Origin: Clostridia bacterium
GTDB taxonomy: Bacteria; Bacillota; Clostridia; Oscillospirales; CAG-272
Length of the DNA stretch: 54,777 nt
NCBI GenBank assembly: GCA_017453205.1
Contig: JAFTKO010000015.1
Location: 1-54,777 of the forward strand
Direction of reading: 5' to 3'
Shown one piece after another: positions 1 to 54,777 of the stretch. The translations under genes were made by a program, and so were the position numbers. The notes beneath the pieces are model-generated. The model had not been told where the DNA came from. It did no database searches and saw only the letters and a list, made by a program, of their open reading frames with translations. Position 1 is the stretch's first letter, and the number at the start of each line of letters is the position of its first letter.

Positions 1-27
1 GACGGCATGAAGTCTATACTTTTGCCG

Positions 28-82
28 AAATTTGTATTTTTTTCGTTCAAGGCTACGCCTTTCTCTCAAAAAATACAAATTT
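28..82. repeat. 15-bp perfect inverted repeat in an AT-rich intergenic stretch
   Basis: The arm AAATTTGTATTTTTT at 28-42 is perfectly complementary to 68-82, with a 25-base loop. No gene is visible in 1-281; the rest of that stretch holds a fragment of the intergenic repeat family and the hinT terminator. It could be a bidirectional terminator of a gene outside the window or a mobile-element remnant. Confidence 0.5.
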
Positions 83-137
83 AATTATTCTATTGTTTTA
101 TCTTGATGTTAGAAGTGTTGCACTTCATATTATAACA

Positions 138-172
138 TACCTACCACCACCCAAAATGGGCTGCCGAATAAT
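138..172 (+). repeat. Partial copy of the modular intergenic repeat (distal end only)
   Basis: The stretch TACCACCACCCAAAATGG followed by GCTGCCGAATAA matches the distal end of the copies near 17150 and 21800. The rest of the element is absent here. Confidence 0.6.
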
Positions 173-228
173 TTACTTTCATCAAAAGTTTTCTGACAAA
201 AAACAATATTTTATTTTGAGATATCAAA

Positions 229-262
229 CAAAAAGGAACCGCTTTGTTTACGGTTCCTTTCA
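229..262 (-). terminator. Intrinsic terminator of hinT
   Basis: On the minus strand the stem AAAGGAACCG / CGGTTCCTTT, with a short loop, runs into a T tract. It begins about 20 bases after the hinT stop codon. Confidence 0.8.
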
Positions 263-281
263 AACGTGTAAATGTGTTCCC

Positions 282-623
282 TTACGCCATGGTCTCGGGG
301 AGCTTTTTGCCGCCGAGGATATGGAAGTGGAGGTGCTTGACCGACTGACAGCCATCCTCACCGCAGTTGGTGATGACACGGTAGCCGTTGGATAGCCCCT
401 CGGAGGCGGCGATTTTGGGGATCGCCTCAAAGATACGGGCAACATATGTGCTGTTTTGTTCGTTCACGCCGTCGGCAGAGGGGATATGCTCCTTGGGGAC
501 GACAAGAACATGGACGGGCGCCATAGGAGCGATGTCACGGAACGCATAGACCGCGTCGTTTTCATAAACTTTGGTGGACGGGATCTCTCCCGCGATGATC
601 TTGCAAAAAAGGCAGTCGGACAT
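282..623 (-). CDS. hinT: HIT-family nucleotide hydrolase (HinT-like)
   Basis: A 113-residue protein of normal length for the HINT branch of the histidine-triad family, cytoplasmic enzymes that hydrolyse purine nucleoside phosphoramidates and aminoacyl-adenylates. The triad H-L-H-F-H is at residues 97-101, followed by I-L-G-G. An N-terminal C-x2-C (residues 4 and 7) is typical of Firmicute HINTs. An in-frame extension upstream exists, but the ATG at 623 is chosen because AAAGGAAT lies just before it and the family normally starts at MSDCLFCKI. It is monocistronic, with a consensus promoter about 90 bases upstream and its own terminator. The family assignment is firm; the physiological substrate is unknown. 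Confidence 0.93.
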   Translation of the reverse strand: MSDCLFCKIIAGEIPSTKVYENDAVYAFRDIAPMAPVHVLVVPKEHIPSADGVNEQNSTYVARIFEAIPKIAASEGLSNGYRVITNCGEDGCQSVKHLHFHILGGKKLPETMA

Positions 624-705
624 GGTGGTTATTCCTTTCATGATGGATTTTAAAAAACTGACAAAGCGAAAAAGAGCGCGAAAACAAGGTATGACACCTG
701 CATTC

Positions 706-734
706 ATTATACCACACACCACCCTGTTTGTCAA
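706..734 (-). promoter_or_regulatory. hinT promoter
   Basis: Minus strand: TTGACA (729-734), 17-base spacer, TATAAT (706-711). It faces hinT. Confidence 0.85.
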
Positions 735-752
735 GAAGTCCGAATAAAACTC

Positions 753-1048
753 TCACGGCAACAGCATTTACTTTTTGAGATTTTTTGTGGGAACCCTTTT
801 GAAAAAGGGGTTCCCACGCCCTCCCAAAACTTTCAACGCATTTTCTATTTTGCTATCATGGGGATGCCTGTGCCTCTGTCGATAGCTTTCTGACAGCATG
901 AGAATGTTGATACGCTGTTCCAAACAATAGCTCCCGCAAACCATTACACCTTCTCCGTTGGAGAAGGCGGTTACCACCACCCAAAATGCTCCACACGGTT
1001 ACATTTAATTCCGATTTCATACTTAAAAAGTAAATGCTGTTGCCGTGA
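753..1048. mobile_element. MITE-like copy of the intergenic repeat with perfect 24-bp terminal inverted repeats
   Basis: Positions 753-776 and 1025-1048 are perfect inverted repeats (outer end TCACGGCAACAGC). Between them lies one copy of the modular repeat: a GTGGGAACC hairpin (787-817), the CAACGCATTTTC module, the CTCCCGC module and the closing ACCACCACCCAAAATG hairpin. No ORF is plausible inside. A short non-coding element with terminal inverted repeats is the structure expected of a MITE. A clear target-site duplication could not be fixed by eye. Confidence 0.65.
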
Positions 1049-1107
1049 TCAAACTCTCGACAACAGGATTTTCCAAAATATCAAAAAATTCAAAGGAGCG
1101 ACATCAA

Positions 1108-2208
1108 ATGAACATTACCTGCCCCCGTGATCTATGGGAACATCTTGCCGCCACCGACAAAAGAGTGGTGATGTACGGGATGGGCAACGGCGCGGACAAA
1201 ATTCTTTGCGCTTGCGCCGAAAAAGGGATCACGGTCAGCGATTTTTTTGCCAGCGACGGCTTTGTGCGCGGGCACAGCTTTCACGGCAAGACGGTACTTT
1301 CGTGGAGCGCGGTCAAAGAAAAATACGGCGCGGAAAACGTCATTGTGCTCCTTTCGTTCGGTTCGTCGCGCCCCGAGGTACTGGAAACGATTTACCGCGT
1401 GGCGGAAGAAGCCGAGCTGTACGCCCCCGATGTCCCCGCGTTTGGAGACGGGCTGTTTGACCGTGCTTTTTTTGAAGCACACCGCAAGGAACTCGAGGCG
1501 GCGTGGGAGCTGCTCTCGGATGACGAATCGCGTCGAATTTTTGAGAACGTGGTGCAATATAAGCTGTCGGGCGACATCGGCTTTTTGCGCAATGCGGAAA
1601 GCGACCGCGCGGAGGTGATGGAGACGTTGGTCCGTCCGCGTTCATTCCGTGCCGCCGCCGATCTCGGTGCCTACAACGGCGATACCGTGCGCGAGCTGTT
1701 GGACGCCGCCGACGGAAATTTGCAAACGGTGTACGCCATGGAGCCCGACGCGCGCAATTTCCGCAAGCTCAAGGCGTATGCCGAGGGGGAAACGCGGGCA
1801 AAGATCGTTGCTTGCAACGCGGGCGCGTGGTCGCAATCGTCGACGCTGTATTTTGACGGGAGCGGTAACCGCAACGCCTCGTTTGGCACCAACCGCTCCG
1901 AAACGCTTGCCGAACGTCCCGTGAAGCTGACGCCGATCTCTGCCGAGCCTTTGGACGCTGTTCTCGGCGGCGCATCGGTCGATTATATCAAATACGATGT
2001 CGAGGGGGCAGAGCATGAGGCGCTCCTCGGTTCGGTCAAAACCATTCGTGCCCACAAGCCCACGCTCTTGGTCTCGCTCTATCACCGCAACGAGGATCTT
2101 TTTGATCTGCCGTTGCTCATCCGTCATCTCTTCCCCCATTACGCGCACTTTTATCTTCGCCGCTTCCCCGGCGTTCCCGCTTGGGATGTCAATTTGTATG
2201 TGAAGTAA
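1108..2208 (+). CDS. FkbM-family SAM-dependent methyltransferase
   Basis: A 366-residue protein. The C-terminal half is an FkbM-type methyltransferase: the SAM-binding motif D-L-G-A-Y-N-G-D-T is near residue 188, and the family hallmark Y-D-V-E-G-A-E-H is near residue 296, followed by the KPTLLVSLYHR strand. The first ~120 residues hold a second Rossmann-like segment (YGMGNGADK), as seen in FkbM proteins linked to glycan or polysaccharide modification. The ATG at 1108 is chosen over an upstream in-frame start because AAAGGAG sits 10 bases before it. It stands alone, converging on mgsA. The substrate cannot be told from sequence; an O-methylated sugar is the usual guess. Confidence 0.85.
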   Translation: MNITCPRDLWEHLAATDKRVVMYGMGNGADKILCACAEKGITVSDFFASDGFVRGHSFHGKTVLSWSAVKEKYGAENVIVLLSFGSSRPEVLETIYRVAEEAELYAPDVPAFGDGLFDRAFFEAHRKELEAAWELLSDDESRRIFENVVQYKLSGDIGFLRNAESDRAEVMETLVRPRSFRAAADLGAYNGDTVRELLDAADGNLQTVYAMEPDARNFRKLKAYAEGETRAKIVACNAGAWSQSSTLYFDGSGNRNASFGTNRSETLAERPVKLTPISAEPLDAVLGGASVDYIKYDVEGAEHEALLGSVKTIRAHKPTLLVSLYHRNEDLFDLPLLIRHLFPHYAHFYLRRFPGVPAWDVNLYVK

Positions 2209-2223
2209 AGAGTTTATTTTTTC

Positions 2224-2594
2224 GTGGGGAATTTTTGATGAAAGTAAACGTGGCAAGCTACGTTGTAAGCGGCAAAGCCGCTTCGTTCCCCACACCTCTT
2301 CAAAACTTTTAAAGCATTTTACATGTTATTTTCGAGGGAATGATAGTACCTCTTTCGGTAGCTTTGTTATCACACAAAAATAGCTAAAAATCAAAGTAAA
2401 ACTAACTTTGTGGGGCGTTTTGGGTGGTGGTGCCAAAACGCCGGCGGGAGCTATTGTTTGGAACAACACAGCAACATTCCCATACCGTCAGAAAGCTACC
2501 GACAGAGGCACGGGCATCCCCATGATAGCAAAACAGAAAATGCGTGAAAAGTTTTTGAGGGGTGTGGGGAACCTTTTTTCAAAAAGTTCCCCAC
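2224..2594. repeat. Palindromic pair of intergenic repeat copies between convergent genes
   Basis: Two copies face each other. The left copy (from 2224) opens with a GTGGGGAA...TTCCCCAC stem that encloses small hairpins (AAGCGGCAAAGCCGCTT). The right copy (about 2410-2594) ends with GTGGGGAACC...GGTTCCCCAC-type pairing at 2564-2594. The end hairpins lie 15 bases after the methyltransferase stop and 36 bases after the mgsA stop. The whole 2209-2630 gap is this element; no gene is visible. Confidence 0.75.
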
Positions 2595-2630
2595 GAAAAA
2601 ATTTTTACGTTAATAAATAATCTTTGCTCT

Positions 2631-3011
2631 TTACGTGAAAAAGATTTTATTTTTGAGTGCCTCGAGCATGATGACAGCGCTGGTGCCGTTGGTGGCAAGC
2701 GGGATGCTTTGCACGTCGCAGAGGCGAAGGAGCGCCGAGACGTCAGGCTCATGGGGCTGTGCGGTGAGGGGGTCGCGCAAAAAGATGATGAGGTCGATAT
2801 CCCCGTTGGCAAGCATGGCGCCGATCTGTTGGTCGCCGCCGAGAGGTCCGCTCTTCATACGGTGGATGGCAAGTCCCGTCTCACCCATGATCAGCGTTCC
2901 CGTAGTACCCGTGGCATACAACTCGTGTTCTGCCAAAACATCCTTGTATTTCTTTGCGATCTCGATGATCTCGTTCTTCTTTTTGTCGTGTGCAATAAGT
3001 GCGATCTTCAT
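2631..3011 (-). CDS. mgsA: Methylglyoxal synthase
   Basis: A 126-residue enzyme that converts dihydroxyacetone phosphate to methylglyoxal plus phosphate, a cytoplasmic bypass of lower glycolysis. Family motifs are all present in order: the N-terminal ALIAHDKKK strand and loop, ATGTTG phosphate-binding loop (near 33-38), [11 protein letters not shown] with the catalytic Asp (near 54-64), [14 protein letters not shown], and the closing PLATNGTSA. The ATG at 3011 is preceded by AAAGGAT; a longer in-frame reading would run into the promoter. The length is slightly short of E. coli MgsA (152), normal for Firmicutes. Confidence 0.95.
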
Positions 3012-3047
3012 GTGTTTTTTGATCCTTTCCGAATGGGTTACAAGAAT

Positions 3048-3076
3048 ATGATACCATAAAAAGCAGAATTTGTCAA
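3048..3076 (-). promoter_or_regulatory. mgsA promoter
   Basis: Minus strand: TTGACA (3071-3076), 17-base spacer, TATCAT (3048-3053). It starts just downstream of the rpsT terminator. Confidence 0.8.
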
Positions 3077-3083
3077 TATCAAA

Positions 3084-3113
3084 GAAAAAACGCAATGACC
3101 GAAATCATTGCGT
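3084..3113 (-). terminator. Intrinsic terminator of rpsT
   Basis: The perfect 9-bp stem ACGCAATGA / TCATTGCGT (3090-3113) is followed on the minus strand by TTTTTTC. Confidence 0.88.
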
Positions 3114-3155
3114 ATTTTCCGCACCGAGCGATGGGTTGGTCCGCTTGGTGTTTGA

Positions 3156-3422
3156 TTATTTGTTGAGCGCGTTGAGCTTTTTGGTAAACTGGCTCTTTTT
3201 GTGAGCTGCGGCATTCTTATGGATGATTCCGTAAGCTGCTGCCTGGTCAACCTTCTTCACAGCGGACTTGTAAGCTGCCTGTGCAGCCTCCATATCACCG
3301 GAAGCCAAAGCTGCCTCGTACTTCTTCATCTCAGTCTTGAGTGCGGTACGGTGCATTTTGTTTTGCAGAGTTTTGGTCTCGATAACCTTGACTCTCTTTT
3401 TTGCAGACTTGATATTCGGCAT
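3156..3422 (-). CDS. rpsT: 30S ribosomal protein S20
   Basis: An 88-residue, lysine- and alanine-rich helical protein with the standard S20 start (MPNIKSAKKRV) and C-terminal lysine-rich helix. It binds 16S rRNA early in 30S assembly. The site AGGGAGGTGAAC lies ideally before the ATG. Monocistronic, with its own promoter and a strong terminator, as in most Firmicutes. Confidence 0.97.
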   Translation of the reverse strand: MPNIKSAKKRVKVIETKTLQNKMHRTALKTEMKKYEAALASGDMEAAQAAYKSAVKKVDQAAAYGIIHKNAAAHKKSQFTKKLNALNK

Positions 3423-3514
3423 TTGTGTTCACCTCCCTTTAAATTTTGAAAGAAATGATACTTGAAAAGCGGCGCCTGAGAGGGTGCGCACGGTTTTCAT
3501 CCATATACCTATAT

Positions 3515-3543
3515 AGTTTACCACATCTTGTGCAAAATTTCAA
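3515..3543 (-). promoter_or_regulatory. rpsT promoter
   Basis: Minus strand: TTGAAA (3538-3543), 17-base spacer, TAAACT (3515-3520). Confidence 0.6.
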
Positions 3544-3581
3544 GTCCTTTTTGAAAAAAAGTTTTCAAAATAAAAAATTTA

Positions 3582-3709
3582 TTGACAAATGCGTCCAATT
3601 GTGGTAAAAAACATTTTCACAAATAAAAAGAGATAACCGCCCTGCCTCGCTAGCTGAAGCGGTTATCTTAACCATTTAGAGGGAAGCAACCGTCATCGGT
3701 GTGCCCCTC
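3582..3709 (+). other. Plus-strand partner of a type I toxin-antitoxin-like locus, with no toxin ORF
   Basis: A promoter-like TTGACA (3582-3587), 17-base spacer and TAAAAA (3605-3610) points into two hairpins: AGATAACCGC / GCGGTTATCT (3631-3668) and GAGGG...ACCGTCATCGGT...CCCTC (3679-3709). From memory, this is the 3' layout of mRNAs for the putative holin-like toxin (Hol-Tox) family, where a short ORF ends in a KNKK-type tail just before the first hairpin. Here the reading frame into that hairpin (…FTNKKR stop) is only 15 codons long and has no hydrophobic segment, so the toxin part looks deleted. A further stem (3722-3759) with a T tract could stop this transcript. Confidence 0.45.
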
Positions 3710-3711
3710 GT
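3625..3711 (-). ncRNA. Candidate antitoxin-like small RNA (about 87 nt)
   Basis: The near-perfect promoter at 3718-3746 would start this RNA near 3711. It folds into GAGGG...CCCTC with an inner ACCG/CGGT, and then a 10-bp stem AGATAACCGC / GCGGTTATCT followed by CTTTTTATTT, an intrinsic terminator. It is fully antisense to the plus-strand hairpins, which is the arrangement of type I antitoxin RNAs. With no toxin frame opposite, it may be an orphan regulator or a relic. Confidence 0.5.
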
Positions 3712-3717
3712 ATCTTT

Positions 3718-3746
3718 ATGATAGAGCAAAACCTTGGATTTGTCAA
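3718..3746 (-). promoter_or_regulatory. Promoter of the small antisense RNA
   Basis: Minus strand: TTGACA (3741-3746), 17-base spacer, TATCAT (3718-3723). The -35 lies in the loop of an inverted repeat, TAGAGCAAA (3722-3730) / TTTGCTCTA (3751-3759), which on the plus strand is followed by ATTTTTTT and so reads as a terminator for rightward transcripts. Confidence 0.7.
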
Positions 3747-3797
3747 GTAGTTTGCTCTAATTTTTTTAAAAAGTTTATCATCGGGCTTGCAAGGTGC

Positions 3798-4595
3798 TCA
3801 ATCGATGCGCTTGATGATCTTACGCGGACATTTTTCGGCACAAATGCCGCAACCCGTACACTTGTTTTGGTCGATGGACGCCACAAAATTGTTGACCGTG
3901 ACCGCGCCCGCAGGACAGTTCTTTTCACAAATGCGGCAAGAGATACAGCCCACCGCGCACTGGCGGCGTGTGGTGGCGCCGTTCTCGACCGAACGGCACA
4001 GCACATCGTATTTGCTTTTTGCGGGGATCATGGCAATGAGGTGCTTGGGGCAAAGGTTGGCGCAGGCACCGCAGCCGATACATTTGGCGGTGTCCACCAC
4101 GGCAAGTCCGTCCACAACCCGAATGGCGTCATATTTGCACGCCGCAACACAGGTACCAAGCCCGATACAGCCGTTGGCGCAGACCTTGTCTCCGCCCCCC
4201 ATCCGTTCGGCGGCAATGCAGTCCCGGGCGCCCTCGTAACGGTATTTGAACACCGCCGTGTGGCAGTTGCCCGAGCACTTTACCTGTGCGTGGAGCGGAA
4301 CGGGATCCGCAACCTCCATGCCCATGATCTCGCCGATCTTCCGAAGTCCCGCGGCACTGCAACCGTTGCACGCGTTGGGAGAAGCCTCCCCCTTGACGAT
4401 CGCCTCCGCCAATGCCGAACAGCCCGAATATCCGCATCCGCCGCAGTTCGCCCCCGGGAGATTTTCCAAGACTGCGGGGATCCGCTCATCTACCTTGACG
4501 GCAAACACCTTGGATGCCACCGCAAGCAGTACGCCAAACAAAACGCCCAACGCGGCAAAGATCCCAACCGGTATCAAAACATCTGAAATTTGCAT
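3798..4595 (-). CDS. rnfB: Rnf complex subunit B (iron-sulfur protein)
   Basis: A 265-residue electron-input subunit of the ion-pumping ferredoxin:NAD+ oxidoreductase. An N-terminal membrane anchor (about 5-27) is followed by the four-cysteine CGGCGYSGC cluster domain (near 50-75), then several ferredoxin-type C-x2-C-x2-C-x3-C motifs (CIGCGACANLC, CISCRICEKNC, CTGCGICAEKC) for 4Fe-4S clusters. The start at 4595 has AAAGGAAAC before it; the longer in-frame reading is spacer DNA. It is the last gene of the operon, 110 bases after rnfA. That gap holds GC-rich GCGGGG repeats but no clear hairpin terminator. Confidence 0.95.
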   Translation of the reverse strand: MQISDVLIPVGIFAALGVLFGVLLAVASKVFAVKVDERIPAVLENLPGANCGGCGYSGCSALAEAIVKGEASPNACNGCSAAGLRKIGEIMGMEVADPVPLHAQVKCSGNCHTAVFKYRYEGARDCIAAERMGGGDKVCANGCIGLGTCVAACKYDAIRVVDGLAVVDTAKCIGCGACANLCPKHLIAMIPAKSKYDVLCRSVENGATTRRQCAVGCISCRICEKNCPAGAVTVNNFVASIDQNKCTGCGICAEKCPRKIIKRID

Positions 4596-4705
4596 ATGTA
4601 TGTTTCCTTTCTTTTTTGCGGGGCTACCCCGCTCCCCGTTTAAGAAATTTTTTGGAAAAAAGTCCTCATGCGGGGTTTGGGGCAAAGCCCCGTAAATTCC
4701 TTGTC

Positions 4706-5290
4706 TTACAGCTTTACCCCCGAGAAGCAGGAGAACGCCATGGCGAGCAGACCTGCGGTGATGAGGGTAAGCGGAAAGCCCTTGAAGGCGCGAGGAGGAT
4801 CGGCGTTTTGCATCCGCGAGCGCACGCCCGCAAACACGGTAATGGCAAGCGTAAAACCGAGCGCCGCCGAAAAGCCGAAGCAGACCGCCTCGATAAAGGA
4901 GTAGCTTTTTTGCACGGCAAGGAGCGCGGCGCTGAGCACCGCACAGTTGGTGGTGATGAGGGGCAGATAAATTCCGAGTGCGTTATACAGCGCGGGAATG
5001 AACTTGCGTAAAAACATTTCGATAAATTGCACCAATGCCGCAATGACGAGGATAAACGCCACGGTCTGTAAATATTCCAAGCCGAACGGCACGAGCAAGC
5101 ACTCGTAGACCACCCAAGTCACAGCCCCCGAGACCGTCATGACAAAGGTCACCGCCATGCCCATTCCCAATGCGGTATCGGGCTTTTCCGAAACTCCGAG
5201 GAAAGGACAACAGCCGTAAAATTTTGCAAAAATGAAGTTTTCCACCAAGATCGCAGAGAACATCATCAGTAGGATATTTCCGAAATTCAT
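4706..5290 (-). CDS. rnfA: Rnf complex subunit A (membrane)
   Basis: A 194-residue integral membrane protein with six predicted helices, homologous to RnfE and NqrE. Hallmarks are the N-terminal FAKFYGCCPFLGVS, with the conserved cysteine proposed to hold an intramembrane iron-sulfur centre, and the LPLITTNCA motif with the second Cys. It forms the ion-translocating core with RnfE and RnfD. Its ATG overlaps the rnfE stop by four bases and is preceded by AAAAGGAGG, which indicates translational coupling. Confidence 0.96.
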   Translation of the reverse strand: MNFGNILLMMFSAILVENFIFAKFYGCCPFLGVSEKPDTALGMGMAVTFVMTVSGAVTWVVYECLLVPFGLEYLQTVAFILVIAALVQFIEMFLRKFIPALYNALGIYLPLITTNCAVLSAALLAVQKSYSFIEAVCFGFSAALGFTLAITVFAGVRSRMQNADPPRAFKGFPLTLITAGLLAMAFSCFSGVKL

Positions 5291-5985
5291 ACGAGGTCAA
5301 CCTCCTTTTCGGTCTCGGTCTCGCCCACCTGTTCGGGAGCGGGAGCGGCGGGGTATCTCTGTTCCTCGATCGACTTCAGCCGCGCGCGGTCGGCGGCGCT
5401 GTTGCGGATCTTTTGCACCGCAGCAATGACAAAGCCAAGTGTCACAAACGCGCCCGCAGGCAGAACAAAGAAAGTCATTTCGGGATACGCGTCGGGCAGG
5501 ACCTGTAGGCCAAAGAGCGTTCCCGCGCCGAGCAGCTCACGCACAGATGCGATCAGACACAGCGCAAAGGTAAAACCCAAGCCCATACCGACACCGTCCA
5601 CCAAAGACGGGAGTGGCGGATTTTTGGAGGCGAACGCCTCAGCGCGCGCCAAAATGATACAGTTTACGACGATGAGCGGGATAAACAGTCCGAGCGACTG
5701 ATACAGCGAGTAGAAGTACGCGCGCATCAACAGCTCGACGGCGGTCACAAAGCCCGAAACGATGACGATGTACGCGGCAATGCGCACCTGTTTGGGAATA
5801 AACTTACGCAACAGCGAGATAAACAGATTGGAGCAAATGAGTACGGCGGTCGCTGCAAGCCCCATGCCCACGGCGTTTTTGAGCGACGTGGTAGTCGCCA
5901 GCGTGGGACACATGCCGAGAAGCTGTACCAGCGTGGGGTTGTTATCGAGGATCCCCTCTTTGAGTTGTTTGATGTATTTGTTCAT
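5287..5985 (-). CDS. rnfE: Rnf complex subunit E (membrane)
   Basis: A 232-residue six-helix membrane subunit, paralogous to RnfA. It shows NPTLVQLLGMCPTLA near residues 15-29 and the LIVVNCIILARAEAF motif near 110, the two cysteine-bearing half-helices of the family. A charged, proline-rich cytoplasmic tail of about 40 residues follows the last helix. GGAGGTGCC precedes the ATG, and the gene overlaps both neighbours by four bases. Confidence 0.96.
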   Translation of the reverse strand: MNKYIKQLKEGILDNNPTLVQLLGMCPTLATTTSLKNAVGMGLAATAVLICSNLFISLLRKFIPKQVRIAAYIVIVSGFVTAVELLMRAYFYSLYQSLGLFIPLIVVNCIILARAEAFASKNPPLPSLVDGVGMGLGFTFALCLIASVRELLGAGTLFGLQVLPDAYPEMTFFVLPAGAFVTLGFVIAAVQKIRNSAADRARLKSIEEQRYPAAPAPEQVGETETEKEVDLV

Positions 5986-6596
5986 CGGATGGCACCTCCG
6001 TTCAAAGACAGCACATTTTGGAGTGATTGGAAGGCTTGATTGACCCCCTCGGTCACGGCTTTTGAGCTGATGGTGGCGCCCGAGATGGCATCCACGTCTT
6101 CACCCAACGTCAGTGTGTCGGTCTTGCCCGCAAACTGCGACAGGAACGGTGCCTCGCCCGCCTTGGAGCCAAGCCCGGGAGTCTCGGACATCGAAACGAT
6201 CTCCACGCCGAGCACCGTACAGTCTGCCGTGTAACCCACCATCATGGTGATATCGCCGCCAAAGCCGCCGCTCTTGACCTCCACGCAGTAGCCCACGTGG
6301 GTGTCGCCGTCATAGACCTTGAAAACCGTTTCTTCTATTTCCAGCCCCTCGGCGGGAAGCGCCTCGCATTTGGGTGCCGAAAGCCCGAAGATCTCACCGA
6401 TCGCCTCGTTTTTGGTGGCTTGCATATTGATGGCGTACTGCTCCGCCGTCAGCGCGTAGACAAAGGAGACCACGCCCGCGACAATGGCACAAATAAGGAG
6501 CAGCTTTGCTCCCACAACAGCGGCTTGCCAAAAGTTCTTTTTGGCACTGCCCGCCTCGTTTTTTGTTACCGTTGTTTTCTTTTTCTCTTTTGACAT
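5982..6596 (-). CDS. rnfG: Rnf complex subunit G (covalent FMN protein)
   Basis: A 204-residue protein with one N-terminal transmembrane helix (about 28-48) and an extracytoplasmic FMN-binding domain. The flavinylation motif D-A-I-S-G-A-T-I-S-S is near residue 172; the Thr of SGAT would carry FMN through a phosphoester bond made by ApbE, which is not in the window. The start at 6596 is set by AAGGAGG; an upstream in-frame extension overlaps rnfD and is rejected. The protein passes electrons between RnfC/D and the membrane core. Confidence 0.95.
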   Translation of the reverse strand: MSKEKKKTTVTKNEAGSAKKNFWQAAVVGAKLLLICAIVAGVVSFVYALTAEQYAINMQATKNEAIGEIFGLSAPKCEALPAEGLEIEETVFKVYDGDTHVGYCVEVKSGGFGGDITMMVGYTADCTVLGVEIVSMSETPGLGSKAGEAPFLSQFAGKTDTLTLGEDVDAISGATISSKAVTEGVNQAFQSLQNVLSLNGGAIR

Positions 6597-6606
6597 GGCA
6601 ACCTCC

Positions 6607-7611
6607 TTACGCTTTCTTTTCCCGGCGCTTCTTACCGAACACGCGGGGCTTGGTGCACATATCGAGGTACCAAACAAGGGCGTTCATAATGAGGATGGCA
6701 AACGACACACCCTCGTTGTAGCCCGAAAAGTAGCGGAGAAAGACCACCAATGCACCGCAACCGACGCCAAAGATGATACGTCCTGCGGGAGTGACGGGGG
6801 AGGTTACGTAGTCGGTCGCCATAAAGAAGGCACCGAGCACCAGACCGCCGCTGCAAAGCGAGGTCAGCATAAAGGTCAGACGCGGAAGATCGCCCTGCGG
6901 GAACAGGAAGGTCAAAAGCGCGACCGTCCCGAGAAACGCTACGGGGATATGCCAAGTGATGACCTTGCGCACCAAGAGATAGATACCGCCGACGAGAAGC
7001 ATGAGCACCGAAATTTCACCGATACAGCCGCCGATCTGCCCGAAAAAGAGCTCCGACAGGCTTGCATCGGGCAGAACGCCCTGCTTCAGCGACACCAAAG
7101 GCGTTGCCGACGCCACAGCGTCCACACTGAGTGCCACACGGTCGTATGCCGCGGGAAAGACGGTCATCTCGCCCGTCCAAGCCATCATGAGAAAGACTCT
7201 TGCCGCCAAGGCGGGGTTCATGATGTTCTTACCGATGCCGCCGAAGAGCTGCTTGACCACGATGATGGCAAATGCCGAACCGACCACAGGCACATAAAAC
7301 GGTACGGTGGGCGAAAGATTTAAGCCGAGCAACAGTCCCGTAACCGCCGCAGAGCAATCCGAAATCGTCACGGGGCGTCGAAGAACGAGCTGTGTCAAAA
7401 GCTCAAAGAGCACCGAGAACACCACGCAAAGAACCACGACCAACGCGGCGCGAATGCCAAAGAGGTAAATGCCCCAAACGGTGGCGGGCAGGAGCGCGAT
7501 GAGGACATCCTTCATCACCGATGCCGTCGTCACCTGTCTGTGCGCGTGCGGCGAGGGCGAAACGGTCAACAGCTCGGGCGCCTTGACCGCGGGATTTTGA
7601 TTTTGATCCAT
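6607..7611 (-). CDS. rnfD: Rnf complex subunit D (membrane, covalent FMN)
   Basis: A 334-residue membrane subunit of the NqrB/RnfD family with about eight to nine helices. The conserved GGIGKNIMNPALAAR segment is near 123-138, and the flavin attachment site is D-A-V-A-S-A-T-P-L near 172, with the Thr retained. The N-terminal 30 residues are cytoplasmic (SPSPHAHRQVTT). It sits 22 bases after rnfC and 10 bases before rnfG in the standard C-D-G-E-A-B order. Confidence 0.96.
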   Translation of the reverse strand: MDQNQNPAVKAPELLTVSPSPHAHRQVTTASVMKDVLIALLPATVWGIYLFGIRAALVVVLCVVFSVLFELLTQLVLRRPVTISDCSAAVTGLLLGLNLSPTVPFYVPVVGSAFAIIVVKQLFGGIGKNIMNPALAARVFLMMAWTGEMTVFPAAYDRVALSVDAVASATPLVSLKQGVLPDASLSELFFGQIGGCIGEISVLMLLVGGIYLLVRKVITWHIPVAFLGTVALLTFLFPQGDLPRLTFMLTSLCSGGLVLGAFFMATDYVTSPVTPAGRIIFGVGCGALVVFLRYFSGYNEGVSFAILIMNALVWYLDMCTKPRVFGKKRREKKA

Positions 7612-7633
7612 GAATGTTGTTCCTTCCCTTTCC

Positions 7634-8944
7634 TTATTTCTTCATGCGCAAAGCGCCCTTTGCCACGCGGATGTATTGGACGATCTGCACGCCCGCGGGA
7701 CAGTTGTAGGTACAGGTACCGCACTCCACACAGCTCATCACGTTCATTTTGGCGGCGTCGTCATAACGGCGCGCCTGCGCGTACTGCGCAAGATAGTTGG
7801 GCATGAGGTGCATTGGGCAGTGCGTGACGCAGTTGCCGCAATGGATGCAAGCGCTGTGATAGGTGTTGATCCTGTCATATTCCTCGGAAAAAACAAGGAT
7901 CGCCGAGGTTCCTTTGGTCACAGGGGCATGGATGTCCCACTGCGCCTGTCCCATCATGGGACCTCCGCTGACGATCTTTTTTGGCGTCTTGACAAGACCG
8001 CCGCAAAATTCGATCAGCTCACTGTACGGTGTCCCCAGCGGTGCGCGGACATTTTGCGGGTTCTTGATGCAATCCCCCGTCACGGTAACGATGCGGCTCA
8101 CCAGCGGGATGCCTCGGTAGAACGCGCGGCTGATTGCAGACAACGTCTCGGCATTGATGACCACGCAGCCGACATCGGCGGGCAGCTTGCCCGCGGGGAT
8201 TTCGCGGTGCTTGATGGCGTAAATAAGCTGACGCTCGTCGCCCTGCGGATATTTGGTCTTGACCACACAAACGCGGATGTTGGGGTTGTCCCCTACCGCC
8301 TTTTGCAACAGGGCAATGGCGTCGGGCTTGTTGTCCTCGACAGCGATGATGCCCTCGGTCACAGACAACGCGTGCATCACGATCTCCAGCCCCGTGATCA
8401 CGGTCTCGCCGCGCTCCAAAAGCAAGCGGTGGTTAGCGGTGATGTAAGGCTCGCACTCGGCGCAGTTGACGATGACCGTATCGACCTTACCCAATGCGCT
8501 TTGCAGTTTGGCATAGGTCGGGAAGGTCGCGCCGCCCAGACCGCTGATGCCCGCCTTGCGGACGATCTCGATGATCTCCGAGGGGGCGGTCTGTGCCAAG
8601 GGCTTCCCCCAAGGCTTGACGCTCGGGTGCAGGGTACGCTCGCCGTCGTTTTCGATGACGATATTTTGAATGGGGATACCTTGCGCGTTGTGCCGTGTGA
8701 CGATCTCCTTGACCGTTCCCGAAACACTGGCGTGGACGGGACATCCCAGCCCCTGCTCGACCGTACCGATGACCTGTCCGACCAAGACCTTGTCCCCGAC
8801 AGCCACCGTAGGCGTTGCATGCGCGCCGATGTGCTGAGAAAGCGGGATCGACACCGTCCGCGGCTCTGGCAGTCTTACCGTCGGTAAGGTTGCTGTTTCC
8901 TTATGCTCGTTGAGGTGTGTGCCACCCCGAAAGGTAAATTTCAC
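7634..8944 (-). CDS. rnfC: Rnf complex subunit C (NADH-site flavin and Fe-S protein)
   Basis: A 436-residue peripheral subunit that carries the NAD(H)/FMN site: GGATFPTYAK (near 138) is the glycine-rich binding segment and NCAECEPYIT follows. Near the C terminus, two cluster motifs (CIHCGNCVTHCP and CVECGTCTYNCP) hold 4Fe-4S centres. A GTG at 8944 is preferred over a GTG ten codons upstream because AAAGGAA precedes it and the family starts with a (M)KFTFRGGTH-like strand directly. First gene of the Rnf operon. Confidence 0.93.
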   Translation of the reverse strand: MKFTFRGGTHLNEHKETATLPTVRLPEPRTVSIPLSQHIGAHATPTVAVGDKVLVGQVIGTVEQGLGCPVHASVSGTVKEIVTRHNAQGIPIQNIVIENDGERTLHPSVKPWGKPLAQTAPSEIIEIVRKAGISGLGGATFPTYAKLQSALGKVDTVIVNCAECEPYITANHRLLLERGETVITGLEIVMHALSVTEGIIAVEDNKPDAIALLQKAVGDNPNIRVCVVKTKYPQGDERQLIYAIKHREIPAGKLPADVGCVVINAETLSAISRAFYRGIPLVSRIVTVTGDCIKNPQNVRAPLGTPYSELIEFCGGLVKTPKKIVSGGPMMGQAQWDIHAPVTKGTSAILVFSEEYDRINTYHSACIHCGNCVTHCPMHLMPNYLAQYAQARRYDDAAKMNVMSCVECGTCTYNCPAGVQIVQYIRVAKGALRMKK

Positions 8945-9003
8945 TGTTGTTTTGCATTCCTTTCCGAAAAGCACGGCTTTTCCTTGTATATATATCTATA
9001 AAT

Positions 9004-9012
9004 ATTATATCA
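9004..9012 (-). promoter_or_regulatory. Extended -10 promoter of the rnf operon
   Basis: The minus strand reads TGATATAAT, a TGn-TATAAT extended -10 (TATAAT at 9004-9009). No good -35 is seen, as is common for extended -10 promoters. It is about 60 bases before the chosen rnfC start. Confidence 0.6.
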
Positions 9013-9214
9013 TACACCCCAAAACAAGTACAGACGTATTTCGTTAACAAAAAATGAATAAACAATACATAATTTGTCAAAGAAATAACAATAATTATAT
9101 GGAGTAGGTGGGGCGTTTTGGGAGGGCGTGAGAGCCGGGGTATCTCGTAACAAGTTTTGCTATCTTGCCAACGAAAAGTTACTTTTTATCCTTTCATAAA
9201 AAAGCAACTTTGTA

Positions 9215-9420
9215 TTGAGAACTACCTCAGTCGCTTCGCGACAGCTCCCCCAAGGAGGAGCCTAAGGTTACAATCGCATGGTAACAGCGCCACTGTCGCT
9301 TTTACAGCGAAACAACTTTTGAGCCTCCCCTTTGGGGCAGGCGCAAGCGCCACAGTCGCCAAGGCGACTTTACGGTGGCGAGCAATGCGAGCCGGAGGGA
9401 ATTTTTTCATAAAAAGCAAC
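9215..9420. repeat. Second intergenic repeat family (GTCGCTTCGCGACAGCTCCC type)
   Basis: Short palindromes such as AGTCGCTTCGCGACAGCTCC and GAGGAGCCTAAGG are followed by a diverged reversed copy ending GAGCCTCCCC near 9320. The same motifs recur at 10850-11210 and 33860-33950. From memory, similar CCCTCAGTC...GCCAGCTCCC palindromes are common in gut Clostridia. No believable gene lies in 9045-9900; the open frames there are built from repeats. Confidence 0.6.
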
Positions 9421-9649
9421 TTTGCTCTCGGGGCAAGAGTTGTTAGAAGATCCCGCTTCGCGCCCTGTCGGGTTCGACTGCACTCTGTCCCAAATGATTG
9501 TCCTATGCCACTGTCCACACTGCTTTTATCGGAGTGCTTGCACTCCTGCTCAGCGATGACGCATAGAGGCAGTGTGCGGCGGTATGCGTTAGGTTTCATG
9601 TATGTACTGCACATGCCCCTGTGCGTTATCCTAAGTAAAGCAAGTAACT

Positions 9650-9860
9650 TTGTGGGTCATTTTGGGTGGTGGTAACCGCTTTCTCCAACGGAGAAAGTGT
9701 AATGACTAGCGGGAGCTATTGTTTGGAACGGCGAACAGGCTTTCCCATGCCGTCAGAAAACTACCGAAAGAGGCATTGACTTCCCATAATGCCAAGATAG
9801 AAAATGCGTTGAAAGTTCTTGAGGGGGCGTGGGGGAGCTTCTTTCAAGAAGTTCCTCCAC
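9650..9860 (-). repeat. Modular intergenic repeat, long form
   Basis: A reverse-oriented copy. It runs from the CATTTTGGGTGGTGG hairpin, which includes the sub-hairpin GCTTTCTCCAACGGAGAAAG, through GCGGGAGCTATTGTTTGGAA, the CCGTCAGAAA module and AAAATGCGTTGAAAG, to the end hairpin GTGGGGGAGCTTC...GAAGTTCCTCCAC (9829-9860). Its hairpin end faces the pnuC promoter, not a gene end, unlike most copies. Confidence 0.75.
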
Positions 9861-9907
9861 AAAAAATAAAAGTAAATGCTGTCATCGTGGATTTTTTTGA
9901 AAAGCTC

Positions 9908-9936
9908 TTGCAATTCCGTAAGAAGTGTGTTATAAT
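9908..9936 (+). promoter_or_regulatory. pnuC promoter
   Basis: TTGCAA (9908-9913), 17-base spacer, TATAAT (9931-9936). The transcript would start near 9943 and carry a leader of about 100 bases. Confidence 0.85.
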
Positions 9937-9939
9937 AAG

Positions 9940-10019
9940 TGCAGTTGCCACCGGGTAACGTGCATTTGCACTCGTACACATCGTTAGGTCTTGGAAGATG
10001 TGTGACGGGTGCTTTTTTT
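9940..10019 (+). promoter_or_regulatory. Structured pnuC leader ending in an intrinsic terminator (attenuator or riboswitch candidate)
   Basis: Hairpin 1 is GTTGCC-ACCG-GGTAAC (9944-9959) and hairpin 2 is GTGC-ATTT-GCAC (about 9960-9971). The last part of hairpin 2 overlaps the 5' arm of a terminator: GCACTCGT (9968-9975) pairs with ACGGGTGC (10005-10012), enclosing ACACATC / GATGTGT, followed by seven T. Hairpin 2 and the terminator are therefore mutually exclusive, the usual layout of a ligand-controlled attenuator. pnuC genes elsewhere are controlled by NAD+-II (pnuC-motif) riboswitches; I cannot confirm that this leader fits that consensus. Confidence 0.6.
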
Positions 10020-10039
10020 CGGAAAGGAAATACGTCGTT

Positions 10040-10753
10040 ATGAAAATTCACAATCCGTTTCGTCATTTGACCAAATTTGAATGGAGCCTTTGGGGTGTTT
10101 CGCTTGCCGTAGTGACGGTCTCTTTTTTCGTCGGCGGGAGCGGGGGGCTCCTTTCGCTGTGCGCGTCGCTGTTGGGTGTCACCGCGTTGATCTTTGTTGC
10201 CAAGGGTGACGTCACGGGGCAGTTTTTGTCGGTGCTGTTTGCCGTGCTTTACGCCATCGTATCGTGGGAGCAGAGATACTACGGCGAGATGATCACCTAT
10301 CTTTGCATGAGTGCGCCTGCGGCGGTATTCAGCATTGTATCGTGGTTGCGGCATCCGTATGGGAAGGATCACTCCGAGGTGCGAATTGCGCGCATGACGG
10401 TCGGCAAAACGTTTTTGCTGTTCGGTGCAACGGCACTGGTGACCTTGGTGTTTTATTGGATTCTGAAATGGCTGGGAAATGCCGAGTTGATTGTCAGCAC
10501 GCTGTCGGTGACCACCAGCTTTTTGGCAGCGTCGCTGCTGTTTTTGCGCAGTCCTTATTATGCGTTGGCTTACACGGCGAATGACGTGGTGTTGATTGTT
10601 TTGTGGGTGGTCGCGTCCTTTCAAGACCTCTCGTACCTTTCGATGGTGGCTTGCTTTTTGATGTTTTTGTTTAACGACCTGTACGGCTTTTTTAATTGGT
10701 TGCGAATGAGAAAAAAGCAGAACAAAGAGGAACAGGTTTGCACAGCTCCTTAG
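10040..10753 (+). CDS. pnuC: PnuC-family nicotinamide riboside transporter
   Basis: A 237-residue membrane protein with about seven helices and the PnuC features: an early cytoplasmic helix (FRHLTKFEWSLW), the repeated W-x-x-Y/R-x-G-E region (SWEQRYYGEMITYL, near 80) and the C-terminal NDLYGFFNWLRMRKKQ. PnuC proteins take up nicotinamide riboside by facilitated diffusion coupled to phosphorylation. Relatives carry riboflavin (PnuX) or thiamine (PnuT), but no FMN or TPP riboswitch is present. The ATG at 10040 follows AAAGGAAAT. Its attenuator-like leader suggests control by an NAD-related ligand; pncC is about 2 kb away. Confidence 0.9.
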   Translation: MKIHNPFRHLTKFEWSLWGVSLAVVTVSFFVGGSGGLLSLCASLLGVTALIFVAKGDVTGQFLSVLFAVLYAIVSWEQRYYGEMITYLCMSAPAAVFSIVSWLRHPYGKDHSEVRIARMTVGKTFLLFGATALVTLVFYWILKWLGNAELIVSTLSVTTSFLAASLLFLRSPYYALAYTANDVVLIVLWVVASFQDLSYLSMVACFLMFLFNDLYGFFNWLRMRKKQNKEEQVCTAP

Positions 10754-10799
10754 AAATAGGCTTGCTCCTCACCGGAGTAGGATAGCGCGTCGAGGTTAC

Positions 10800-11225
10800 G
10801 TGCGGGGTGTATTTTATTCCTTCATGTAAAAAAGCAACTTTACATTGGGGACTCCCTCCGTCGCTTCGCGGGAGCGTGAAGTCGTCTTAACGACTGTGGC
10901 ACTTGCGCCTTTCCTCGTCAAAGGGAACCTAAGATTATATTTGCACTGTAATAACATCCATCATTGTTACAGCAAAACAATTTTTGAGCCTCCCTCTTGA
11001 GGGAGGTGGCAATGGGAAAATACGGTTTAAAATTTTTACAACCTATATCCCCATTGACGGAAGGAGTTTTTTAAAGCAAATTTGCATCGGGGACTCCCTC
11101 AGTCGCTTCGCGCCAGCTCCCTCAAGAGGGAGCCTACGGTTACATACACTCAAAAAGGCATGCTTGTTTTGGCAAAGTAATTTTTCGCCTCCCTCTGACG
11201 AGGGAGCCAAAGAATTAGACTTACT
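10800..11225. repeat. Cluster of second-family palindromic repeats downstream of pnuC
   Basis: The segment holds at least three units of the CCCTC(C/A)GTCGCTTCGCG type, with GAGCCTCCCTCTTGAGGGAGG and ACGGAAGGAG ends, in alternating orientation. The gap 10754-11364 contains only these and the terminator at its right end; no gene is visible. Confidence 0.6.
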
Positions 11226-11280
11226 TCAAATGGAAATCCGTTGTTGAAAAACAACATTCTCGAAAAACACCTCACGGTAT

Positions 11281-11331
11281 AAAAAAGCTGTTTGAAACTC
11301 TTTTTTACAGGGCTTCAAACAGCTTTATTTT
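11281..11331. terminator. Bidirectional terminator between pnuC and the M14 peptidase gene
   Basis: The stem AAAGCTGTTTGAA / TTCAAACAGCTTT is flanked by an A tract on the left and ATTTTTAT on the right. It lies 33 bases after the peptidase stop on the minus strand. Confidence 0.85.
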
Positions 11332-11364
11332 TATGATTTATAAATCGGTTTTCGGTTCGGTGGA

Positions 11365-12531
11365 TCACTCAAAGTAAACCGCGCTGAGCAACAGCAAGTC
11401 AAAATTATCGCTCCAAATCGTTTCAAACTGCTCGATCGGCAACGGACAGGAGCCGGTTCCCGTCTCCACCGTCACGGCGATCAGTCCCTTTTCCAACGCA
11501 CACCAATCGCTGTACGACGCGTCGTTGTTCTGCTCATCCACAATATAATATCCGTTCCGCGCGGCAATCATCGCGGTAAACGCGCGCGTCGCCTCCGAAA
11601 GTGCCGCATTTTGTCCGCAATCCCAGTACAGCACCTCGCCCTGCGAGTGGATGCAAAGCACCGCTTGGATGTTGTTCAAGCTTTCGGTCAATGTCACAAG
11701 CGCCTGTGTCTCGGGCTCGGATGCCGCGCTCGGCCCCTTGTAATTTTGACAGCTCGGGCGGAAGATCCTGTCATATTCCTCCCAAAGCGCGTCAAAATTG
11801 CGGTTGAGGTCGGTTCCTGCGGCGTTCGCCTTCCAATACTTCAAATACTCGTTGACATTCCCCGCGTTGGTGATCCCCGCAGCAAAGTCGGCATAATAGA
11901 TCGAAAAGATCTTGTCGCACAGCTCCGTGTCGCTCAGCGAGGAAAGCCCCTCTTGCGAGAGCATGATGCCGTCGGGATTGCTCATGGGGACGATGTAAAA
12001 GCAATATTTTTCGAGGATGGAGGCATAGGAAAATCCGTTGCACGCCCCATCATTCCGATAGGCAAGGATATATTCGATCTGCTTCATGACCAAAAGCGGC
12101 GTCATATACTCACGCGCGTGGATACCTGCACTGACCACGATCTGCCGCGGTGCGTCGGGATTGCCGAGCACGGCGAGATAGATGTCCCGTCCCGCCACCG
12201 ACTTGCCGATGGAGCGGTAGGAAAGATGTGTGGGGTACGCATTGGCAAGGATTTGCAGATCGGTTGCCATATCCGTATAGGAATACGCGGCGTCGGTAGC
12301 ATCCACAATCGGATTTTCGGTCGCGGTCAAAAACAGCTTCGCATTCTTCTCAACATCGCTCCACGAGGGAAAGACCGCATCAAGCGCATCTGCGGGAGCA
12401 AGCGTTTCCGTACCGTCGTGGGCAGTGCCGTCGTTCGGCTCTTCCGCGCGGTATTCGGGCTTGAGCTGAATACAGGAGGTCACCTGCAATGTCAGCAGGA
12501 TCAGCAGAAGTACAGCCAAAACTCGTTTCAT
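11365..12531 (-). CDS. Secreted M14-family zinc carboxypeptidase, lipoprotein
   Basis: A 388-residue protein with a lipoprotein signal (lipobox LQVTSC, Cys near residue 20) and a Thr/Asp/Glu-rich linker to residue 50. The metallopeptidase domain shows the first zinc motif H-A-R-E near 141-144, the substrate-binding L-N-R-N-F, a third zinc His in C-I-H-S-Q-G, and the catalytic Glu in T-V-E-T-G. Members cleave C-terminal residues or peptidoglycan stem peptides outside the cell; the YKGPSAASEPET segment is typical of the peptidoglycan-active branch in Firmicutes, by family knowledge. AGAGGAAC precedes the ATG. Monocistronic. Confidence 0.9.
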   Translation of the reverse strand: MKRVLAVLLLILLTLQVTSCIQLKPEYRAEEPNDGTAHDGTETLAPADALDAVFPSWSDVEKNAKLFLTATENPIVDATDAAYSYTDMATDLQILANAYPTHLSYRSIGKSVAGRDIYLAVLGNPDAPRQIVVSAGIHAREYMTPLLVMKQIEYILAYRNDGACNGFSYASILEKYCFYIVPMSNPDGIMLSQEGLSSLSDTELCDKIFSIYYADFAAGITNAGNVNEYLKYWKANAAGTDLNRNFDALWEEYDRIFRPSCQNYKGPSAASEPETQALVTLTESLNNIQAVLCIHSQGEVLYWDCGQNAALSEATRAFTAMIAARNGYYIVDEQNNDASYSDWCALEKGLIAVTVETGTGSCPLPIEQFETIWSDNFDLLLLSAVYFE

Positions 12532-12611
12532 AAAAAAAGTTCCTCTCTACCCGCGCCAAATACGGGCGGGCGTTGACAACGCAAGGGGTTCCCTCCGTGC
12601 CGATTGACATT

Positions 12612-12640
12612 ATTGTATCATAAAAATATGAAAATGTCCA
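12612..12640 (-). promoter_or_regulatory. Promoter of the M14 peptidase gene
   Basis: Minus strand: TGGACA (12635-12640), 17-base spacer, TACAAT (12612-12617) with a TG one base upstream (extended -10). Confidence 0.7.
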
Positions 12641-12736
12641 CAAAATCCTTAAGGTTTTACAATTTGTTTGCCTTTGCACGGCAGATAGCACAAAATCGGC
12701 AGGCGTTTTTGTGTCAGGTTGCACAGGTTTGTTTCG

Positions 12737-13258
12737 CTATTCGCCTCGGTCGACCGATACTTCCATCGCGGTTTCCCACAACAGCTCCAGTGCGCGCAAA
12801 GCGGCGGCACTCCGCACCTGTGTACGGGTAGCCCCTGCGGGTGCGCAAAAACGCTCACTGTAAACAGCATGCGGCGTTGCAATGCCGAGATAGACCGTCC
12901 CCACGGGATCGTCTGCGGTCCCGCCGCCGGGTCCCGCAAAGCCCGTTGCCGACACGGCAAGGGTCGTCCCCAGTTTTTCCCGCGCACAAGCCGCCATTGC
13001 CTCGGCACATGCGGCGCTGACCTCGGTCACGCGTTCGATGATGGCGGGATCGACCCCCAGCACGCCGACCTTAACCGCATTGGTATAGGTTACAAACGCG
13101 CCCGCCAAAACCGCAGAGCTCCCCGGGATATCGGTAATCAGCTTTGCGATCAGACCTCCCGTGCAGGATTCGGCGCTCCCAACCGTAATACCGTGGCGGG
13201 AACATGCAAGAACCAACTTTTTTGCCATTGCAGAGGCAGTGATCGGCTTGTTTTTCAT
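12737..13258 (-). CDS. pncC: Nicotinamide-nucleotide amidohydrolase PncC / CinA C-terminal family
   Basis: A 173-residue stand-alone CinA C-terminal domain. The family motifs are AESCTGG (catalytic Ser/Lys region, near 30), a conserved Y-T-N-A-V-K, and GFAGPGGGTADDPVGTV near 117-133. PncC deamidates nicotinamide mononucleotide to nicotinate mononucleotide, recycling the pyridine ring after NAD consumption (for example by DNA ligase). The start at 13258 uses GGAAAGGA 9 bases upstream. It is 41 bases after the ABC-F gene and probably co-transcribed with it and the S24 regulator; cinA genes elsewhere often belong to DNA-damage or competence operons. Confidence 0.9.
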   Translation of the reverse strand: MKNKPITASAMAKKLVLACSRHGITVGSAESCTGGLIAKLITDIPGSSAVLAGAFVTYTNAVKVGVLGVDPAIIERVTEVSAACAEAMAACAREKLGTTLAVSATGFAGPGGGTADDPVGTVYLGIATPHAVYSERFCAPAGATRTQVRSAAALRALELLWETAMEVSVDRGE

Positions 13259-13299
13259 CCTTTCAAATCCTTTCCGAAACTCAGAATTTAAAATAAGAA

Positions 13300-15225
13300 T
13301 TAATCTAATTCTTCATAAATCTCCATCAAACGCTCTTCGACCTCTGTTTTGCGGGCATCGAGCGCGGCGGCACGGACGTAATCTGCGGCGGCGGAGCCAA
13401 ACAGCTCTTCCTCTAACTTTTCCAACTCTGCCTCCAGCTCGGTACACTCACGGCGCAAGCGTTCGAGGCGGGCGTTCTTTTTGCGTGCCTCGGCGGCGGC
13501 TTGCTTGTTTTTGAGGTACTGCTCCTTGCCCGAGGCGATCGGCGCCGCCGAGGCAGTGGCATCGGTACTCACCGCGCGTTCGGCAATGCGCGCCGCTTTG
13601 TACTCGCTAAACTCGGTGTAAGCTTTCCCCGCGCGGTCAACGTGAAAGTCCAACAGGTCCTTGGCAAAAGCCTCCCCGGGCTTGATCTCCAAAATGCGCG
13701 TGGCAAGCTTGTCGATAAGATAACGGTCGTGCGAGACCGTGATGATCGTTCCCTCAAACTGCTCGAGCGCACTCTCCAGCGCCTCGCGAGAATCGATGTC
13801 CAAGTGGTTGGTCGGCTCGTCGAGCACCAACAAATTCATGCGCGAAAGGATCAGCTTTGCAAGCGTCAGCCGCGCGCGTTCCCCACCGCTGAGCACCGAC
13901 ACGGTCTTAAACACGCTCTCGCCCGTAAAGCGGAACATGGCAAGCGTGTTGCGCACATCGGTCTCGTTCATGGTGGGATAGGCGTTCCAAAGCTCGTCGA
14001 GCACGGTATTTTCGGGCGTCAGATTTTGGTTTTCCTGATCGTAGTAACCGATCTCCACGTGGTACCCCGCCTCGATAACACCTTTGGTGGGTGTCAGTTG
14101 TCCCAAGATCAGCTTGATGAGCGTCGATTTTCCGCATCCGTTGGGTCCGATGATCAAAACGCGCTCCCCACGTTTTACAAGGAACGAAAGCCCCTCAAAC
14201 AGCGTCCGTCCCGGGTATCCCATCGAAAGTCCGCGCACCTCGAGCACGTCGTTGCCCGATGCCAACGCCTCCGAAAACCGCATTTGAATGGCTTTTGGTG
14301 CATCCTGCGGGCGTTCGAGCCGTTCCATTTTATCCAACATTTTGAGTCGGCTCTCGGCGGCGATGATGTTGCGCTCACGGTTCCATGCGCGCTGTTGCGC
14401 AATATACGCCTCCTGCCGCGCGATCTCCTTTTGCTGGTTCTTCCAATGCCGTTCGGCGATCTCGCGGTCAACCTTTCTTTGCTCCATGCTCTTGGTGTAT
14501 CCGCCGTTGTAGAGCTTGGCGCGGTGATGCTCGATGGCGAGCGTTTTGTTGGTGACGCGGTCGAGGAAATAACGGTCGTGCGAGATGACCATGACACACT
14601 TGGGGTAAGAGACCAAAAAGCTCTCGAGCCAAGCGAGCGTTGCGATGTCAAGGTGGTTGGTGGGCTCGTCGAGCATGAGGATATCGGGCTCGCGTGAAAG
14701 CTCGACGGCAAGCGCCAGACGTGTGCGCTGACCGCCGCTGAGCGTAGAGACCGTCTGCTCCATAGCAAGGCGGTCAAAGCCGAGCTTTTGCAGGATCGAC
14801 GCGCATCTTGACCGAAATTCCAAGCCGCCCTCGCGCACGTAACGGTCGTGGAGGTCGGTATATTCGCGGATCACCGCCGCGTCGCCGCTTTTAAGCTGTG
14901 GCTCGAGTATGGCGAGACGCTCCTCTGCGGCAAGCAACTGCGGGAATGCGAGGTACATGCGTTCGAGCACGGTCTGTCCGTCCTCGCCCGCGTCAAAAGC
15001 GCCGTCCTGCGTGAGCACGCCCACGGTCTTGCCCTTGGAAAGATACACGCCGCCCTCGGTGGGCTCCTCTGTACCGAGGATCAAGCGAAAGAGCGTGGAT
15101 TTACCGCACCCGTTGACACCGATGATGCCAAGCTTGTCATTTTCCTCAAGCGAGAACGAGACCTTTTCCAGAATCGGCACGGTGCCGTAGCTGAGCGACA
15201 GATCATTGATACTGATGGCTAACAT
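13300..15225 (-). CDS. ABC-F family ATPase (ribosome-associated type)
   Basis: A 641-residue protein with two ATP-binding cassettes and no membrane helices. Cassette 1 has GVNGCGKST (near 36) and LSGGQRTRLA; cassette 2 has GPNGCGKST (near 359) and LSGGERARLT, each followed by LDEPTNHLD. The linker between them (about 245-320) is rich in basic and Gln/Glu residues, the P-site tRNA interaction motif region of ABC-F factors, and a C-terminal coiled coil (about 570-641) follows. ABC-F proteins act on stalled or antibiotic-bound ribosomes; the YdiF/Uup-like housekeeping branch is likelier than a resistance factor, but this was not tested. It sits 21 bases after the S24 gene. Confidence 0.9.
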   Translation of the reverse strand: MLAISINDLSLSYGTVPILEKVSFSLEENDKLGIIGVNGCGKSTLFRLILGTEEPTEGGVYLSKGKTVGVLTQDGAFDAGEDGQTVLERMYLAFPQLLAAEERLAILEPQLKSGDAAVIREYTDLHDRYVREGGLEFRSRCASILQKLGFDRLAMEQTVSTLSGGQRTRLALAVELSREPDILMLDEPTNHLDIATLAWLESFLVSYPKCVMVISHDRYFLDRVTNKTLAIEHHRAKLYNGGYTKSMEQRKVDREIAERHWKNQQKEIARQEAYIAQQRAWNRERNIIAAESRLKMLDKMERLERPQDAPKAIQMRFSEALASGNDVLEVRGLSMGYPGRTLFEGLSFLVKRGERVLIIGPNGCGKSTLIKLILGQLTPTKGVIEAGYHVEIGYYDQENQNLTPENTVLDELWNAYPTMNETDVRNTLAMFRFTGESVFKTVSVLSGGERARLTLAKLILSRMNLLVLDEPTNHLDIDSREALESALEQFEGTIITVSHDRYLIDKLATRILEIKPGEAFAKDLLDFHVDRAGKAYTEFSEYKAARIAERAVSTDATASAAPIASGKEQYLKNKQAAAEARKKNARLERLRRECTELEAELEKLEEELFGSAAADYVRAAALDARKTEVEERLMEIYEELD

Positions 15226-15246
15226 AAATGAAGCTTTCCCCTCCGA

Positions 15247-15873
15247 TCAGAACTTGGTCTTTGCTTCGATCGCCACGCCGAGGATGCGCGCGCGTCCGAT
15301 CTCAAAATCCTCGGGAGATAGCGTGATCGGCTTATACGCGTCGTTTTCGGGTTGCAGCACGATGCGGTGGTTTTGCTTGAAAAAGCGCTTGACGGTGGCG
15401 CTTTCGCCGTCGACCAAGCACGCCACGATGTCACCGTTTTCGGCGTACTGCTGTTTGTGGAACAGGACATACGTTCCCTCCACGATGCCGCAGTTCTTCA
15501 TACTGTCGCCGCATACCACAAGATAAAAATATTCATCAATGTCGTTTACGTCGGCGAACTCGCGCCCCAAAAGCGTCTCGTCGGTGACGATGGGCGCGCC
15601 CGCGCGGATCACGCCGATGACGGGGACCATCTTATGCGCACGCAAGGCGCGGTAGGACGCCTCGGCGCTCTTTTTGCCCTCGTTGGTTCCCAACAGTTCG
15701 TCAAGGCTGACCGCAAAAAAATCCGCGATGCGCGCCAGCTTGTCGGCTTTGGGGGTGGAGCGTCCGCTCTTCCAGTCGCTGAAGGTCGACGCCGCAATCC
15801 CCGTGGCTTTGGATACTTGATAAACCGTGAGACCGTGCGACCGCAAAAGATTTTCAAATGCTGTATATTCCAT
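15247..15873 (-). CDS. LexA/CI-like repressor: XRE helix-turn-helix plus S24 autopeptidase
   Basis: A 208-residue regulator. Residues 5-60 form an XRE-type helix-turn-helix (VYQVSKATGIAASTFSDWK). Residues 84-205 are an S24 domain with all elements of self-cleavage: a scissile Ala-Gly at 91-92 (VIRAGAPI), Ser124 in C-G-D-S-M and Lys162 in T-V-K-R. Such repressors are cut when RecA filaments form, which relieves repression. It differs from canonical LexA in its XRE rather than winged-helix N terminus, and from phage CI in its location. AAAGGAG sets the start at 15873. It leads an operon with the ABC-F and pncC genes and faces a divergent regulator across a shared operator. Confidence 0.92.
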   Translation of the reverse strand: MEYTAFENLLRSHGLTVYQVSKATGIAASTFSDWKSGRSTPKADKLARIADFFAVSLDELLGTNEGKKSAEASYRALRAHKMVPVIGVIRAGAPIVTDETLLGREFADVNDIDEYFYLVVCGDSMKNCGIVEGTYVLFHKQQYAENGDIVACLVDGESATVKRFFKQNHRIVLQPENDAYKPITLSPEDFEIGRARILGVAIEAKTKF

Positions 15874-15961
15874 ATTTGTCGGCTCCTTTCGGTTATTTTG
15901 TGCGAAGCTTGCGGAATGCGCCAATCTTCGCCCTACACTTTTGTACAGTTCTGCCGAATGT

Positions 15962-16011
15962 TGCGAATTTCCGAAATATATCTTGACAAAAGTTCGGAAA
16001 TGCGATATAAT
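15962..16011 (+). promoter_or_regulatory. Divergent regulatory region: consensus promoter flanked by an inverted operator
   Basis: Plus-strand promoter: TTGACA (15983-15988), 17-base spacer, TATAAT (16006-16011). Inverted arms GCGAATTTCCGAA (15963-15975) and TTCGGAAATGCGA (15993-16005) flank and overlap the -35 and spacer; the core TTCCGAA...TTCGGAA is perfect. A third half-site (CATTCGG on the minus strand, near 15955) faces the S24 gene. I infer that the S24 repressor binds here and controls itself and the rightward genes. The rest of 15874-16247 is an untranslated leader. Confidence 0.7.
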
Positions 16012-16247
16012 AAATACACCTAAGTATATTATAGCGGATTTCTGTTCAAATGTCAATACAACCGAAAAAAATATTCTGCAAAAAGAGAAAAAACGACTTT
16101 TACCGCATGCACGGATTTCCGTACTGCGCAAAATGTTGCAACATTTTTAATATTCCTATTTTAGTCCGCATTTGCGAAGCATCCAATCAAAATGGGTTGG
16201 AGCAATCGCGCTCCGCATCCAATACACAATATAATTAAGGAGGTACT

Positions 16248-16667
16248 ATGACCGAAAACCAAGACCGCATCCCCCAAACCACCGAAGAACGCATGGCACA
16301 GGCACGCAACTTTTTGTGCGGCTATCAGCTCTGCCTGGACATGCTGAACTTACGCCGCTACGAGCGCAAACGCGCCCAAGCCTTTTCGGACGCTTGCGAC
16401 TGTGACGACATTCTTTTGGGCAACGAAGCCTTTTGGCGCGCACGGATGTATGAGGTCAGCACGCTGATCTCAAGCATGAAAAACGGGCGCGAAAAGCTGT
16501 TGCTCTACTACCACTACATCCGCGGTGAAAGTGTTGAGCACGCCGCAAACATTCTCGGATTTTCACGCCGCACGGGCTACCGTTTGCTTCAAAAAGGACT
16601 GCTTTCGGCTTCTTTTTTGCTCGAAAAAATGAAAAAAAGAGGAAATTTTGACTTTCCTCACGAATAA
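16248..16667 (+). CDS. Sigma-70 region-4-like transcriptional regulator (ArpU/DUF1492-like)
   Basis: A 139-residue protein. The first ~95 residues are charged and helical with several Cys (CGYQLCLDM, DACDCDD). Residues about 95-130 form a helix-turn-helix like sigma factor region 4 (GESVEHAANILGFSRRTGYRLLQKG). Small proteins of this kind control phage late genes or act as accessory sigma-like factors in Firmicutes; no phage genes are near. AAGGAGG precedes the ATG. The long leader (about 230 bases) starts at the operator-flanked promoter, so it is probably controlled by the divergent S24 repressor. The specific role is unknown. Confidence 0.65.
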   Translation: MTENQDRIPQTTEERMAQARNFLCGYQLCLDMLNLRRYERKRAQAFSDACDCDDILLGNEAFWRARMYEVSTLISSMKNGREKLLLYYHYIRGESVEHAANILGFSRRTGYRLLQKGLLSASFLLEKMKKRGNFDFPHE

Positions 16668-16719
16668 ATTCCCCACCTGCGCCGATACTAATAAAAAATT
16701 TTGGGAGGTCTCTCATCTT

Positions 16720-16962
16720 ATGAACACCAACGATCAATCGAACATGCCCATGAACATGAATATGAACATGCTGCAAGCCCATAAAAAAGCCATCTTCATT
16801 ACCCTCGGCGCCGTTGGCGGCGTCACGATTCTCGGCGCCGCTGCCGCCATGGTCTGGAACTGCAAGCAGCTCCGCGCCGCCCGCGCCATCAAACGCACCT
16901 CAAAAATTCTCTACCAAGTTGGCACCGCCATGCGCAACGTATCGTGTATGGATGCGGAGTAA
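16720..16962 (+). CDS. Small single-span membrane protein, unknown function
   Basis: An 80-residue protein with a Met/Asn-rich N terminus (PMNMNMNM, residues 9-16), one hydrophobic helix (about 27-47, rich in Gly/Ala) and a basic tail. The ATG at 16720 is chosen over an upstream one because GGGAGG lies 11 bases before it and the upstream start overlaps the previous gene. It is 52 bases after the sigma-like gene and surely in its operon, so it may be an output of the S24-controlled switch. I recognise no family; small membrane proteins in SOS-type modules are often division inhibitors, but nothing here proves that. Confidence 0.6.
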   Translation: MNTNDQSNMPMNMNMNMLQAHKKAIFITLGAVGGVTILGAAAAMVWNCKQLRAARAIKRTSKILYQVGTAMRNVSCMDAE

Positions 16963-16978
16963 GGTGAATGTCTTTTTT

Positions 16979-17737
16979 GTGGGGGACTTTTGAAAAAGTC
17001 CCCCACACCCCTCAAAACTTTCAACGCATTTTCTATTTTGGTATCACGGGGAATGTCAGTGCCTCTTTCGGTAATTTTCTGACGGTATGGGAATGTTTAT
17101 TCGCGATTTCAAACAATAGCTCCCGCATCCATTTTGGTACCACCACCCAAAATGGACTGCCGAATAAGTATCTTTTTATTAAAATAGTTCGTATAGTCTT
17201 TTTACGTTAGCGAAGTCTATCTAAAAAAGTTCCCCACACCTCTCAAAAACCTTCAACGCATTTTCTGTTTTTGTATGATGGGAATGCCTGTGCCTCTTTC
17301 AGTAATTTTCTGACGGTATGGGAATGTTTGTTCGCGATTTCAAACAACAGCTCCCGCATCCATTTTGGTACCACAACCCAAAATGGTCCACAAAGTTACT
17401 TACTATGTTTAAGATGATGCATAGAGACGGTGTGTGCTGATATACGTTGAAAGTTTTTGAAAGGGGTATGCGGAACTTTTATCAAGTAAGCTTCCTTGAC
17501 GTAAAAAATACGATATTATCTGCTTTTCACGGATGGTTACTGATTCGGCAGTCCGGTTTGGGTGGTGGTACCAAACCGGCTGCGGGAGCGATTGTTTGGA
17601 ACAACGAACAAGCTTTCCCATACCGTCAGAAAGCTAACGAACGAGGCACTGACATTCCCATGATGCCAAGATAGAAAATGCGTTGAAAGTTTTTGAAAGG
17701 GGTGTGGGGAAAACTTTTTCCAAAAAGTTTTCCCCAC
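16979..17737. repeat. Composite of three modular repeat copies between convergent genes
   Basis: Two direct copies (16979-17168 and about 17222-17398) are followed by an inverted copy (17550-17737), with a partial inverted copy at 17438-17545 between them. The outer ends are GTGGGGGAC...GTCCCCCAC (16979-17006), 16 bases after the small membrane protein stop, and GTGGGGAAAAC...GTTTTCCCCAC (17704-17737), 13 bases after the fakA stop. The segment 17480-17545 matches, inverted, the right end of the element at 42330-42400. No gene is visible in 16963-17750. Confidence 0.8.
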
Positions 17738-17750
17738 AAAAACCACATCC

Positions 17751-19406
17751 TTACTCAGCGGAAATGATATAATCGTAGATCGGTTGACCGCCCGCGATGC
17801 AGACGATGTCGGTACCGGCACCGAGCTTCTCACGCAGGATCGCAACGGCTTTTTCGGCGCATTCCTCGGAGATCTCCTCGCCGTAGAATACCGTAACATA
17901 CGAGGCGTCCGCAAAGCTCTCGCCAATCGCGGCAAGGCAGTCGGCGTTGTTGTCGGACGAGCAGATGATCTTTCCGTCCACCAATGCCATGGTCTGTCCG
18001 CTGCTGATCTTAATACCCTCGATCGAGGTATCGCGCACAGCGTAGGTCACTTGAGCGGTGCGCACAGTTCCGATCGCCTCGGTCATTTGCGCGGTGTTGG
18101 TGGGCTCGTCGGCGTCGGGATTGAATCCGATCATTGCCGAAATTCCCTGCGGCACGCTCTTTGTTGGCAGAACGATCACCTTTTTATCGCTGACCATTTC
18201 CGCCGCCTGTGCCGCGACCATTTGAATATTCTTGTTATTGGGCAGTACGTAAACGTATTTCGCAGGGGTACGGTCGACACCGTCGATGATGTCCTGCGTG
18301 CTGGGGTTCATGGTCTGCCCGCCGTATACCGTGACATCCACGCCAAGGTCCGTAAAGGTATCGCGAATGCCCTCACCCATGCAGATGCTGACAAACCCGA
18401 ACTCCTTTTCGATCTTTGCGGCGGTTGCCGCAGGAGCCGACTCGGTCGTCCCGCCTGTGCTCTCGTTTTCCACCAAGTTCGAGTGTTGGAGGCGCATGTT
18501 TTCGACCTTGAGCATTTCGAGCTCACCGTATTCGAGCGCCTTTTCGATGACCTGCCCGGGATGATTGGTATGCACATGCAGCTTGATAATGTCCTCGGCG
18601 TCGATGAACACCACGCTGTCACCGATGCCGCAGACCAAATCATGGAAATCGGTTGCCGTGCCCTCGCCGCGGTACTGCGGCTTTTTGCCCACGATGCACT
18701 CGGTGCAGTAAGCAAATACGATGGAATCGGTATCAAAATCGGCAAACGTCGCTTGATTTTCCACCGCCACGGTGGTCTCTTTTGCAACCACGGGGTTGAA
18801 TTTGAGCGCTGCGAGCATCCCCGAAATGAGGAACAAAAATCCGTAGCCGCCCGCATCCACCACGTTGGCTTCCTTGAGCACGGGGAGCAGATCGGGCGTC
18901 TTTGCCAGCGTTCTTTCGCCGGTTTTGAGTACATAGCCGAAAAGCCCTGCGGGATCGTCCTTATAACGTCCCTTGTTCACGCGCTCCACCGCCTTTTCGG
19001 AGCAGACACGCATGACGGTGAGGATCGTTCCCTCGGTGGGCTTCATCACTGCTTTATACGCCTCATCGGTGCCGCGCTTGAGTGCCAAAGCAATATCGGA
19101 GGCGGTTGCCGTCTCCAGCCCCTTGAGCGATTTTGCGATACCGCGGAAGAAGAGCGACAGGATGGCGCCCGAGTTGCCGCGTGCCGAACGCAAGACCATG
19201 TTTGCGATCTTTTCGGCGCAGTCCCCCACCGTGCCGTCAAAGCTGCTCAAGGTACGCACCGACGCCATGGTCAGCGTCATGTTGATACCCGTATCACCGT
19301 CGGGTACGGGGAACACATTCATATTGTTGATCGTGACCTTATTATTGTCCAGCGCGTTTGCCGCCGAGATGACCATATCACATAAGGTCTGTCCGTCGAT
19401 TACCAT
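17751..19406 (-). CDS. fakA: Fatty acid kinase catalytic subunit FakA (DAK2 domain)
   Basis: A 551-residue protein of the DhaL/DAK2 type. The N-terminal ~200 residues are the ATP-binding domain with the Mg-chelating loop FPVPDGDTGINM (near 32-43) and SARGNSGAILS. The middle holds C-T-E-C and the nucleophile-bearing HVHTNHPG segment (near 279), and the C-terminal third (about 330-551) resembles a DegV-like domain. FakA phosphorylates fatty acids held by FakB, feeding exogenous fatty acids into phospholipid synthesis. It lies 5 bases after fakB and forms an operon with it and marR. Confidence 0.92.
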   Translation of the reverse strand: MVIDGQTLCDMVISAANALDNNKVTINNMNVFPVPDGDTGINMTLTMASVRTLSSFDGTVGDCAEKIANMVLRSARGNSGAILSLFFRGIAKSLKGLETATASDIALALKRGTDEAYKAVMKPTEGTILTVMRVCSEKAVERVNKGRYKDDPAGLFGYVLKTGERTLAKTPDLLPVLKEANVVDAGGYGFLFLISGMLAALKFNPVVAKETTVAVENQATFADFDTDSIVFAYCTECIVGKKPQYRGEGTATDFHDLVCGIGDSVVFIDAEDIIKLHVHTNHPGQVIEKALEYGELEMLKVENMRLQHSNLVENESTGGTTESAPAATAAKIEKEFGFVSICMGEGIRDTFTDLGVDVTVYGGQTMNPSTQDIIDGVDRTPAKYVYVLPNNKNIQMVAAQAAEMVSDKKVIVLPTKSVPQGISAMIGFNPDADEPTNTAQMTEAIGTVRTAQVTYAVRDTSIEGIKISSGQTMALVDGKIICSSDNNADCLAAIGESFADASYVTVFYGEEISEECAEKAVAILREKLGAGTDIVCIAGGQPIYDYIISAE

Positions 19407-19411
19407 AAAAA

Positions 19412-20275
19412 TTACCTCTCACTTCCAAGGTAGAATACTGCCAGCGTTCCGGGGCCGGAGTGTGCGCCGATCACGGGACCGACGTAATTGATTTCCACTT
19501 GCTTGACGCCAAGCTCATTGCGCAAACGGGTTGCCAAATATTCGGCATCCTCAATACAGTCGCCGTGGCTGATGAACATGACATCGTTCTTCCCCTCGAG
19601 CATGGTTGCCTTCGTCTTTTCAAACATCGCATCAATGGCGGCCTTTCTGCCGCGCACCTTGGAGACGTTGATGAGCTTGCCCGCGTTGTCCACATGCATG
19701 ACAGGCTTGATGTTCAGCAAGGAGCCCACGACCGCGGTTGCCGCGCTGACGCGTCCGCCTCTCTTAAGGAAGAAGAGATCGTCCACCGTGAACCAGTGGC
19801 AGAGGTTGAGCTTGTTGTTTTCGACAAAATCCTTAACCGTATCGATATCGGCGCCGCTCTCCCTAAGCTTTGCCGCATAGTAGACCAAAAGTCCCTGTCC
19901 CATCGAGGCGCAGAGCGTATCCACCGCATAAAGCTTACGGTCGGGATATTTTTCGGAAAGCTCTCGCAGAGCAACGGCACTTGCACTGAAGGTACCGCTG
20001 AGTCCCGACGAAAAGCCGAGGTAAAGGATGTCAACATCCTCCTTGAGCATCTCACCGAAGATCTTAAGGAACTCGTCGATGTTAACAGCCGAGGTGGTTG
20101 CCATCTTTTTTTCACGCAACATTGCATAAATGGCTTTGACGTCGACGGCGTTGTTGGCTTTGACCGCCGCGCCCTCCACCATAACACCAAGCTGAACGGT
20201 ACGAACGCCGAGCTCTTGGTACATCTCGGGCGTAAGGTCTGCTGAGGAATCGGTCACGATGACATAGTTTCTCAT
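19412..20275 (-). CDS. fakB: DegV-family fatty-acid-binding protein FakB
   Basis: A 287-residue DegV protein with the family start (VIVTDSSADLTPE), the TSA motif near 61-63, FSSGLSGT near 89-96 that binds the carboxylate, and KRGGRVSAATA (near 170). FakB presents a bound fatty acid to FakA for phosphorylation. AAAGGAG precedes the ATG. Chain-length preference cannot be read from sequence. The adjacent FakA makes this assignment much firmer than for lone DegV proteins. Confidence 0.92.
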   Translation of the reverse strand: MRNYVIVTDSSADLTPEMYQELGVRTVQLGVMVEGAAVKANNAVDVKAIYAMLREKKMATTSAVNIDEFLKIFGEMLKEDVDILYLGFSSGLSGTFSASAVALRELSEKYPDRKLYAVDTLCASMGQGLLVYYAAKLRESGADIDTVKDFVENNKLNLCHWFTVDDLFFLKRGGRVSAATAVVGSLLNIKPVMHVDNAGKLINVSKVRGRKAAIDAMFEKTKATMLEGKNDVMFISHGDCIEDAEYLATRLRNELGVKQVEINYVGPVIGAHSGPGTLAVFYLGSER

Positions 20276-20358
20276 AGTTTAAAACTCCTTTCTGATCGGA
20301 ACTGTACTTTCATTCCGATTGCCGCCCCTTACTTTGGGAACGGCTTATCTATCATTGA

Positions 20359-20880
20359 TCATTCTGATTGTTGAAAATTGTCCGTGCGCGGTTGTTTCGG
20401 TCCGGCATCGGGGGTGCCGACGCTCTCACGCTCCTTTGCCACGCGCTTGAGGTTGCGGTAAAGCTTTTCCAATGTGACATAGAATGCGGCGAGCTCTGCG
20501 GTGGAAATCCCCTCGCTCACCTCGTTTTGCACACGGATGCCCTCGGCGGAAATGGTACAGGCAAGCGCCTCGCCCTTTTCGGTCAGCGTAATGCGCGAAT
20601 TGTAATTTTTGCGTTTGCCGTGCGCGGACATGGGCATTTGGATATAGCCGTCCTGCAACAGCATTTCGATCTCGCGGGAGACCAGCGAGCGGGAGATCAT
20701 GCTTCGGGACGCGAGCTCGGCGGCGGTCAGACCCTCGGGGTGCGCATGGAGCTCGTATACCCAAAAAATATGGACACTCTTAACCCCAAAATAGGGTGCG
20801 GTGTCAATCTTCATTTTATGAATACATTTATGGATTCCGTCAATCAAAAGAGTGAACAGATAAAATCGTTCCACAGTCAT
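20359..20880 (-). CDS. MarR-family transcriptional regulator of the fak operon
   Basis: A 173-residue winged-helix regulator. The recognition region is LTAAELASRSMISRSLVSREIEML (about 50-73, quoted in part as SMISRSLVSREIEML) and the wing carries KRKNYNSRITLTEKG. The start at 20880 is chosen because the promoter's own -10 lies at 20945-20950, so the in-frame ATG at 20934 would fall at the transcription start; AAAGGAGG lies 14 bases before 20880. It is 83 bases upstream of fakB in the same direction. Twin operators around its promoter imply autoregulation. FabT, another MarR protein, controls fatty-acid genes in streptococci; similarity to FabT itself was not tested. Confidence 0.85.
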   Translation of the reverse strand: MTVERFYLFTLLIDGIHKCIHKMKIDTAPYFGVKSVHIFWVYELHAHPEGLTAAELASRSMISRSLVSREIEMLLQDGYIQMPMSAHGKRKNYNSRITLTEKGEALACTISAEGIRVQNEVSEGISTAELAAFYVTLEKLYRNLKRVAKERESVGTPDAGPKQPRTDNFQQSE

Positions 20881-20916
20881 ACGGAATGAGCGGACCTCCT
20901 TTCGTTCGGTCGAAAA

Positions 20917-20976
20917 ATGTTGACTTGTGAACATGGTTCAATTTATTATAACACAAATATGTTCACTTGTCAACAT
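20917..20976 (-). promoter_or_regulatory. Consensus promoter bracketed by two MarR operators
   Basis: Minus strand: TTGACA (20968-20973), exactly 17 bases, TATAAT (20945-20950). Two 18-bp near-palindromes, ATGTTGACTTGTGAACAT (20917-20934) and ATGTTCACTTGTCAACAT (20959-20976), are inverted copies of each other. One covers the -35 and the other the transcription start. This is the classic layout for tight repression by a dimeric MarR protein bound at two sites. Confidence 0.85.
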
Positions 20977-21050
20977 TTTTCTGCAAAGGAATGAAAAACA
21001 ATTCACAAATATGAAAAAAAGAAGTTTTTTTCCGAATTTCGACACAACTC

Positions 21051-21079
21051 TTGCAATCGCCGAAAAGATATGATACAAT
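21051..21079 (+). promoter_or_regulatory. Promoter of the CHAP-like gene
   Basis: TTGCAA (21051-21056), 17-base spacer, TACAAT (21074-21079). Confidence 0.75.
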
Positions 21080-21107
21080 ATAATTAAGATATGGAGGGGT
21101 GAGGGAC

Positions 21108-21599
21108 ATGAACATCAAATTGGCGGAAATCGCACGCGAGGAAGCGCGCAAAAACTATCACGGAGACACGGTGGCGGCAATCGGAAATCTACAGCCCTTG
21201 GCAGAATTGTTTGAAGCGGCGGACGACGTAACGCTTGAAAGTCTGAACACCGATTGGAGCGGCGCGTTCGCCTTTTTGTGCACCGAGGCGGCGGGGCTTG
21301 GCATGCCCGTACGCTATCCCGATCCGCGCGTATGCGGCTCGTTTGCCTATGTGCAGGCTTGGGAGCAGTACGCAAGGCTCCCCAAAATTCGGCTGTGGTT
21401 CTCTCCCGCGGATGGTCCCGAGGTGGGTGACCTTGTCATATTTGAACCCACCGAGCAAGGCGTGACGCAAATGGGCGTGGTGCTTTCGGTAACCGAGGAA
21501 AGTATGGATGTCGCCATCGGCAACTATCACAACCACTCGGCGGTGGTCGAGCGCCCGCTCTTCCAAAACATCCGCGGGTATGTGCGGTTGGAGGAATAA
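21108..21599 (+). CDS. CHAP-like protein, probably catalytically inactive
   Basis: A 163-residue cytoplasmic-looking protein (no signal peptide). Its layout follows small CHAP/NlpC-type cysteine peptidase relatives in Firmicutes: a helix with the expected W-C-x-A-F motif, a MPVRYPDP turn, an AWEQYARL helix, G-D-L-V-I-F-E-P, the strand where H-x-G-I-V is expected, then the closing RGYVRL. Here the W-C motif reads W-S-G-A-F and the His position reads T-Q-M-G-V-V, so both catalytic residues appear lost. The site GGAGGGG precedes the ATG at 21108. It is monocistronic with a good promoter and so is probably expressed. Function unknown; a binding role is possible. Confidence 0.6.
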   Translation: MNIKLAEIAREEARKNYHGDTVAAIGNLQPLAELFEAADDVTLESLNTDWSGAFAFLCTEAAGLGMPVRYPDPRVCGSFAYVQAWEQYARLPKIRLWFSPADGPEVGDLVIFEPTEQGVTQMGVVLSVTEESMDVAIGNYHNHSAVVERPLFQNIRGYVRLEE

Positions 21600-21632
21600 A
21601 TTGTTGATGTCTTTTTAAGGTGGAATTTTTTT

Positions 21633-22020
21633 GTGGGGAAAACTTTTTTAAAAAAGTTTTCCCCACACCCCTTTCAAAAACTTTTAACGCATTTGATATC
21701 TTGGCATCATGGGAATGTCAGTGCCTCTGTCGGTAGTTTTCTGACGGTACGGGAAAGTCTGTTCGCTATTCCAAACAATAGCTCCCGCATCCGGTTTGGT
21801 ACCACCACCCAAACCGGACTGCCGAAGAATAGAATGAAATTTTAAAATTTGTGCGACTTATGCTAATCTCTGATTAAAGTATGGAACTTTTTTCGGGAGC
21901 CCATTTTGGGTTAGTGATCCCAAAATGGGAGCGGGAGCTATTGCTCAGATAAAGCGATCAAACATACACTTGCCGTCAAAAAACTATGGAAAGAAGCACA
22001 AACACTACATACTATCCATA
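21633..22020. repeat. Modular intergenic repeats between convergent genes
   Basis: A full plus-oriented copy (21633-21832) opens with GTGGGGAAAAC...GTTTTCCCCAC (21633-21666), 33 bases after the CHAP-like stop. It is followed by an incomplete inverted copy (about 21895-22015) with CCCATTTTGGGTTAGTG and GCGGGAGCTATTG but no end hairpin. With the trpB terminator this fills 21600-22102; no gene is visible. Confidence 0.75.
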
Positions 22021-22039
22021 TAACCCTTTTCCACCAATC

Positions 22040-22085
22040 AAAAAAGCTGTTCAAGGCTCTTTACAGAGTTTAAAACAGCTTTTTT
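22040..22085 (-). terminator. Intrinsic terminator of trpB
   Basis: The stem AAAAAAGCTGTT / AACAGCTTTTTT starts 17 bases after the trpB stop. Its sequence resembles the terminator at 11281-11331. Confidence 0.85.
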
Positions 22086-22102
22086 GTATATGGGAAAGCA
22101 AA

Positions 22103-23476
22103 TCAGTCGATCTTCGGCAGCTTTGCGAAGTTTGCTTGAATCTCCTCGTCGGTGGGGATATAGTCGGTCATGATGCCGTTGTGGAATTTCTCATACGCCA
22201 GCATATCAAAGTAACCCGTGCCGGTCAGACCGAACAGGATGGTTTTTTCCTCGCCTGTTTCCTTGCACTTCAGCGCCTCGTCGATCGCCACACGAATTGC
22301 GTGGGAGCTCTCGGGTGCGGGGAGGATTCCCTCAACGCGTGCGAACTGCTCCGCCGCCTCGAATACCTCGGTCTGCTTGACCGATCTTGCCTCCATCAAG
22401 CCGTCGTCGTACAGTTGAGACAGCGTGGAGCTCATACCGTGGTAGCGCAAGCCGCCCGCATGATTTGCCGACGGAATAAAGCCGCTGCCCAGCGTATACA
22501 TCTTGGCAAGCGGGCAGACCATACCCGTGTCGCAATAGTCATAGGCATACTTGCCGCGCGTCAAGCTGGGACAAGACGCGGGCTCTACTGCGATAAAGTG
22601 ATAGTCGGCTTCCCCGCGCACCTTTTCGCCCATAAAGGGAGCGATCAGACCGCCGAGGTTTGAGCCGCCGCCCGCACAGCCAATGATAATATCGGGCTTG
22701 ATGCCGTATTTATCCATTGCGGCTTTGGTCTCGAGTCCAATGACCGATTGGTGCAGCATGACTTGATTGAGCACACTGCCCAACACATAGCGATAGCCCT
22801 CGGATTTGGTTGCGGTCTCGACCGCTTCGGAGATTGCGCAACCGAGACTGCCCGTGGTACCGGGATGCTCGGCAAGAATCTTTCTGCCCACCTCGGTCTC
22901 CATCGAGGGAGAGGGGGTAACCGACGCGCCGTAGGTGCGCATCACCTCGCGACGGAAGGGCTTTTGCTCGTAGGAGCATTTGACCATGTAGACCTTACAG
23001 TCCAGACCAAAATAAGAGCACGCCATGGAAAGCGCGGTGCCCCACTGCCCTGCTCCCGTCTCGGTAGTCACGCCCTTGAGCCCCTGCTGTTTTGCGTAAT
23101 ACGCCTGTGCAATAGCAGAGTTGAGCTTGTGGCTGCCGCTGGTGTTGTTGCCCTCAAACTTGTAGTAGATCTTTGCGGGCGTCTGCAATTTTTCCTCCAA
23201 GCAGTACGCACGCACCAACGGTGCGGGACGGTACATCTTGTAAAAATCGCGGATCGCCTCGGGAATTTCAAAATACGGGGTGGAGTCGTCCAGCTCCTGC
23301 TTGATCAGCTCGTCGCAGAACACGCCCGAAAGCGCTTGTGCCGTCATCGGCTTGTGCGTAGCGGGATCGAGCAGTGGTGCGGGTTTGTTCTTCATATCGG
23401 CGCGCAGATTGTACCATGCCTTCGGCAGTTCGGATTCCTCCAAATAGATTTTGTAAGGGATTTTTTTGTCAGACAT
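22103..23476 (-). CDS. trpB: Tryptophan synthase beta chain, TrpB2 type
   Basis: A 457-residue PLP enzyme of the longer TrpB2 clade (about 450 residues, against about 400 for TrpB1). The PLP lysine is in N-T-S-G-S-H-K-L-N (near 113), the phosphate-binding loop is GCAGGGSNLGG (near 268), and E-T-G-A-G-Q-W-G holds the catalytic Glu region. TrpB2 enzymes condense indole with serine, often without TrpA. No trpA or other trp gene is adjacent, so it probably salvages indole. A Trp-type T-box leader controls it, and a TrpXYZ-like transporter lies immediately upstream. AAAGGAG sets the start. Confidence 0.93.
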   Translation of the reverse strand: MSDKKIPYKIYLEESELPKAWYNLRADMKNKPAPLLDPATHKPMTAQALSGVFCDELIKQELDDSTPYFEIPEAIRDFYKMYRPAPLVRAYCLEEKLQTPAKIYYKFEGNNTSGSHKLNSAIAQAYYAKQQGLKGVTTETGAGQWGTALSMACSYFGLDCKVYMVKCSYEQKPFRREVMRTYGASVTPSPSMETEVGRKILAEHPGTTGSLGCAISEAVETATKSEGYRYVLGSVLNQVMLHQSVIGLETKAAMDKYGIKPDIIIGCAGGGSNLGGLIAPFMGEKVRGEADYHFIAVEPASCPSLTRGKYAYDYCDTGMVCPLAKMYTLGSGFIPSANHAGGLRYHGMSSTLSQLYDDGLMEARSVKQTEVFEAAEQFARVEGILPAPESSHAIRVAIDEALKCKETGEEKTILFGLTGTGYFDMLAYEKFHNGIMTDYIPTDEEIQANFAKLPKID

Positions 23477-23544
23477 TATGCAGTCTCCTTTCTGAGTGTT
23501 CTATTCCTATCATATTATCGGTACCGTATTTGGGGAGCCGTAAA

Positions 23545-23865
23545 AACAAAAAAACCGTCCCTGGCTTTTTGCCGGGACAGGATTAAACTTCCTGCGGTGC
23601 CACCCTGCTTGGCGTATCGCTACGCCCGCTTATGCATACGTCGGTGCTTTTTTGCAACCGTGGATATGCCGACCCTTGATTACGGAGCGCCAACTCCGTC
23701 TTACATACTCCAAAAACGCACTTAAAACCGTATCTGAAACTGCGTCTTTGTTTCCGTTCGCCCTCGGAAGTCCATTCAACGCCATGTTTTCCGCCGTAAT
23801 CACACCGCCTACGGCTCTCTGCGGGAAAAGGGATTGCGCCTACTTACTCTTCTTCATCGGTTTTC
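23545..23865 (-). promoter_or_regulatory. T-box riboswitch (tryptophan specifier) upstream of trpB
   Basis: On the minus strand the leader has the early GATGAAGAAGAGTA segment, a stem I with GAATGGACTTCCGAGGG (specifier TGG = Trp codon, plus positions 23772-23774), the T-box core GGGTGGCACCGCAGG (near 23590-23606), and a terminator GTCCCGGC-aaaaa-GCCAGGGAC with seven T (to 23548). Uncharged tRNA-Trp would stabilise the antiterminator and allow trpB transcription. The specifier was assigned by position relative to the conserved GGACTTCCGAGGG context, not by folding. Confidence 0.88.
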
Positions 23866-23868
23866 TGT

Positions 23869-23897
23869 ATTATAGCACATTCAAAAAGGTTTGTCAA
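23869..23897 (-). promoter_or_regulatory. Promoter of the T-box/trpB transcript
   Basis: Minus strand: TTGACA (23892-23897), 17-base spacer, TATAAT (23869-23874). Confidence 0.88.
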
Positions 23898-23944
23898 GTC
23901 CTTTCGGGCAAAAACTCACGGCAAATTGTAATCAAATGTAACCA

Positions 23945-24146
23945 TGTGGACCATTTTGGGTGGTGGAAACCGCCTTCTCCAACGGAGAAGGTGTAATGGT
24001 TTGCGGGAGCGATTATTTGGAATAACGTACTCACATTCCCATACCGTCAGCAAACTACCGAAAGAGGTACAAGCTTTCCCGTGATAAAATATAAAATGCG
24101 TTAAAAGTTTTGAGAGGTGTGGGGGACTTTTTCAAAAGTCCCCCAC
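23945..24146 (-). repeat. Modular intergenic repeat, long form
   Basis: A reverse-oriented copy ending in GTGGGGGACTTTT...AAAAGTCCCCCAC (24119-24146), 11 bases after the stop of the ABC ATPase gene. Its distal hairpin carries the extra stem CCTTCTCCAACGGAGAAGG. With the T-box it accounts for 23477-24157. Confidence 0.78.
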
Positions 24147-24157
24147 AAAAAAACTTA

Positions 24158-24973
24158 TCATCCCAACAATGCGCGGTCATTGACAAACTCGCTGCCGCTG
24201 GTTTGGGAGAATTTTTCGAGAAGAATCTCGACGGTAAGCTTTTTCTTTTCCTCGCCCGCAATATCAAGGATGATATGACCGTCGTGCATCATGATGAGGC
24301 GGTTGCCGTGAGCAATGGCATCGCGCATATTATGTGTGACCATGAGGGCGGTGAGGTGGTTCTCCTCAATCAATTGATCGGTAAGAGAAAGCACCTTTGC
24401 CGCGGTTTTGGGATCGAGTGCGGCAGTATGTTCGTCCAACAACAGGAGCTTGGGACGCTGTAGGGTCGCCATCAAGAGCGTCAGCGCCTGTCTCTGACCG
24501 CCCGAAAGCAAGCCCACCTTGGTGCTCATGCGGTCCTCGAGCCCGAGGTCCAGCATTTTGAGCTGTTCGCGGTAAGAGGCGCGCTCTCCCGAGGTAAGTC
24601 CCCATTTGAGTGTGCGGAGCTTTCCACGGCGTGCGGCAAGCGCCAAATTTTCGTCGATCTGCATATTGGAGGCGGTCCCCATGTTGGGATCTTGAAAAAC
24701 ACGTCCGAGATATTTGGCACGCTTGTGCTCCGAGGTCGCGGTCACATCCACACCATCGACCGAGATCGTACCGCCGTCGACCTTCCACACGCCCGCAATG
24801 GCGTTGAGCATGGTGGATTTTCCCGCGCCGTTACCGCCGATGATGGTGACAAAATCGCCGGGGGCGAGGTCGAGATCGATGCCCTTGAGCACGTCCTTTT
24901 GATTGACGGTGCCGCGGTGAAAGGATTTTTGAATGCCTTTGAGGGAAAGCATGGGAGTAAGCGGTTCAGACAT
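24158..24973 (-). CDS. ABC transporter ATPase, TrpZ-like
   Basis: A 271-residue ATP-binding subunit with Walker A GGNGAGKST (near 49), Q-loop FQDPNMGT, signature LLSGGQRQALTLL, Walker B LLLLDEHTAAL (H rather than P after E, common in this branch) and the switch His in MVTHNM. GGAGGG precedes the ATG at 24973, which overlaps the permease gene by 8 bases. It belongs to the transporter class found with TrpX-type binding lipoproteins and Trp T-boxes; tryptophan or a related aromatic is the likely cargo. Confidence 0.9.
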   Translation of the reverse strand: MSEPLTPMLSLKGIQKSFHRGTVNQKDVLKGIDLDLAPGDFVTIIGGNGAGKSTMLNAIAGVWKVDGGTISVDGVDVTATSEHKRAKYLGRVFQDPNMGTASNMQIDENLALAARRGKLRTLKWGLTSGERASYREQLKMLDLGLEDRMSTKVGLLSGGQRQALTLLMATLQRPKLLLLDEHTAALDPKTAAKVLSLTDQLIEENHLTALMVTHNMRDAIAHGNRLIMMHDGHIILDIAGEEKKKLTVEILLEKFSQTSGSEFVNDRALLG

Positions 24974-25904
24974 TGCCTTTCCCTCCTTTTGCAGATTTTG
25001 CGCGGACTTTGCTTGCAAAAGAAGTTAGGCAAAGCGCCACAATCACAACAACAGCAGTCATCACCTTGAGGTCGGTAGAAGGCATTCCGGAAAAAATAAC
25101 AAGAGATACCACCAAACGATAGATCACCGATCCCACAACAATACCGATCAGCATAATGGCAAAACGCTTGGTGCGTGCAAAAATAGCCTCACCGATGATA
25201 ATCGAAGCTAAACCAATCACGATGGAACCGACGCCCATATTAACATCGGAATATCCTTGATATTGGCTCAACAACGCACCGGAAACAGCAATCAAGCCGT
25301 TGGAAAGCGCCAAACCGATGATTTTGGTCAAATCGGTATCGATCCCCTGTGCGCGGCACATTTTTTCGTTGTTACCTGTGGCACGAATCGAGGAACCGAG
25401 CTCCGTACCAAAGAACCAGTAAAGTATCGCGATAATTCCCACACAAAAAATCACACCGATCAAAAGCGCCGCGTTCGTCTTACCCATATTCAAAAGTTCA
25501 CCCAGTTTGGAACTGCTGAAATCGGTATACAAATTGTCAATACGCAAAAGTGAAAGATTTGCTGTTCCCTGCTTCTCCGTAGCAATACTCATGATATGAA
25601 TATTGATAGAATAAAGCGAGATCATTGTCAAAATACCGGCAAGGATCGGCGGAATTTTCATCTTGGTATGTAAAACGCCTGTGATCCCCCCCGCAATGCA
25701 ACCCGCGAGGAAAGCGATCAATACGGCAAGCCAAGGATTGACTTCTTTCCAAAGCAAAAGCGCTGTAACCGAGGCGCCCAAAGTAATACAGCCCTCACAG
25801 GTCAGATCGGCAATATCCAACACACGGTAAGAAACATAAACTCCCAGTGCAAGGATCGCCCAAATCAGCCCTTGTGTCGTGCCCGACAGCAAAATATCTA
25901 CCAT
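24966..25904 (-). CDS. ABC transporter permease, TrpY-like
   Basis: A 312-residue membrane protein of the branched-chain/ribose permease superfamily with about eight to nine helices. Recognisable parts are the LADLTCEG-like IADLTCEGCITLGA (near 32), the cytoplasmic loop TELGSSIRATGNNEKMCRAQGI (quoted in part as RATGNNEKMCRAQGI, near 175) and the late GVGSIVIGLASIIIGEA. GGAGATG precedes the ATG at 25904; the in-frame upstream extension lies in the spacer after the binding-protein gene. It works with the overlapping ATPase gene and the binding lipoprotein 101 bases upstream. Confidence 0.9.
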   Translation of the reverse strand: MVDILLSGTTQGLIWAILALGVYVSYRVLDIADLTCEGCITLGASVTALLLWKEVNPWLAVLIAFLAGCIAGGITGVLHTKMKIPPILAGILTMISLYSINIHIMSIATEKQGTANLSLLRIDNLYTDFSSSKLGELLNMGKTNAALLIGVIFCVGIIAILYWFFGTELGSSIRATGNNEKMCRAQGIDTDLTKIIGLALSNGLIAVSGALLSQYQGYSDVNMGVGSIVIGLASIIIGEAIFARTKRFAIMLIGIVVGSVIYRLVVSLVIFSGMPSTDLKVMTAVVVIVALCLTSFASKVRAKSAKGGKGNV

Positions 25905-26005
25905 TGTTTGATCATCTCCTTTCAAAACGTACACTGTGAGGCTTGCCAAACAAGTTTGCAAGCCTCACACAGTTAACTTAATTTTGGTATGGCTGATATT
26001 GTAAA

Positions 26006-27049
26006 TTATTCGCCGATGTTGAGCGAATGCACATTTGCAACACCGTTTGCAAGCGTGTTGTCGGTGGGGATGTAAACAGCATCAACTCCCTCTGCTTTCA
26101 AGGCGATGAAAGCCGACTGGATATCATTGATGTCACCAATGCCCTTGTCAACATAGGAGTAACCCTTTGCATTGCACTCGGCAATACCGAGGTTGATCTG
26201 ATAAACAGAGTTGGACTCGGCAGAGGTATAGAGGAAACCGATCTTGATATCATCCTTACCAAGCAACTCGCCGATCAGATCGACCTGCAAAGCAACAGGG
26301 TTGATATCAGACACACCGCTGACATTTGCACCGGGCGCCTCAAGAGAAGCCACCAGCTTTGCCTCAACGGGGTTGGTAACAGCATTAAAGAGCACGGGAA
26401 TATCCGTCTCTGCGGTTGCCTCTGCGGCAGCCTGTGCTGAGGAGGTCGCAATCGCATAGATCAAATCGACATTCTGTGCAACAAAACCGGTTGCGATGGT
26501 CACATTGTTTGCCTGCTCGTTGCTGGCATTCTCATCCAAAACCCGAAAGGTCTTGTTGGCAGCTTTCATACGAACAGAAAGCTGATCCTGGAAGCCCTCA
26601 TTGGTCTGGTCGAGCGCAACGTGCTGAACCAACTGAAGGATACCGATGGTAAAATCGGCGCCGTCTGTCACAATTGCAGAGGTCTCACGGGTGACCTTTT
26701 GGGTACCGGTGGCGTTTGCACGGTCAAGGACCGACTGAGGAATGGTAAATCCGATCTCTGCGGCAACCTCTTCGTTGACATAAAGCGCAGGATTGGGATC
26801 GGACTGCACAGCCATGGTGGAAACATCTGCATTGTTGAGGAGGATGTCGGCAGCCATATCACCGGCTTTGACACCCAGTGCATAATAATCCACACCGTAG
26901 GTTGCAACACCGCAGACCTCGGTCATACCGGTCTCGCCGCAAACAATCGGCAAATTATATGCCTTTTGACCGCAGGAAGCGAACGTGAGTGTACCGATCG
27001 CACAAAGCAAAACGGCAAGTGTGAGGGTGAGAAGCTTTTTGAGTTTCAT
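26006..27049 (-). CDS. TrpX-like ABC substrate-binding lipoprotein with circularly permuted order
   Basis: A 347-residue lipoprotein (lipobox F-A-S-C, Cys26). It belongs to the ABC_sub_bind/TrpX family, whose usual order is a first strand (xxTIGILQLVQHxALD), ATxxAQAA, the PGxNVSGVSD loop, YIPTDNT, and last a segment with (I/L)PIxxGExGM...GVATYG...YYxLG...IP. Here that last segment comes first (residues 31-110: LPIVCGETGM, GVATYGVDYYALG, FTIPQSVL). A linker (111-131) follows, then the normal start DFTIGILQLVQHVALD, and the chain stops at residue 347 just after YIPTDNTLAN plus one helix. The sequence end (HSLNIGE) would join naturally to YNLPIVCG. AAAGGAG precedes the ATG and the frame is unbroken. 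Cargo is probably tryptophan or a similar compound. Confidence 0.85.
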   Translation of the reverse strand: MKLKKLLTLTLAVLLCAIGTLTFASCGQKAYNLPIVCGETGMTEVCGVATYGVDYYALGVKAGDMAADILLNNADVSTMAVQSDPNPALYVNEEVAAEIGFTIPQSVLDRANATGTQKVTRETSAIVTDGADFTIGILQLVQHVALDQTNEGFQDQLSVRMKAANKTFRVLDENASNEQANNVTIATGFVAQNVDLIYAIATSSAQAAAEATAETDIPVLFNAVTNPVEAKLVASLEAPGANVSGVSDINPVALQVDLIGELLGKDDIKIGFLYTSAESNSVYQINLGIAECNAKGYSYVDKGIGDINDIQSAFIALKAEGVDAVYIPTDNTLANGVANVHSLNIGE

Positions 27050-27111
27050 TTTCGGAATCTCCTTTGATGTTTTTTTTGCATATTTTTCAAGGTGTGTGAA
27101 AAATATGTTTT

Positions 27112-27140
27112 ATTTTAACATATTTTTGCCCAAATGTCAA
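27112..27140 (-). promoter_or_regulatory. Promoter of the TrpX-like transporter operon
   Basis: Minus strand: TTGACA (27135-27140), 17-base spacer, TAAAAT (27112-27117). No T-box is seen in the short leader, so the transporter is not under the same control as trpB. Confidence 0.7.
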
Positions 27141-27212
27141 TAGAATTTTGAATAATGTTGAAATTAAAATGAATATGTAAACAAACTTTTTACAAAGTTT
27201 AAACCGCAGACC

Positions 27213-27241
27213 TTGACAAAAGCCCAAAACTCTGCTATAAT
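27213..27241 (+). promoter_or_regulatory. Promoter of the small lipoprotein gene
   Basis: TTGACA (27213-27218), 17-base spacer, TATAAT (27236-27241). It is back to back with the transporter promoter, about 70 bases apart. Confidence 0.88.
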
Positions 27242-27297
27242 GATAACGATGCTGAACCGACTTAGGAAGGCAAATACAAAAGAAAGGAGTTATCATC

Positions 27298-27702
27298 ATG
27301 AAAAAAGCTCTCAGAATTTTGGCTCTTTCGATCGTTCTTGTCACCTTGGTTGCCGCTTTCGCTTCCTGCGGCGGTCCTGCAAAGGATCCCGATGACGCGC
27401 TTGCAGCTCTGAAGGAGAATGACTACGCTGCTGCCGAGGACAAAGTTCTCATTCCGCTTGCGCTTAAGGCACTCGGAGTTGACGACATTGACAGTGTTGT
27501 CAGCGGAACCAAGACCGCAGACGGCAAGGTCGAGCACATCACCATTGTCTACTTTGAAGACAAGGATGCCGCAAACGAAGCTTGGGAAACCGTTGAGAAG
27601 TATGCAGAGGACAACAAAGAAGACGACTCTGACTGGGTTGTGAAAAAGTCCGGTGCTATGATCTACTACGGTACCTCCGCAGGCGTTAAGGCCGCAAAAT
27701 AA
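27298..27702 (+). CDS. Small secreted lipoprotein of unknown function
   Basis: A 134-residue protein with a lipoprotein signal (lipobox F-A-S-C, Cys24), then an acidic mature domain of about 105 residues rich in Ala, Asp and Lys. Segments such as DPDDALAALKEN, YFEDKDAANEAWETVEKYAE and IYYGTSAGVKAA suggest a small alpha/beta fold (a DUF-like ferredoxin-fold shape is possible). It has a perfect consensus promoter, AAAGGAG and its own terminator, so high expression is likely. It is divergent from the TrpX operon. No family recognised. Confidence 0.75.
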   Translation: MKKALRILALSIVLVTLVAAFASCGGPAKDPDDALAALKENDYAAAEDKVLIPLALKALGVDDIDSVVSGTKTADGKVEHITIVYFEDKDAANEAWETVEKYAEDNKEDDSDWVVKKSGAMIYYGTSAGVKAAK

Positions 27703-27715
27703 TTTTTTAAAAAGC

Positions 27716-27751
27716 AAAACCGTCGAGATTGCTCGGCGGTTTTTGTTTTTT
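27716..27751 (+). terminator. Intrinsic terminator of the small lipoprotein gene
   Basis: The stem AACCGTCGAG / CTCGGCGGTT is followed by a T-rich tract, starting 14 bases after the stop. Confidence 0.88.
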
Positions 27752-27880
27752 ATGTTGCATCGGCGGTTGCGGGTATCATTGCAACGGAAGAAAAGCCACC
27801 TCAATTATTCAATATTCATTCAAAATCCGCTTTTGTTTAATGAATGATGAATGATGAATAATGAATAGCGAATAATACAA

Positions 27881-27935
27881 ACAAAATCCGCATTCTTACG
27901 AAAGCGGATTTTGTTTGGCGCACCATGGCGGACTC
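27881..27935 (-). pseudogene. Remnant of a tRNA 3' end with its own terminator
   Basis: Positions 27915-27935 are identical over 21 bases to the 3' end of the intact tRNA-Arg (28076-28096), including the CCA end, acceptor strand and part of the T arm. The rest of the tRNA is missing. Directly downstream (minus strand) is an 11-bp terminator stem ACAAAATCCGC / GCGGATTTTGT (27881-27914), placed like the terminator after the intact tRNA. Confidence 0.65.
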
Positions 27936-28042
27936 AGAACCAAACTTCGGCTTCGCCTCGTATTCAATCGCTTTTTGTTTTCTTTGAATTTACTTTTGAC
28001 TGCGATTGAAAGACATGGGTTCTCTTATCGTCAAAATACGCC

Positions 28043-28068
28043 AAAAAAAGCCTGCCTTAACGGCAGAC
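28043..28068 (-). terminator. Terminator of tRNA-Arg
   Basis: Minus strand: GTCTGCC / GGCAGGC stem followed by TTTTTTT, 8 bases after the CCA end. Confidence 0.85.
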
Positions 28069-28076
28069 TTTTTTGT

Positions 28077-28153
28077 TGGCGCACCATGGCGGACTCGAAC
28101 CGTCGACACCAAGCGTCGGAGGCTTGTGCTCTATCCATCTGGGCTAATGGTGC
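28077..28153 (-). tRNA. tRNA-Arg (anticodon CCG), CCA end encoded
   Basis: Minus strand: acceptor stem GCACCAT / ATGGTGC, D arm GCCC...GAGC (non-perfect), anticodon arm CAAGC-CTCCGAC-GCTTG with loop positions 34-36 = CCG, T arm GACGG-TTCGAGT-CCGCC, discriminator G and encoded CCA. The total is 77 bases with CCA. It reads the Arg codon CGG. Confidence 0.93.
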
Positions 28154-28264
28154 ATATGGAATGCAAGTAAAGATTTGCTTGCATGAATTTTGAATGCGCG
28201 CCCCATACTATCGTTAGGAAAACGCAAATTCAAAAAATTGTCACGGCATTTGCGCAACATGAAT

Positions 28265-28293
28265 AGTATACCACATTTTTGCGTGGAATGCAA
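28265..28293 (-). promoter_or_regulatory. tRNA-Arg promoter
   Basis: Minus strand: TTGCAT (28288-28293), 17-base spacer, TATACT (28265-28270), about 110 bases before the tRNA. Confidence 0.7.
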
Positions 28294-28350
28294 GTGTTTT
28301 TTCGCAAAAGTTCGGAAACTTGAAAATCTTTTCTCGGGGAGGGGTGTTAC

Positions 28351-30534
28351 ATGAGGCTTTTGAAAGCGGTTCCGCTCGTGCTCACAGCGGCGCTGATGCT
28401 GTCAACAGTCGGCTGTCAAAAGCAAGCCACGGTGTCAAACATCGATACCGCCGACGCGGTCGAACACGCAGATTTTACGTCGGTCTACGAAAAGATCGGC
28501 GACCGTGTGACCGTGGACATGGTGGAGGAGGATGAAAACGGTCTTGCCTTTGTCACCTTGGACGGCAAGCGCTACGAGCTCGGTATGGATTTCCTCTCGA
28601 TGGCGATGGTCTACAACACATCGATCCCCGCAGACAGTGACAGGTACACGACCTCCGAAGCGGTTTTTCACGAGTGGTGGAAGCTGTACATTCAACGCTG
28701 GAATTATCTTGTCCCCGAGGTACCGCTCTACTCCAACCGCTACTACGACCTCTACAACGCAAAAATTCAAAATTTTGTCACCACGCCCTACCGCTCCCCC
28801 GCGGATGCCATTGTCGGCGCGTCGGTCAAGGCGGGCGAGAAAAACACGGTAATCCTTGGGAGCAGTACCGAGCTCTCGGGCGCCTTTCGTGACGCCGATT
28901 GGGGAAAATCCTCCCCCGGCTCCGCCGACCTTGACATCGAAAATCTGACCACCGGGCACAGCACTGTGATGACCGACAGCGAGGGCTCCTATATTTGGAA
29001 TCTCTCGGCACTCACCTCCGAGCCGAACGCTGTGCACAATGCCGATGGCTCCTTGACCTACACGATCTCGCTCCGCAAAGGGCTTAAATTCAGCGACGGC
29101 TCGGCAATCAAAGCCCAAAATTATATTACCACGCTTCTCTCCAACTCCACACCCGTCTCGGTGGCGGCGGGCGGCAACGGGCGCGCGGGCATGTATTTGG
29201 TCGGCTTTGATGCGTTTTCGGCTTACAAGGGCACGGGAGATACCGTTTATTTTGAGGGCGTCAAGCTGCTTGATGACTACACCTTTTCGGTCACGGTCGC
29301 GCCGACTTACGCCAACTACTATTACGCCATGTCTTACGCCTCCTTTTCCCCCACCCCCCTCGGGCTTTCTCTCGGCGACGGTGCAATCATTGTGAATGGG
29401 AACAGCTCCTGCGGACTGAACGCGGCGTACTACGCGACCGCGCAACAGGATGGGAGAACGGTCTACAAAACCGCCGCACGGATCACAGAAAATCTCAAAT
29501 GGAACTCCCCCTTCCCCTATTCGGGCCCGTATACGGTCAGCAATTACAACGCAAGCAGCCTTGTGGCAACCTTGACGCGCAACCCCTATTACACGGGAGA
29601 TGACGCGCGCGGAACCCCCTCCATTGACACCATCACCTATGTCAAAGCCGTGACCGAAACACAAATGGATCAGTTTACCACAGGTCAGATCGATGTGGTA
29701 GCAGGGATCACGGGAGCGACCGAAACACTTGCGGCGTTGGCGGTGGTGCGTTCCGATCCCAACAAATATGCCGAAACGCATTACGACCGCGCGGGGTACG
29801 GCAAGCTCGGCTTTCGTGCCGATTTCGGTCCGACCTCGTTTGTCGAAGTACGTCAAGCGATCATGTACACCATCAACCGCCCCGAGTTCGCACAGACCTT
29901 TACGGGCGGGTACGGCTCGGTGGTTCACGGTCCCTACTACACGGGCTATGGAGCTTACCGCGCGGTCAAGGATGAGATCAACCTCAACCGTTACGCTTAC
30001 AGCATTGACAGTGCGATCGAGGTACTCGAGGAGGGCGGATGGATTTACAACGCCGACGGGAGCGCCTATGATGCACAAAAAGGCGGCATTCGTTACAAAC
30101 GGCTCGAGGGCTATGCACGCAGTCTCGACAACCTGCTGTTTGCCACCACCGACGGCGCTTACCGCACGCAAAAAGCCGCAGACGGTCACTATTATATGCC
30201 GCTTGCCATCAACTACTACGGCACGCAACCCAACCCTGTGACCGACCAACTGCTGACCGCTTGGGCACGCAATCCCGTGGCAACCGAGGCGATTGGCATG
30301 TATATCGTATACACCTCCACCGATTTTAACACGGGGCTGTATGCCGAGCTGCACCGACTGACCGAATACGGCTACAACGGCACCCCAAAGCTCAACGCCA
30401 TCAACTTTGCCACGGGCTTTACCAGCGCGGCATATGACTACGCCCTGTCATGGACGATTGATCCCGCGCTCTACAGCAACTACTCGCAAAACTATCTGCG
30501 TGACGAGGCTGATTTTTGGGAAAACTATTCTTGA
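28351..30534 (+). CDS. Oligopeptide ABC transporter substrate-binding lipoprotein, apparently permuted
   Basis: A 727-residue SBP_bac_5-type lipoprotein (lipobox T-V-G-C, Cys22), about 180 longer than classic OppA. The canonical fold starts only near residue 165 (TVILGSSTELSG) and proceeds through the DGSLTYTISLRKGLKFSDG motif (232-250), SGPYTVSNY, a VRQAIMYTINRPEF helix and a long C-terminal domain, ending at DEADFWENYS. The tail that normally ends the family (…W…L..EVPLYSN.YYDLYNAKI..F) is instead at residues 105-142 (FHEWWKLYIQRWNYL, PEVPLYSNRYYDLYNAKIQNF quoted in part). GGGGAGGGG precedes the ATG. First gene of the opp operon. Confidence 0.88.
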   Translation: MRLLKAVPLVLTAALMLSTVGCQKQATVSNIDTADAVEHADFTSVYEKIGDRVTVDMVEEDENGLAFVTLDGKRYELGMDFLSMAMVYNTSIPADSDRYTTSEAVFHEWWKLYIQRWNYLVPEVPLYSNRYYDLYNAKIQNFVTTPYRSPADAIVGASVKAGEKNTVILGSSTELSGAFRDADWGKSSPGSADLDIENLTTGHSTVMTDSEGSYIWNLSALTSEPNAVHNADGSLTYTISLRKGLKFSDGSAIKAQNYITTLLSNSTPVSVAAGGNGRAGMYLVGFDAFSAYKGTGDTVYFEGVKLLDDYTFSVTVAPTYANYYYAMSYASFSPTPLGLSLGDGAIIVNGNSSCGLNAAYYATAQQDGRTVYKTAARITENLKWNSPFPYSGPYTVSNYNASSLVATLTRNPYYTGDDARGTPSIDTITYVKAVTETQMDQFTTGQIDVVAGITGATETLAALAVVRSDPNKYAETHYDRAGYGKLGFRADFGPTSFVEVRQAIMYTINRPEFAQTFTGGYGSVVHGPYYTGYGAYRAVKDEINLNRYAYSIDSAIEVLEEGGWIYNADGSAYDAQKGGIRYKRLEGYARSLDNLLFATTDGAYRTQKAADGHYYMPLAINYYGTQPNPVTDQLLTAWARNPVATEAIGMYIVYTSTDFNTGLYAELHRLTEYGYNGTPKLNAINFATGFTSAAYDYALSWTIDPALYSNYSQNYLRDEADFWENYS

Positions 30535-30549
30535 AACGGAGGCGGTCCG

Positions 30550-31569
30550 ATGACCAAATATATATTCAAACGGATCCTGTATATTGTGATCGTCTTTTTC
30601 ATTCTTTCATTTTTGATCTTTATGATCTACAATCTGCTCCCCGTGGACAAGGCGGCGGAAAAGGCGCGCGAGGAGGTAACCGCCGACCGTAACCTCGATT
30701 ACGACGCGCGTTACACCTACTGGCAGGAGCGCTACGGGCTGAACGGCTCCAAATTCGAGCGTTATCTGCGTTGGCTCGGTCTCTACCCGTATGCCGACGG
30801 GAGCTTCCACGGCTTGCTCCAAGGCAACCTCGGGACCTCGACCAAATATGCAAAGCCTGTGGCGGAGGTCTTGGCAGAGCCGATGAAAAACACGGTCTTG
30901 CTCAATCTTTGCGCCACACTTCTTGCCTTGGGTATCACGATCCCCCTCGGTATCTTTTGCGCGGTACGGCGCGGGAGCCGACGTGACACTGCGGTACAGG
31001 TGGGGACGATTGTCGGTTACAGCCTCCCCATGTTTATCATCGCCATTGTCTTCATCTGGCTGTTTGCCGTCAAGCTGGGGTGGTTCCCCGTTTCGGGCAT
31101 GAACACCGCAGGCAGTGCCTCGTGGAGCCCCATGCGGCAATTTTTTGACCGTTTGCGTCATCTTGCGCTGCCCTTGATCGTCATGACCTTTTGCTCGCTG
31201 GGCGGGATGACGCGCTACGTCCGCGCTTCGATGAGCGAGGCACTCTCGATGGATTGCATCCGTACCGCGCGCGCAAAAGGCTTGCATGAAAGACGGGTGA
31301 TCTATTCCCACGCATGGCGAAACGCACTGATCCCCATCGTGACACTGGTCATCGGTTGGTTCCTCGGCATCTTTGCAGGCTCGCTCATGGTCGAAAACAT
31401 CTTTGCGCTCAATGGCATCGGCAAGGTCTATTTCGACGCGCTCTCGGGCAGTGACAATGAGGTGGTGCTTGCGTTGCAGATGTTTTATATCCTCATTTCT
31501 CTTGCGGGCAATCTGCTCATCGACATCGCCTACGGGTTTGTCGATCCGCGTGTCCGTGTGGATCGTTAA
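30550..31569 (+). CDS. oppB: Oligopeptide ABC transporter permease, OppB-type
   Basis: A 339-residue permease of the binding-protein-dependent transport family with six helices. The first helix is at about 9-30, and a large extracytoplasmic loop (about 35-105) contains ARYTYWQERYGLNGS. The cytoplasmic EAA-type loop reads MDCIRTARAKGLHERRVIYSHA (quoted in part as IRTARAKGLHERRVIYSH, near 237-254), and the family close is NLLIDIAYGFVDPRVR. GGAGGCGG precedes the ATG, 15 bases after the binding-protein gene. This subunit looks normal, unlike its partners. Confidence 0.93.
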   Translation: MTKYIFKRILYIVIVFFILSFLIFMIYNLLPVDKAAEKAREEVTADRNLDYDARYTYWQERYGLNGSKFERYLRWLGLYPYADGSFHGLLQGNLGTSTKYAKPVAEVLAEPMKNTVLLNLCATLLALGITIPLGIFCAVRRGSRRDTAVQVGTIVGYSLPMFIIAIVFIWLFAVKLGWFPVSGMNTAGSASWSPMRQFFDRLRHLALPLIVMTFCSLGGMTRYVRASMSEALSMDCIRTARAKGLHERRVIYSHAWRNALIPIVTLVIGWFLGIFAGSLMVENIFALNGIGKVYFDALSGSDNEVVLALQMFYILISLAGNLLIDIAYGFVDPRVRVDR

Positions 31570-31580
31570 GGGAGGTTCGT

Positions 31581-33572
31581 ATGCTTGATCACAACCATAA
31601 AGAACCGACCAATGAGGAATTTGCCGACACGCCGCGCAAAAAGGGCGGCTTTCTCCGTGCCGTTACCACGCCGTTCGGATGGCTTTTGCGCATGGTGTTG
31701 GGGCCAAGCAAGTCGCTGACCGAGGATCCCGCCTCGCCCAAATGGGAAAGCCCTTCCCGCTTGGCACTGGGGAGCTTTTTCCGCCGTAAGTTGGCGGTGG
31801 CGGCGCTTGCGGTGTTACTTGCGCTGTTCCTGTTCGTCTTTGTCGGTCCCCTGTTTTTACCGATGGATGTCAATTACACCGACGCACTGCAAGCCAACAT
31901 CGCACCCAACTACGCAATGCTCTCTCTCCCCCGCGCGCTCAAGGGACAGATCCGCGATATCAACGGCTACGCAAACTTTACCGTTGGTGTGAGCAATGAC
32001 AATCGGCTTTTTATGTGGGGCTACACCAAGGATCTCATCACGGGGCTCGACTACTCCGACTTCCCCGCGGAAATACGGGACGGAAATGTCTGTGCGGCAT
32101 CGGCGGGCTACGACCACATCATCGCCATTACCACCGACGGCAAGGTGGTGGGCTGGGGCAACAACAGCCGCGGGCAATACGGCGCGGCAGATGCCTCCGA
32201 TGATCTCCTCCCAATGCCGGACGCGCTTTTGCACGGCACGGTGGACATTTCCAAAATCGAACAGCTTACCTGCGGCTATCAAGCGTCCGCGCTCATTCTG
32301 GACGGCAAGCTTTATCTTTGGGGCAACAGCGCGGCACTTTTGAATATGGACGAGCTACTCGAAGCGGCAGACACCTACACCGCACAAAACAACATCCGTG
32401 TCAAAAAAATCGCGCTCTCCAACTACTACGCGGCGGTACTGTTTGAGGACGGCACCATGACGGGGAGCAATCTGATCTTCAACCGTGAGTCGGCGGTCTC
32501 GTCAAAAAACGGGAAAATCAAAAACTTTAAAAATTATCTTGCGGACAAAGAGATCATCGATATTGCGGCAACCGACAACTGCTTTGCCTTTTTGCTCTCG
32601 GACGGGGAAATTCTTGTCAACGGTGCCGCAAAATACGGCGAGGACGAGATCCCCGTGATCGGAGACGGTGAAAAATTTGTTTCGCTCACGGCGGGGACGC
32701 GGCATTTTGCGGCGCTGACCGACGGGGGAAAAGCTTGGTCATGGGGACACAATGACGGTGGGCAAGCAAGCCTTGACGGGGTTGCCGCCGACCGCATCTT
32801 TGCGGGTGCCAAGCAGACCTATCTGACCGACGCGGGGGGAAAACTGATCAAAAAGGTCGGCTTTCGCGGGTATCTGTTCGGCACCGACAGCCGCGGCAGA
32901 GATATCCTCACCCGCATTGTGCACGGCGGCAAAATGACCATGACCGTGGGTGCTGTGGCTGTCATCGTCTCGTCTTTCATCGCCATTATCATTGGGTGTC
33001 TGGCGGGTTACTTTGGCGGTTGGGTGGATCTGCTTCTCATGCGTCTGACCGAAATCTTTTCGGCAATCCCCTTTCTCCCGTTTGCCATGCTGCTTTCGTT
33101 TGTCCTGCGCTACTATCCGATCGGCGAGACCATGCGCATCTTTATTATCATGCTGATCCTCGGTTTGCTCAGTTGGACGAGCCTTGCGCGCATCATCCGC
33201 GGTCAAGTGCTGTCGGAGCGCGAAAAGGAGTTTGTTCTCGCCGCCAAATCGATGGGGGTACGGGAGCGGAAAATCGCCTTTCGGCACATTCTACCCAACA
33301 TCATCTCGGTGATTTTGGTCAGCATGACGCTCGACTTTGCGGGGTGTCTCTTGACCGAGTCCTCACTCTCCTATCTCGGCTTTGGGGTACAACAGCCTCA
33401 GCCCACCTGGGGCAACATGCTGTCGGGTGCCAATAACAGTATCGTCATCCAAAATTACAGCTGGCAATGGATCTTCCCCGCCCTCTTCCTCTCCATCGCC
33501 ACCATCAGCATCAATATCATCGGCGACACCCTGCGCGATGTGCTCGATCCCAAAAGCAATCGCGAAAAATGA
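31581..33572 (+). CDS. oppC: OppC-type permease with an inserted seven-repeat RCC1-like propeller
   Basis: A 663-residue protein; ordinary OppC is about 300. Residues 1-70 are a cytoplasmic tail and 71-92 are helix 1. The usual short outer loop before the G-T-D-S-x-G-R-D motif (here 434-441) is replaced by about 300 residues that read as RCC1 repeats. Seven glycine-rich turns are seen: SNDNRLFMWG, TTDGKVVGWGNNSRGQYG, LDGKLYLWGN, FEDGTMTG, LSDGEILVNG, TDGGKAWSWGHNDGG and DAGGKLIKKVG, each after an A-x-x-H/Y-type strand. Residues 455-655 are a normal permease core with the EAA loop LAAKSMGVRERKIAFRHILP. The propeller would face outward, next to the binding lipoprotein. Confidence 0.9.
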   Translation: MLDHNHKEPTNEEFADTPRKKGGFLRAVTTPFGWLLRMVLGPSKSLTEDPASPKWESPSRLALGSFFRRKLAVAALAVLLALFLFVFVGPLFLPMDVNYTDALQANIAPNYAMLSLPRALKGQIRDINGYANFTVGVSNDNRLFMWGYTKDLITGLDYSDFPAEIRDGNVCAASAGYDHIIAITTDGKVVGWGNNSRGQYGAADASDDLLPMPDALLHGTVDISKIEQLTCGYQASALILDGKLYLWGNSAALLNMDELLEAADTYTAQNNIRVKKIALSNYYAAVLFEDGTMTGSNLIFNRESAVSSKNGKIKNFKNYLADKEIIDIAATDNCFAFLLSDGEILVNGAAKYGEDEIPVIGDGEKFVSLTAGTRHFAALTDGGKAWSWGHNDGGQASLDGVAADRIFAGAKQTYLTDAGGKLIKKVGFRGYLFGTDSRGRDILTRIVHGGKMTMTVGAVAVIVSSFIAIIIGCLAGYFGGWVDLLLMRLTEIFSAIPFLPFAMLLSFVLRYYPIGETMRIFIIMLILGLLSWTSLARIIRGQVLSEREKEFVLAAKSMGVRERKIAFRHILPNIISVILVSMTLDFAGCLLTESSLSYLGFGVQQPQPTWGNMLSGANNSIVIQNYSWQWIFPALFLSIATISINIIGDTLRDVLDPKSNREK

Positions 33573-33585
33573 GGACTTTTCTTTC

Positions 33586-33950
33586 GTGGGGAACTTTTTG
33601 AATAAAAGAAAACACTTCGTGTTGGAAGCGGCAAAGCCGCTTCGATTCCCCACGCCCCTCAAAAACTTTTCACGCATTTTTATGAATGAATTTTTTTAAT
33701 CTGTGCGCTTGCCTCTTTCATTCGCTCCCGCAGGCATTTGAGTACCACCACCCAAAACGCCCACAAGGTTACTTTTATTTGAAAATGGTTGGGAATATTG
33801 ATGCGCTGTTCCATTTTCCTATCTAAGCGGCTACAATGGAAACCGCTTTATAAAAAAGCCTCCCTCGTGAGGGAGGTGGCGGCGGGTAGTTTTGTTTCAA
33901 AGTTCGAATAAGTGATATTCCCGCCGACGGAAGGAGTATGCGTACTGATC
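33586..33950. repeat. Repeat DNA splitting the opp operon between oppC and oppD
   Basis: A short-form modular repeat starts with the multi-hairpin end GTGGGGAA...TTCCCCAC (33586-33653), 13 bases after the oppC stop. It continues through CCCCTCAAAAACTTTTCACGC to the CTCCCGC and TACCACCACCCAAAACG ends. It is followed by a second-family unit (GCCTCCCTCGTGAGGGAGG, CCGACGGAAGGAG) to about 33950. No gene or clear promoter is seen in 33573-33995, so oppD and oppF may depend on readthrough. Confidence 0.7.
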
Positions 33951-33995
33951 AGATATACGCTTATTTTACCCCCAAGACCGAAAGGAGAAAATGTG

Positions 33996-35030
33996 ATGCC
34001 ACTGTTGGAAGTAAAAGACCTACACGTCTGTTTTCAAACGCGAAAAGGCAAGGTTCACGCGGTGAACGGTGTCTCCTATACCCTTGACGCGGGACGCACC
34101 TTGGGGATTGTCGGCGAGTCGGGCTCCGGAAAATCGGTATCCGCGATGAGCATTTTGCGTCTGCTTGACACCAACGGGCAGATCGAAAAGGGACAAATTC
34201 TCTTTGACGGAATCGATCTCACCGCGCTCTCCGAGCAACAAATGTACGACATTCGCGGCAACAAGATCTCGGTCATCTTCCAAGAACCCATGACCGCCCT
34301 CAATCCCGTGTTCACGATCAAGCGTCAGCTCTCCGAGCCCTTTCTCATTCATCAACGAATGAACAAAAAAGAAGCCGAGGCGCGTGCGCTGAAAATGCTT
34401 GCCGCGGTGCAGATTCCATCGCCCGAGACAGTATTGCGGCGCTATCCGCATCAGCTTTCGGGCGGGATGCGTCAGCGCGTGATGATCGCCATGGCGCTTG
34501 CCTGCAAGCCGAAAATTCTGATCGCGGATGAGCCGACCACGGCGCTGGACGTGACCATTCAAGCGCAAATTTTACAGCTGATGAGAGACCTGCAAAAGGA
34601 AAACGGCACCGCGATCCTCTTTATCACGCATGACCTCGGCGTGATCAACGAAATGGCGGATGATGTGGCGGTGATGTATTGCGGGCAAGTGGTGGAGCAG
34701 ACCTCCAAAAAGAGACTTTTTACCGACTGCCCGCAAAGCCACCCCTACACCGAGGGATTGATGGCAAGCATCCCCCACGCCGAAAAGCGGCGGCTCGAGC
34801 CGATCCCGGGGGCGGTCCCCCATCCGTTAGAGCTCCCCAAGGGCTGTAAATTTGCCCCCCGTTGCAAATATGCCACACAAAAATGCGTGGACAAGGAGCC
34901 GGCGCTCTTTGATGTGACCCCCGATCAAAAGATCCGATGCTTTTATCCCGAAAAGGAGGTGAGGCGCAGTGCCGAGCACCGAAAAATTACTATCCATCAC
35001 CAATCTCAAAAAGTATTTTCCCATAGCTAA
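33996..35030 (+). CDS. oppD: Oligopeptide ABC transporter ATPase, OppD-type
   Basis: A 344-residue ATPase with Walker A GESGSGKS (near 41), Q-loop FQEPMTALNP, signature LSGGMRQR, Walker B ILIADEPTTALD and the oligopeptide-type C-terminal domain (PKGCKFAPRCKYATQKC), whose cysteines often hold a 4Fe-4S cluster. The ATG at 33996 follows AAAGGAG; an upstream in-frame reading lies in repeat DNA. Its last ~20 codons overlap oppF by 62 bases in another frame. Confidence 0.93.
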   Translation: MPLLEVKDLHVCFQTRKGKVHAVNGVSYTLDAGRTLGIVGESGSGKSVSAMSILRLLDTNGQIEKGQILFDGIDLTALSEQQMYDIRGNKISVIFQEPMTALNPVFTIKRQLSEPFLIHQRMNKKEAEARALKMLAAVQIPSPETVLRRYPHQLSGGMRQRVMIAMALACKPKILIADEPTTALDVTIQAQILQLMRDLQKENGTAILFITHDLGVINEMADDVAVMYCGQVVEQTSKKRLFTDCPQSHPYTEGLMASIPHAEKRRLEPIPGAVPHPLELPKGCKFAPRCKYATQKCVDKEPALFDVTPDQKIRCFYPEKEVRRSAEHRKITIHHQSQKVFSHS

Positions 35031-36435
35031 TTCGTCGCTCTTCCGCAAAGAAGCACTCTACGTCCGCGCAAACGAAGAGATCACGCTCGACATCTTTCGC
35101 GGCGAGACCTTGGGGCTGGTGGGAGAATCGGGCTGCGGAAAATCCACATTGGGAAGAACCATCCTACAGCTCTACGAGCAGACTGCGGGCACCACGCTCT
35201 ACTATGGCAGGAGGCTTGCCGAGGTCGCGCCCGCCTACGTGGAAGAAACGCTGAAAAACGCACCGCATCTGCTTGCGGAATACCAAAAAAAGCGCAAAAA
35301 AGCCGACGCTTTGGAGCGCGAATGTCAAGCTGCGGGAGAGAATGCCGCCTTTGCTCAATTGCAAAGCAAAAATTTGGCGATTGCCGAGGCGGGAACGGCA
35401 TTTGCAAAGGTGGTCAAGCTCCTTGGCGGGTTTGCGTCACTTGACGATTGCCGCGAGGGTGCGGCGCTCCTCTTGCAAAAGCACCGCACCGACGTGGAGC
35501 TTGCCAAACTCGAAGCCGCCCTGCAAGAAAGCAACGGCGAAAGAAAAAAAGAACTGTTTGAAAAGTTCCGACAGCTTCAAAAAAAGCAACTTGAAGAAAC
35601 CAACCAAATCCAAGCACTCAAAAGCCGTTACGCCAACGACAAGCGATTTGCGGAATACGAAGGGTATCTTGACGGAGGAATCGATCTCAGCCGTTTGAAA
35701 TACGCCGAAATGCGTCGGCTCCGCAAGGATCTTCAGATCATCTTTCAAGATCCCTATTCCTCGCTTGATCCGCGCATGACCGTAGGACAGATCATTGCGG
35801 AGGGCTTAGTCACGCATCGGTTTTTCAAACCCGGTTCCCCGCAATTGCAAGATTATATTTTAAAGGTGATGGAAGAGTGCGGTCTGCAAGCGCACATGCT
35901 CCACCGTTACCCGCACCAATTTTCGGGTGGTCAACGTCAGCGAATCTGCATCGCCCGCGCACTTGCTGTCAAGCCGCAATTTGTGGTCTGTGACGAGTGC
36001 GTATCAGCGCTCGACGTCTCGATCCAATCACAGATCATCAATCTGTTGCTCGAATTAAAGGAAAAAGAAAAGCTGACCTATCTGTTCATCTCGCATGACC
36101 TTTCGGTCGTCCGCTATATCTGTGACCGTGTGGGCGTGATGTATCTGGGGAACATTGTGGAGCTTGGGAGCACCGAGGATGTGTACACCGATCCCCGTCA
36201 CCCCTACACCGTCACGCTCCTCTCGCTCATTCCCACCACCGATGCGGACAACGACCGCCGCGAACGCATCATCCCCAAAGGAAATCTCCCCAGCCCCATC
36301 CACCCGCCAAACGGCTGTAAATTTCACACCCGTTGCTACATGGCGTGCGAAAAATGCGAACGCGTCCCTCCCCCATTTGTCGAGGTCGAAAAAGGTCACT
36401 ATGTCGCCTGTCATTTTCCGGAAAAGAAGATTTGA
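34969..36435 (+). CDS. oppF: OppF-type ATPase with a coiled-coil-like insertion between Walker A and Q-loop
   Basis: A 488-residue ATPase; ordinary OppF is about 320. Walker [10 protein letters not shown] is at 52-60. The short segment that normally leads to the Q-loop ([11 protein letters not shown], 258-268) is expanded by about 160 residues (80-240) rich in Lys, Glu, Gln, Leu and Ala ([35 protein letters not shown]), likely a helical hairpin. The rest is normal: FSGGQRQR signature, Walker [12 protein letters not shown] (Cys in place of the usual Pro), switch His and [10 protein letters not shown] at the end. A GTG start at 34969 follows AAAAGGAGG. The insertion sits where the nucleotide domain meets solvent beside the permease. 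Confidence 0.9.
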
Positions 36436-36472
36436 TTTTCGTTTTTTCGTTTTTTCGTTTTTTCGTTTTTTC

Positions 36473-36825
36473 GTGGGGGACTTTTAAAAAAGTCCCCCAC
36501 ACCCCTCAAAATTTTTAACACATTTCTTATGTTGTTGTCACGGGAATGTTTCTGCCTCTTTCGGCAGTTATCCAATGATATGGGAATGTGAATACGTTAT
36601 TCCAAACAATCGCTCCCGCAAGCGCTTGGGTACCACCACCCCAAGCGCTCCACATGAAAAAAGATCAACCTTGTTGAGAGGTCGATCTTCTTTTTTCTGT
36701 TTCAAAATTCTTGCGGGAGCTATCGAAAAAGTAAAACGCACAAATTTTAAAATTTATTTCTTAAAAATGCGTTGAAAGTTTTTGAAAGGGGTGTGGGGAA
36801 AACTTTTCTTAAAAGTTTTCCCCAC
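36473..36825. repeat. Palindromic pair of intergenic repeat copies between oppF and rplA
   Basis: The left copy starts with GTGGGGGAC...GTCCCCCAC (36473-36500), 37 bases after the oppF stop and behind five tandem CGTTTTTT units (36440-36472). The right, shorter copy ends with GTGGGGAAAAC...GTTTTCCCCAC (36793-36825), 20 bases after the rplA stop. An ordinary terminator lies between them. This accounts for 36436-36845. Confidence 0.8.
36661..36697. terminator. Bidirectional terminator inside the oppF/rplA repeat element
   Basis: The stem AAGATCAACCT / AGGTCGATCTT (one mismatch) is flanked by an A tract on the left and CTTTTTTCT on the right. Confidence 0.75.
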
Positions 36826-36845
36826 AAAAAAACATTTTAACTTTA

Positions 36846-37541
36846 TTAGCCAAGCTTAGCCTGGTTGACCTTGATGCCGGGGCCCATAGTGGAAGCCACG
36901 ACACAGCTCTTGATATACTGACCCTTTGCAGCGGCGGGCTTTGCCTTGATGATTGCGCCGAGAAGAACGTCGAAGTTCTCTTTGAGCTTCTCGGTACCGA
37001 AAGAAGCCTTGCCGATGGGGCAGTGGATGATGTTGGTCTTATCAAGACGGTACTCGATCTTACCTGCCTTAGCCTCGGTAACTGCACGAACAACGTCGGG
37101 AGTTACGGTGCCGGCCTTGGGAGAAGGCATCAAGCCCTTGGGACCGAGAACCTTACCGAGACGACCGATTACGGACATCATGTCGGGGGTAGCGATTACA
37201 ACGTCGAAATCGAACCAGTTTTCTTTTTGGATCTTCTCGGCGTACTCTGCACCGCCGGCGTAATCTGCGCCTGCGTCGAGAGCCTTTTGCACGTTGTCAC
37301 CCTTTGCGAAAACGAGCGTCTTTACGGTCTTACCGGTTCCGTTGGGAAGAACGACCGCACCGCGGACCTGTTGGTCTGCATGACGGGAGTCAACACCCAA
37401 ACGAACGTGTACTTCGATGGTCTCATCGAACTTTGCCTTGGAAGTCTGGCAAACCAGCTCCATTGCTTCAGCAGGATCGTACTGCTTGGATTTTTCAATC
37501 AGCTTTGCGCTGTCTACATACTTTTTACCCATTTTTGCCAT
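36846..37541 (-). CDS. rplA: 50S ribosomal protein L1
   Basis: A 231-residue protein with the L1 features: a basic start, the [22 protein letters not shown] segment (quoted in part as [12 protein letters not shown]), the signature for binding 23S rRNA and the leader m[19 protein letters not shown] near 130-145, and a C-terminal MGPGIKVN. It builds the mobile L1 stalk and is usually a translational repressor of its own operon. AAGGAGG precedes the ATG, 14 bases after rplK. rplJ and rplL, which usually follow, are not here; a repeat element ends the operon. Confidence 0.97.
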
Positions 37542-37555
37542 TGTCGGTTCCCTCC

Positions 37556-37981
37556 TTACTCCTCAACGGTAACGCCCATGGAACGTGCGGTACCTGCGAT
37601 CATGCTCATTGCGGATTCCAAGTTTGCCGCGTTCAAGTCGGGCATTTTGGTCTCGGCAATCTTCTGGACCTGTTCTTTGGTCAGCTTTGCAACCTTGGTC
37701 TTGTTGGGGGCTGCGGAACCGGACTCGATGCCGGCTGCCTTCTTAATGAGGACAGGAGCGGGAGGAGTCTTGGTGATAAACGTGAAGGAACGGTCTGCAT
37801 ATACGGTAATAACAACGGGGATAATGAGACCGATGTCATTTTTGGTTCTTTCGTTGAACTCCTTGGTAAATACGGGAATTGCAACACCGTACTGACCGAG
37901 TGCGGGACCTACGGGGGGCTGGGGAGTTGCCTTACCTGCGGGCAACTGCAGCTTGATATAACCCAAAATTTTCTTTGCCAT
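37556..37981 (-). CDS. rplK: 50S ribosomal protein L11
   Basis: A 141-residue protein of standard length with the [20 protein letters not shown] segment (20 residues, near 13-32), the target region of thiostrepton-type antibiotics together with 23S rRNA, and the C-terminal RNA-binding domain ending [16 protein letters not shown] precedes the ATG. Confidence 0.97.
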
Positions 37982-38069
37982 GATTTAAATTACCTCCAAA
38001 TGTGGTTTTTTGCGGAAGAATTTAAGTAGAATTTTTCTTCCTCCCACGCGCAACGATGCCGTTGCGAAA

Positions 38070-38621
38070 TCAGTTTTGCGATGCCAGAAGCTTAACTTCC
38101 GAGCTTTCCAGCTCAACAGGCATATCGCGGTTGCCGCGTTTGACCAACACGGTAACATTTTTGAGATCCTCCGAAATTGCCTGAACGGTACCTGTGTACC
38201 CCTCAAACAAGCCTCCCGTTACGGTCACGCTGTCGCCGATGTTAAAGGAGAGCTTAATCTGCTGTACCTGCTCGATGGCAAGTGCGGCAACCTCCTCGTC
38301 GGAAAGCGGTGTGGGACGGGATCCGGGACCTACAAAGCCGGTCACGCCCGTAATGTTACGGACGGCATGCCAGCTTTCCTCGTTCATCACCATTTTGACA
38401 TACACGTAGCAAGGGAAAATCTTGTTTTCCACTTCCTTTTCGGTGTCACCGTTCTTTTCGATCACGGTCTCCACCGGGATACGGATGTCAAAAATCAAAT
38501 GACCGAGTCCGCGGTTTTCGATGATTTTTTCGAGATTTGCTTTTACCTTGTTTTCGTAGCCGGAGTACGTGTGCGCCACATACCATCTCGGGCCAACGTT
38601 CATTTCATTGATATCACTCAT
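38070..38621 (-). CDS. nusG: Transcription termination/antitermination factor NusG
   Basis: A 183-residue protein. The NGN domain has RWYVAHTYSGYENKVK at 12-27 and a hydrophobic patch for RNA polymerase binding; the KOW domain has FNIGDSVTVTGGLFEGYTGT near 126-145. NusG couples transcription with pausing and translation. The upstream Shine-Dalgarno (AAGGCG) is weaker than its neighbours'; a second ATG six codons in is a possible alternative start. It is 9 bases after secE. Confidence 0.96.
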   Translation of the reverse strand: MSDINEMNVGPRWYVAHTYSGYENKVKANLEKIIENRGLGHLIFDIRIPVETVIEKNGDTEKEVENKIFPCYVYVKMVMNEESWHAVRNITGVTGFVGPGSRPTPLSDEEVAALAIEQVQQIKLSFNIGDSVTVTGGLFEGYTGTVQAISEDLKNVTVLVKRGNRDMPVELESSEVKLLASQN

Positions 38622-38630
38622 AACTGCGCC

Positions 38631-39020
38631 TTAGAACAGATTGATGAATGCGAGTATTCCGTGACCGAGTCCGAAATCGAGCAGACAGATCACAGCGGCA
38701 CAGATGAACAGGACCACAAGAACCACCCAAGTGCTCTTTCTGGTCTGATCCCACGGCAGCCAAACGATCTTCTTCACTTCGCTTTTGTAAACGCGAAGGA
38801 ATTTCTTGATCTTTTCACGGAACTTAATGCAAAGAACAACTGCTACGGCCAAAACGACCACACCGATGATAATACCAACAATGGCACCGGTGGAAAGTTT
38901 GAACGCATCGGCGTCTTCTTCGGGGGTTGTGGCAAAAGCAGGAATCGCAAAAAGGGAAATCGTAAGGAGAGCGGCGCAAAGCACTGCTACCCATTTTTTC
39001 AACAGGGTTCCTGTTTTCAT
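38631..39020 (-). CDS. secE: Preprotein translocase subunit SecE with an unusual N-terminal extension
   Basis: A 129-residue protein; most Firmicute SecE proteins are about 60-80. The C-terminal 65 residues are typical: an amphipathic helix with KSEVKKIVWLPWDQTRKST, then the essential membrane helix VVLVVLFICAAVICLL. In front lies a stretch that looks like a cleavable signal peptide (MKTGTLLKKWVAVLCAALL to AFA), an acidic linker (EEDADAF) and a second membrane helix (about 44-64). No internal Met offers a shorter start. Its place between rpmG and nusG fixes its identity. Confidence 0.9.
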   Translation of the reverse strand: MKTGTLLKKWVAVLCAALLTISLFAIPAFATTPEEDADAFKLSTGAIVGIIIGVVVLAVAVVLCIKFREKIKKFLRVYKSEVKKIVWLPWDQTRKSTWVVLVVLFICAAVICLLDFGLGHGILAFINLF

Positions 39021-39078
39021 ACTAAAACCTTGATTCCTTTCTTCAATTTTGTAAATACGTGTCGTGCTTTTACAAGGA

Positions 39079-39240
39079 TTATTTGGTTTCCTTGTGAAGC
39101 GTATGCTTACGGCAGAATTTACAATACTTCATGAGTTCCAGTCTGTCCGGATCATTTTTCTTGTTTTTCTTTGTGTCGTAATTTCTCTGCTTGCACTCGG
39201 TGCATGCCAGAGTAATTTTGACTCTTGCGTCATTCGCCAT
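39079..39240 (-). CDS. rpmG: 50S ribosomal protein L33
   Basis: A 53-residue zinc-ribbon type L33 ([17 protein letters not shown] at the start). It has two cysteine pairs, C-T-E-C near 13-16 and C-K-F-C near 40-43, so it is the C+ zinc-binding form. GGGAGGTG lies before the ATG at 39240. It is first in the rpmG-secE-nusG-rplK-rplA order, which is standard for Firmicutes. Confidence 0.95.
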
Positions 39241-39417
39241 TTAGCGGCACCTCCCATAAAAATTTTTTTACATTCGCAGAATGTAAGTGTACCTCCCTCC
39301 GAGAAGGAATCGGTCAACCCATACGGGTGGCGCATTGACCGAATTTGCTCTCCGCGCACCGACGGTTTGTCCAACCGAAAGCGCACAAAGAAAAAGCCCT
39401 CAAACAGAGGTAGAGAT

Positions 39418-39446
39418 ATTATAGCACATTTTTCCCCCGCTGTCAA
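39418..39446 (-). promoter_or_regulatory. Promoter of the rpmG-secE-nusG-rplKA operon
   Basis: Minus strand: TTGACA (39441-39446), 17-base spacer, TATAAT (39418-39423). The leader of about 170 bases (39241-39411) contains the hairpins CGGTCAA / TTGACCG and ACATTC-TGC-GAATGT, which could serve regulation; no known leader class was recognised. Confidence 0.88.
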
Positions 39447-39530
39447 TAGTTTTTTCGGATTTTTTGGAAAAATATATTTCCATATAAAATTAAGGAAGAA
39501 AGCCGCACCCGACTCTCTTCCCCGTTTGAA

Positions 39531-39971
39531 TCATTTCTTCTTTCGGAACACCACAAGCTTGCTGATCACGTAGTTTAAGATCACCACAAGCACGGCGGCA
39601 ATCAGCTTGACGGCATACTTGTTCAACCCCAGCCAATCGAAAAAGACGGCTACCATGGTTTCCTGCAACAAAAACGTCAACACGCGTCCGCCCGCAAAGG
39701 TGCAAAGCTCACCAAGGATCGGCAAAACACCGCGTTGCGTACTTTCAAACACCCATTTGCGATTGGTGAAAAAGGCAAACAGCACCGCCGCCACCCATGC
39801 AATGACGTTAGCGCCATGAATGACGAACGCGTGTGCGTCGATCGCCTGATCCCATACGCGGTACAGCAAAAAGCTGACCACCCAGTCCACCAGCGTGGTC
39901 AGACCGCCAAAAATCAGATATAACAGTTGCTCACGGAAACGTGCACATAATGCTTTGATTTTTTCAATCAT
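39531..39971 (-). CDS. GtrA-family membrane protein
   Basis: A 146-residue protein with four membrane helices and the GtrA layout: an early FGGLTTLVDWVV helix (near 21-32), the FFTNRKWVFES loop (near 66-76) and a late LNYVISKLVVFRKK. GtrA-like proteins are thought to flip or carry lipid-linked sugars for cell-surface glycosylation. AAAAGGAT precedes the ATG. No glycosyltransferase is adjacent; a DUF2079 protein, also linked to surface glycans, is 3 kb away. Confidence 0.88.
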   Translation of the reverse strand: MIEKIKALCARFREQLLYLIFGGLTTLVDWVVSFLLYRVWDQAIDAHAFVIHGANVIAWVAAVLFAFFTNRKWVFESTQRGVLPILGELCTFAGGRVLTFLLQETMVAVFFDWLGLNKYAVKLIAAVLVVILNYVISKLVVFRKKK

Positions 39972-40025
39972 TCTTTCTTTTTCATCCTTTTCTCCTGCTT
40001 TCCTTTCGGTGAAAGATTTGAAAGG

Positions 40026-40610
40026 GCACGGGAAAACTTTTAAAAGTAAGCTTTGTTAACATAAAATATTTTTTTCGTGGGGAAACTTTTGAGAAAAGTA
40101 AACGTGGCAAGCCACGTTGTAAGCGGCAAAGCCGCTTCGTTCCCCACACCCCTTCAAAACTTTCAACACATTTTTAAAGAAAGTAATTTAAAATCTGTGC
40201 GTTTACTCTTTCAACAGCTCCCGCTGACCATTACACTTTCTCCGTGGGAGAAAGCGGGAGACTGTAGACAAAACTAACGAGTTTCGTCAGTTTGTTGAAA
40301 GTTTTGGTCGAGCTTTTTTAAAAGCTCGCGCAGTGGAGGGCGCGGAGCCCTCCTCGCGCTCCGCAGAGCGCGAAATTCCTCTTTCGGCGCTTTCTTTTTG
40401 CAAGCTTTTTCTTTGCGCCTATATGGTCAAAGAAAAAGCGACTAAAGACTTTGTACAATTTGACATTTTTTGTACTTTTGGTCTACACTCCAACACTTTC
40501 TCCGTGGGAGAAAGCGGTTACCGCCACCCAAAATGGTCCAAAAGGTAACTTCCCATTGGAAAGGGATGATATTTTACATTGTTTTTCGTTTATGAAGCTT
40601 TCATGAAAAA
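40026..40610. repeat. Modular intergenic repeats between gtrA and cysS
   Basis: A left end GTAAGCTTTGTTAACATAAAA (near 40046) leads into the multi-hairpin GTGGGGAA...TTCCCCAC (40077-40147), then the short-form body to about 40262. A GC-rich segment (40310-40390; AGCTTTTTTAAAAGCT and GGAGGGCGCGGAGCCCTCC palindromes) and a second partial distal end (40490-40555) follow. 40566-40610 resembles an inverted form of the left end. No gene is visible in 39972-40625. Confidence 0.65.
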
Positions 40611-40625
40611 GCTTCCCCGAGAAAA

Positions 40626-42056
40626 TCAATCTATTTTATAGGTCGTGCCCTCTTTGGTATCGATGAGGGTGACGCCGCGTGCGGCGAGGTCGTTGCGAAT
40701 GCGGTCGGCTTCGGCATAGTTTTTGGCTTTCTTCGCTTCTTTGCGGGCTTCGATCAGCGCTTCGATCTCACGGATAAAGGGATCGTCGGAGGGTACCGCT
40801 TCGGTCTCGGCGGACTTTTCGGCATTCAGCTTGGCGGCGTTCTCGATGAGGTCAAGGCAAAGCACCTTGTCAAAGTCGGCAAGAAGCGCCAGCTTGGTCG
40901 CGCCGTTGGTGTCGGCTTTGAGCACATCATAAATTGCGGTGACAGCCAACGAGGTGTTGAGATCGTTGTCCAATGCCTTGATAAAATTGGCTTTTTGCGC
41001 GTCAAATACCGCTTTGTCCACATCGCCGTCCTCTTTGAGTGTGGCAATGCGTGCGATCAGCTTGTTGTAGGCAACCTTGGCGTTATCCATATTCTCCCAA
41101 GAGAACACCAGCGACTTGCGGTAATGCGATTGCAGACAGAAGAAACGGTAGACCATGGGATCATAGCCCTTTTCGGTCAGCAAAGACACCGTGAGGAACT
41201 CGCCCTTGGACTTGCTCATCTTACCCGAATTGGTGTTGAGGTGCAGGACATGCACCCACCAGTTGCACCACTTGTGACCGAGATACGCCTCGGATTGCGC
41301 GATCTCGTTGGTGTGGTGCGGGAACGCATTGTCGATACCGCCGCAGTGGATGTCAAGGTACTCGCCGAGGTGCTTCATGCTGATGCAGGAGCATTCGATG
41401 TGCCAACCCGGGTAACCCACGCCCCAAGGGCTGTTCCATTTGAGCTCTTGATCGTCAAACTTGGACTTGGTGAACCAAAGCACAAAGTCGGCTTTGTTGC
41501 GCTTGTTGCCGTCCTCCTCCACGCCCTCGCGGACACCGACTGCAAGATCCTCTTCCTCAAAATTGTGGAACACGTAATATTGCTTGAGCTTGGACGTGTC
41601 GAAATAGATGTTGCCACCCGCCTCGTAAGCATAACCCTTTTCGAGGAGGGACTCAATGACGCGAATAAAATCGTCGATGCAGGACGTTGCAGGCTCCACC
41701 ACCTCGGGGCGGCGGATGTTAAGTGCCTTGCAATCCTCAAAGAATTTGTCGGTGTAAAACTTTGCGATCTCCATAACGGTCTTGTGCTCGCGTTTTGCGC
41801 CCTTGAGCATCTTGTCCTCGCCCGTGTCGGCATCCGAGGTCAAGTGTCCGACGTCGGTAATGTTCATCACGCGCGTGACCTCGTAACCCGAATAGCGCAG
41901 ATAGCGGTCGAGAATATCCTCCATGATATAAGTGCGCAGATTTCCAATGTGCGCAAAATGGTACACCGTGGGACCGCACGTGTACATGCTGACCTTGCCC
42001 GCCTCGTGCGGGACGAACTCGTCTTTCGTTTTGGTTGCTGAATTATATAAATACAT
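40626..42056 (-). CDS. cysS: Cysteine-tRNA ligase
   Basis: A 476-residue class I aminoacyl-tRNA synthetase of normal length. Motifs: C-G-P-T-V-Y with the first zinc Cys near 28, the HIGN signature (F-A-H-I-G-N, near 37), WHIECSCIS and [14 protein letters not shown] with further zinc ligands, and KMSKSKG near 265. The C-terminal helical domain carries [22 protein letters not shown] (quoted in part as [16 protein letters not shown]). The ATG at 42056 follows AAAGGAAC; a longer in-frame reading lies in repeat DNA and is rejected. Adjacent repeats flank the gene on both sides. Confidence 0.96.
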
Positions 42057-42071
42057 AAGTGTTCCTTTCTT

Positions 42072-42413
42072 GCGGGGAAGAACCTCTTTGAAGATAAGCT
42101 TTGTTATCGTAAAATATTTTTTCGTGGGGAAACTTTTGAGAAAAGTAAACGTGGCAAGCCACGTTGTAAGCGGCAAAGCCGCTTCGTTCCCCACACCCCT
42201 TCAAAAACCTTCAACGCATTTTTAAGAAATAGGTTTTGAAATTTGTGCGTGTTACTTCTTCAATAGCTCCCGCAATCCATTACACTTTCTCCGCGGGAGA
42301 AAGCGGTTACCACCACCAAAAATGGACTGACGAATACGTAACAATCCGTTAAAAGCAGGTAATATCGTATTTTTTACGTCAAGGAAGCTTATCTGAGAAA
42401 AGGTTCTTCCCCA
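42072..42413. repeat. Modular intergenic repeat with long imperfect terminal inverted repeats
   Basis: The left end (GGGGAAGAACCT, then GATAAGCTT, 42074-42102) and the right end (42365-42411, reverse complement GGGGAAGAACCTTTTC, AGATAAGCTT, CGTAAAA) are imperfect inverted repeats of about 45 bases. Between them are the multi-hairpin GTGGGGAA...TTCCCCAC (42124-42194) and the short-form body to 42325. The 42057-42520 gap holds nothing else recognisable. Confidence 0.7.
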
Positions 42414-42520
42414 CACCCTATCTCCAAAAACTTTTTACCGAATGGTTTATACGCTGACACCAAAGATGGCTGAGGGGAGTTTCCAAATGCAAAGTTGTTT
42501 GATCTTCTACTCGCATTTTA

Positions 42521-43102
42521 TCATTTCTTCCTCTGCGGCGTTTTTTTCTTTGCCACGGAGTAGCCGAATTTTCCAATGCGCTTGCCAAGCTCAAAATACT
42601 CGCCGTGCGAATACGCCACAAGTCCCGCGCGGTCGAGGTGCAATTTTCCATCTTCGTCCACCAGCGCCTCGTCCACGTCCACCGCCACGATGTCGGCAAG
42701 AAACATATCGTGGGAGCCGAGCGGGATGACGTCGGTCACACGGCACTCGAGCACCAACGGGCTTTGCGCAAGGATGGGACAGTCGATTTCACTTGCTTTC
42801 TCCTTTTGCAGTCGACATCGCTCAAATTTGTCGACCTTGGCACCCGTGTAAACACCGCACCAATCCGCCGCCTTGACCAACTCCTTGGTAGTCAGATTGA
42901 CAGCGAACACACCGCTCTTTTTGATCATCTCGTAAGAGTGGCGCGACGGGCGCACCGAAATATAGGTTTTTGGCGGATCGGAATTGATGATACCCGTCCA
43001 CGCAATGGTCAGCACATTGTCATGCTCACCGTCCGAACAGGTCACCATTGCCGGCGGTACCGGTGAAAGAAGTGTCCCTCCGCGCCATTTAAGCTTTGCC
43101 AT
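42521..43102 (-). CDS. Flavin reductase-like (FMN-binding split barrel) protein
   Basis: A 193-residue protein of the flavin-reductase-like family (flavoredoxin type). The N-terminal strand pair includes PVPPAMVTC and LTIAWTGIINSDPPKTYISV, with the S-D-P-P motif and S-x-x-Y-E-M-I typical of FMN binding. The second half has PLVLECRVTDVIPLGSHDMF, quoted here in full as 20 residues. It probably reduces or carries FMN; the partner is unknown. The ATG at 43102 follows AAAGGAG. It has its own consensus promoter. No terminator is seen at its end. Confidence 0.87.
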   Translation of the reverse strand: MAKLKWRGGTLLSPVPPAMVTCSDGEHDNVLTIAWTGIINSDPPKTYISVRPSRHSYEMIKKSGVFAVNLTTKELVKAADWCGVYTGAKVDKFERCRLQKEKASEIDCPILAQSPLVLECRVTDVIPLGSHDMFLADIVAVDVDEALVDEDGKLHLDRAGLVAYSHGEYFELGKRIGKFGYSVAKKKTPQRKK

Positions 43103-43140
43103 AATCGTTTCGGCTCCTTTCCAAAGATACATCTTTTATT

Positions 43141-43169
43141 ATTATAGCACACCGCCCTTTTTTTGTCAA
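43141..43169 (-). promoter_or_regulatory. Promoter of the flavin reductase-like gene
   Basis: Minus strand: TTGACA (43164-43169), 17-base spacer, TATAAT (43141-43146). Confidence 0.88.
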
Positions 43170-43243
43170 GACTTGACCGCGCATGAAATTGGCTCGAAAA
43201 CCGCATTTTTGGATAAATCTTTGAAAAAAGCAACAAGCATTCC

Positions 43244-43272
43244 TTGACATTGAATGAAAAATGTTGTATACT
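43244..43272 (+). promoter_or_regulatory. Promoter of the DUF2079 gene
   Basis: TTGACA (43244-43249), 17-base spacer, TATACT (43267-43272). Confidence 0.82.
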
Positions 43273-43301
43273 GTAAGAAAGACAAGAACGGAGGAGCTTT
43301 C

Positions 43302-45101
43302 ATGAACCTTACTTTCGGACAGCGTATGCGCGCGGCGTTTGCTTGGGAGCGCAGCATTTGCAGACTGATCGCCTCATGGTGCGCATTTGCGGCGACGGTC
43401 CTGCTTTTCAATTCCGGCTTTGCGGAGCTTGCCTATGCGCAAGACGTTGCCTTTTGGCAGATCGTGCTTGGAACGGGGCTGTTTTTTGTCCTGTTTTCGG
43501 CGGTTGCGTTGCTCCTTGCCGACCTCCCCTCCGACTCATGGTTTTTGTTGCTTGCCGCAAGCCTTTGCGTGTTCCGATGGCTGCTCGAGTTTGAGGGAGA
43601 CGACACCTCGTTTTTATTTGTGCTGGTGGTCATTGTTGTTTACGCGCTGTTCGTGGTCTACTGCTTGCGCGCCAATGAAGCACTGTTGCGTGAATGGCAC
43701 CCCGGCAAGCGCACGGTGATGGGGCTTGCCTTGTTGATCGGTATCGCCTCCTGTGCGGTCATTGCCGTCATCACCTGTCTGCGCTACAAGACCTTTTCCT
43801 CCCCCAACTTTGATTTTGGTCTCTTTTGCAATATGTTCTACAATATGAAAGAGACGGGACTCCCCATGATCACCAGTGAGCGCGACTATCTGCTCTCGCA
43901 TTTTGCGGTGCACATCTCGCCCATTTACTATCTGCTACTGCCCTTTTATGCGCTGTTCCCCTCGCCCATGACCCTGCAGATCGGACAGGCGGTGGCGCTT
44001 GCCTTGGGCGTGATCCCCGTGGTGCTGTTGGCAAGACATCACAAGCTTTCGGGCAGAACGACGCTCCTTATCGCCGCACTCTATGCCTTTTACCCGGCGC
44101 TCAGCTGCGGAACATTTTACGACATTCACGAAAATTGCTTTCTGCCGCTCTTTTTGCTCTTGACCTTTCTTTTTTACGAAAAGAAGAAATATATCCCCAT
44201 GTATCTCTCGGCGCTCTGTGTGCTTGCCGTCAAGGAGGACGCGGCGATCTATCTGCTCCTGTTCGCGCTGTTCGTCCTGCTGTCGGAGCGCAATTGGCTC
44301 CATGGTACGGTGCTCACCGTGCTCTCGGTGGGTTACTTTGGCTTTTGCGCTTACATGCTCGAAAAGCACGGGCTTGGCATGATGGTGAACCGCTTTAACA
44401 ACCTCATTTACGACAGCGGCGACGGGTTGCTCGGCGCCATCAAGACCGCTTTGGTCAATCCCGGATATCTCTTGACACAGCTCTTTACCACAAGCAAAGG
44501 GACCTGGGAAAAGCTGGTTTACGCCTGTCAAATGCTGCTGCCGCTCGGGTTGCTACCTTTCTGCTCGAAAAAGCCCTCCCGCTGGCTCCTTGTATCCCCG
44601 ATCTTGATCAATCTTTTGACCTATTATCAGTACCAGTACGACATCGGGTTCCAGTACCATTTTGGCATCACGGCGTTTCTTGTCTACGCCATGATCAAAA
44701 ATCTGCCCGCGCTCTCCGCGCCCACGCGTCGCAATCTGCTCGGGGTTGCCGCGGCGGCGTGCTGTTGCATCTATCTTTTTACCGTTGTGCCCAAGCTCAA
44801 CACCTATGTCAACCGTTGGGAGAACGGAAAAGAAACCTACGCGCAAATGGAAGCGTTCCTTGACACCGCCATCCCCGCGGATGCCTCGGTGTCATCATCA
44901 ACTTTCCTCCTTGCGCACATCGCCGACCGTGACGTCATCTACGAAGTCAAATACCACGGCGATGCGCCCGACATCGACTACGTTGTCCTCGATATGCGTT
45001 ACAAAAGCTATCTCGATACCATGCAAGCCTACCTTGACCAAGGCTATGCCGTCTCGTCCCAACTCGAAGAACTGATCGTCGTATTGAAAAAACAACCGTA
45101 A
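43302..45101 (+). CDS. DUF2079 multi-span membrane protein (glycosyltransferase-like)
   Basis: A 599-residue membrane protein with about 12-13 helices. After roughly five helices it shows the family region RYKTFSSPNFDFGLFCNMFY, quoted as 20 residues, with the acidic residue placed as in GT-C transferases, then SERDYLLSHFAVHISPIYYL (near 197), the YPALSCGTFYDIHENCFLPL loop and a C-terminal extracytoplasmic part of about 110 residues. DUF2079 proteins resemble GT-C glycosyltransferases that use lipid-linked sugars; the activity is not established. The ATG at 43302 follows GGAGGAG. Monocistronic. Confidence 0.85.
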   Translation: MNLTFGQRMRAAFAWERSICRLIASWCAFAATVLLFNSGFAELAYAQDVAFWQIVLGTGLFFVLFSAVALLLADLPSDSWFLLLAASLCVFRWLLEFEGDDTSFLFVLVVIVVYALFVVYCLRANEALLREWHPGKRTVMGLALLIGIASCAVIAVITCLRYKTFSSPNFDFGLFCNMFYNMKETGLPMITSERDYLLSHFAVHISPIYYLLLPFYALFPSPMTLQIGQAVALALGVIPVVLLARHHKLSGRTTLLIAALYAFYPALSCGTFYDIHENCFLPLFLLLTFLFYEKKKYIPMYLSALCVLAVKEDAAIYLLLFALFVLLSERNWLHGTVLTVLSVGYFGFCAYMLEKHGLGMMVNRFNNLIYDSGDGLLGAIKTALVNPGYLLTQLFTTSKGTWEKLVYACQMLLPLGLLPFCSKKPSRWLLVSPILINLLTYYQYQYDIGFQYHFGITAFLVYAMIKNLPALSAPTRRNLLGVAAAACCCIYLFTVVPKLNTYVNRWENGKETYAQMEAFLDTAIPADASVSSSTFLLAHIADRDVIYEVKYHGDAPDIDYVVLDMRYKSYLDTMQAYLDQGYAVSSQLEELIVVLKKQP

Positions 45102-45123
45102 TATAAGGATAAATAAATAATAT

Positions 45124-45390
45124 GCGGGGGAGAGGGAAAACTTCTTGCAAGAAGTTTTCCCTCTCCCCCGCGCCCCTCTCTCTTTCAAGAACCTTACACG
45201 CGTTTTATTTTCAAATAAAAGTAACCTTGCGCGGCGTTTTGGGTGGTGGTAACTGCCTTCTCCGTTGGAGAAAGTGTAACGTCGGCGGGAGCTATTGAAA
45301 GAGAAAACGCACAGATTTCAAAATTTCATTCTTAAAAATGCGTGAAAAATTTTGAAGGGGTGTGGGGAAACTTAAAAAAAGTTTCCCCAC
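45124..45390. repeat. Modular intergenic repeat pair between convergent genes, with a 21-bp perfect hairpin
   Basis: The left end is a perfect 21-bp stem (45124-45171; outer end GCGGGGGAGAGGG) beginning 23 bases after the DUF2079 stop. The right end is GTGGGGAAAC...GTTTCCCCAC (45362-45390), 11 bases after the PHP stop. The inner parts are a truncated left copy and a short-form right copy (about 45227-45390). This fills 45102-45401. Confidence 0.78.
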
Positions 45391-45401
45391 AAAAATTTTT
45401 A

Positions 45402-46370
45402 TTATTCAATCACGCCATCCCGCAAATACTCGGCGATGTCGCTTGGAGTGAGACCGAGGTATTTGCAAACATCGTTGCCCACCTTGATGACCTCAAGCGC
45501 CTTGACGCTGTGGGAGTCACTGCCAAAGGTGAATTGGCATCCCTCCTCTTTTGCGATGGCAAAGACGCGCATCAGCCCGTTATGCGCAAGATCGAGCCCG
45601 CATTCCTTGACCGCGCCTGTATTGATTTCGACATAGGCGCCGATTTTTTTTGCGCGCGCAAAGCAATCGTGCAACGTGGCATCATCGATGAGCTGCAGAT
45701 ATCCGTTTTTGAGCGAATTGGACACGCCGCAAAGCCCGAACGGATGGGCAATAGAGGTCGGAACGGTCTTACAGATCTGACGGAAGGTCTCGTTTTCGAC
45801 CAACGCCAAAAAGTTATCGATGGCGGCGCGAACGTTGAAGCGCCCCAGGTCGGTGGTCATTTCGGGGACGTACTTTTTCAGATGCGCTTCCTTCAAGCTC
45901 GACATCATGACCTTGACCGTATCGTCCTCAAGATAGGGACAAGCCTCGCGAATCTCTGCCTCGATGCGCTTGCGGATCTCGATGATCTCCGGAAAATCCG
46001 ACATAACCTCATTGCGCATGTGCAGATGGCTGTGCGGAATGATGAGATAGTCAAAGCGCTTGGCGCCCTCTACCGACATGCCGAGTCTGTCAAAGCAGCC
46101 GTAGTATTCGCTCTCCGCGCCAAACAGGCATTTCAGTCCCGCGGGCGCGTTTGCAAAGCTCGCCTTTGCCTCCTCGGCAAGCGAGATGGTTTGATGCGAG
46201 TACCAATAGGAGCACCCTTTGACACTCTCATCCCAAATGTGGTTGGAAAGACCGAATACCTTCATTCCCAGTTCGGTCTCTTTTTGCATATAAGCCGCGG
46301 TAGACGCGGTGCGGTCTGTACAGCAATGCGAAAAAACATTGTGCGTGTGTACGTCATGAACAACAATCAT
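45402..46370 (-). CDS. PHP-domain phosphoesterase (histidinol-phosphatase-like)
   Basis: A 322-residue protein of the PHP family. Metal-binding motifs are H-D-V-H-T-H at the N terminus, a central NHIWDE, E-S-E-Y-Y near 88, PHSHLHM near 114, and the C-terminal GSDSH near 289. It resembles HisJ-type or YcdX-type phosphatases; no his genes are near, so the substrate is open. The ATG at 46370 follows AAAGGATAAG. An in-frame upstream extension lies in the GC-rich hairpin region and is rejected. Confidence 0.85.
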   Translation of the reverse strand: MIVVHDVHTHNVFSHCCTDRTASTAAYMQKETELGMKVFGLSNHIWDESVKGCSYWYSHQTISLAEEAKASFANAPAGLKCLFGAESEYYGCFDRLGMSVEGAKRFDYLIIPHSHLHMRNEVMSDFPEIIEIRKRIEAEIREACPYLEDDTVKVMMSSLKEAHLKKYVPEMTTDLGRFNVRAAIDNFLALVENETFRQICKTVPTSIAHPFGLCGVSNSLKNGYLQLIDDATLHDCFARAKKIGAYVEINTGAVKECGLDLAHNGLMRVFAIAKEEGCQFTFGSDSHSVKALEVIKVGNDVCKYLGLTPSDIAEYLRDGVIE

Positions 46371-46400
46371 TTTCTTATCCTTTCTGCTCCATAGCAGGTC

Positions 46401-46450
46401 AAAAAAGCAACGACCACCGACCGCCCGACCGAAAAGGTCGGACGGTCGGT
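46401..46450 (-). terminator. Probable terminator of the secreted-protein operon
   Basis: A GC-rich stem, ACCGACCG-x-CCGACC / GGTCGG-x-CGGTCGGT (46416-46450), is followed on the minus strand by GGTCGTTGC and TTTTTT. The T run is 9 bases from the stem, so efficiency is uncertain. It begins 31 bases after the last gene of the operon. Confidence 0.6.
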
Positions 46451-46481
46451 GCAATGGAAATGCGGTTTATTGGAAATGTAC

Positions 46482-47657
46482 TTAGGAGTTCCAATCTGCG
46501 GAATCGTAGTCAACCTCTTCGCCGTAGCCCGCATTTTCTCTGTCAAGCGTCTTGAGCGAGATGACATCATCCTTGATAGAGTTCAAATAGGTAGCAAGCT
46601 CGGTTGCGTATGCCGCGTGCTCTGCGGCAGTGGGATTGGTAGCCGCGGATGCGGTAAGCGCCTTTCCATAGTAGCCCGCTTGGTTACCGCCCAAAGCCTC
46701 ACAAGCGCTTGCAATTGCGGTGTTGAGTGCCTCGTTGGAAGAGGTCGAAACACAAACGATCTTACAAGAGGAACCGTTTTGTGCGCGAACCGCCTTCAAG
46801 AAGTTTTTGTATGCGGTGGTAAAAGCATCTGCATCGACCGCGTTGTCACCCGTCTGCGCAAAGTCCTCGGCACCGACATTGACAACCACGATATCGGCTT
46901 TTGCGTCATAGTTGCCGTCTTTTGCATAGTTGCTTGCAATGGGAGACTCTCCCACGGTCAGTCCCTGTCCCGCAAACGCGGCGATGGCATAATCGGCGTT
47001 CATTGCGTTGGCGGTCAAGTAAGCGTAAGCCTGTGTTGCATCCTCGCGGTCGCCGCCAAGTCCGGCGCCTCCCGTGATGCCGTCACCGATAAACTCGATG
47101 AACAAAGGTGTCTCATTGCTTTCCTCAATCGTCTCCTGTTCGCCCTCAAAGCTGATGTTGTAGAAGATTGCCGTGCCCGCGCTCTTATCCGAAACACGGA
47201 TGACACGGATGGTGTGCTTGCCCGCCGTAACTGCGGGGATCTCGATGTTCTTGACACCGTTGACCTCAAAATAGTCGCCACCGTCGGCGTTCTTGCAAGC
47301 CTCGCCGTCTACCCAAACGCGGAAAGAAACGGTTTTGACGGTTTGTGTGCGCACGTTGACCACGCCGCCGTCACCGTCGATAACGATCTCAAAGCCCGCG
47401 CCGGGGGTGTTGCAGTTGAGCACGGAGTCCGAGGCGCTCTCACGTGCACCGAACAGCTTAATATCCTCGGTGTTTGCGTTGAGCTTAACTGTGGTTGCGG
47501 TATTGCCACTGGGCTGAATGATCACGCCGCCGGATGTGGTGATCTCTTCTTTCGTGCCGGTCTCTCCCGTATCTGCGGGATCGTCCGACGTATCCCCACA
47601 CGCGCAAAGGCTGAGCGTCAACAAAGCTGCCAACAAAAATATCAGTATTTTTTTCAT
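46482..47657 (-). CDS. CE2-like SGNH-fold lipoprotein, catalytic residues apparently lost
   Basis: A 391-residue lipoprotein (lipobox L-C-A-C). Residues about 45-180 form a beta-rich domain like the N-terminal jelly roll of family CE2 acetyl esterases (FRVWVDGEACKN, GKHTIRVIRVSD). Residues about 185-370 form an SGNH domain: block I reads F-I-G-D-G-I-T where G-D-S-I-T is expected, block III reads N-V-G-A-E-D where G-x-N-D is expected, and the final block reads T-N-P-T-A-A-E-H where a catalytic H-P is expected. All three key positions differ, so it is probably a binding protein. GAGGATA sets the start at 47657. Last gene of a four-gene operon. Confidence 0.75.
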   Translation of the reverse strand: MKKILIFLLAALLTLSLCACGDTSDDPADTGETGTKEEITTSGGVIIQPSGNTATTVKLNANTEDIKLFGARESASDSVLNCNTPGAGFEIVIDGDGGVVNVRTQTVKTVSFRVWVDGEACKNADGGDYFEVNGVKNIEIPAVTAGKHTIRVIRVSDKSAGTAIFYNISFEGEQETIEESNETPLFIEFIGDGITGGAGLGGDREDATQAYAYLTANAMNADYAIAAFAGQGLTVGESPIASNYAKDGNYDAKADIVVVNVGAEDFAQTGDNAVDADAFTTAYKNFLKAVRAQNGSSCKIVCVSTSSNEALNTAIASACEALGGNQAGYYGKALTASAATNPTAAEHAAYATELATYLNSIKDDVISLKTLDRENAGYGEEVDYDSADWNS

Positions 47658-47704
47658 TTGACGTATCCTCATTTCTTTGATTTGGTTGAAACGTTCGTCA
47701 CCGC

Positions 47705-49552
47705 TTACTCAACGTAAGCACCGTTCGCAAAAGCGACCGTGTATGCCTCGCCGTAGATCACGGCGCCCTCGGTGGAGGTCAAGTAAGGTCTGACAATCAA
47801 GGTCACGTCCTCGGTTGCGGAAATGCCTTTGACAGTCAGTGCCGCAAGGTAATCGGCACCGAACTCGGAAGCCTTGTAAACATTCTGCACGCCCGCCTCG
47901 TCAAAGCCGGTAAGAGACTCGTAAACGGTCTTGATCTCAACATTCACACGTCCGACCGTGCCGTTTGCCACACGGATCACTTCAAAGCCCGCATTGAGAT
48001 AATCGAGAGAAGATAAGCTTGCAACCAAACGCACATTGAATTTGCCGTCTGCTGCCGCGCTGTACTGGAAGCCCTCGTAATTGATCGCTTGATCGGCTCT
48101 CCATGCCGCCTCGGTCTCTACCGCATAGCTGTCTGCGGCATCCTTTACGGTACCGGTATAAGACACGGTGTTGACCGTGGAAAGATGCTTGGTGTTGGTC
48201 AAGGTCACGGTACCTGCGTTGATCTTGGCGATCAGTGCACCTGCGACCGCACCGTCCAGTTTCCCTTCGGGAAGCGTGACGGTCTCGGAAACAAAGCAAG
48301 TGTCGATCGTAACCGCACAATCTCCCTTGACATAGCCGATGATACCGCCCGCCATGAGGACAGAGCTGACATCAGCGTAGTTGGAGGTATTTTTGATGGT
48401 AATGGCAGTGTCTACCCAGCCGACAATACCGCCCGAGTAGATCACGGTATTGACATTGTTTTGCTTTGAGATAATATCACCGTAGTTGGCGCAAGCCTCG
48501 ATGGTGGTGGTTCCCTTTCTTTGATAAGCGAGAATACCCGCGGCAATAGAGTTCGTCTTGGTATTAGCTCCGGTATCAGTGTCACCGCCCGATGTCATAT
48601 CTCCAAAGTTATAGCAATATTTAATGCTCATTTTATCGGTCTGTGCCTCGCCAATGATACCGCCGGCTTGACAGAAGCTTTCGATATTGCCTGTATTCAC
48701 ACAAGTGTCAAAGGAGAAGCTCGCACCGGTCGCAGCAATCACACCCGCGATACCACCGACCTTGTGTCCGCCTGCGGAAACAGGAGAAACCGTTTCCAAT
48801 GCACCGGTATTGAGGCACTTGGTAAAGCTTGCGGGTCCTGTAACCCATGCGGCAATACCGCCGATAATACCGGTATTGGAGGTGGGTGCACCGTTTTTGG
48901 TGCCGGAAACATAAGTCGTCAGCTTTCCGTTATTGACGCAACGGGTAGCAACGATCTCACAGCCCGTACCTTTGACATAGCCGATGATGCCGCCAACATC
49001 AACAGAAATATTATTTTCGGATTTTGCCGCCACGTCACCGTTGTTGACGCAATCGGTGACAATGATCTTGGCATTGGAGAAGCCCACCAATCCCGCGCCG
49101 CTGGCGTTGGAGCCGGTCTGCGTAAATGAGATATCGCAATTGTTGACAACATTTTCAAGCGTGACCGTGTCGTAAGACTGGCAAGCCAAGGCACCGCACT
49201 GGCTCCCCTCGTATGTGATGGTACCGTTGAGTGTCAGATCTTTGACGGTAGCGCCCGTCAGCTTTGCAAACAGCGGAGCAGTCAAGCCCGAAACACTCTT
49301 GCCGTTGCCGTCAAGTGTCCCCTTGAAGTCGGCGATCGATGCCGTGCCCGCGGGGAGCGTGAGATCGGCAAGCAGCTTTACTGTCTTACCGCTGTACCAG
49401 TCGTTTGCTTCTGCCTCGGCAACAAACTCGGTCAAGGTCTTTTCTGTGCCGTCTACCGACACCGCTTTGGCTTCCTCGGCGGATACCGTAAACAGTGCGA
49501 ACGTACCGATCAGCAAAGCAACCGTCAGAATGATGGATAATAGTTTTTTCAT
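47705..49552 (-). CDS. Secreted beta-helix protein with GLUG-type repeats
   Basis: A 615-residue protein with a cleavable signal peptide (to about V-S-A, residue 24). Residues 35-470 are repetitive: NNGDVAAKS, VGGIIGYV, NTGNIES, AGGIIGEA, NYGDIIS, SGGIVGWV and similar, i.e. GLUG-like beta-helix rungs as in many gut surface proteins. The last ~110 residues form a separate beta domain (FNVRLVASLSSLDYLNAGFE, 20 residues) that I recall from other Clostridia surface proteins without a known function. No cell-wall anchor is seen. AAAGGAG precedes the ATG. Probably a glycan- or surface-binding protein. Confidence 0.75.
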   Translation of the reverse strand: MKKLLSIILTVALLIGTFALFTVSAEEAKAVSVDGTEKTLTEFVAEAEANDWYSGKTVKLLADLTLPAGTASIADFKGTLDGNGKSVSGLTAPLFAKLTGATVKDLTLNGTITYEGSQCGALACQSYDTVTLENVVNNCDISFTQTGSNASGAGLVGFSNAKIIVTDCVNNGDVAAKSENNISVDVGGIIGYVKGTGCEIVATRCVNNGKLTTYVSGTKNGAPTSNTGIIGGIAAWVTGPASFTKCLNTGALETVSPVSAGGHKVGGIAGVIAATGASFSFDTCVNTGNIESFCQAGGIIGEAQTDKMSIKYCYNFGDMTSGGDTDTGANTKTNSIAAGILAYQRKGTTTIEACANYGDIISKQNNVNTVIYSGGIVGWVDTAITIKNTSNYADVSSVLMAGGIIGYVKGDCAVTIDTCFVSETVTLPEGKLDGAVAGALIAKINAGTVTLTNTKHLSTVNTVSYTGTVKDAADSYAVETEAAWRADQAINYEGFQYSAAADGKFNVRLVASLSSLDYLNAGFEVIRVANGTVGRVNVEIKTVYESLTGFDEAGVQNVYKASEFGADYLAALTVKGISATEDVTLIVRPYLTSTEGAVIYGEAYTVAFANGAYVE

Positions 49553-49583
49553 AACAGTCTCCTTTTTTTCATTTTATCGCGCG

Positions 49584-51050
49584 TCAGCCGATCTTTCCGT
49601 AAAGGTCGGTGACCTTTTGCGACCAAGAGGAAGAATTGGTATTGTAAATATCGGTCCAACTACCCGAGGTGCTGTTGACACCGTTGCGGAACTGTGCAAA
49701 CATACCCAAATCCACTGCAAAAAATCTTGCTGTATCGCAGACTACAGAGTCGGATACAATGTCAAACATCTTTGCACTGTCGGAATCAAGCCCGTTGTAG
49801 CGCATTTGGAACAGGTTGTAGTAGACCTCGTCGGTTACGGTGCGGTATGCCTCGGAGCCGAGCGCCTCGAGAATGACACCCGACATGGTAAAGTCCTTGG
49901 CATCCACGGGAATGCTGAACATGCTTACCCACAGGCTGGCACAGGTTCTGTACTCCTGCTGATCGCTGTTCAAAAGCGGCATGGGGAGAACGGTGAACTT
50001 GACATTCTCGGTGGTAAACACCTGCGAATCGGAGACGTTGCCCACATAGAAAATGGATTTGCCCTGTTGGAACACCTGAGAGCCCGCAATCGCCACATCG
50101 GCATATCTGCCCGTGTACAGCTCCTTCATGTCATCGAAATAGTTGATGAGCAGGTTGTTGGTGAGGTCACCCGAGAGCGACAGGATACCGTCGGTATTCT
50201 GAAGCAGTGTAAAGCCGGCGCCGTAGTAGAAGGAATCCGCCGTTACCTCATTTAAAAATGAGATACCGTAATCGCCTGCGTCGGTACTGACACGGTCGAG
50301 CGCCATTTTGAGCATATTCTCCACGGTCCAGTCGTAATCATTGACGACTTGGTAGATGGTTCTGCCGCCCACCGCAGAGGCACAGTTGTAGCTACCGTAC
50401 ATATCGAGATTGACAAACATACATTGCACATTGCGGATCAGCAAGGGCGTGATATCACCCGTAACAAAGTAGAGCTTGTCACCGATGGTAGCGGTCTCTA
50501 CAATGGACTCGGGCCACCAAGGCTTGGAAAGATCGAGATAATCACTTTGGTTGAGATTGGAATACAAACCGTTGACAGCCCCGGGACCTGCGGCACCGGT
50601 ATACTGGTCAACCAAGTCATACTCATGGTCGTTTGCAAGGACCGACTGAGAAAGCGTTGAGATAAACGTGGTGTAGTTGTTCCATTCACCGGGCTTGTAA
50701 ACGCGGCGGATATCAACTCCGAAGCGATCCTCCACATTGGCCTCACGCTCGTAAAGCGATTGCTCCACCTCGGTCAGCTGCACACCCGACTCGATGGTCT
50801 CGTCCTCTACCCATTCCCAGGACTTTTGATCCTCCCATGCGTAGATGACGAACTCGGAATTGAAGTCGTAGGACGCGGGCAAGGAATCCTTTAGATACCC
50901 GTTGGCATCGTAAAGACCGTCGCCGACATCCTCGGTCTCGTCACTGCCGGTATCCACGGGTTGCTTGGTGTCATTCTTGCAGGATGCAAATACGCCCAGC
51001 AACAGCACACCGACCAGCAACAGGGTTAACAATTTGGCTACTGTTTTCAT
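49584..51050 (-). CDS. Extracellular solute-binding lipoprotein, family 1-like
   Basis: A 488-residue lipoprotein (lipobox V-F-A-S-C, Cys24) with an acidic Thr/Asp linker, then a family 1-type solute-binding fold in normal order: an early FVIYAWEDQKSWEW strand, ANVEDRFGVDIRRV, YDLVDQYTG, a tryptophan-rich middle (KPWWPES, DYDWTVENM) and QVFQQGKSIFYVGN. Sugar or oligosaccharide binding is likely. No permease or ATPase gene is beside it, so it must use a transporter elsewhere or act as a surface glycan-binding protein. AAAGGAGG precedes the ATG. Confidence 0.82.
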   Translation of the reverse strand: MKTVAKLLTLLLVGVLLLGVFASCKNDTKQPVDTGSDETEDVGDGLYDANGYLKDSLPASYDFNSEFVIYAWEDQKSWEWVEDETIESGVQLTEVEQSLYEREANVEDRFGVDIRRVYKPGEWNNYTTFISTLSQSVLANDHEYDLVDQYTGAAGPGAVNGLYSNLNQSDYLDLSKPWWPESIVETATIGDKLYFVTGDITPLLIRNVQCMFVNLDMYGSYNCASAVGGRTIYQVVNDYDWTVENMLKMALDRVSTDAGDYGISFLNEVTADSFYYGAGFTLLQNTDGILSLSGDLTNNLLINYFDDMKELYTGRYADVAIAGSQVFQQGKSIFYVGNVSDSQVFTTENVKFTVLPMPLLNSDQQEYRTCASLWVSMFSIPVDAKDFTMSGVILEALGSEAYRTVTDEVYYNLFQMRYNGLDSDSAKMFDIVSDSVVCDTARFFAVDLGMFAQFRNGVNSTSGSWTDIYNTNSSSWSQKVTDLYGKIG

Positions 51051-51072
51051 TGGTAAAATTCCTCCTTTGTTT

Positions 51073-52866
51073 TTAGTTGAATTTTATATCCGCAAAGTGG
51101 GGTGCGTGATCCGATAGCCACTGGATCCGATTGCCCACTACGGTTTCATATTTTTGGACGCTGTACGCCCCCGTACCAAAGATGTGGTCGATGTAGTTGC
51201 CGCCCGTGCGCACCGTGCCCACGGTACCGCAACCGCCGCACTCGTTGACCAACGTTCCCGCCGCCTTTGCCTGCTTGAAAAGCTCGGTGACACCGGCAGA
51301 AGAGACAAGGCTGTTATACTCCGCCGAGTCGGTCTTGCTGTTGAAATCGCCCGTGCAGAAGATCGGCACTCCGTAGGTATTGCGGAGCGAGTTGACCATT
51401 TCGATCTCCTCGTTTACACTCCCCGCGATCCAATCGGCACTCTCGTGCGCCCAGTGCGTATTGACAACAATGAACTTGTTGGCGGTGTTTGTCTTTTCCT
51501 CAAGGTACACCCAATCCATGATGCGAAGGTGATATTTTTTGCTCGACGCGGGCCAGTAGGAGTTTGGCACAGCGTCCGAGGCCTTGAGATTGTATTTGTC
51601 ACTCCGGTACAGCATGGAGGTCAGATTGCTAAGCCCGTCAACCTCGGTAAACAACCATGTATATTGCACACCATAGTCGGTTTTGAGCAACTCGACGTAG
51701 CTTGGGAACTGTTGGAGCCAAGTCGGGTCGGTCTCCTGTACGCCTATAACATCGGGCTGATAGACCGCCAGCACTGCCGCAAAGATCTCGGCGCGCTGTG
51801 CGACGGGCGGGATCGTGTCGGAGGTCTGCTCCCCCCACCATGCGGCGAGAACATTCGAGGTCATCAAACGCAGGTCGGTATCCTCGGAACGTGCCGAGCT
51901 CTCTGCGGCAAGGTTGGTGGCGTAATATTCGCCCTCCGCCATCGATGCCGAAATGCCAAAGCGCAGGTGATCGACGCACGCGCTTGCCGAGTAAGGTCCG
52001 CCGCAAACGATCTGCAACTTTCCGCTCCGCACCACCGCCTCATAGGTCATCAGCTTGGGGACCTTTTGCGCCCAGATCTCGGCGGACAGCGCACGATTGG
52101 TCTTGCCGATCAAAATCTCGTTGGCGCTCTCGGTATATGTCTCATTGCTGTCCGCATACAGACGCAACGTTACGCCGTGCATCTCGGTGATGAGATCGCG
52201 CAGCTTGACGGCGACCTCCATATATCCCGTACGCTCGGTCTCGTACACAATGACAAAATCGGTCAAGGGTGCACCGCCGATCAGCACAGTGCCGTCATCC
52301 TGTTGATGTACCGAGGTGTATTCCTCAAAATAAAGTGTTTTCATACCCGTTGCTTCCTCAATCAGATTTGATTGCAACAAATGTTCCTTAAAATAAGTAA
52401 CAGCCGCATCGAGATTGACATCCTTTGGAGAGGCGACAACGATCTTATTGCCCACCTTTCGGATCGTGAACTGATCGTCCTGCAATCCCTTGAGCGCCTC
52501 CGATGTCTCGCTGTAATCGGTCCTGCCAAACAGGATTTCGGGCGCGGACGTGTCATATACCGCTCCGCGTTTGAGATAATCCGACTTGGTCGGCGGCGTC
52601 ACGCCCGTTGCCTCTTCGATCGCCGAAACAAAACGCTCCATCGCGGCTGTCACGGTAGACGAACAGCTGTCGGGATAGACCACGGTATAGAGGGCAATCC
52701 CGTTTTGTACAAGCTTGGTTCTTCCGTCATCCTCAAGCGTCGGTGTCTGTGTTCCCGTCTGATCGGTGCTTGAAGTACCGTTTCCCGTACACCCCAACGC
52801 AGTCAGCAGACTGCACAACGCCAAAAATAAGACTCCGACGCGAAACACGTTCCGAAATCTCCTCAT
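51073..52866 (-). CDS. Lipoprotein with C-terminal endonuclease/exonuclease/phosphatase domain
   Basis: A 597-residue lipoprotein (lipobox T-A-L-G-C). Residues about 45-325 contain two related alpha/beta segments with ILFGRTDYSET and ILIGKTNRALS, resembling the N-terminal domains of some glycoside hydrolases; this is a shape-level guess. Residues about 335-597 are an EEP-fold phosphodiesterase with a complete active site: MTSNV (Asn), V-Q-E-T (Glu), N-T-H-W (His), G-D-F-N (Asp, Asn), N-Y-I-D-H and S-D-H-A-P-H. The target could be a nucleic acid, phospholipid or sugar phosphate. The ATG at 52866 follows AAGGAGG. First gene of the secreted-protein operon. Confidence 0.82.
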   Translation of the reverse strand: MRRFRNVFRVGVLFLALCSLLTALGCTGNGTSSTDQTGTQTPTLEDDGRTKLVQNGIALYTVVYPDSCSSTVTAAMERFVSAIEEATGVTPPTKSDYLKRGAVYDTSAPEILFGRTDYSETSEALKGLQDDQFTIRKVGNKIVVASPKDVNLDAAVTYFKEHLLQSNLIEEATGMKTLYFEEYTSVHQQDDGTVLIGGAPLTDFVIVYETERTGYMEVAVKLRDLITEMHGVTLRLYADSNETYTESANEILIGKTNRALSAEIWAQKVPKLMTYEAVVRSGKLQIVCGGPYSASACVDHLRFGISASMAEGEYYATNLAAESSARSEDTDLRLMTSNVLAAWWGEQTSDTIPPVAQRAEIFAAVLAVYQPDVIGVQETDPTWLQQFPSYVELLKTDYGVQYTWLFTEVDGLSNLTSMLYRSDKYNLKASDAVPNSYWPASSKKYHLRIMDWVYLEEKTNTANKFIVVNTHWAHESADWIAGSVNEEIEMVNSLRNTYGVPIFCTGDFNSKTDSAEYNSLVSSAGVTELFKQAKAAGTLVNECGGCGTVGTVRTGGNYIDHIFGTGAYSVQKYETVVGNRIQWLSDHAPHFADIKFN

Positions 52867-52905
52867 AAACAAGCCTCCTTCCCCCTCTTCGGGGTTGCTA
52901 TTCGT

Positions 52906-52934
52906 ATTATAACATTTCCGCGCAACGTATGCAA
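52906..52934 (-). promoter_or_regulatory. Promoter of the four-gene secreted-protein operon
   Basis: Minus strand: TTGCAT (52929-52934), 17-base spacer, TATAAT (52906-52911). Between it and the AraC promoter lies about 170 bases of AT-rich DNA (52940-53100) that may hold AraC sites; no clear operator was recognised. Confidence 0.75.
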
Positions 52935-53107
52935 TGACACTTTCGATATAAAATATGGTGTTTTCGACTATTATAATTTTGGACCTCTTTCGTTTCCGTC
53001 TATTTTACTTAAATTTTACATTTATTTTTGTTAAAATTGACAATTATTTTGCTCATTATTACGTTTTTTACCAACAAATCAAAAATTGCTTTTTCGACGA
53101 TAGCCTA

Positions 53108-53136
53108 TTGACTTTTCTCCCGCCGCATGTTATACT
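53108..53136 (+). promoter_or_regulatory. Promoter of the AraC-family regulator gene
   Basis: TTGACT (53108-53113), 17-base spacer, TATACT (53131-53136). Confidence 0.8.
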
Positions 53137-53182
53137 AATCCCGTACCGCATCTAAAATCACCAACCCGGAAGGAGAACCGAG

Positions 53183-54199
53183 ATGTCTTATTACCGTTAC
53201 GCCCTCGCATTCCCGCAGGAAAACTCCGCCGAAAGATCGATCCGCTCCATGACACCGCTTGACAGAGAGCTCAAAAACTATCCTTATTACACCTACCGCT
53301 ATTACACCTCGGAAAAGGATGACGCGCCCAATTGCCATGTCATTTCCCTTGGTCACGAGTGCAGTTGGCCCGGCAAAACCATTTCGCGTCTGGTCAACCG
53401 TTTTATCGTTCACTACGTGGTGCGAGGCGCGGGGACCTTTTGCGGCACTCCTGTGCAGAAAGGACAGCTCTTTTTTACGCATCCCTATGAGGAATACAAC
53501 ATCACCACCGATGACAAGGATCCTATGGAATTTTATTACATCGGCATCGCGGGCCCCGGAACAGAGAACATCATGCGCAACGCAGGCTTTTTTTCGGTCC
53601 CGAAAATCCATGAATGTCGCTTTATCGAAAAGATTTCCTCGCTTTTTTACGAGCCGCTTTGTAAGCCGCATACCGACAGCGACACCGATTTTTATCTGAT
53701 GTCGTTTTTCCTGCGTTTGATGTCCCTGCACAAGAACAGCAATATCCAAAGCACAGACACCCCAAAGGACGAGGCCTTTTTCTATTACAAGCAAGCGTTG
53801 ATCTTCATTCAAGAATACCTGCTTGACGGCATTACTCCTAAGGACGTTGCGGAGTATTTGCACATCTCCCCCTCGTATCTGCGTGTTATTTTTTCCAAGT
53901 ACTGTAAATACTCGTTGCGGGAGCTGTTGATCCGCAAACGGCTGGAATGCGCCGCCAATCATCTCACCTTTCACCAATGCACGGTCACGCAAGCCGCCGC
54001 ACTGATCGGCTACGACGACTACACCCTGTTCAGCAAGATCTTTAAAAAATACATGGGAGTCTCTCCACAGACCTACAAAAACTCGCATCATAATATTTCC
54101 ATCATTCAAAAAAACATCACCGTCACCCCCGTCAACGGCGAAAGCAAAGAAAAAAGCCCTTCCGAAACCGCCGAATCTACAGCAGAATACAGCGATTGA
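53183..54199 (+). CDS. AraC-family transcriptional regulator
   Basis: A 338-residue regulator. The N-terminal part (about 45-140) is a cupin-like ligand domain (RFIVHYVVRGAGTFCG, FFTHPYEEYNITTDD). The C-terminal part (about 205-300) has two helix-turn-helix motifs: TPKDVAEYLHISPSYLRVIF and the AraC signature ending DYTLFSKIFKKYMGVSPQTY (20 residues each). A polar tail of about 35 residues follows. GGAAGGAG precedes the ATG. Divergent from the secreted-protein operon and convergent with araB, so it probably senses a plant-type pentose or oligosaccharide and controls one or both. Confidence 0.9.
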   Translation: MSYYRYALAFPQENSAERSIRSMTPLDRELKNYPYYTYRYYTSEKDDAPNCHVISLGHECSWPGKTISRLVNRFIVHYVVRGAGTFCGTPVQKGQLFFTHPYEEYNITTDDKDPMEFYYIGIAGPGTENIMRNAGFFSVPKIHECRFIEKISSLFYEPLCKPHTDSDTDFYLMSFFLRLMSLHKNSNIQSTDTPKDEAFFYYKQALIFIQEYLLDGITPKDVAEYLHISPSYLRVIFSKYCKYSLRELLIRKRLECAANHLTFHQCTVTQAAALIGYDDYTLFSKIFKKYMGVSPQTYKNSHHNISIIQKNITVTPVNGESKEKSPSETAESTAEYSD

Positions 54200-54282
54200 A
54201 AAGGCTGAAATATTTGTAGCCCCCCACTTGGCGAGAGTAGCTGAGAGATCGGTAAAAGTTATTCTATTCATAATTCCAATAC

Positions 54283-54320
54283 AAAGGCGATACGAATCAA
54301 ATTGGTTCGTATCGCCTTTT
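54283..54320. terminator. Bidirectional terminator between the AraC gene and araB
   Basis: The perfect stem AAAGGCGATACGAA / TTCGTATCGCCTTT is flanked by A's on the left and T's on the right. Confidence 0.9.
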
Positions 54321-54338
54321 CATGTTTGTTTTGGTTTA

Positions 54339-54777
54339 TTAAAATCGCAATTTTTCCATCACATCATTCCCGCCCTTACCGAAGTAATGATGCAGCTTTT
54401 TGTACTCGGCATAGAGCTTGGAATAGAGTTCATGACGTTCTTGGTTCGGCTTGTATACCTTGAGATCGGGCTTGGCAAGCTTTTCGGCGGCGGTCTTGAC
54501 ATCGGGATAGATATTCGCCGCAACCGATGCGTAGATCGCACTGCCAAGGGCACCAGCTTGTGTGGAGCTTGCAATGCGAATTTCACGGTTGAGCACATCG
54601 GCGTATATCTGCATCATCATCTCGTCCTTTTGCGCGATACCGCCCGCGGCACAAATGCTCTTGATCGCAATGCCGTTTTGTTCGTATTGCTCGACGATCA
54701 CGCGTGTGCCGTATGCAGTTGCCTCGATCAGTGCGCGGTAGATCTCCTCCGGCTTGGTCTGCAAGGTCATCCCAAGA
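54339..54777 (-). CDS. araB: Ribulokinase, C-terminal part (cut by the window end)
   Basis: The last ~146 residues of an FGGY sugar kinase; the frame is open through the right edge. Segments match ribulokinase: EATAYGTRVIVEQYEQNG, the ATP-site AAGGIAQKDEMMMQIYADVL (20 residues), TQAGALGSAIYASVAA and the closing KLHHYFGKGGNDVMEKL. AraB phosphorylates L-ribulose in arabinose breakdown. Xylulokinase is the main alternative, but the IAQKDEMMMQIYADV and closing motifs favour AraB. Its presence supports a pentose role for the AraC neighbour. Confidence 0.88.
   Translation of the reverse strand, partial: LGMTLQTKPEEIYRALIEATAYGTRVIVEQYEQNGIAIKSICAAGGIAQKDEMMMQIYADVLNREIRIASSTQAGALGSAIYASVAANIYPDVKTAAEKLAKPDLKVYKPNQERHELYSKLYAEYKKLHHYFGKGGNDVMEKLRF

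Follow-up and report, generated by a model that had tools for sequence, protein, structure and literature searches.

Can the binding protein of an ABC importer have its two halves in exchanged order and still serve as a receptor, and for which substrate? The question is raised by an open reading frame with an ATG start (26006-27049, minus strand) that encodes 347 amino acids in a Clostridia bacterium (GTDB CAG-272; contig JAFTKO010000015.1), whose analysed stretch of 54,777 nt is called the window here. A preliminary description made from the sequence had presented the product as a TrpX-type lipoprotein that is circularly permuted. Our analysis indicates that this gut-bacterial surface protein, with its halves swapped, is probably still the receptor of a tyrosine or phenylalanine importer.

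The 347-residue chain runs from a signal peptide and Cys26 through LPIVCGETGM...GVATYGVDYYALG...FTIPQSVL and a linker to DFTIGILQLVQHVALD... and finally YIPTDNTLANGVANVHSLNIGE, and the motifs quoted in the preliminary description lie in the translation where it had placed them. All parts are on the minus strand. The signal peptide (residues 1-25, 26975-27049) leads into the lipobox ...ASC, and the predicted lipidation site Cys26 (26972-26974) is invariant in the 13 permuted proteins of alignment A1; a pattern check finds the lipobox in all 19 permuted proteins described below. Segment B (residues 31-110, 26720-26959) corresponds to the normal C-terminal part of ABC_sub_bind, from C-lobe β4 onwards, and is now N-terminal, as delimited by positions 208-291 of the PF04392 profile and by PDB alignments. 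It contains E39 and Y55, the aligned counterparts of two CD0873 ligand residues, Glu-263 and Tyr-279 (residue table). A new linker (residues 111-131, 26657-26719), delimited by conserved residues and pLDDT, connects the old C-terminus to the old N-terminus. Segment A (residues 132-347, 26009-26656) corresponds to the normal N-terminal part, with the N-lobe and the first three C-lobe strands (profile 2-204), and the chain ends after a helix (332-344) that follows IPTDN in the AlphaFold2 model. Upstream lie a Shine-Dalgarno-like AAGGAG (27059-27064, minus strand) and a near-consensus promoter-like TTGACA-17-TAAAAT (27112-27140, minus strand), the latter carrying little weight because the promoter scan returned 6 sites against 3.9 in shuffles.

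Only one Pfam family, PF04392 (ABC_sub_bind), is matched at E 1e-3, with 169.6 bits for the window protein against a curated cutoff of 25.9, and all 13 members of A1 match it at E 1. The match falls in two exchanged stretches: profile positions 2-204 correspond to window positions 26647-26027, and 208-291 to 26965-26711. Instead of being collinear, the domain is interrupted near profile position 204-208, and its parts have changed places. The three relatives of solved structure that a sequence search identified (6HNI, 3LKV and 3LFT) also align in two stretches each (E 2e-40 to 1e-38), the query from residue 134 meeting their chain start and the query from about residue 30 meeting their chain end. 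The profile search proposed in the preliminary description recovers one family in swapped order rather than two unrelated partial domains, and the circular permutation of an ABC_sub_bind lipoprotein that it had claimed holds both in PF04392 and in the three PDB chains.

The same order recurs in other genomes. A pattern scan of an 84,980-species collection gave 13 loci in this one order, each with 63-75% identity over a stretch that includes at least residues 25-346 of the query. When whole genomes were searched at E 1e-60 or better, the protein was present in 15 of 394 other genomes of a family sample, 3 of 393 of an order sample, and none of 390 of a class sample; the samples overlap, every match falls in the window's own family, and more divergent permuted forms elsewhere could escape. 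After identical proteins were removed, 19 distinct permuted proteins from 19 genomes remained, the window's included. In a further test that used each half as a query, the same 19 were classified as permuted and 53 distinct others among the fetched loci as normal-order, these 53 being the best matches to the queries and not an unbiased sample. Swapped PF04392 stretches were found in all 16 permuted genomes searched. Homologues of the same order, which the preliminary description had called for, are thus provided by 18 other species-level genomes.

The leaders of these relatives point to a substrate. T-boxes lie directly upstream of 10 of the 19 permuted genes, six at the Rfam gathering score (L031, L032, L035, L036, L042 and L052) and four below it (L033, L034, L038 and L040; E 4.8e-18 to 6.7e-12). 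Inspection by eye gives the specifier as UAC in L032, L035, L038, L040 and L052, as UUC in L031, L034, L036 and L042, and as ambiguous in L033, so that UGG occurs in none of the nine specifiers read; the reading requires a one-base shift from the Rfam alignment in L035 and L036, and L042 lacks the usual GAA. Similar motifs are seen by eye, with no Rfam call, in L039, L055 and L057 (UAC) and L046 (UUC), where Rfam detected no T-box down to E 1e-6 in L039 and none at gathering in the other three. None was called upstream of the window gene, L037, L041, L043 or L053. Scans reached below gathering for the window, L033, L034, L037, L038, L039 and L040, and were at gathering only for L041, L043, L046, L053, L055 and L057.

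As a control, 20 normal-order loci contained seven T-boxes, five with UGG (L013, L018, L024, L059 and L062), one with UAC (L014) and one with UUC (L019, read by the same one-base shift). Two genomes carry both kinds: G500 has a permuted gene with UAC (L052) and a normal-order gene with UGG (L059), and G362 has a permuted gene with UAC (L044, the same protein as L035) and a normal-order gene with UGG (L062). Because the permuted T-boxes of the relatives read as Tyr or Phe by eye while the normal-order copies in these two genomes read as Trp, the substrate is probably not tryptophan. On these sequence signals, the permuted system is best read as a putative importer of tyrosine (or Tyr/Phe), distinct from the Trp system of the same cell. 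Incidentally, the T-box bulge UGGU was considered as a sign of Tyr/Phe tRNA and dropped, as L013, L018, L024 and L062 with UGG specifiers also carry UGGU. Auxotrophy for Tyr/Phe as a driver is likewise unsupported: TyrA (PF02153) exceeds its cutoff in 13 of 16 permuted genomes and PDT (PF00800) in 15 of 16, the PDT match being short and weak in two of the 15 (the window's genome and G469); the window's genome, 73% complete, shows no PF02153 match.

The best sequence match among solved chains is CD0873 of Clostridioides difficile (6HNI/6HNJ/6HNK), a tyrosine-binding ABC_sub_bind lipoprotein of an importer, with 38% identity over residues 131-346. Both are importer lipoproteins and carry an E/Y pair at the two sites to which side-chain preference has been attributed. 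They differ in that CD0873 has the normal order, with its anchor before N-lobe β1, and in sequence order it can be aligned with no more than the A part of our model. Nine motif residues of our own choosing (Q139, H143, D147, T202, D248, E278, N280, D330 and N331), which we take to line the pocket, are identical in the permuted proteins and CD0873, with L043 lacking D330 and N331 in the frame used. As for the E/Y pair, Glu-263 of CD0873 is reported to bond the hydroxyl of the tyrosine ligand and Tyr-279 to hinder tryptophan, while Ala is found at the first position in 3LKV, which binds Phe, and Ala and Gln occupy the two positions in 3LFT, which binds Trp (PMC6816091). In the alignment, E39 and Y55 are present in all 19 permuted proteins. 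The pair is compatible with tyrosine but not diagnostic, because the normal-order copies with UGG T-boxes (L013, L018, L024, L059 and L062) have it too, and it was dropped as proof of tyrosine.

Could the protein be a permuted tryptophan-binding TrpX after all, with the Tyr/Phe T-boxes of its relatives misread or not mirroring the substrate? TrpX of Streptococcus suis is reported to be encoded in a binding protein-permease-ATPase operon, trpXYZ, with a T-box leader of specifier UGG, and was modelled on 3LFT, a normal-order chain (PMC9382623). Compared by description, the operon type is the same, whereas the permuted relatives have UAC or UUC, or no T-box. The TrpX family NF041285 is the only NCBIfam family listed for the window protein (E 9.2e-68), but its 228.7 bits do not reach the equivalog cutoff of 390, a point that weighs little since the permutation itself may lower the score; the same effect may depress the scores of permuted proteins in general relative to equivalog cutoffs. 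The window has, 0.7 kb downstream, a TrpB-like gene whose T-box reads UGG, no T-box precedes the permuted gene itself, and UGG-regulated copies share the E39/Y55 pair. These points are outweighed, in our judgement, by the specifier counts of permuted and normal-order genes, by the tyrosine ligand of the best-scoring solved relative and by the Ala and Gln that the Trp binder 3LFT has in place of E39 and Y55, so we regard a tryptophan-binding protein as improbable. The description 'TrpX-type' is then right as to the ABC_sub_bind family and probably not as to tryptophan.

The AlphaFold2 monomer model of the permuted chain has a pLDDT of 89.1 and a pTM of 0.81, with a single ordered fold that is confident from about residue 31, in line with what the preliminary description had expected of a structure prediction. 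The model aligns to CD0873 and other Type I binding proteins, which suggests a Type I bilobed fold, and our assignment of the segments to lobes follows the Type I plan. Alignments with 6HNJ, 6HNI, 3LFT and 3LKV cover residues 131-346 only, and those with TpMglB-2 (6BGC, 6BGD and 5JX2) run end to end over 254-256 residues. Some normal-order sugar-binding proteins align across both model parts over fewer residues (154-222), as pseudo-symmetric lobes would allow. In these comparisons VIA-align re-aligns only the top 1000 chains of Foldseek, and rows within 1 Z are tied.

Segment B might instead complete the C-lobe of a neighboring molecule, so that the functional unit is a domain-swapped dimer or chain. 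The sequence and tree data are compatible with such an oligomer, and the AlphaFold2 run was made on the monomer only. It is nevertheless rather unlikely, given the confident monomer model and the linker, which has the invariant residues V119, R121, A125 and G130 in the 13 permuted sequences of A1 and is predicted to be well ordered toward its end, with mean pLDDT of 78 at residues 111-120 and 96 at 121-130.

Within the window, the gene is followed by genes for an ABC permease (BPD_transp_2, 24966-25961, minus strand; PF02653 E 1.3e-31) and an ABC ATPase (24158-25018, minus strand; PF00005 E 2e-27), the latter listed from a TTG although its true start may be internal. The intact frame, Shine-Dalgarno sequence and operon of the preliminary description are borne out by the ATG-initiated frame, AAGGAG and these adjacent genes. 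The same two genes are directly downstream in all 12 permuted loci L031-L042, with identities of 51-77% for the permease and 63-74% for the ATPase. L046, L052, L053, L055 and L057 have the permease downstream and part of the ATPase at the locus edge, and the contig of L043 ends too soon for either. A single branch (SH-aLRT 89) sets apart the permeases of 18 permuted operons, L034 being long-branched, and the permeases of five normal-order operons of permuted genomes are 33-38% identical to the window's.

With a lipobox signal peptide and a permease and an ATPase in its operon, the protein has the marks of an ABC importer binding lipoprotein, and the three gene products would work together. Recruitment as an adhesin or a sensor with transport secondary, as CD0873 is reportedly also an adhesin, appears very unlikely for a gene with the permease and ATPase beside it in every one of L031-L042.

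A tree built from the reordered proteins places all 19 permuted members on the same side of one branch (SH-aLRT 100, stem 1.04), though this is a quick tree with a long-branch warning. Both halves are under purifying selection, with dN/dS, where dS is finite, of 0.07-0.12 in segment B and 0.02-0.12 in segment A against 0.09-0.64 in the linker, several pairs being near saturation. An assembly error, which had been a worry at the junctions, or a decayed gene can hardly explain the locus, because independent genomes, 18 further species with 17 intact frames, show the same order and both halves are under selection, even though the window's genome is a draft (73% complete), none of 34 same-genus genomes (61-97% complete) has a permuted match at E 1e-3, and in one relative, L043/L058, the reading frame is broken by a frameshift close to the 3′ end of the gene. 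The L043/L058 record is named Candidatus Colimorpha enterica and placed by NCBI in Bacteroidota; G635, with the same protein, is in the window's family.

Of 16 permuted genomes that were searched, 7 have normal-order PF04392 genes elsewhere. The preliminary description had proposed an origin by tandem duplication; the loci examined include no form intermediate between the two orders, and an open frame of 450 codons in G053 that was considered as a B-A-B intermediate was rejected, being an upstream extension of a normal-order gene. A shorter lipid tether was also considered as the cause of the permutation. The tether has a median of 8 residues in permuted proteins (range 7-14, n = 19) and 11 in normal-order proteins (range 7-36, n = 52 of 53), and because the ranges overlap, a special anchoring need is unsupported.

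The site of the operon is variable. Window positions 23904-27283 and positions 7229-8895 of L141, from the congener G009, have the same flanks: the TrpB-like gene downstream of the operon (22103-23476), 92% identical in G009, and on the other side a small lipoprotein gene with 75% DNA identity. Between them G009 has unrelated small open reading frames over 1.7 kb, versus the ABC operon over 3.4 kb in the window. The window's genome may have acquired the operon by horizontal transfer, its T-box left behind, or the operon may have been lost elsewhere. The T-box upstream of the TrpB-like gene (23570-23866, minus strand) scores 81.3 of the 93 bits needed for gathering (E 5.4e-18), its specifier read as UGG by eye. 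Interspersed repeats of about 150-200 nt occur in both orientations (16973-17170, 17232-17382, 17538-17742, 21628-21826 and 24002-24152), one of the copies following shortly after the ABC operon; L141 contains related sequence. On the other side, a 27-nt repeat (93%) is present at 27909-27935 and 28070-28096, 161 bp apart; the second copy extends into the 3′ end of a tRNA-Arg(CCG) gene (28077-28153, minus strand), and the repeat is possibly an integration trace or a tRNA remnant.

A known precedent for the chain order is TpMglB-2 (Tp0684; 5JX2, 6BGC and 6BGD) of Treponema pallidum, reported as a permuted glucose-binding lipoprotein, named 'Type Ic' by its authors, with relatives in treponemes and Gram-positive bacteria (PMC4990184). 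TpMglB-2 and the window protein share a permuted Type I chain order, as their end-to-end alignment indicates. On the other hand, TpMglB-2 is a sugar binder with 14% identity, and its cut is in the N-lobe. By PF04392 positions 204-208 and the model, the window protein would be cut after the third strand of the C-lobe, not in the N-lobe as in Type Ic. TpMglB-2 is absent among the seven matches of the profile search at E 1. Peripla_BP_4 (PF13407) is weakly matched by 7 of the 13 A1 members (best E 6.7e-7), and these weak matches indicate a distant superfamily tie. Since the cuts lie in opposite lobes, at apparently pseudo-symmetric places, the two permutations look independent. Among the matches listed from open-licence PMC papers (no preprints), none reports a permuted ABC_sub_bind protein or a cut in the C-lobe, and TpMglB-2 is the sole family among them, so few stable, naturally occurring circular permutations of such transporter proteins appear to have been published.

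We consider it likely that the window gene encodes a natural and conserved circular permutation of ABC_sub_bind, which forms one bilobed cleft, binds an amino acid and delivers it to the adjacent permease and ATPase. The chain would start at C-lobe strand β4, run to the old C-terminus, cross a linker of about 20 residues to the old N-terminus, and end with C-lobe strand 3 and a helix. Segments A and B would fold together into the cleft, which would close on the amino acid and pass it on to the products of the adjacent permease and ATPase genes. The lipid anchor would emerge from the C-lobe, not from the N-lobe, just before β4 and 13 residues N-terminal to a ligand residue, and the linker would probably be a fourth crossing between the lobes. 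As the preliminary description had suggested, the permutation could alter hinge motion or docking.

More tentatively, two distant membrane-tethered Type I families, that of TpMglB-2 with its relatives and the aromatic amino-acid family, might have been permuted independently at pseudo-symmetric sites before β4 of opposite lobes, converging on one topology with a lipid anchor at β4 and a fourth strap between lobes. If this is true, anchor placement or a strapped hinge would have been selected for, and cells having both a permuted Tyr/Phe receptor and a normal-order Trp receptor would be natural paired controls. With a second permuted case, from another sequence family and with its cut in the opposite lobe, an isolated curiosity becomes something that can be compared, which opens the question of how chain order and anchor position bear on closure of the receptor and delivery to the permease.
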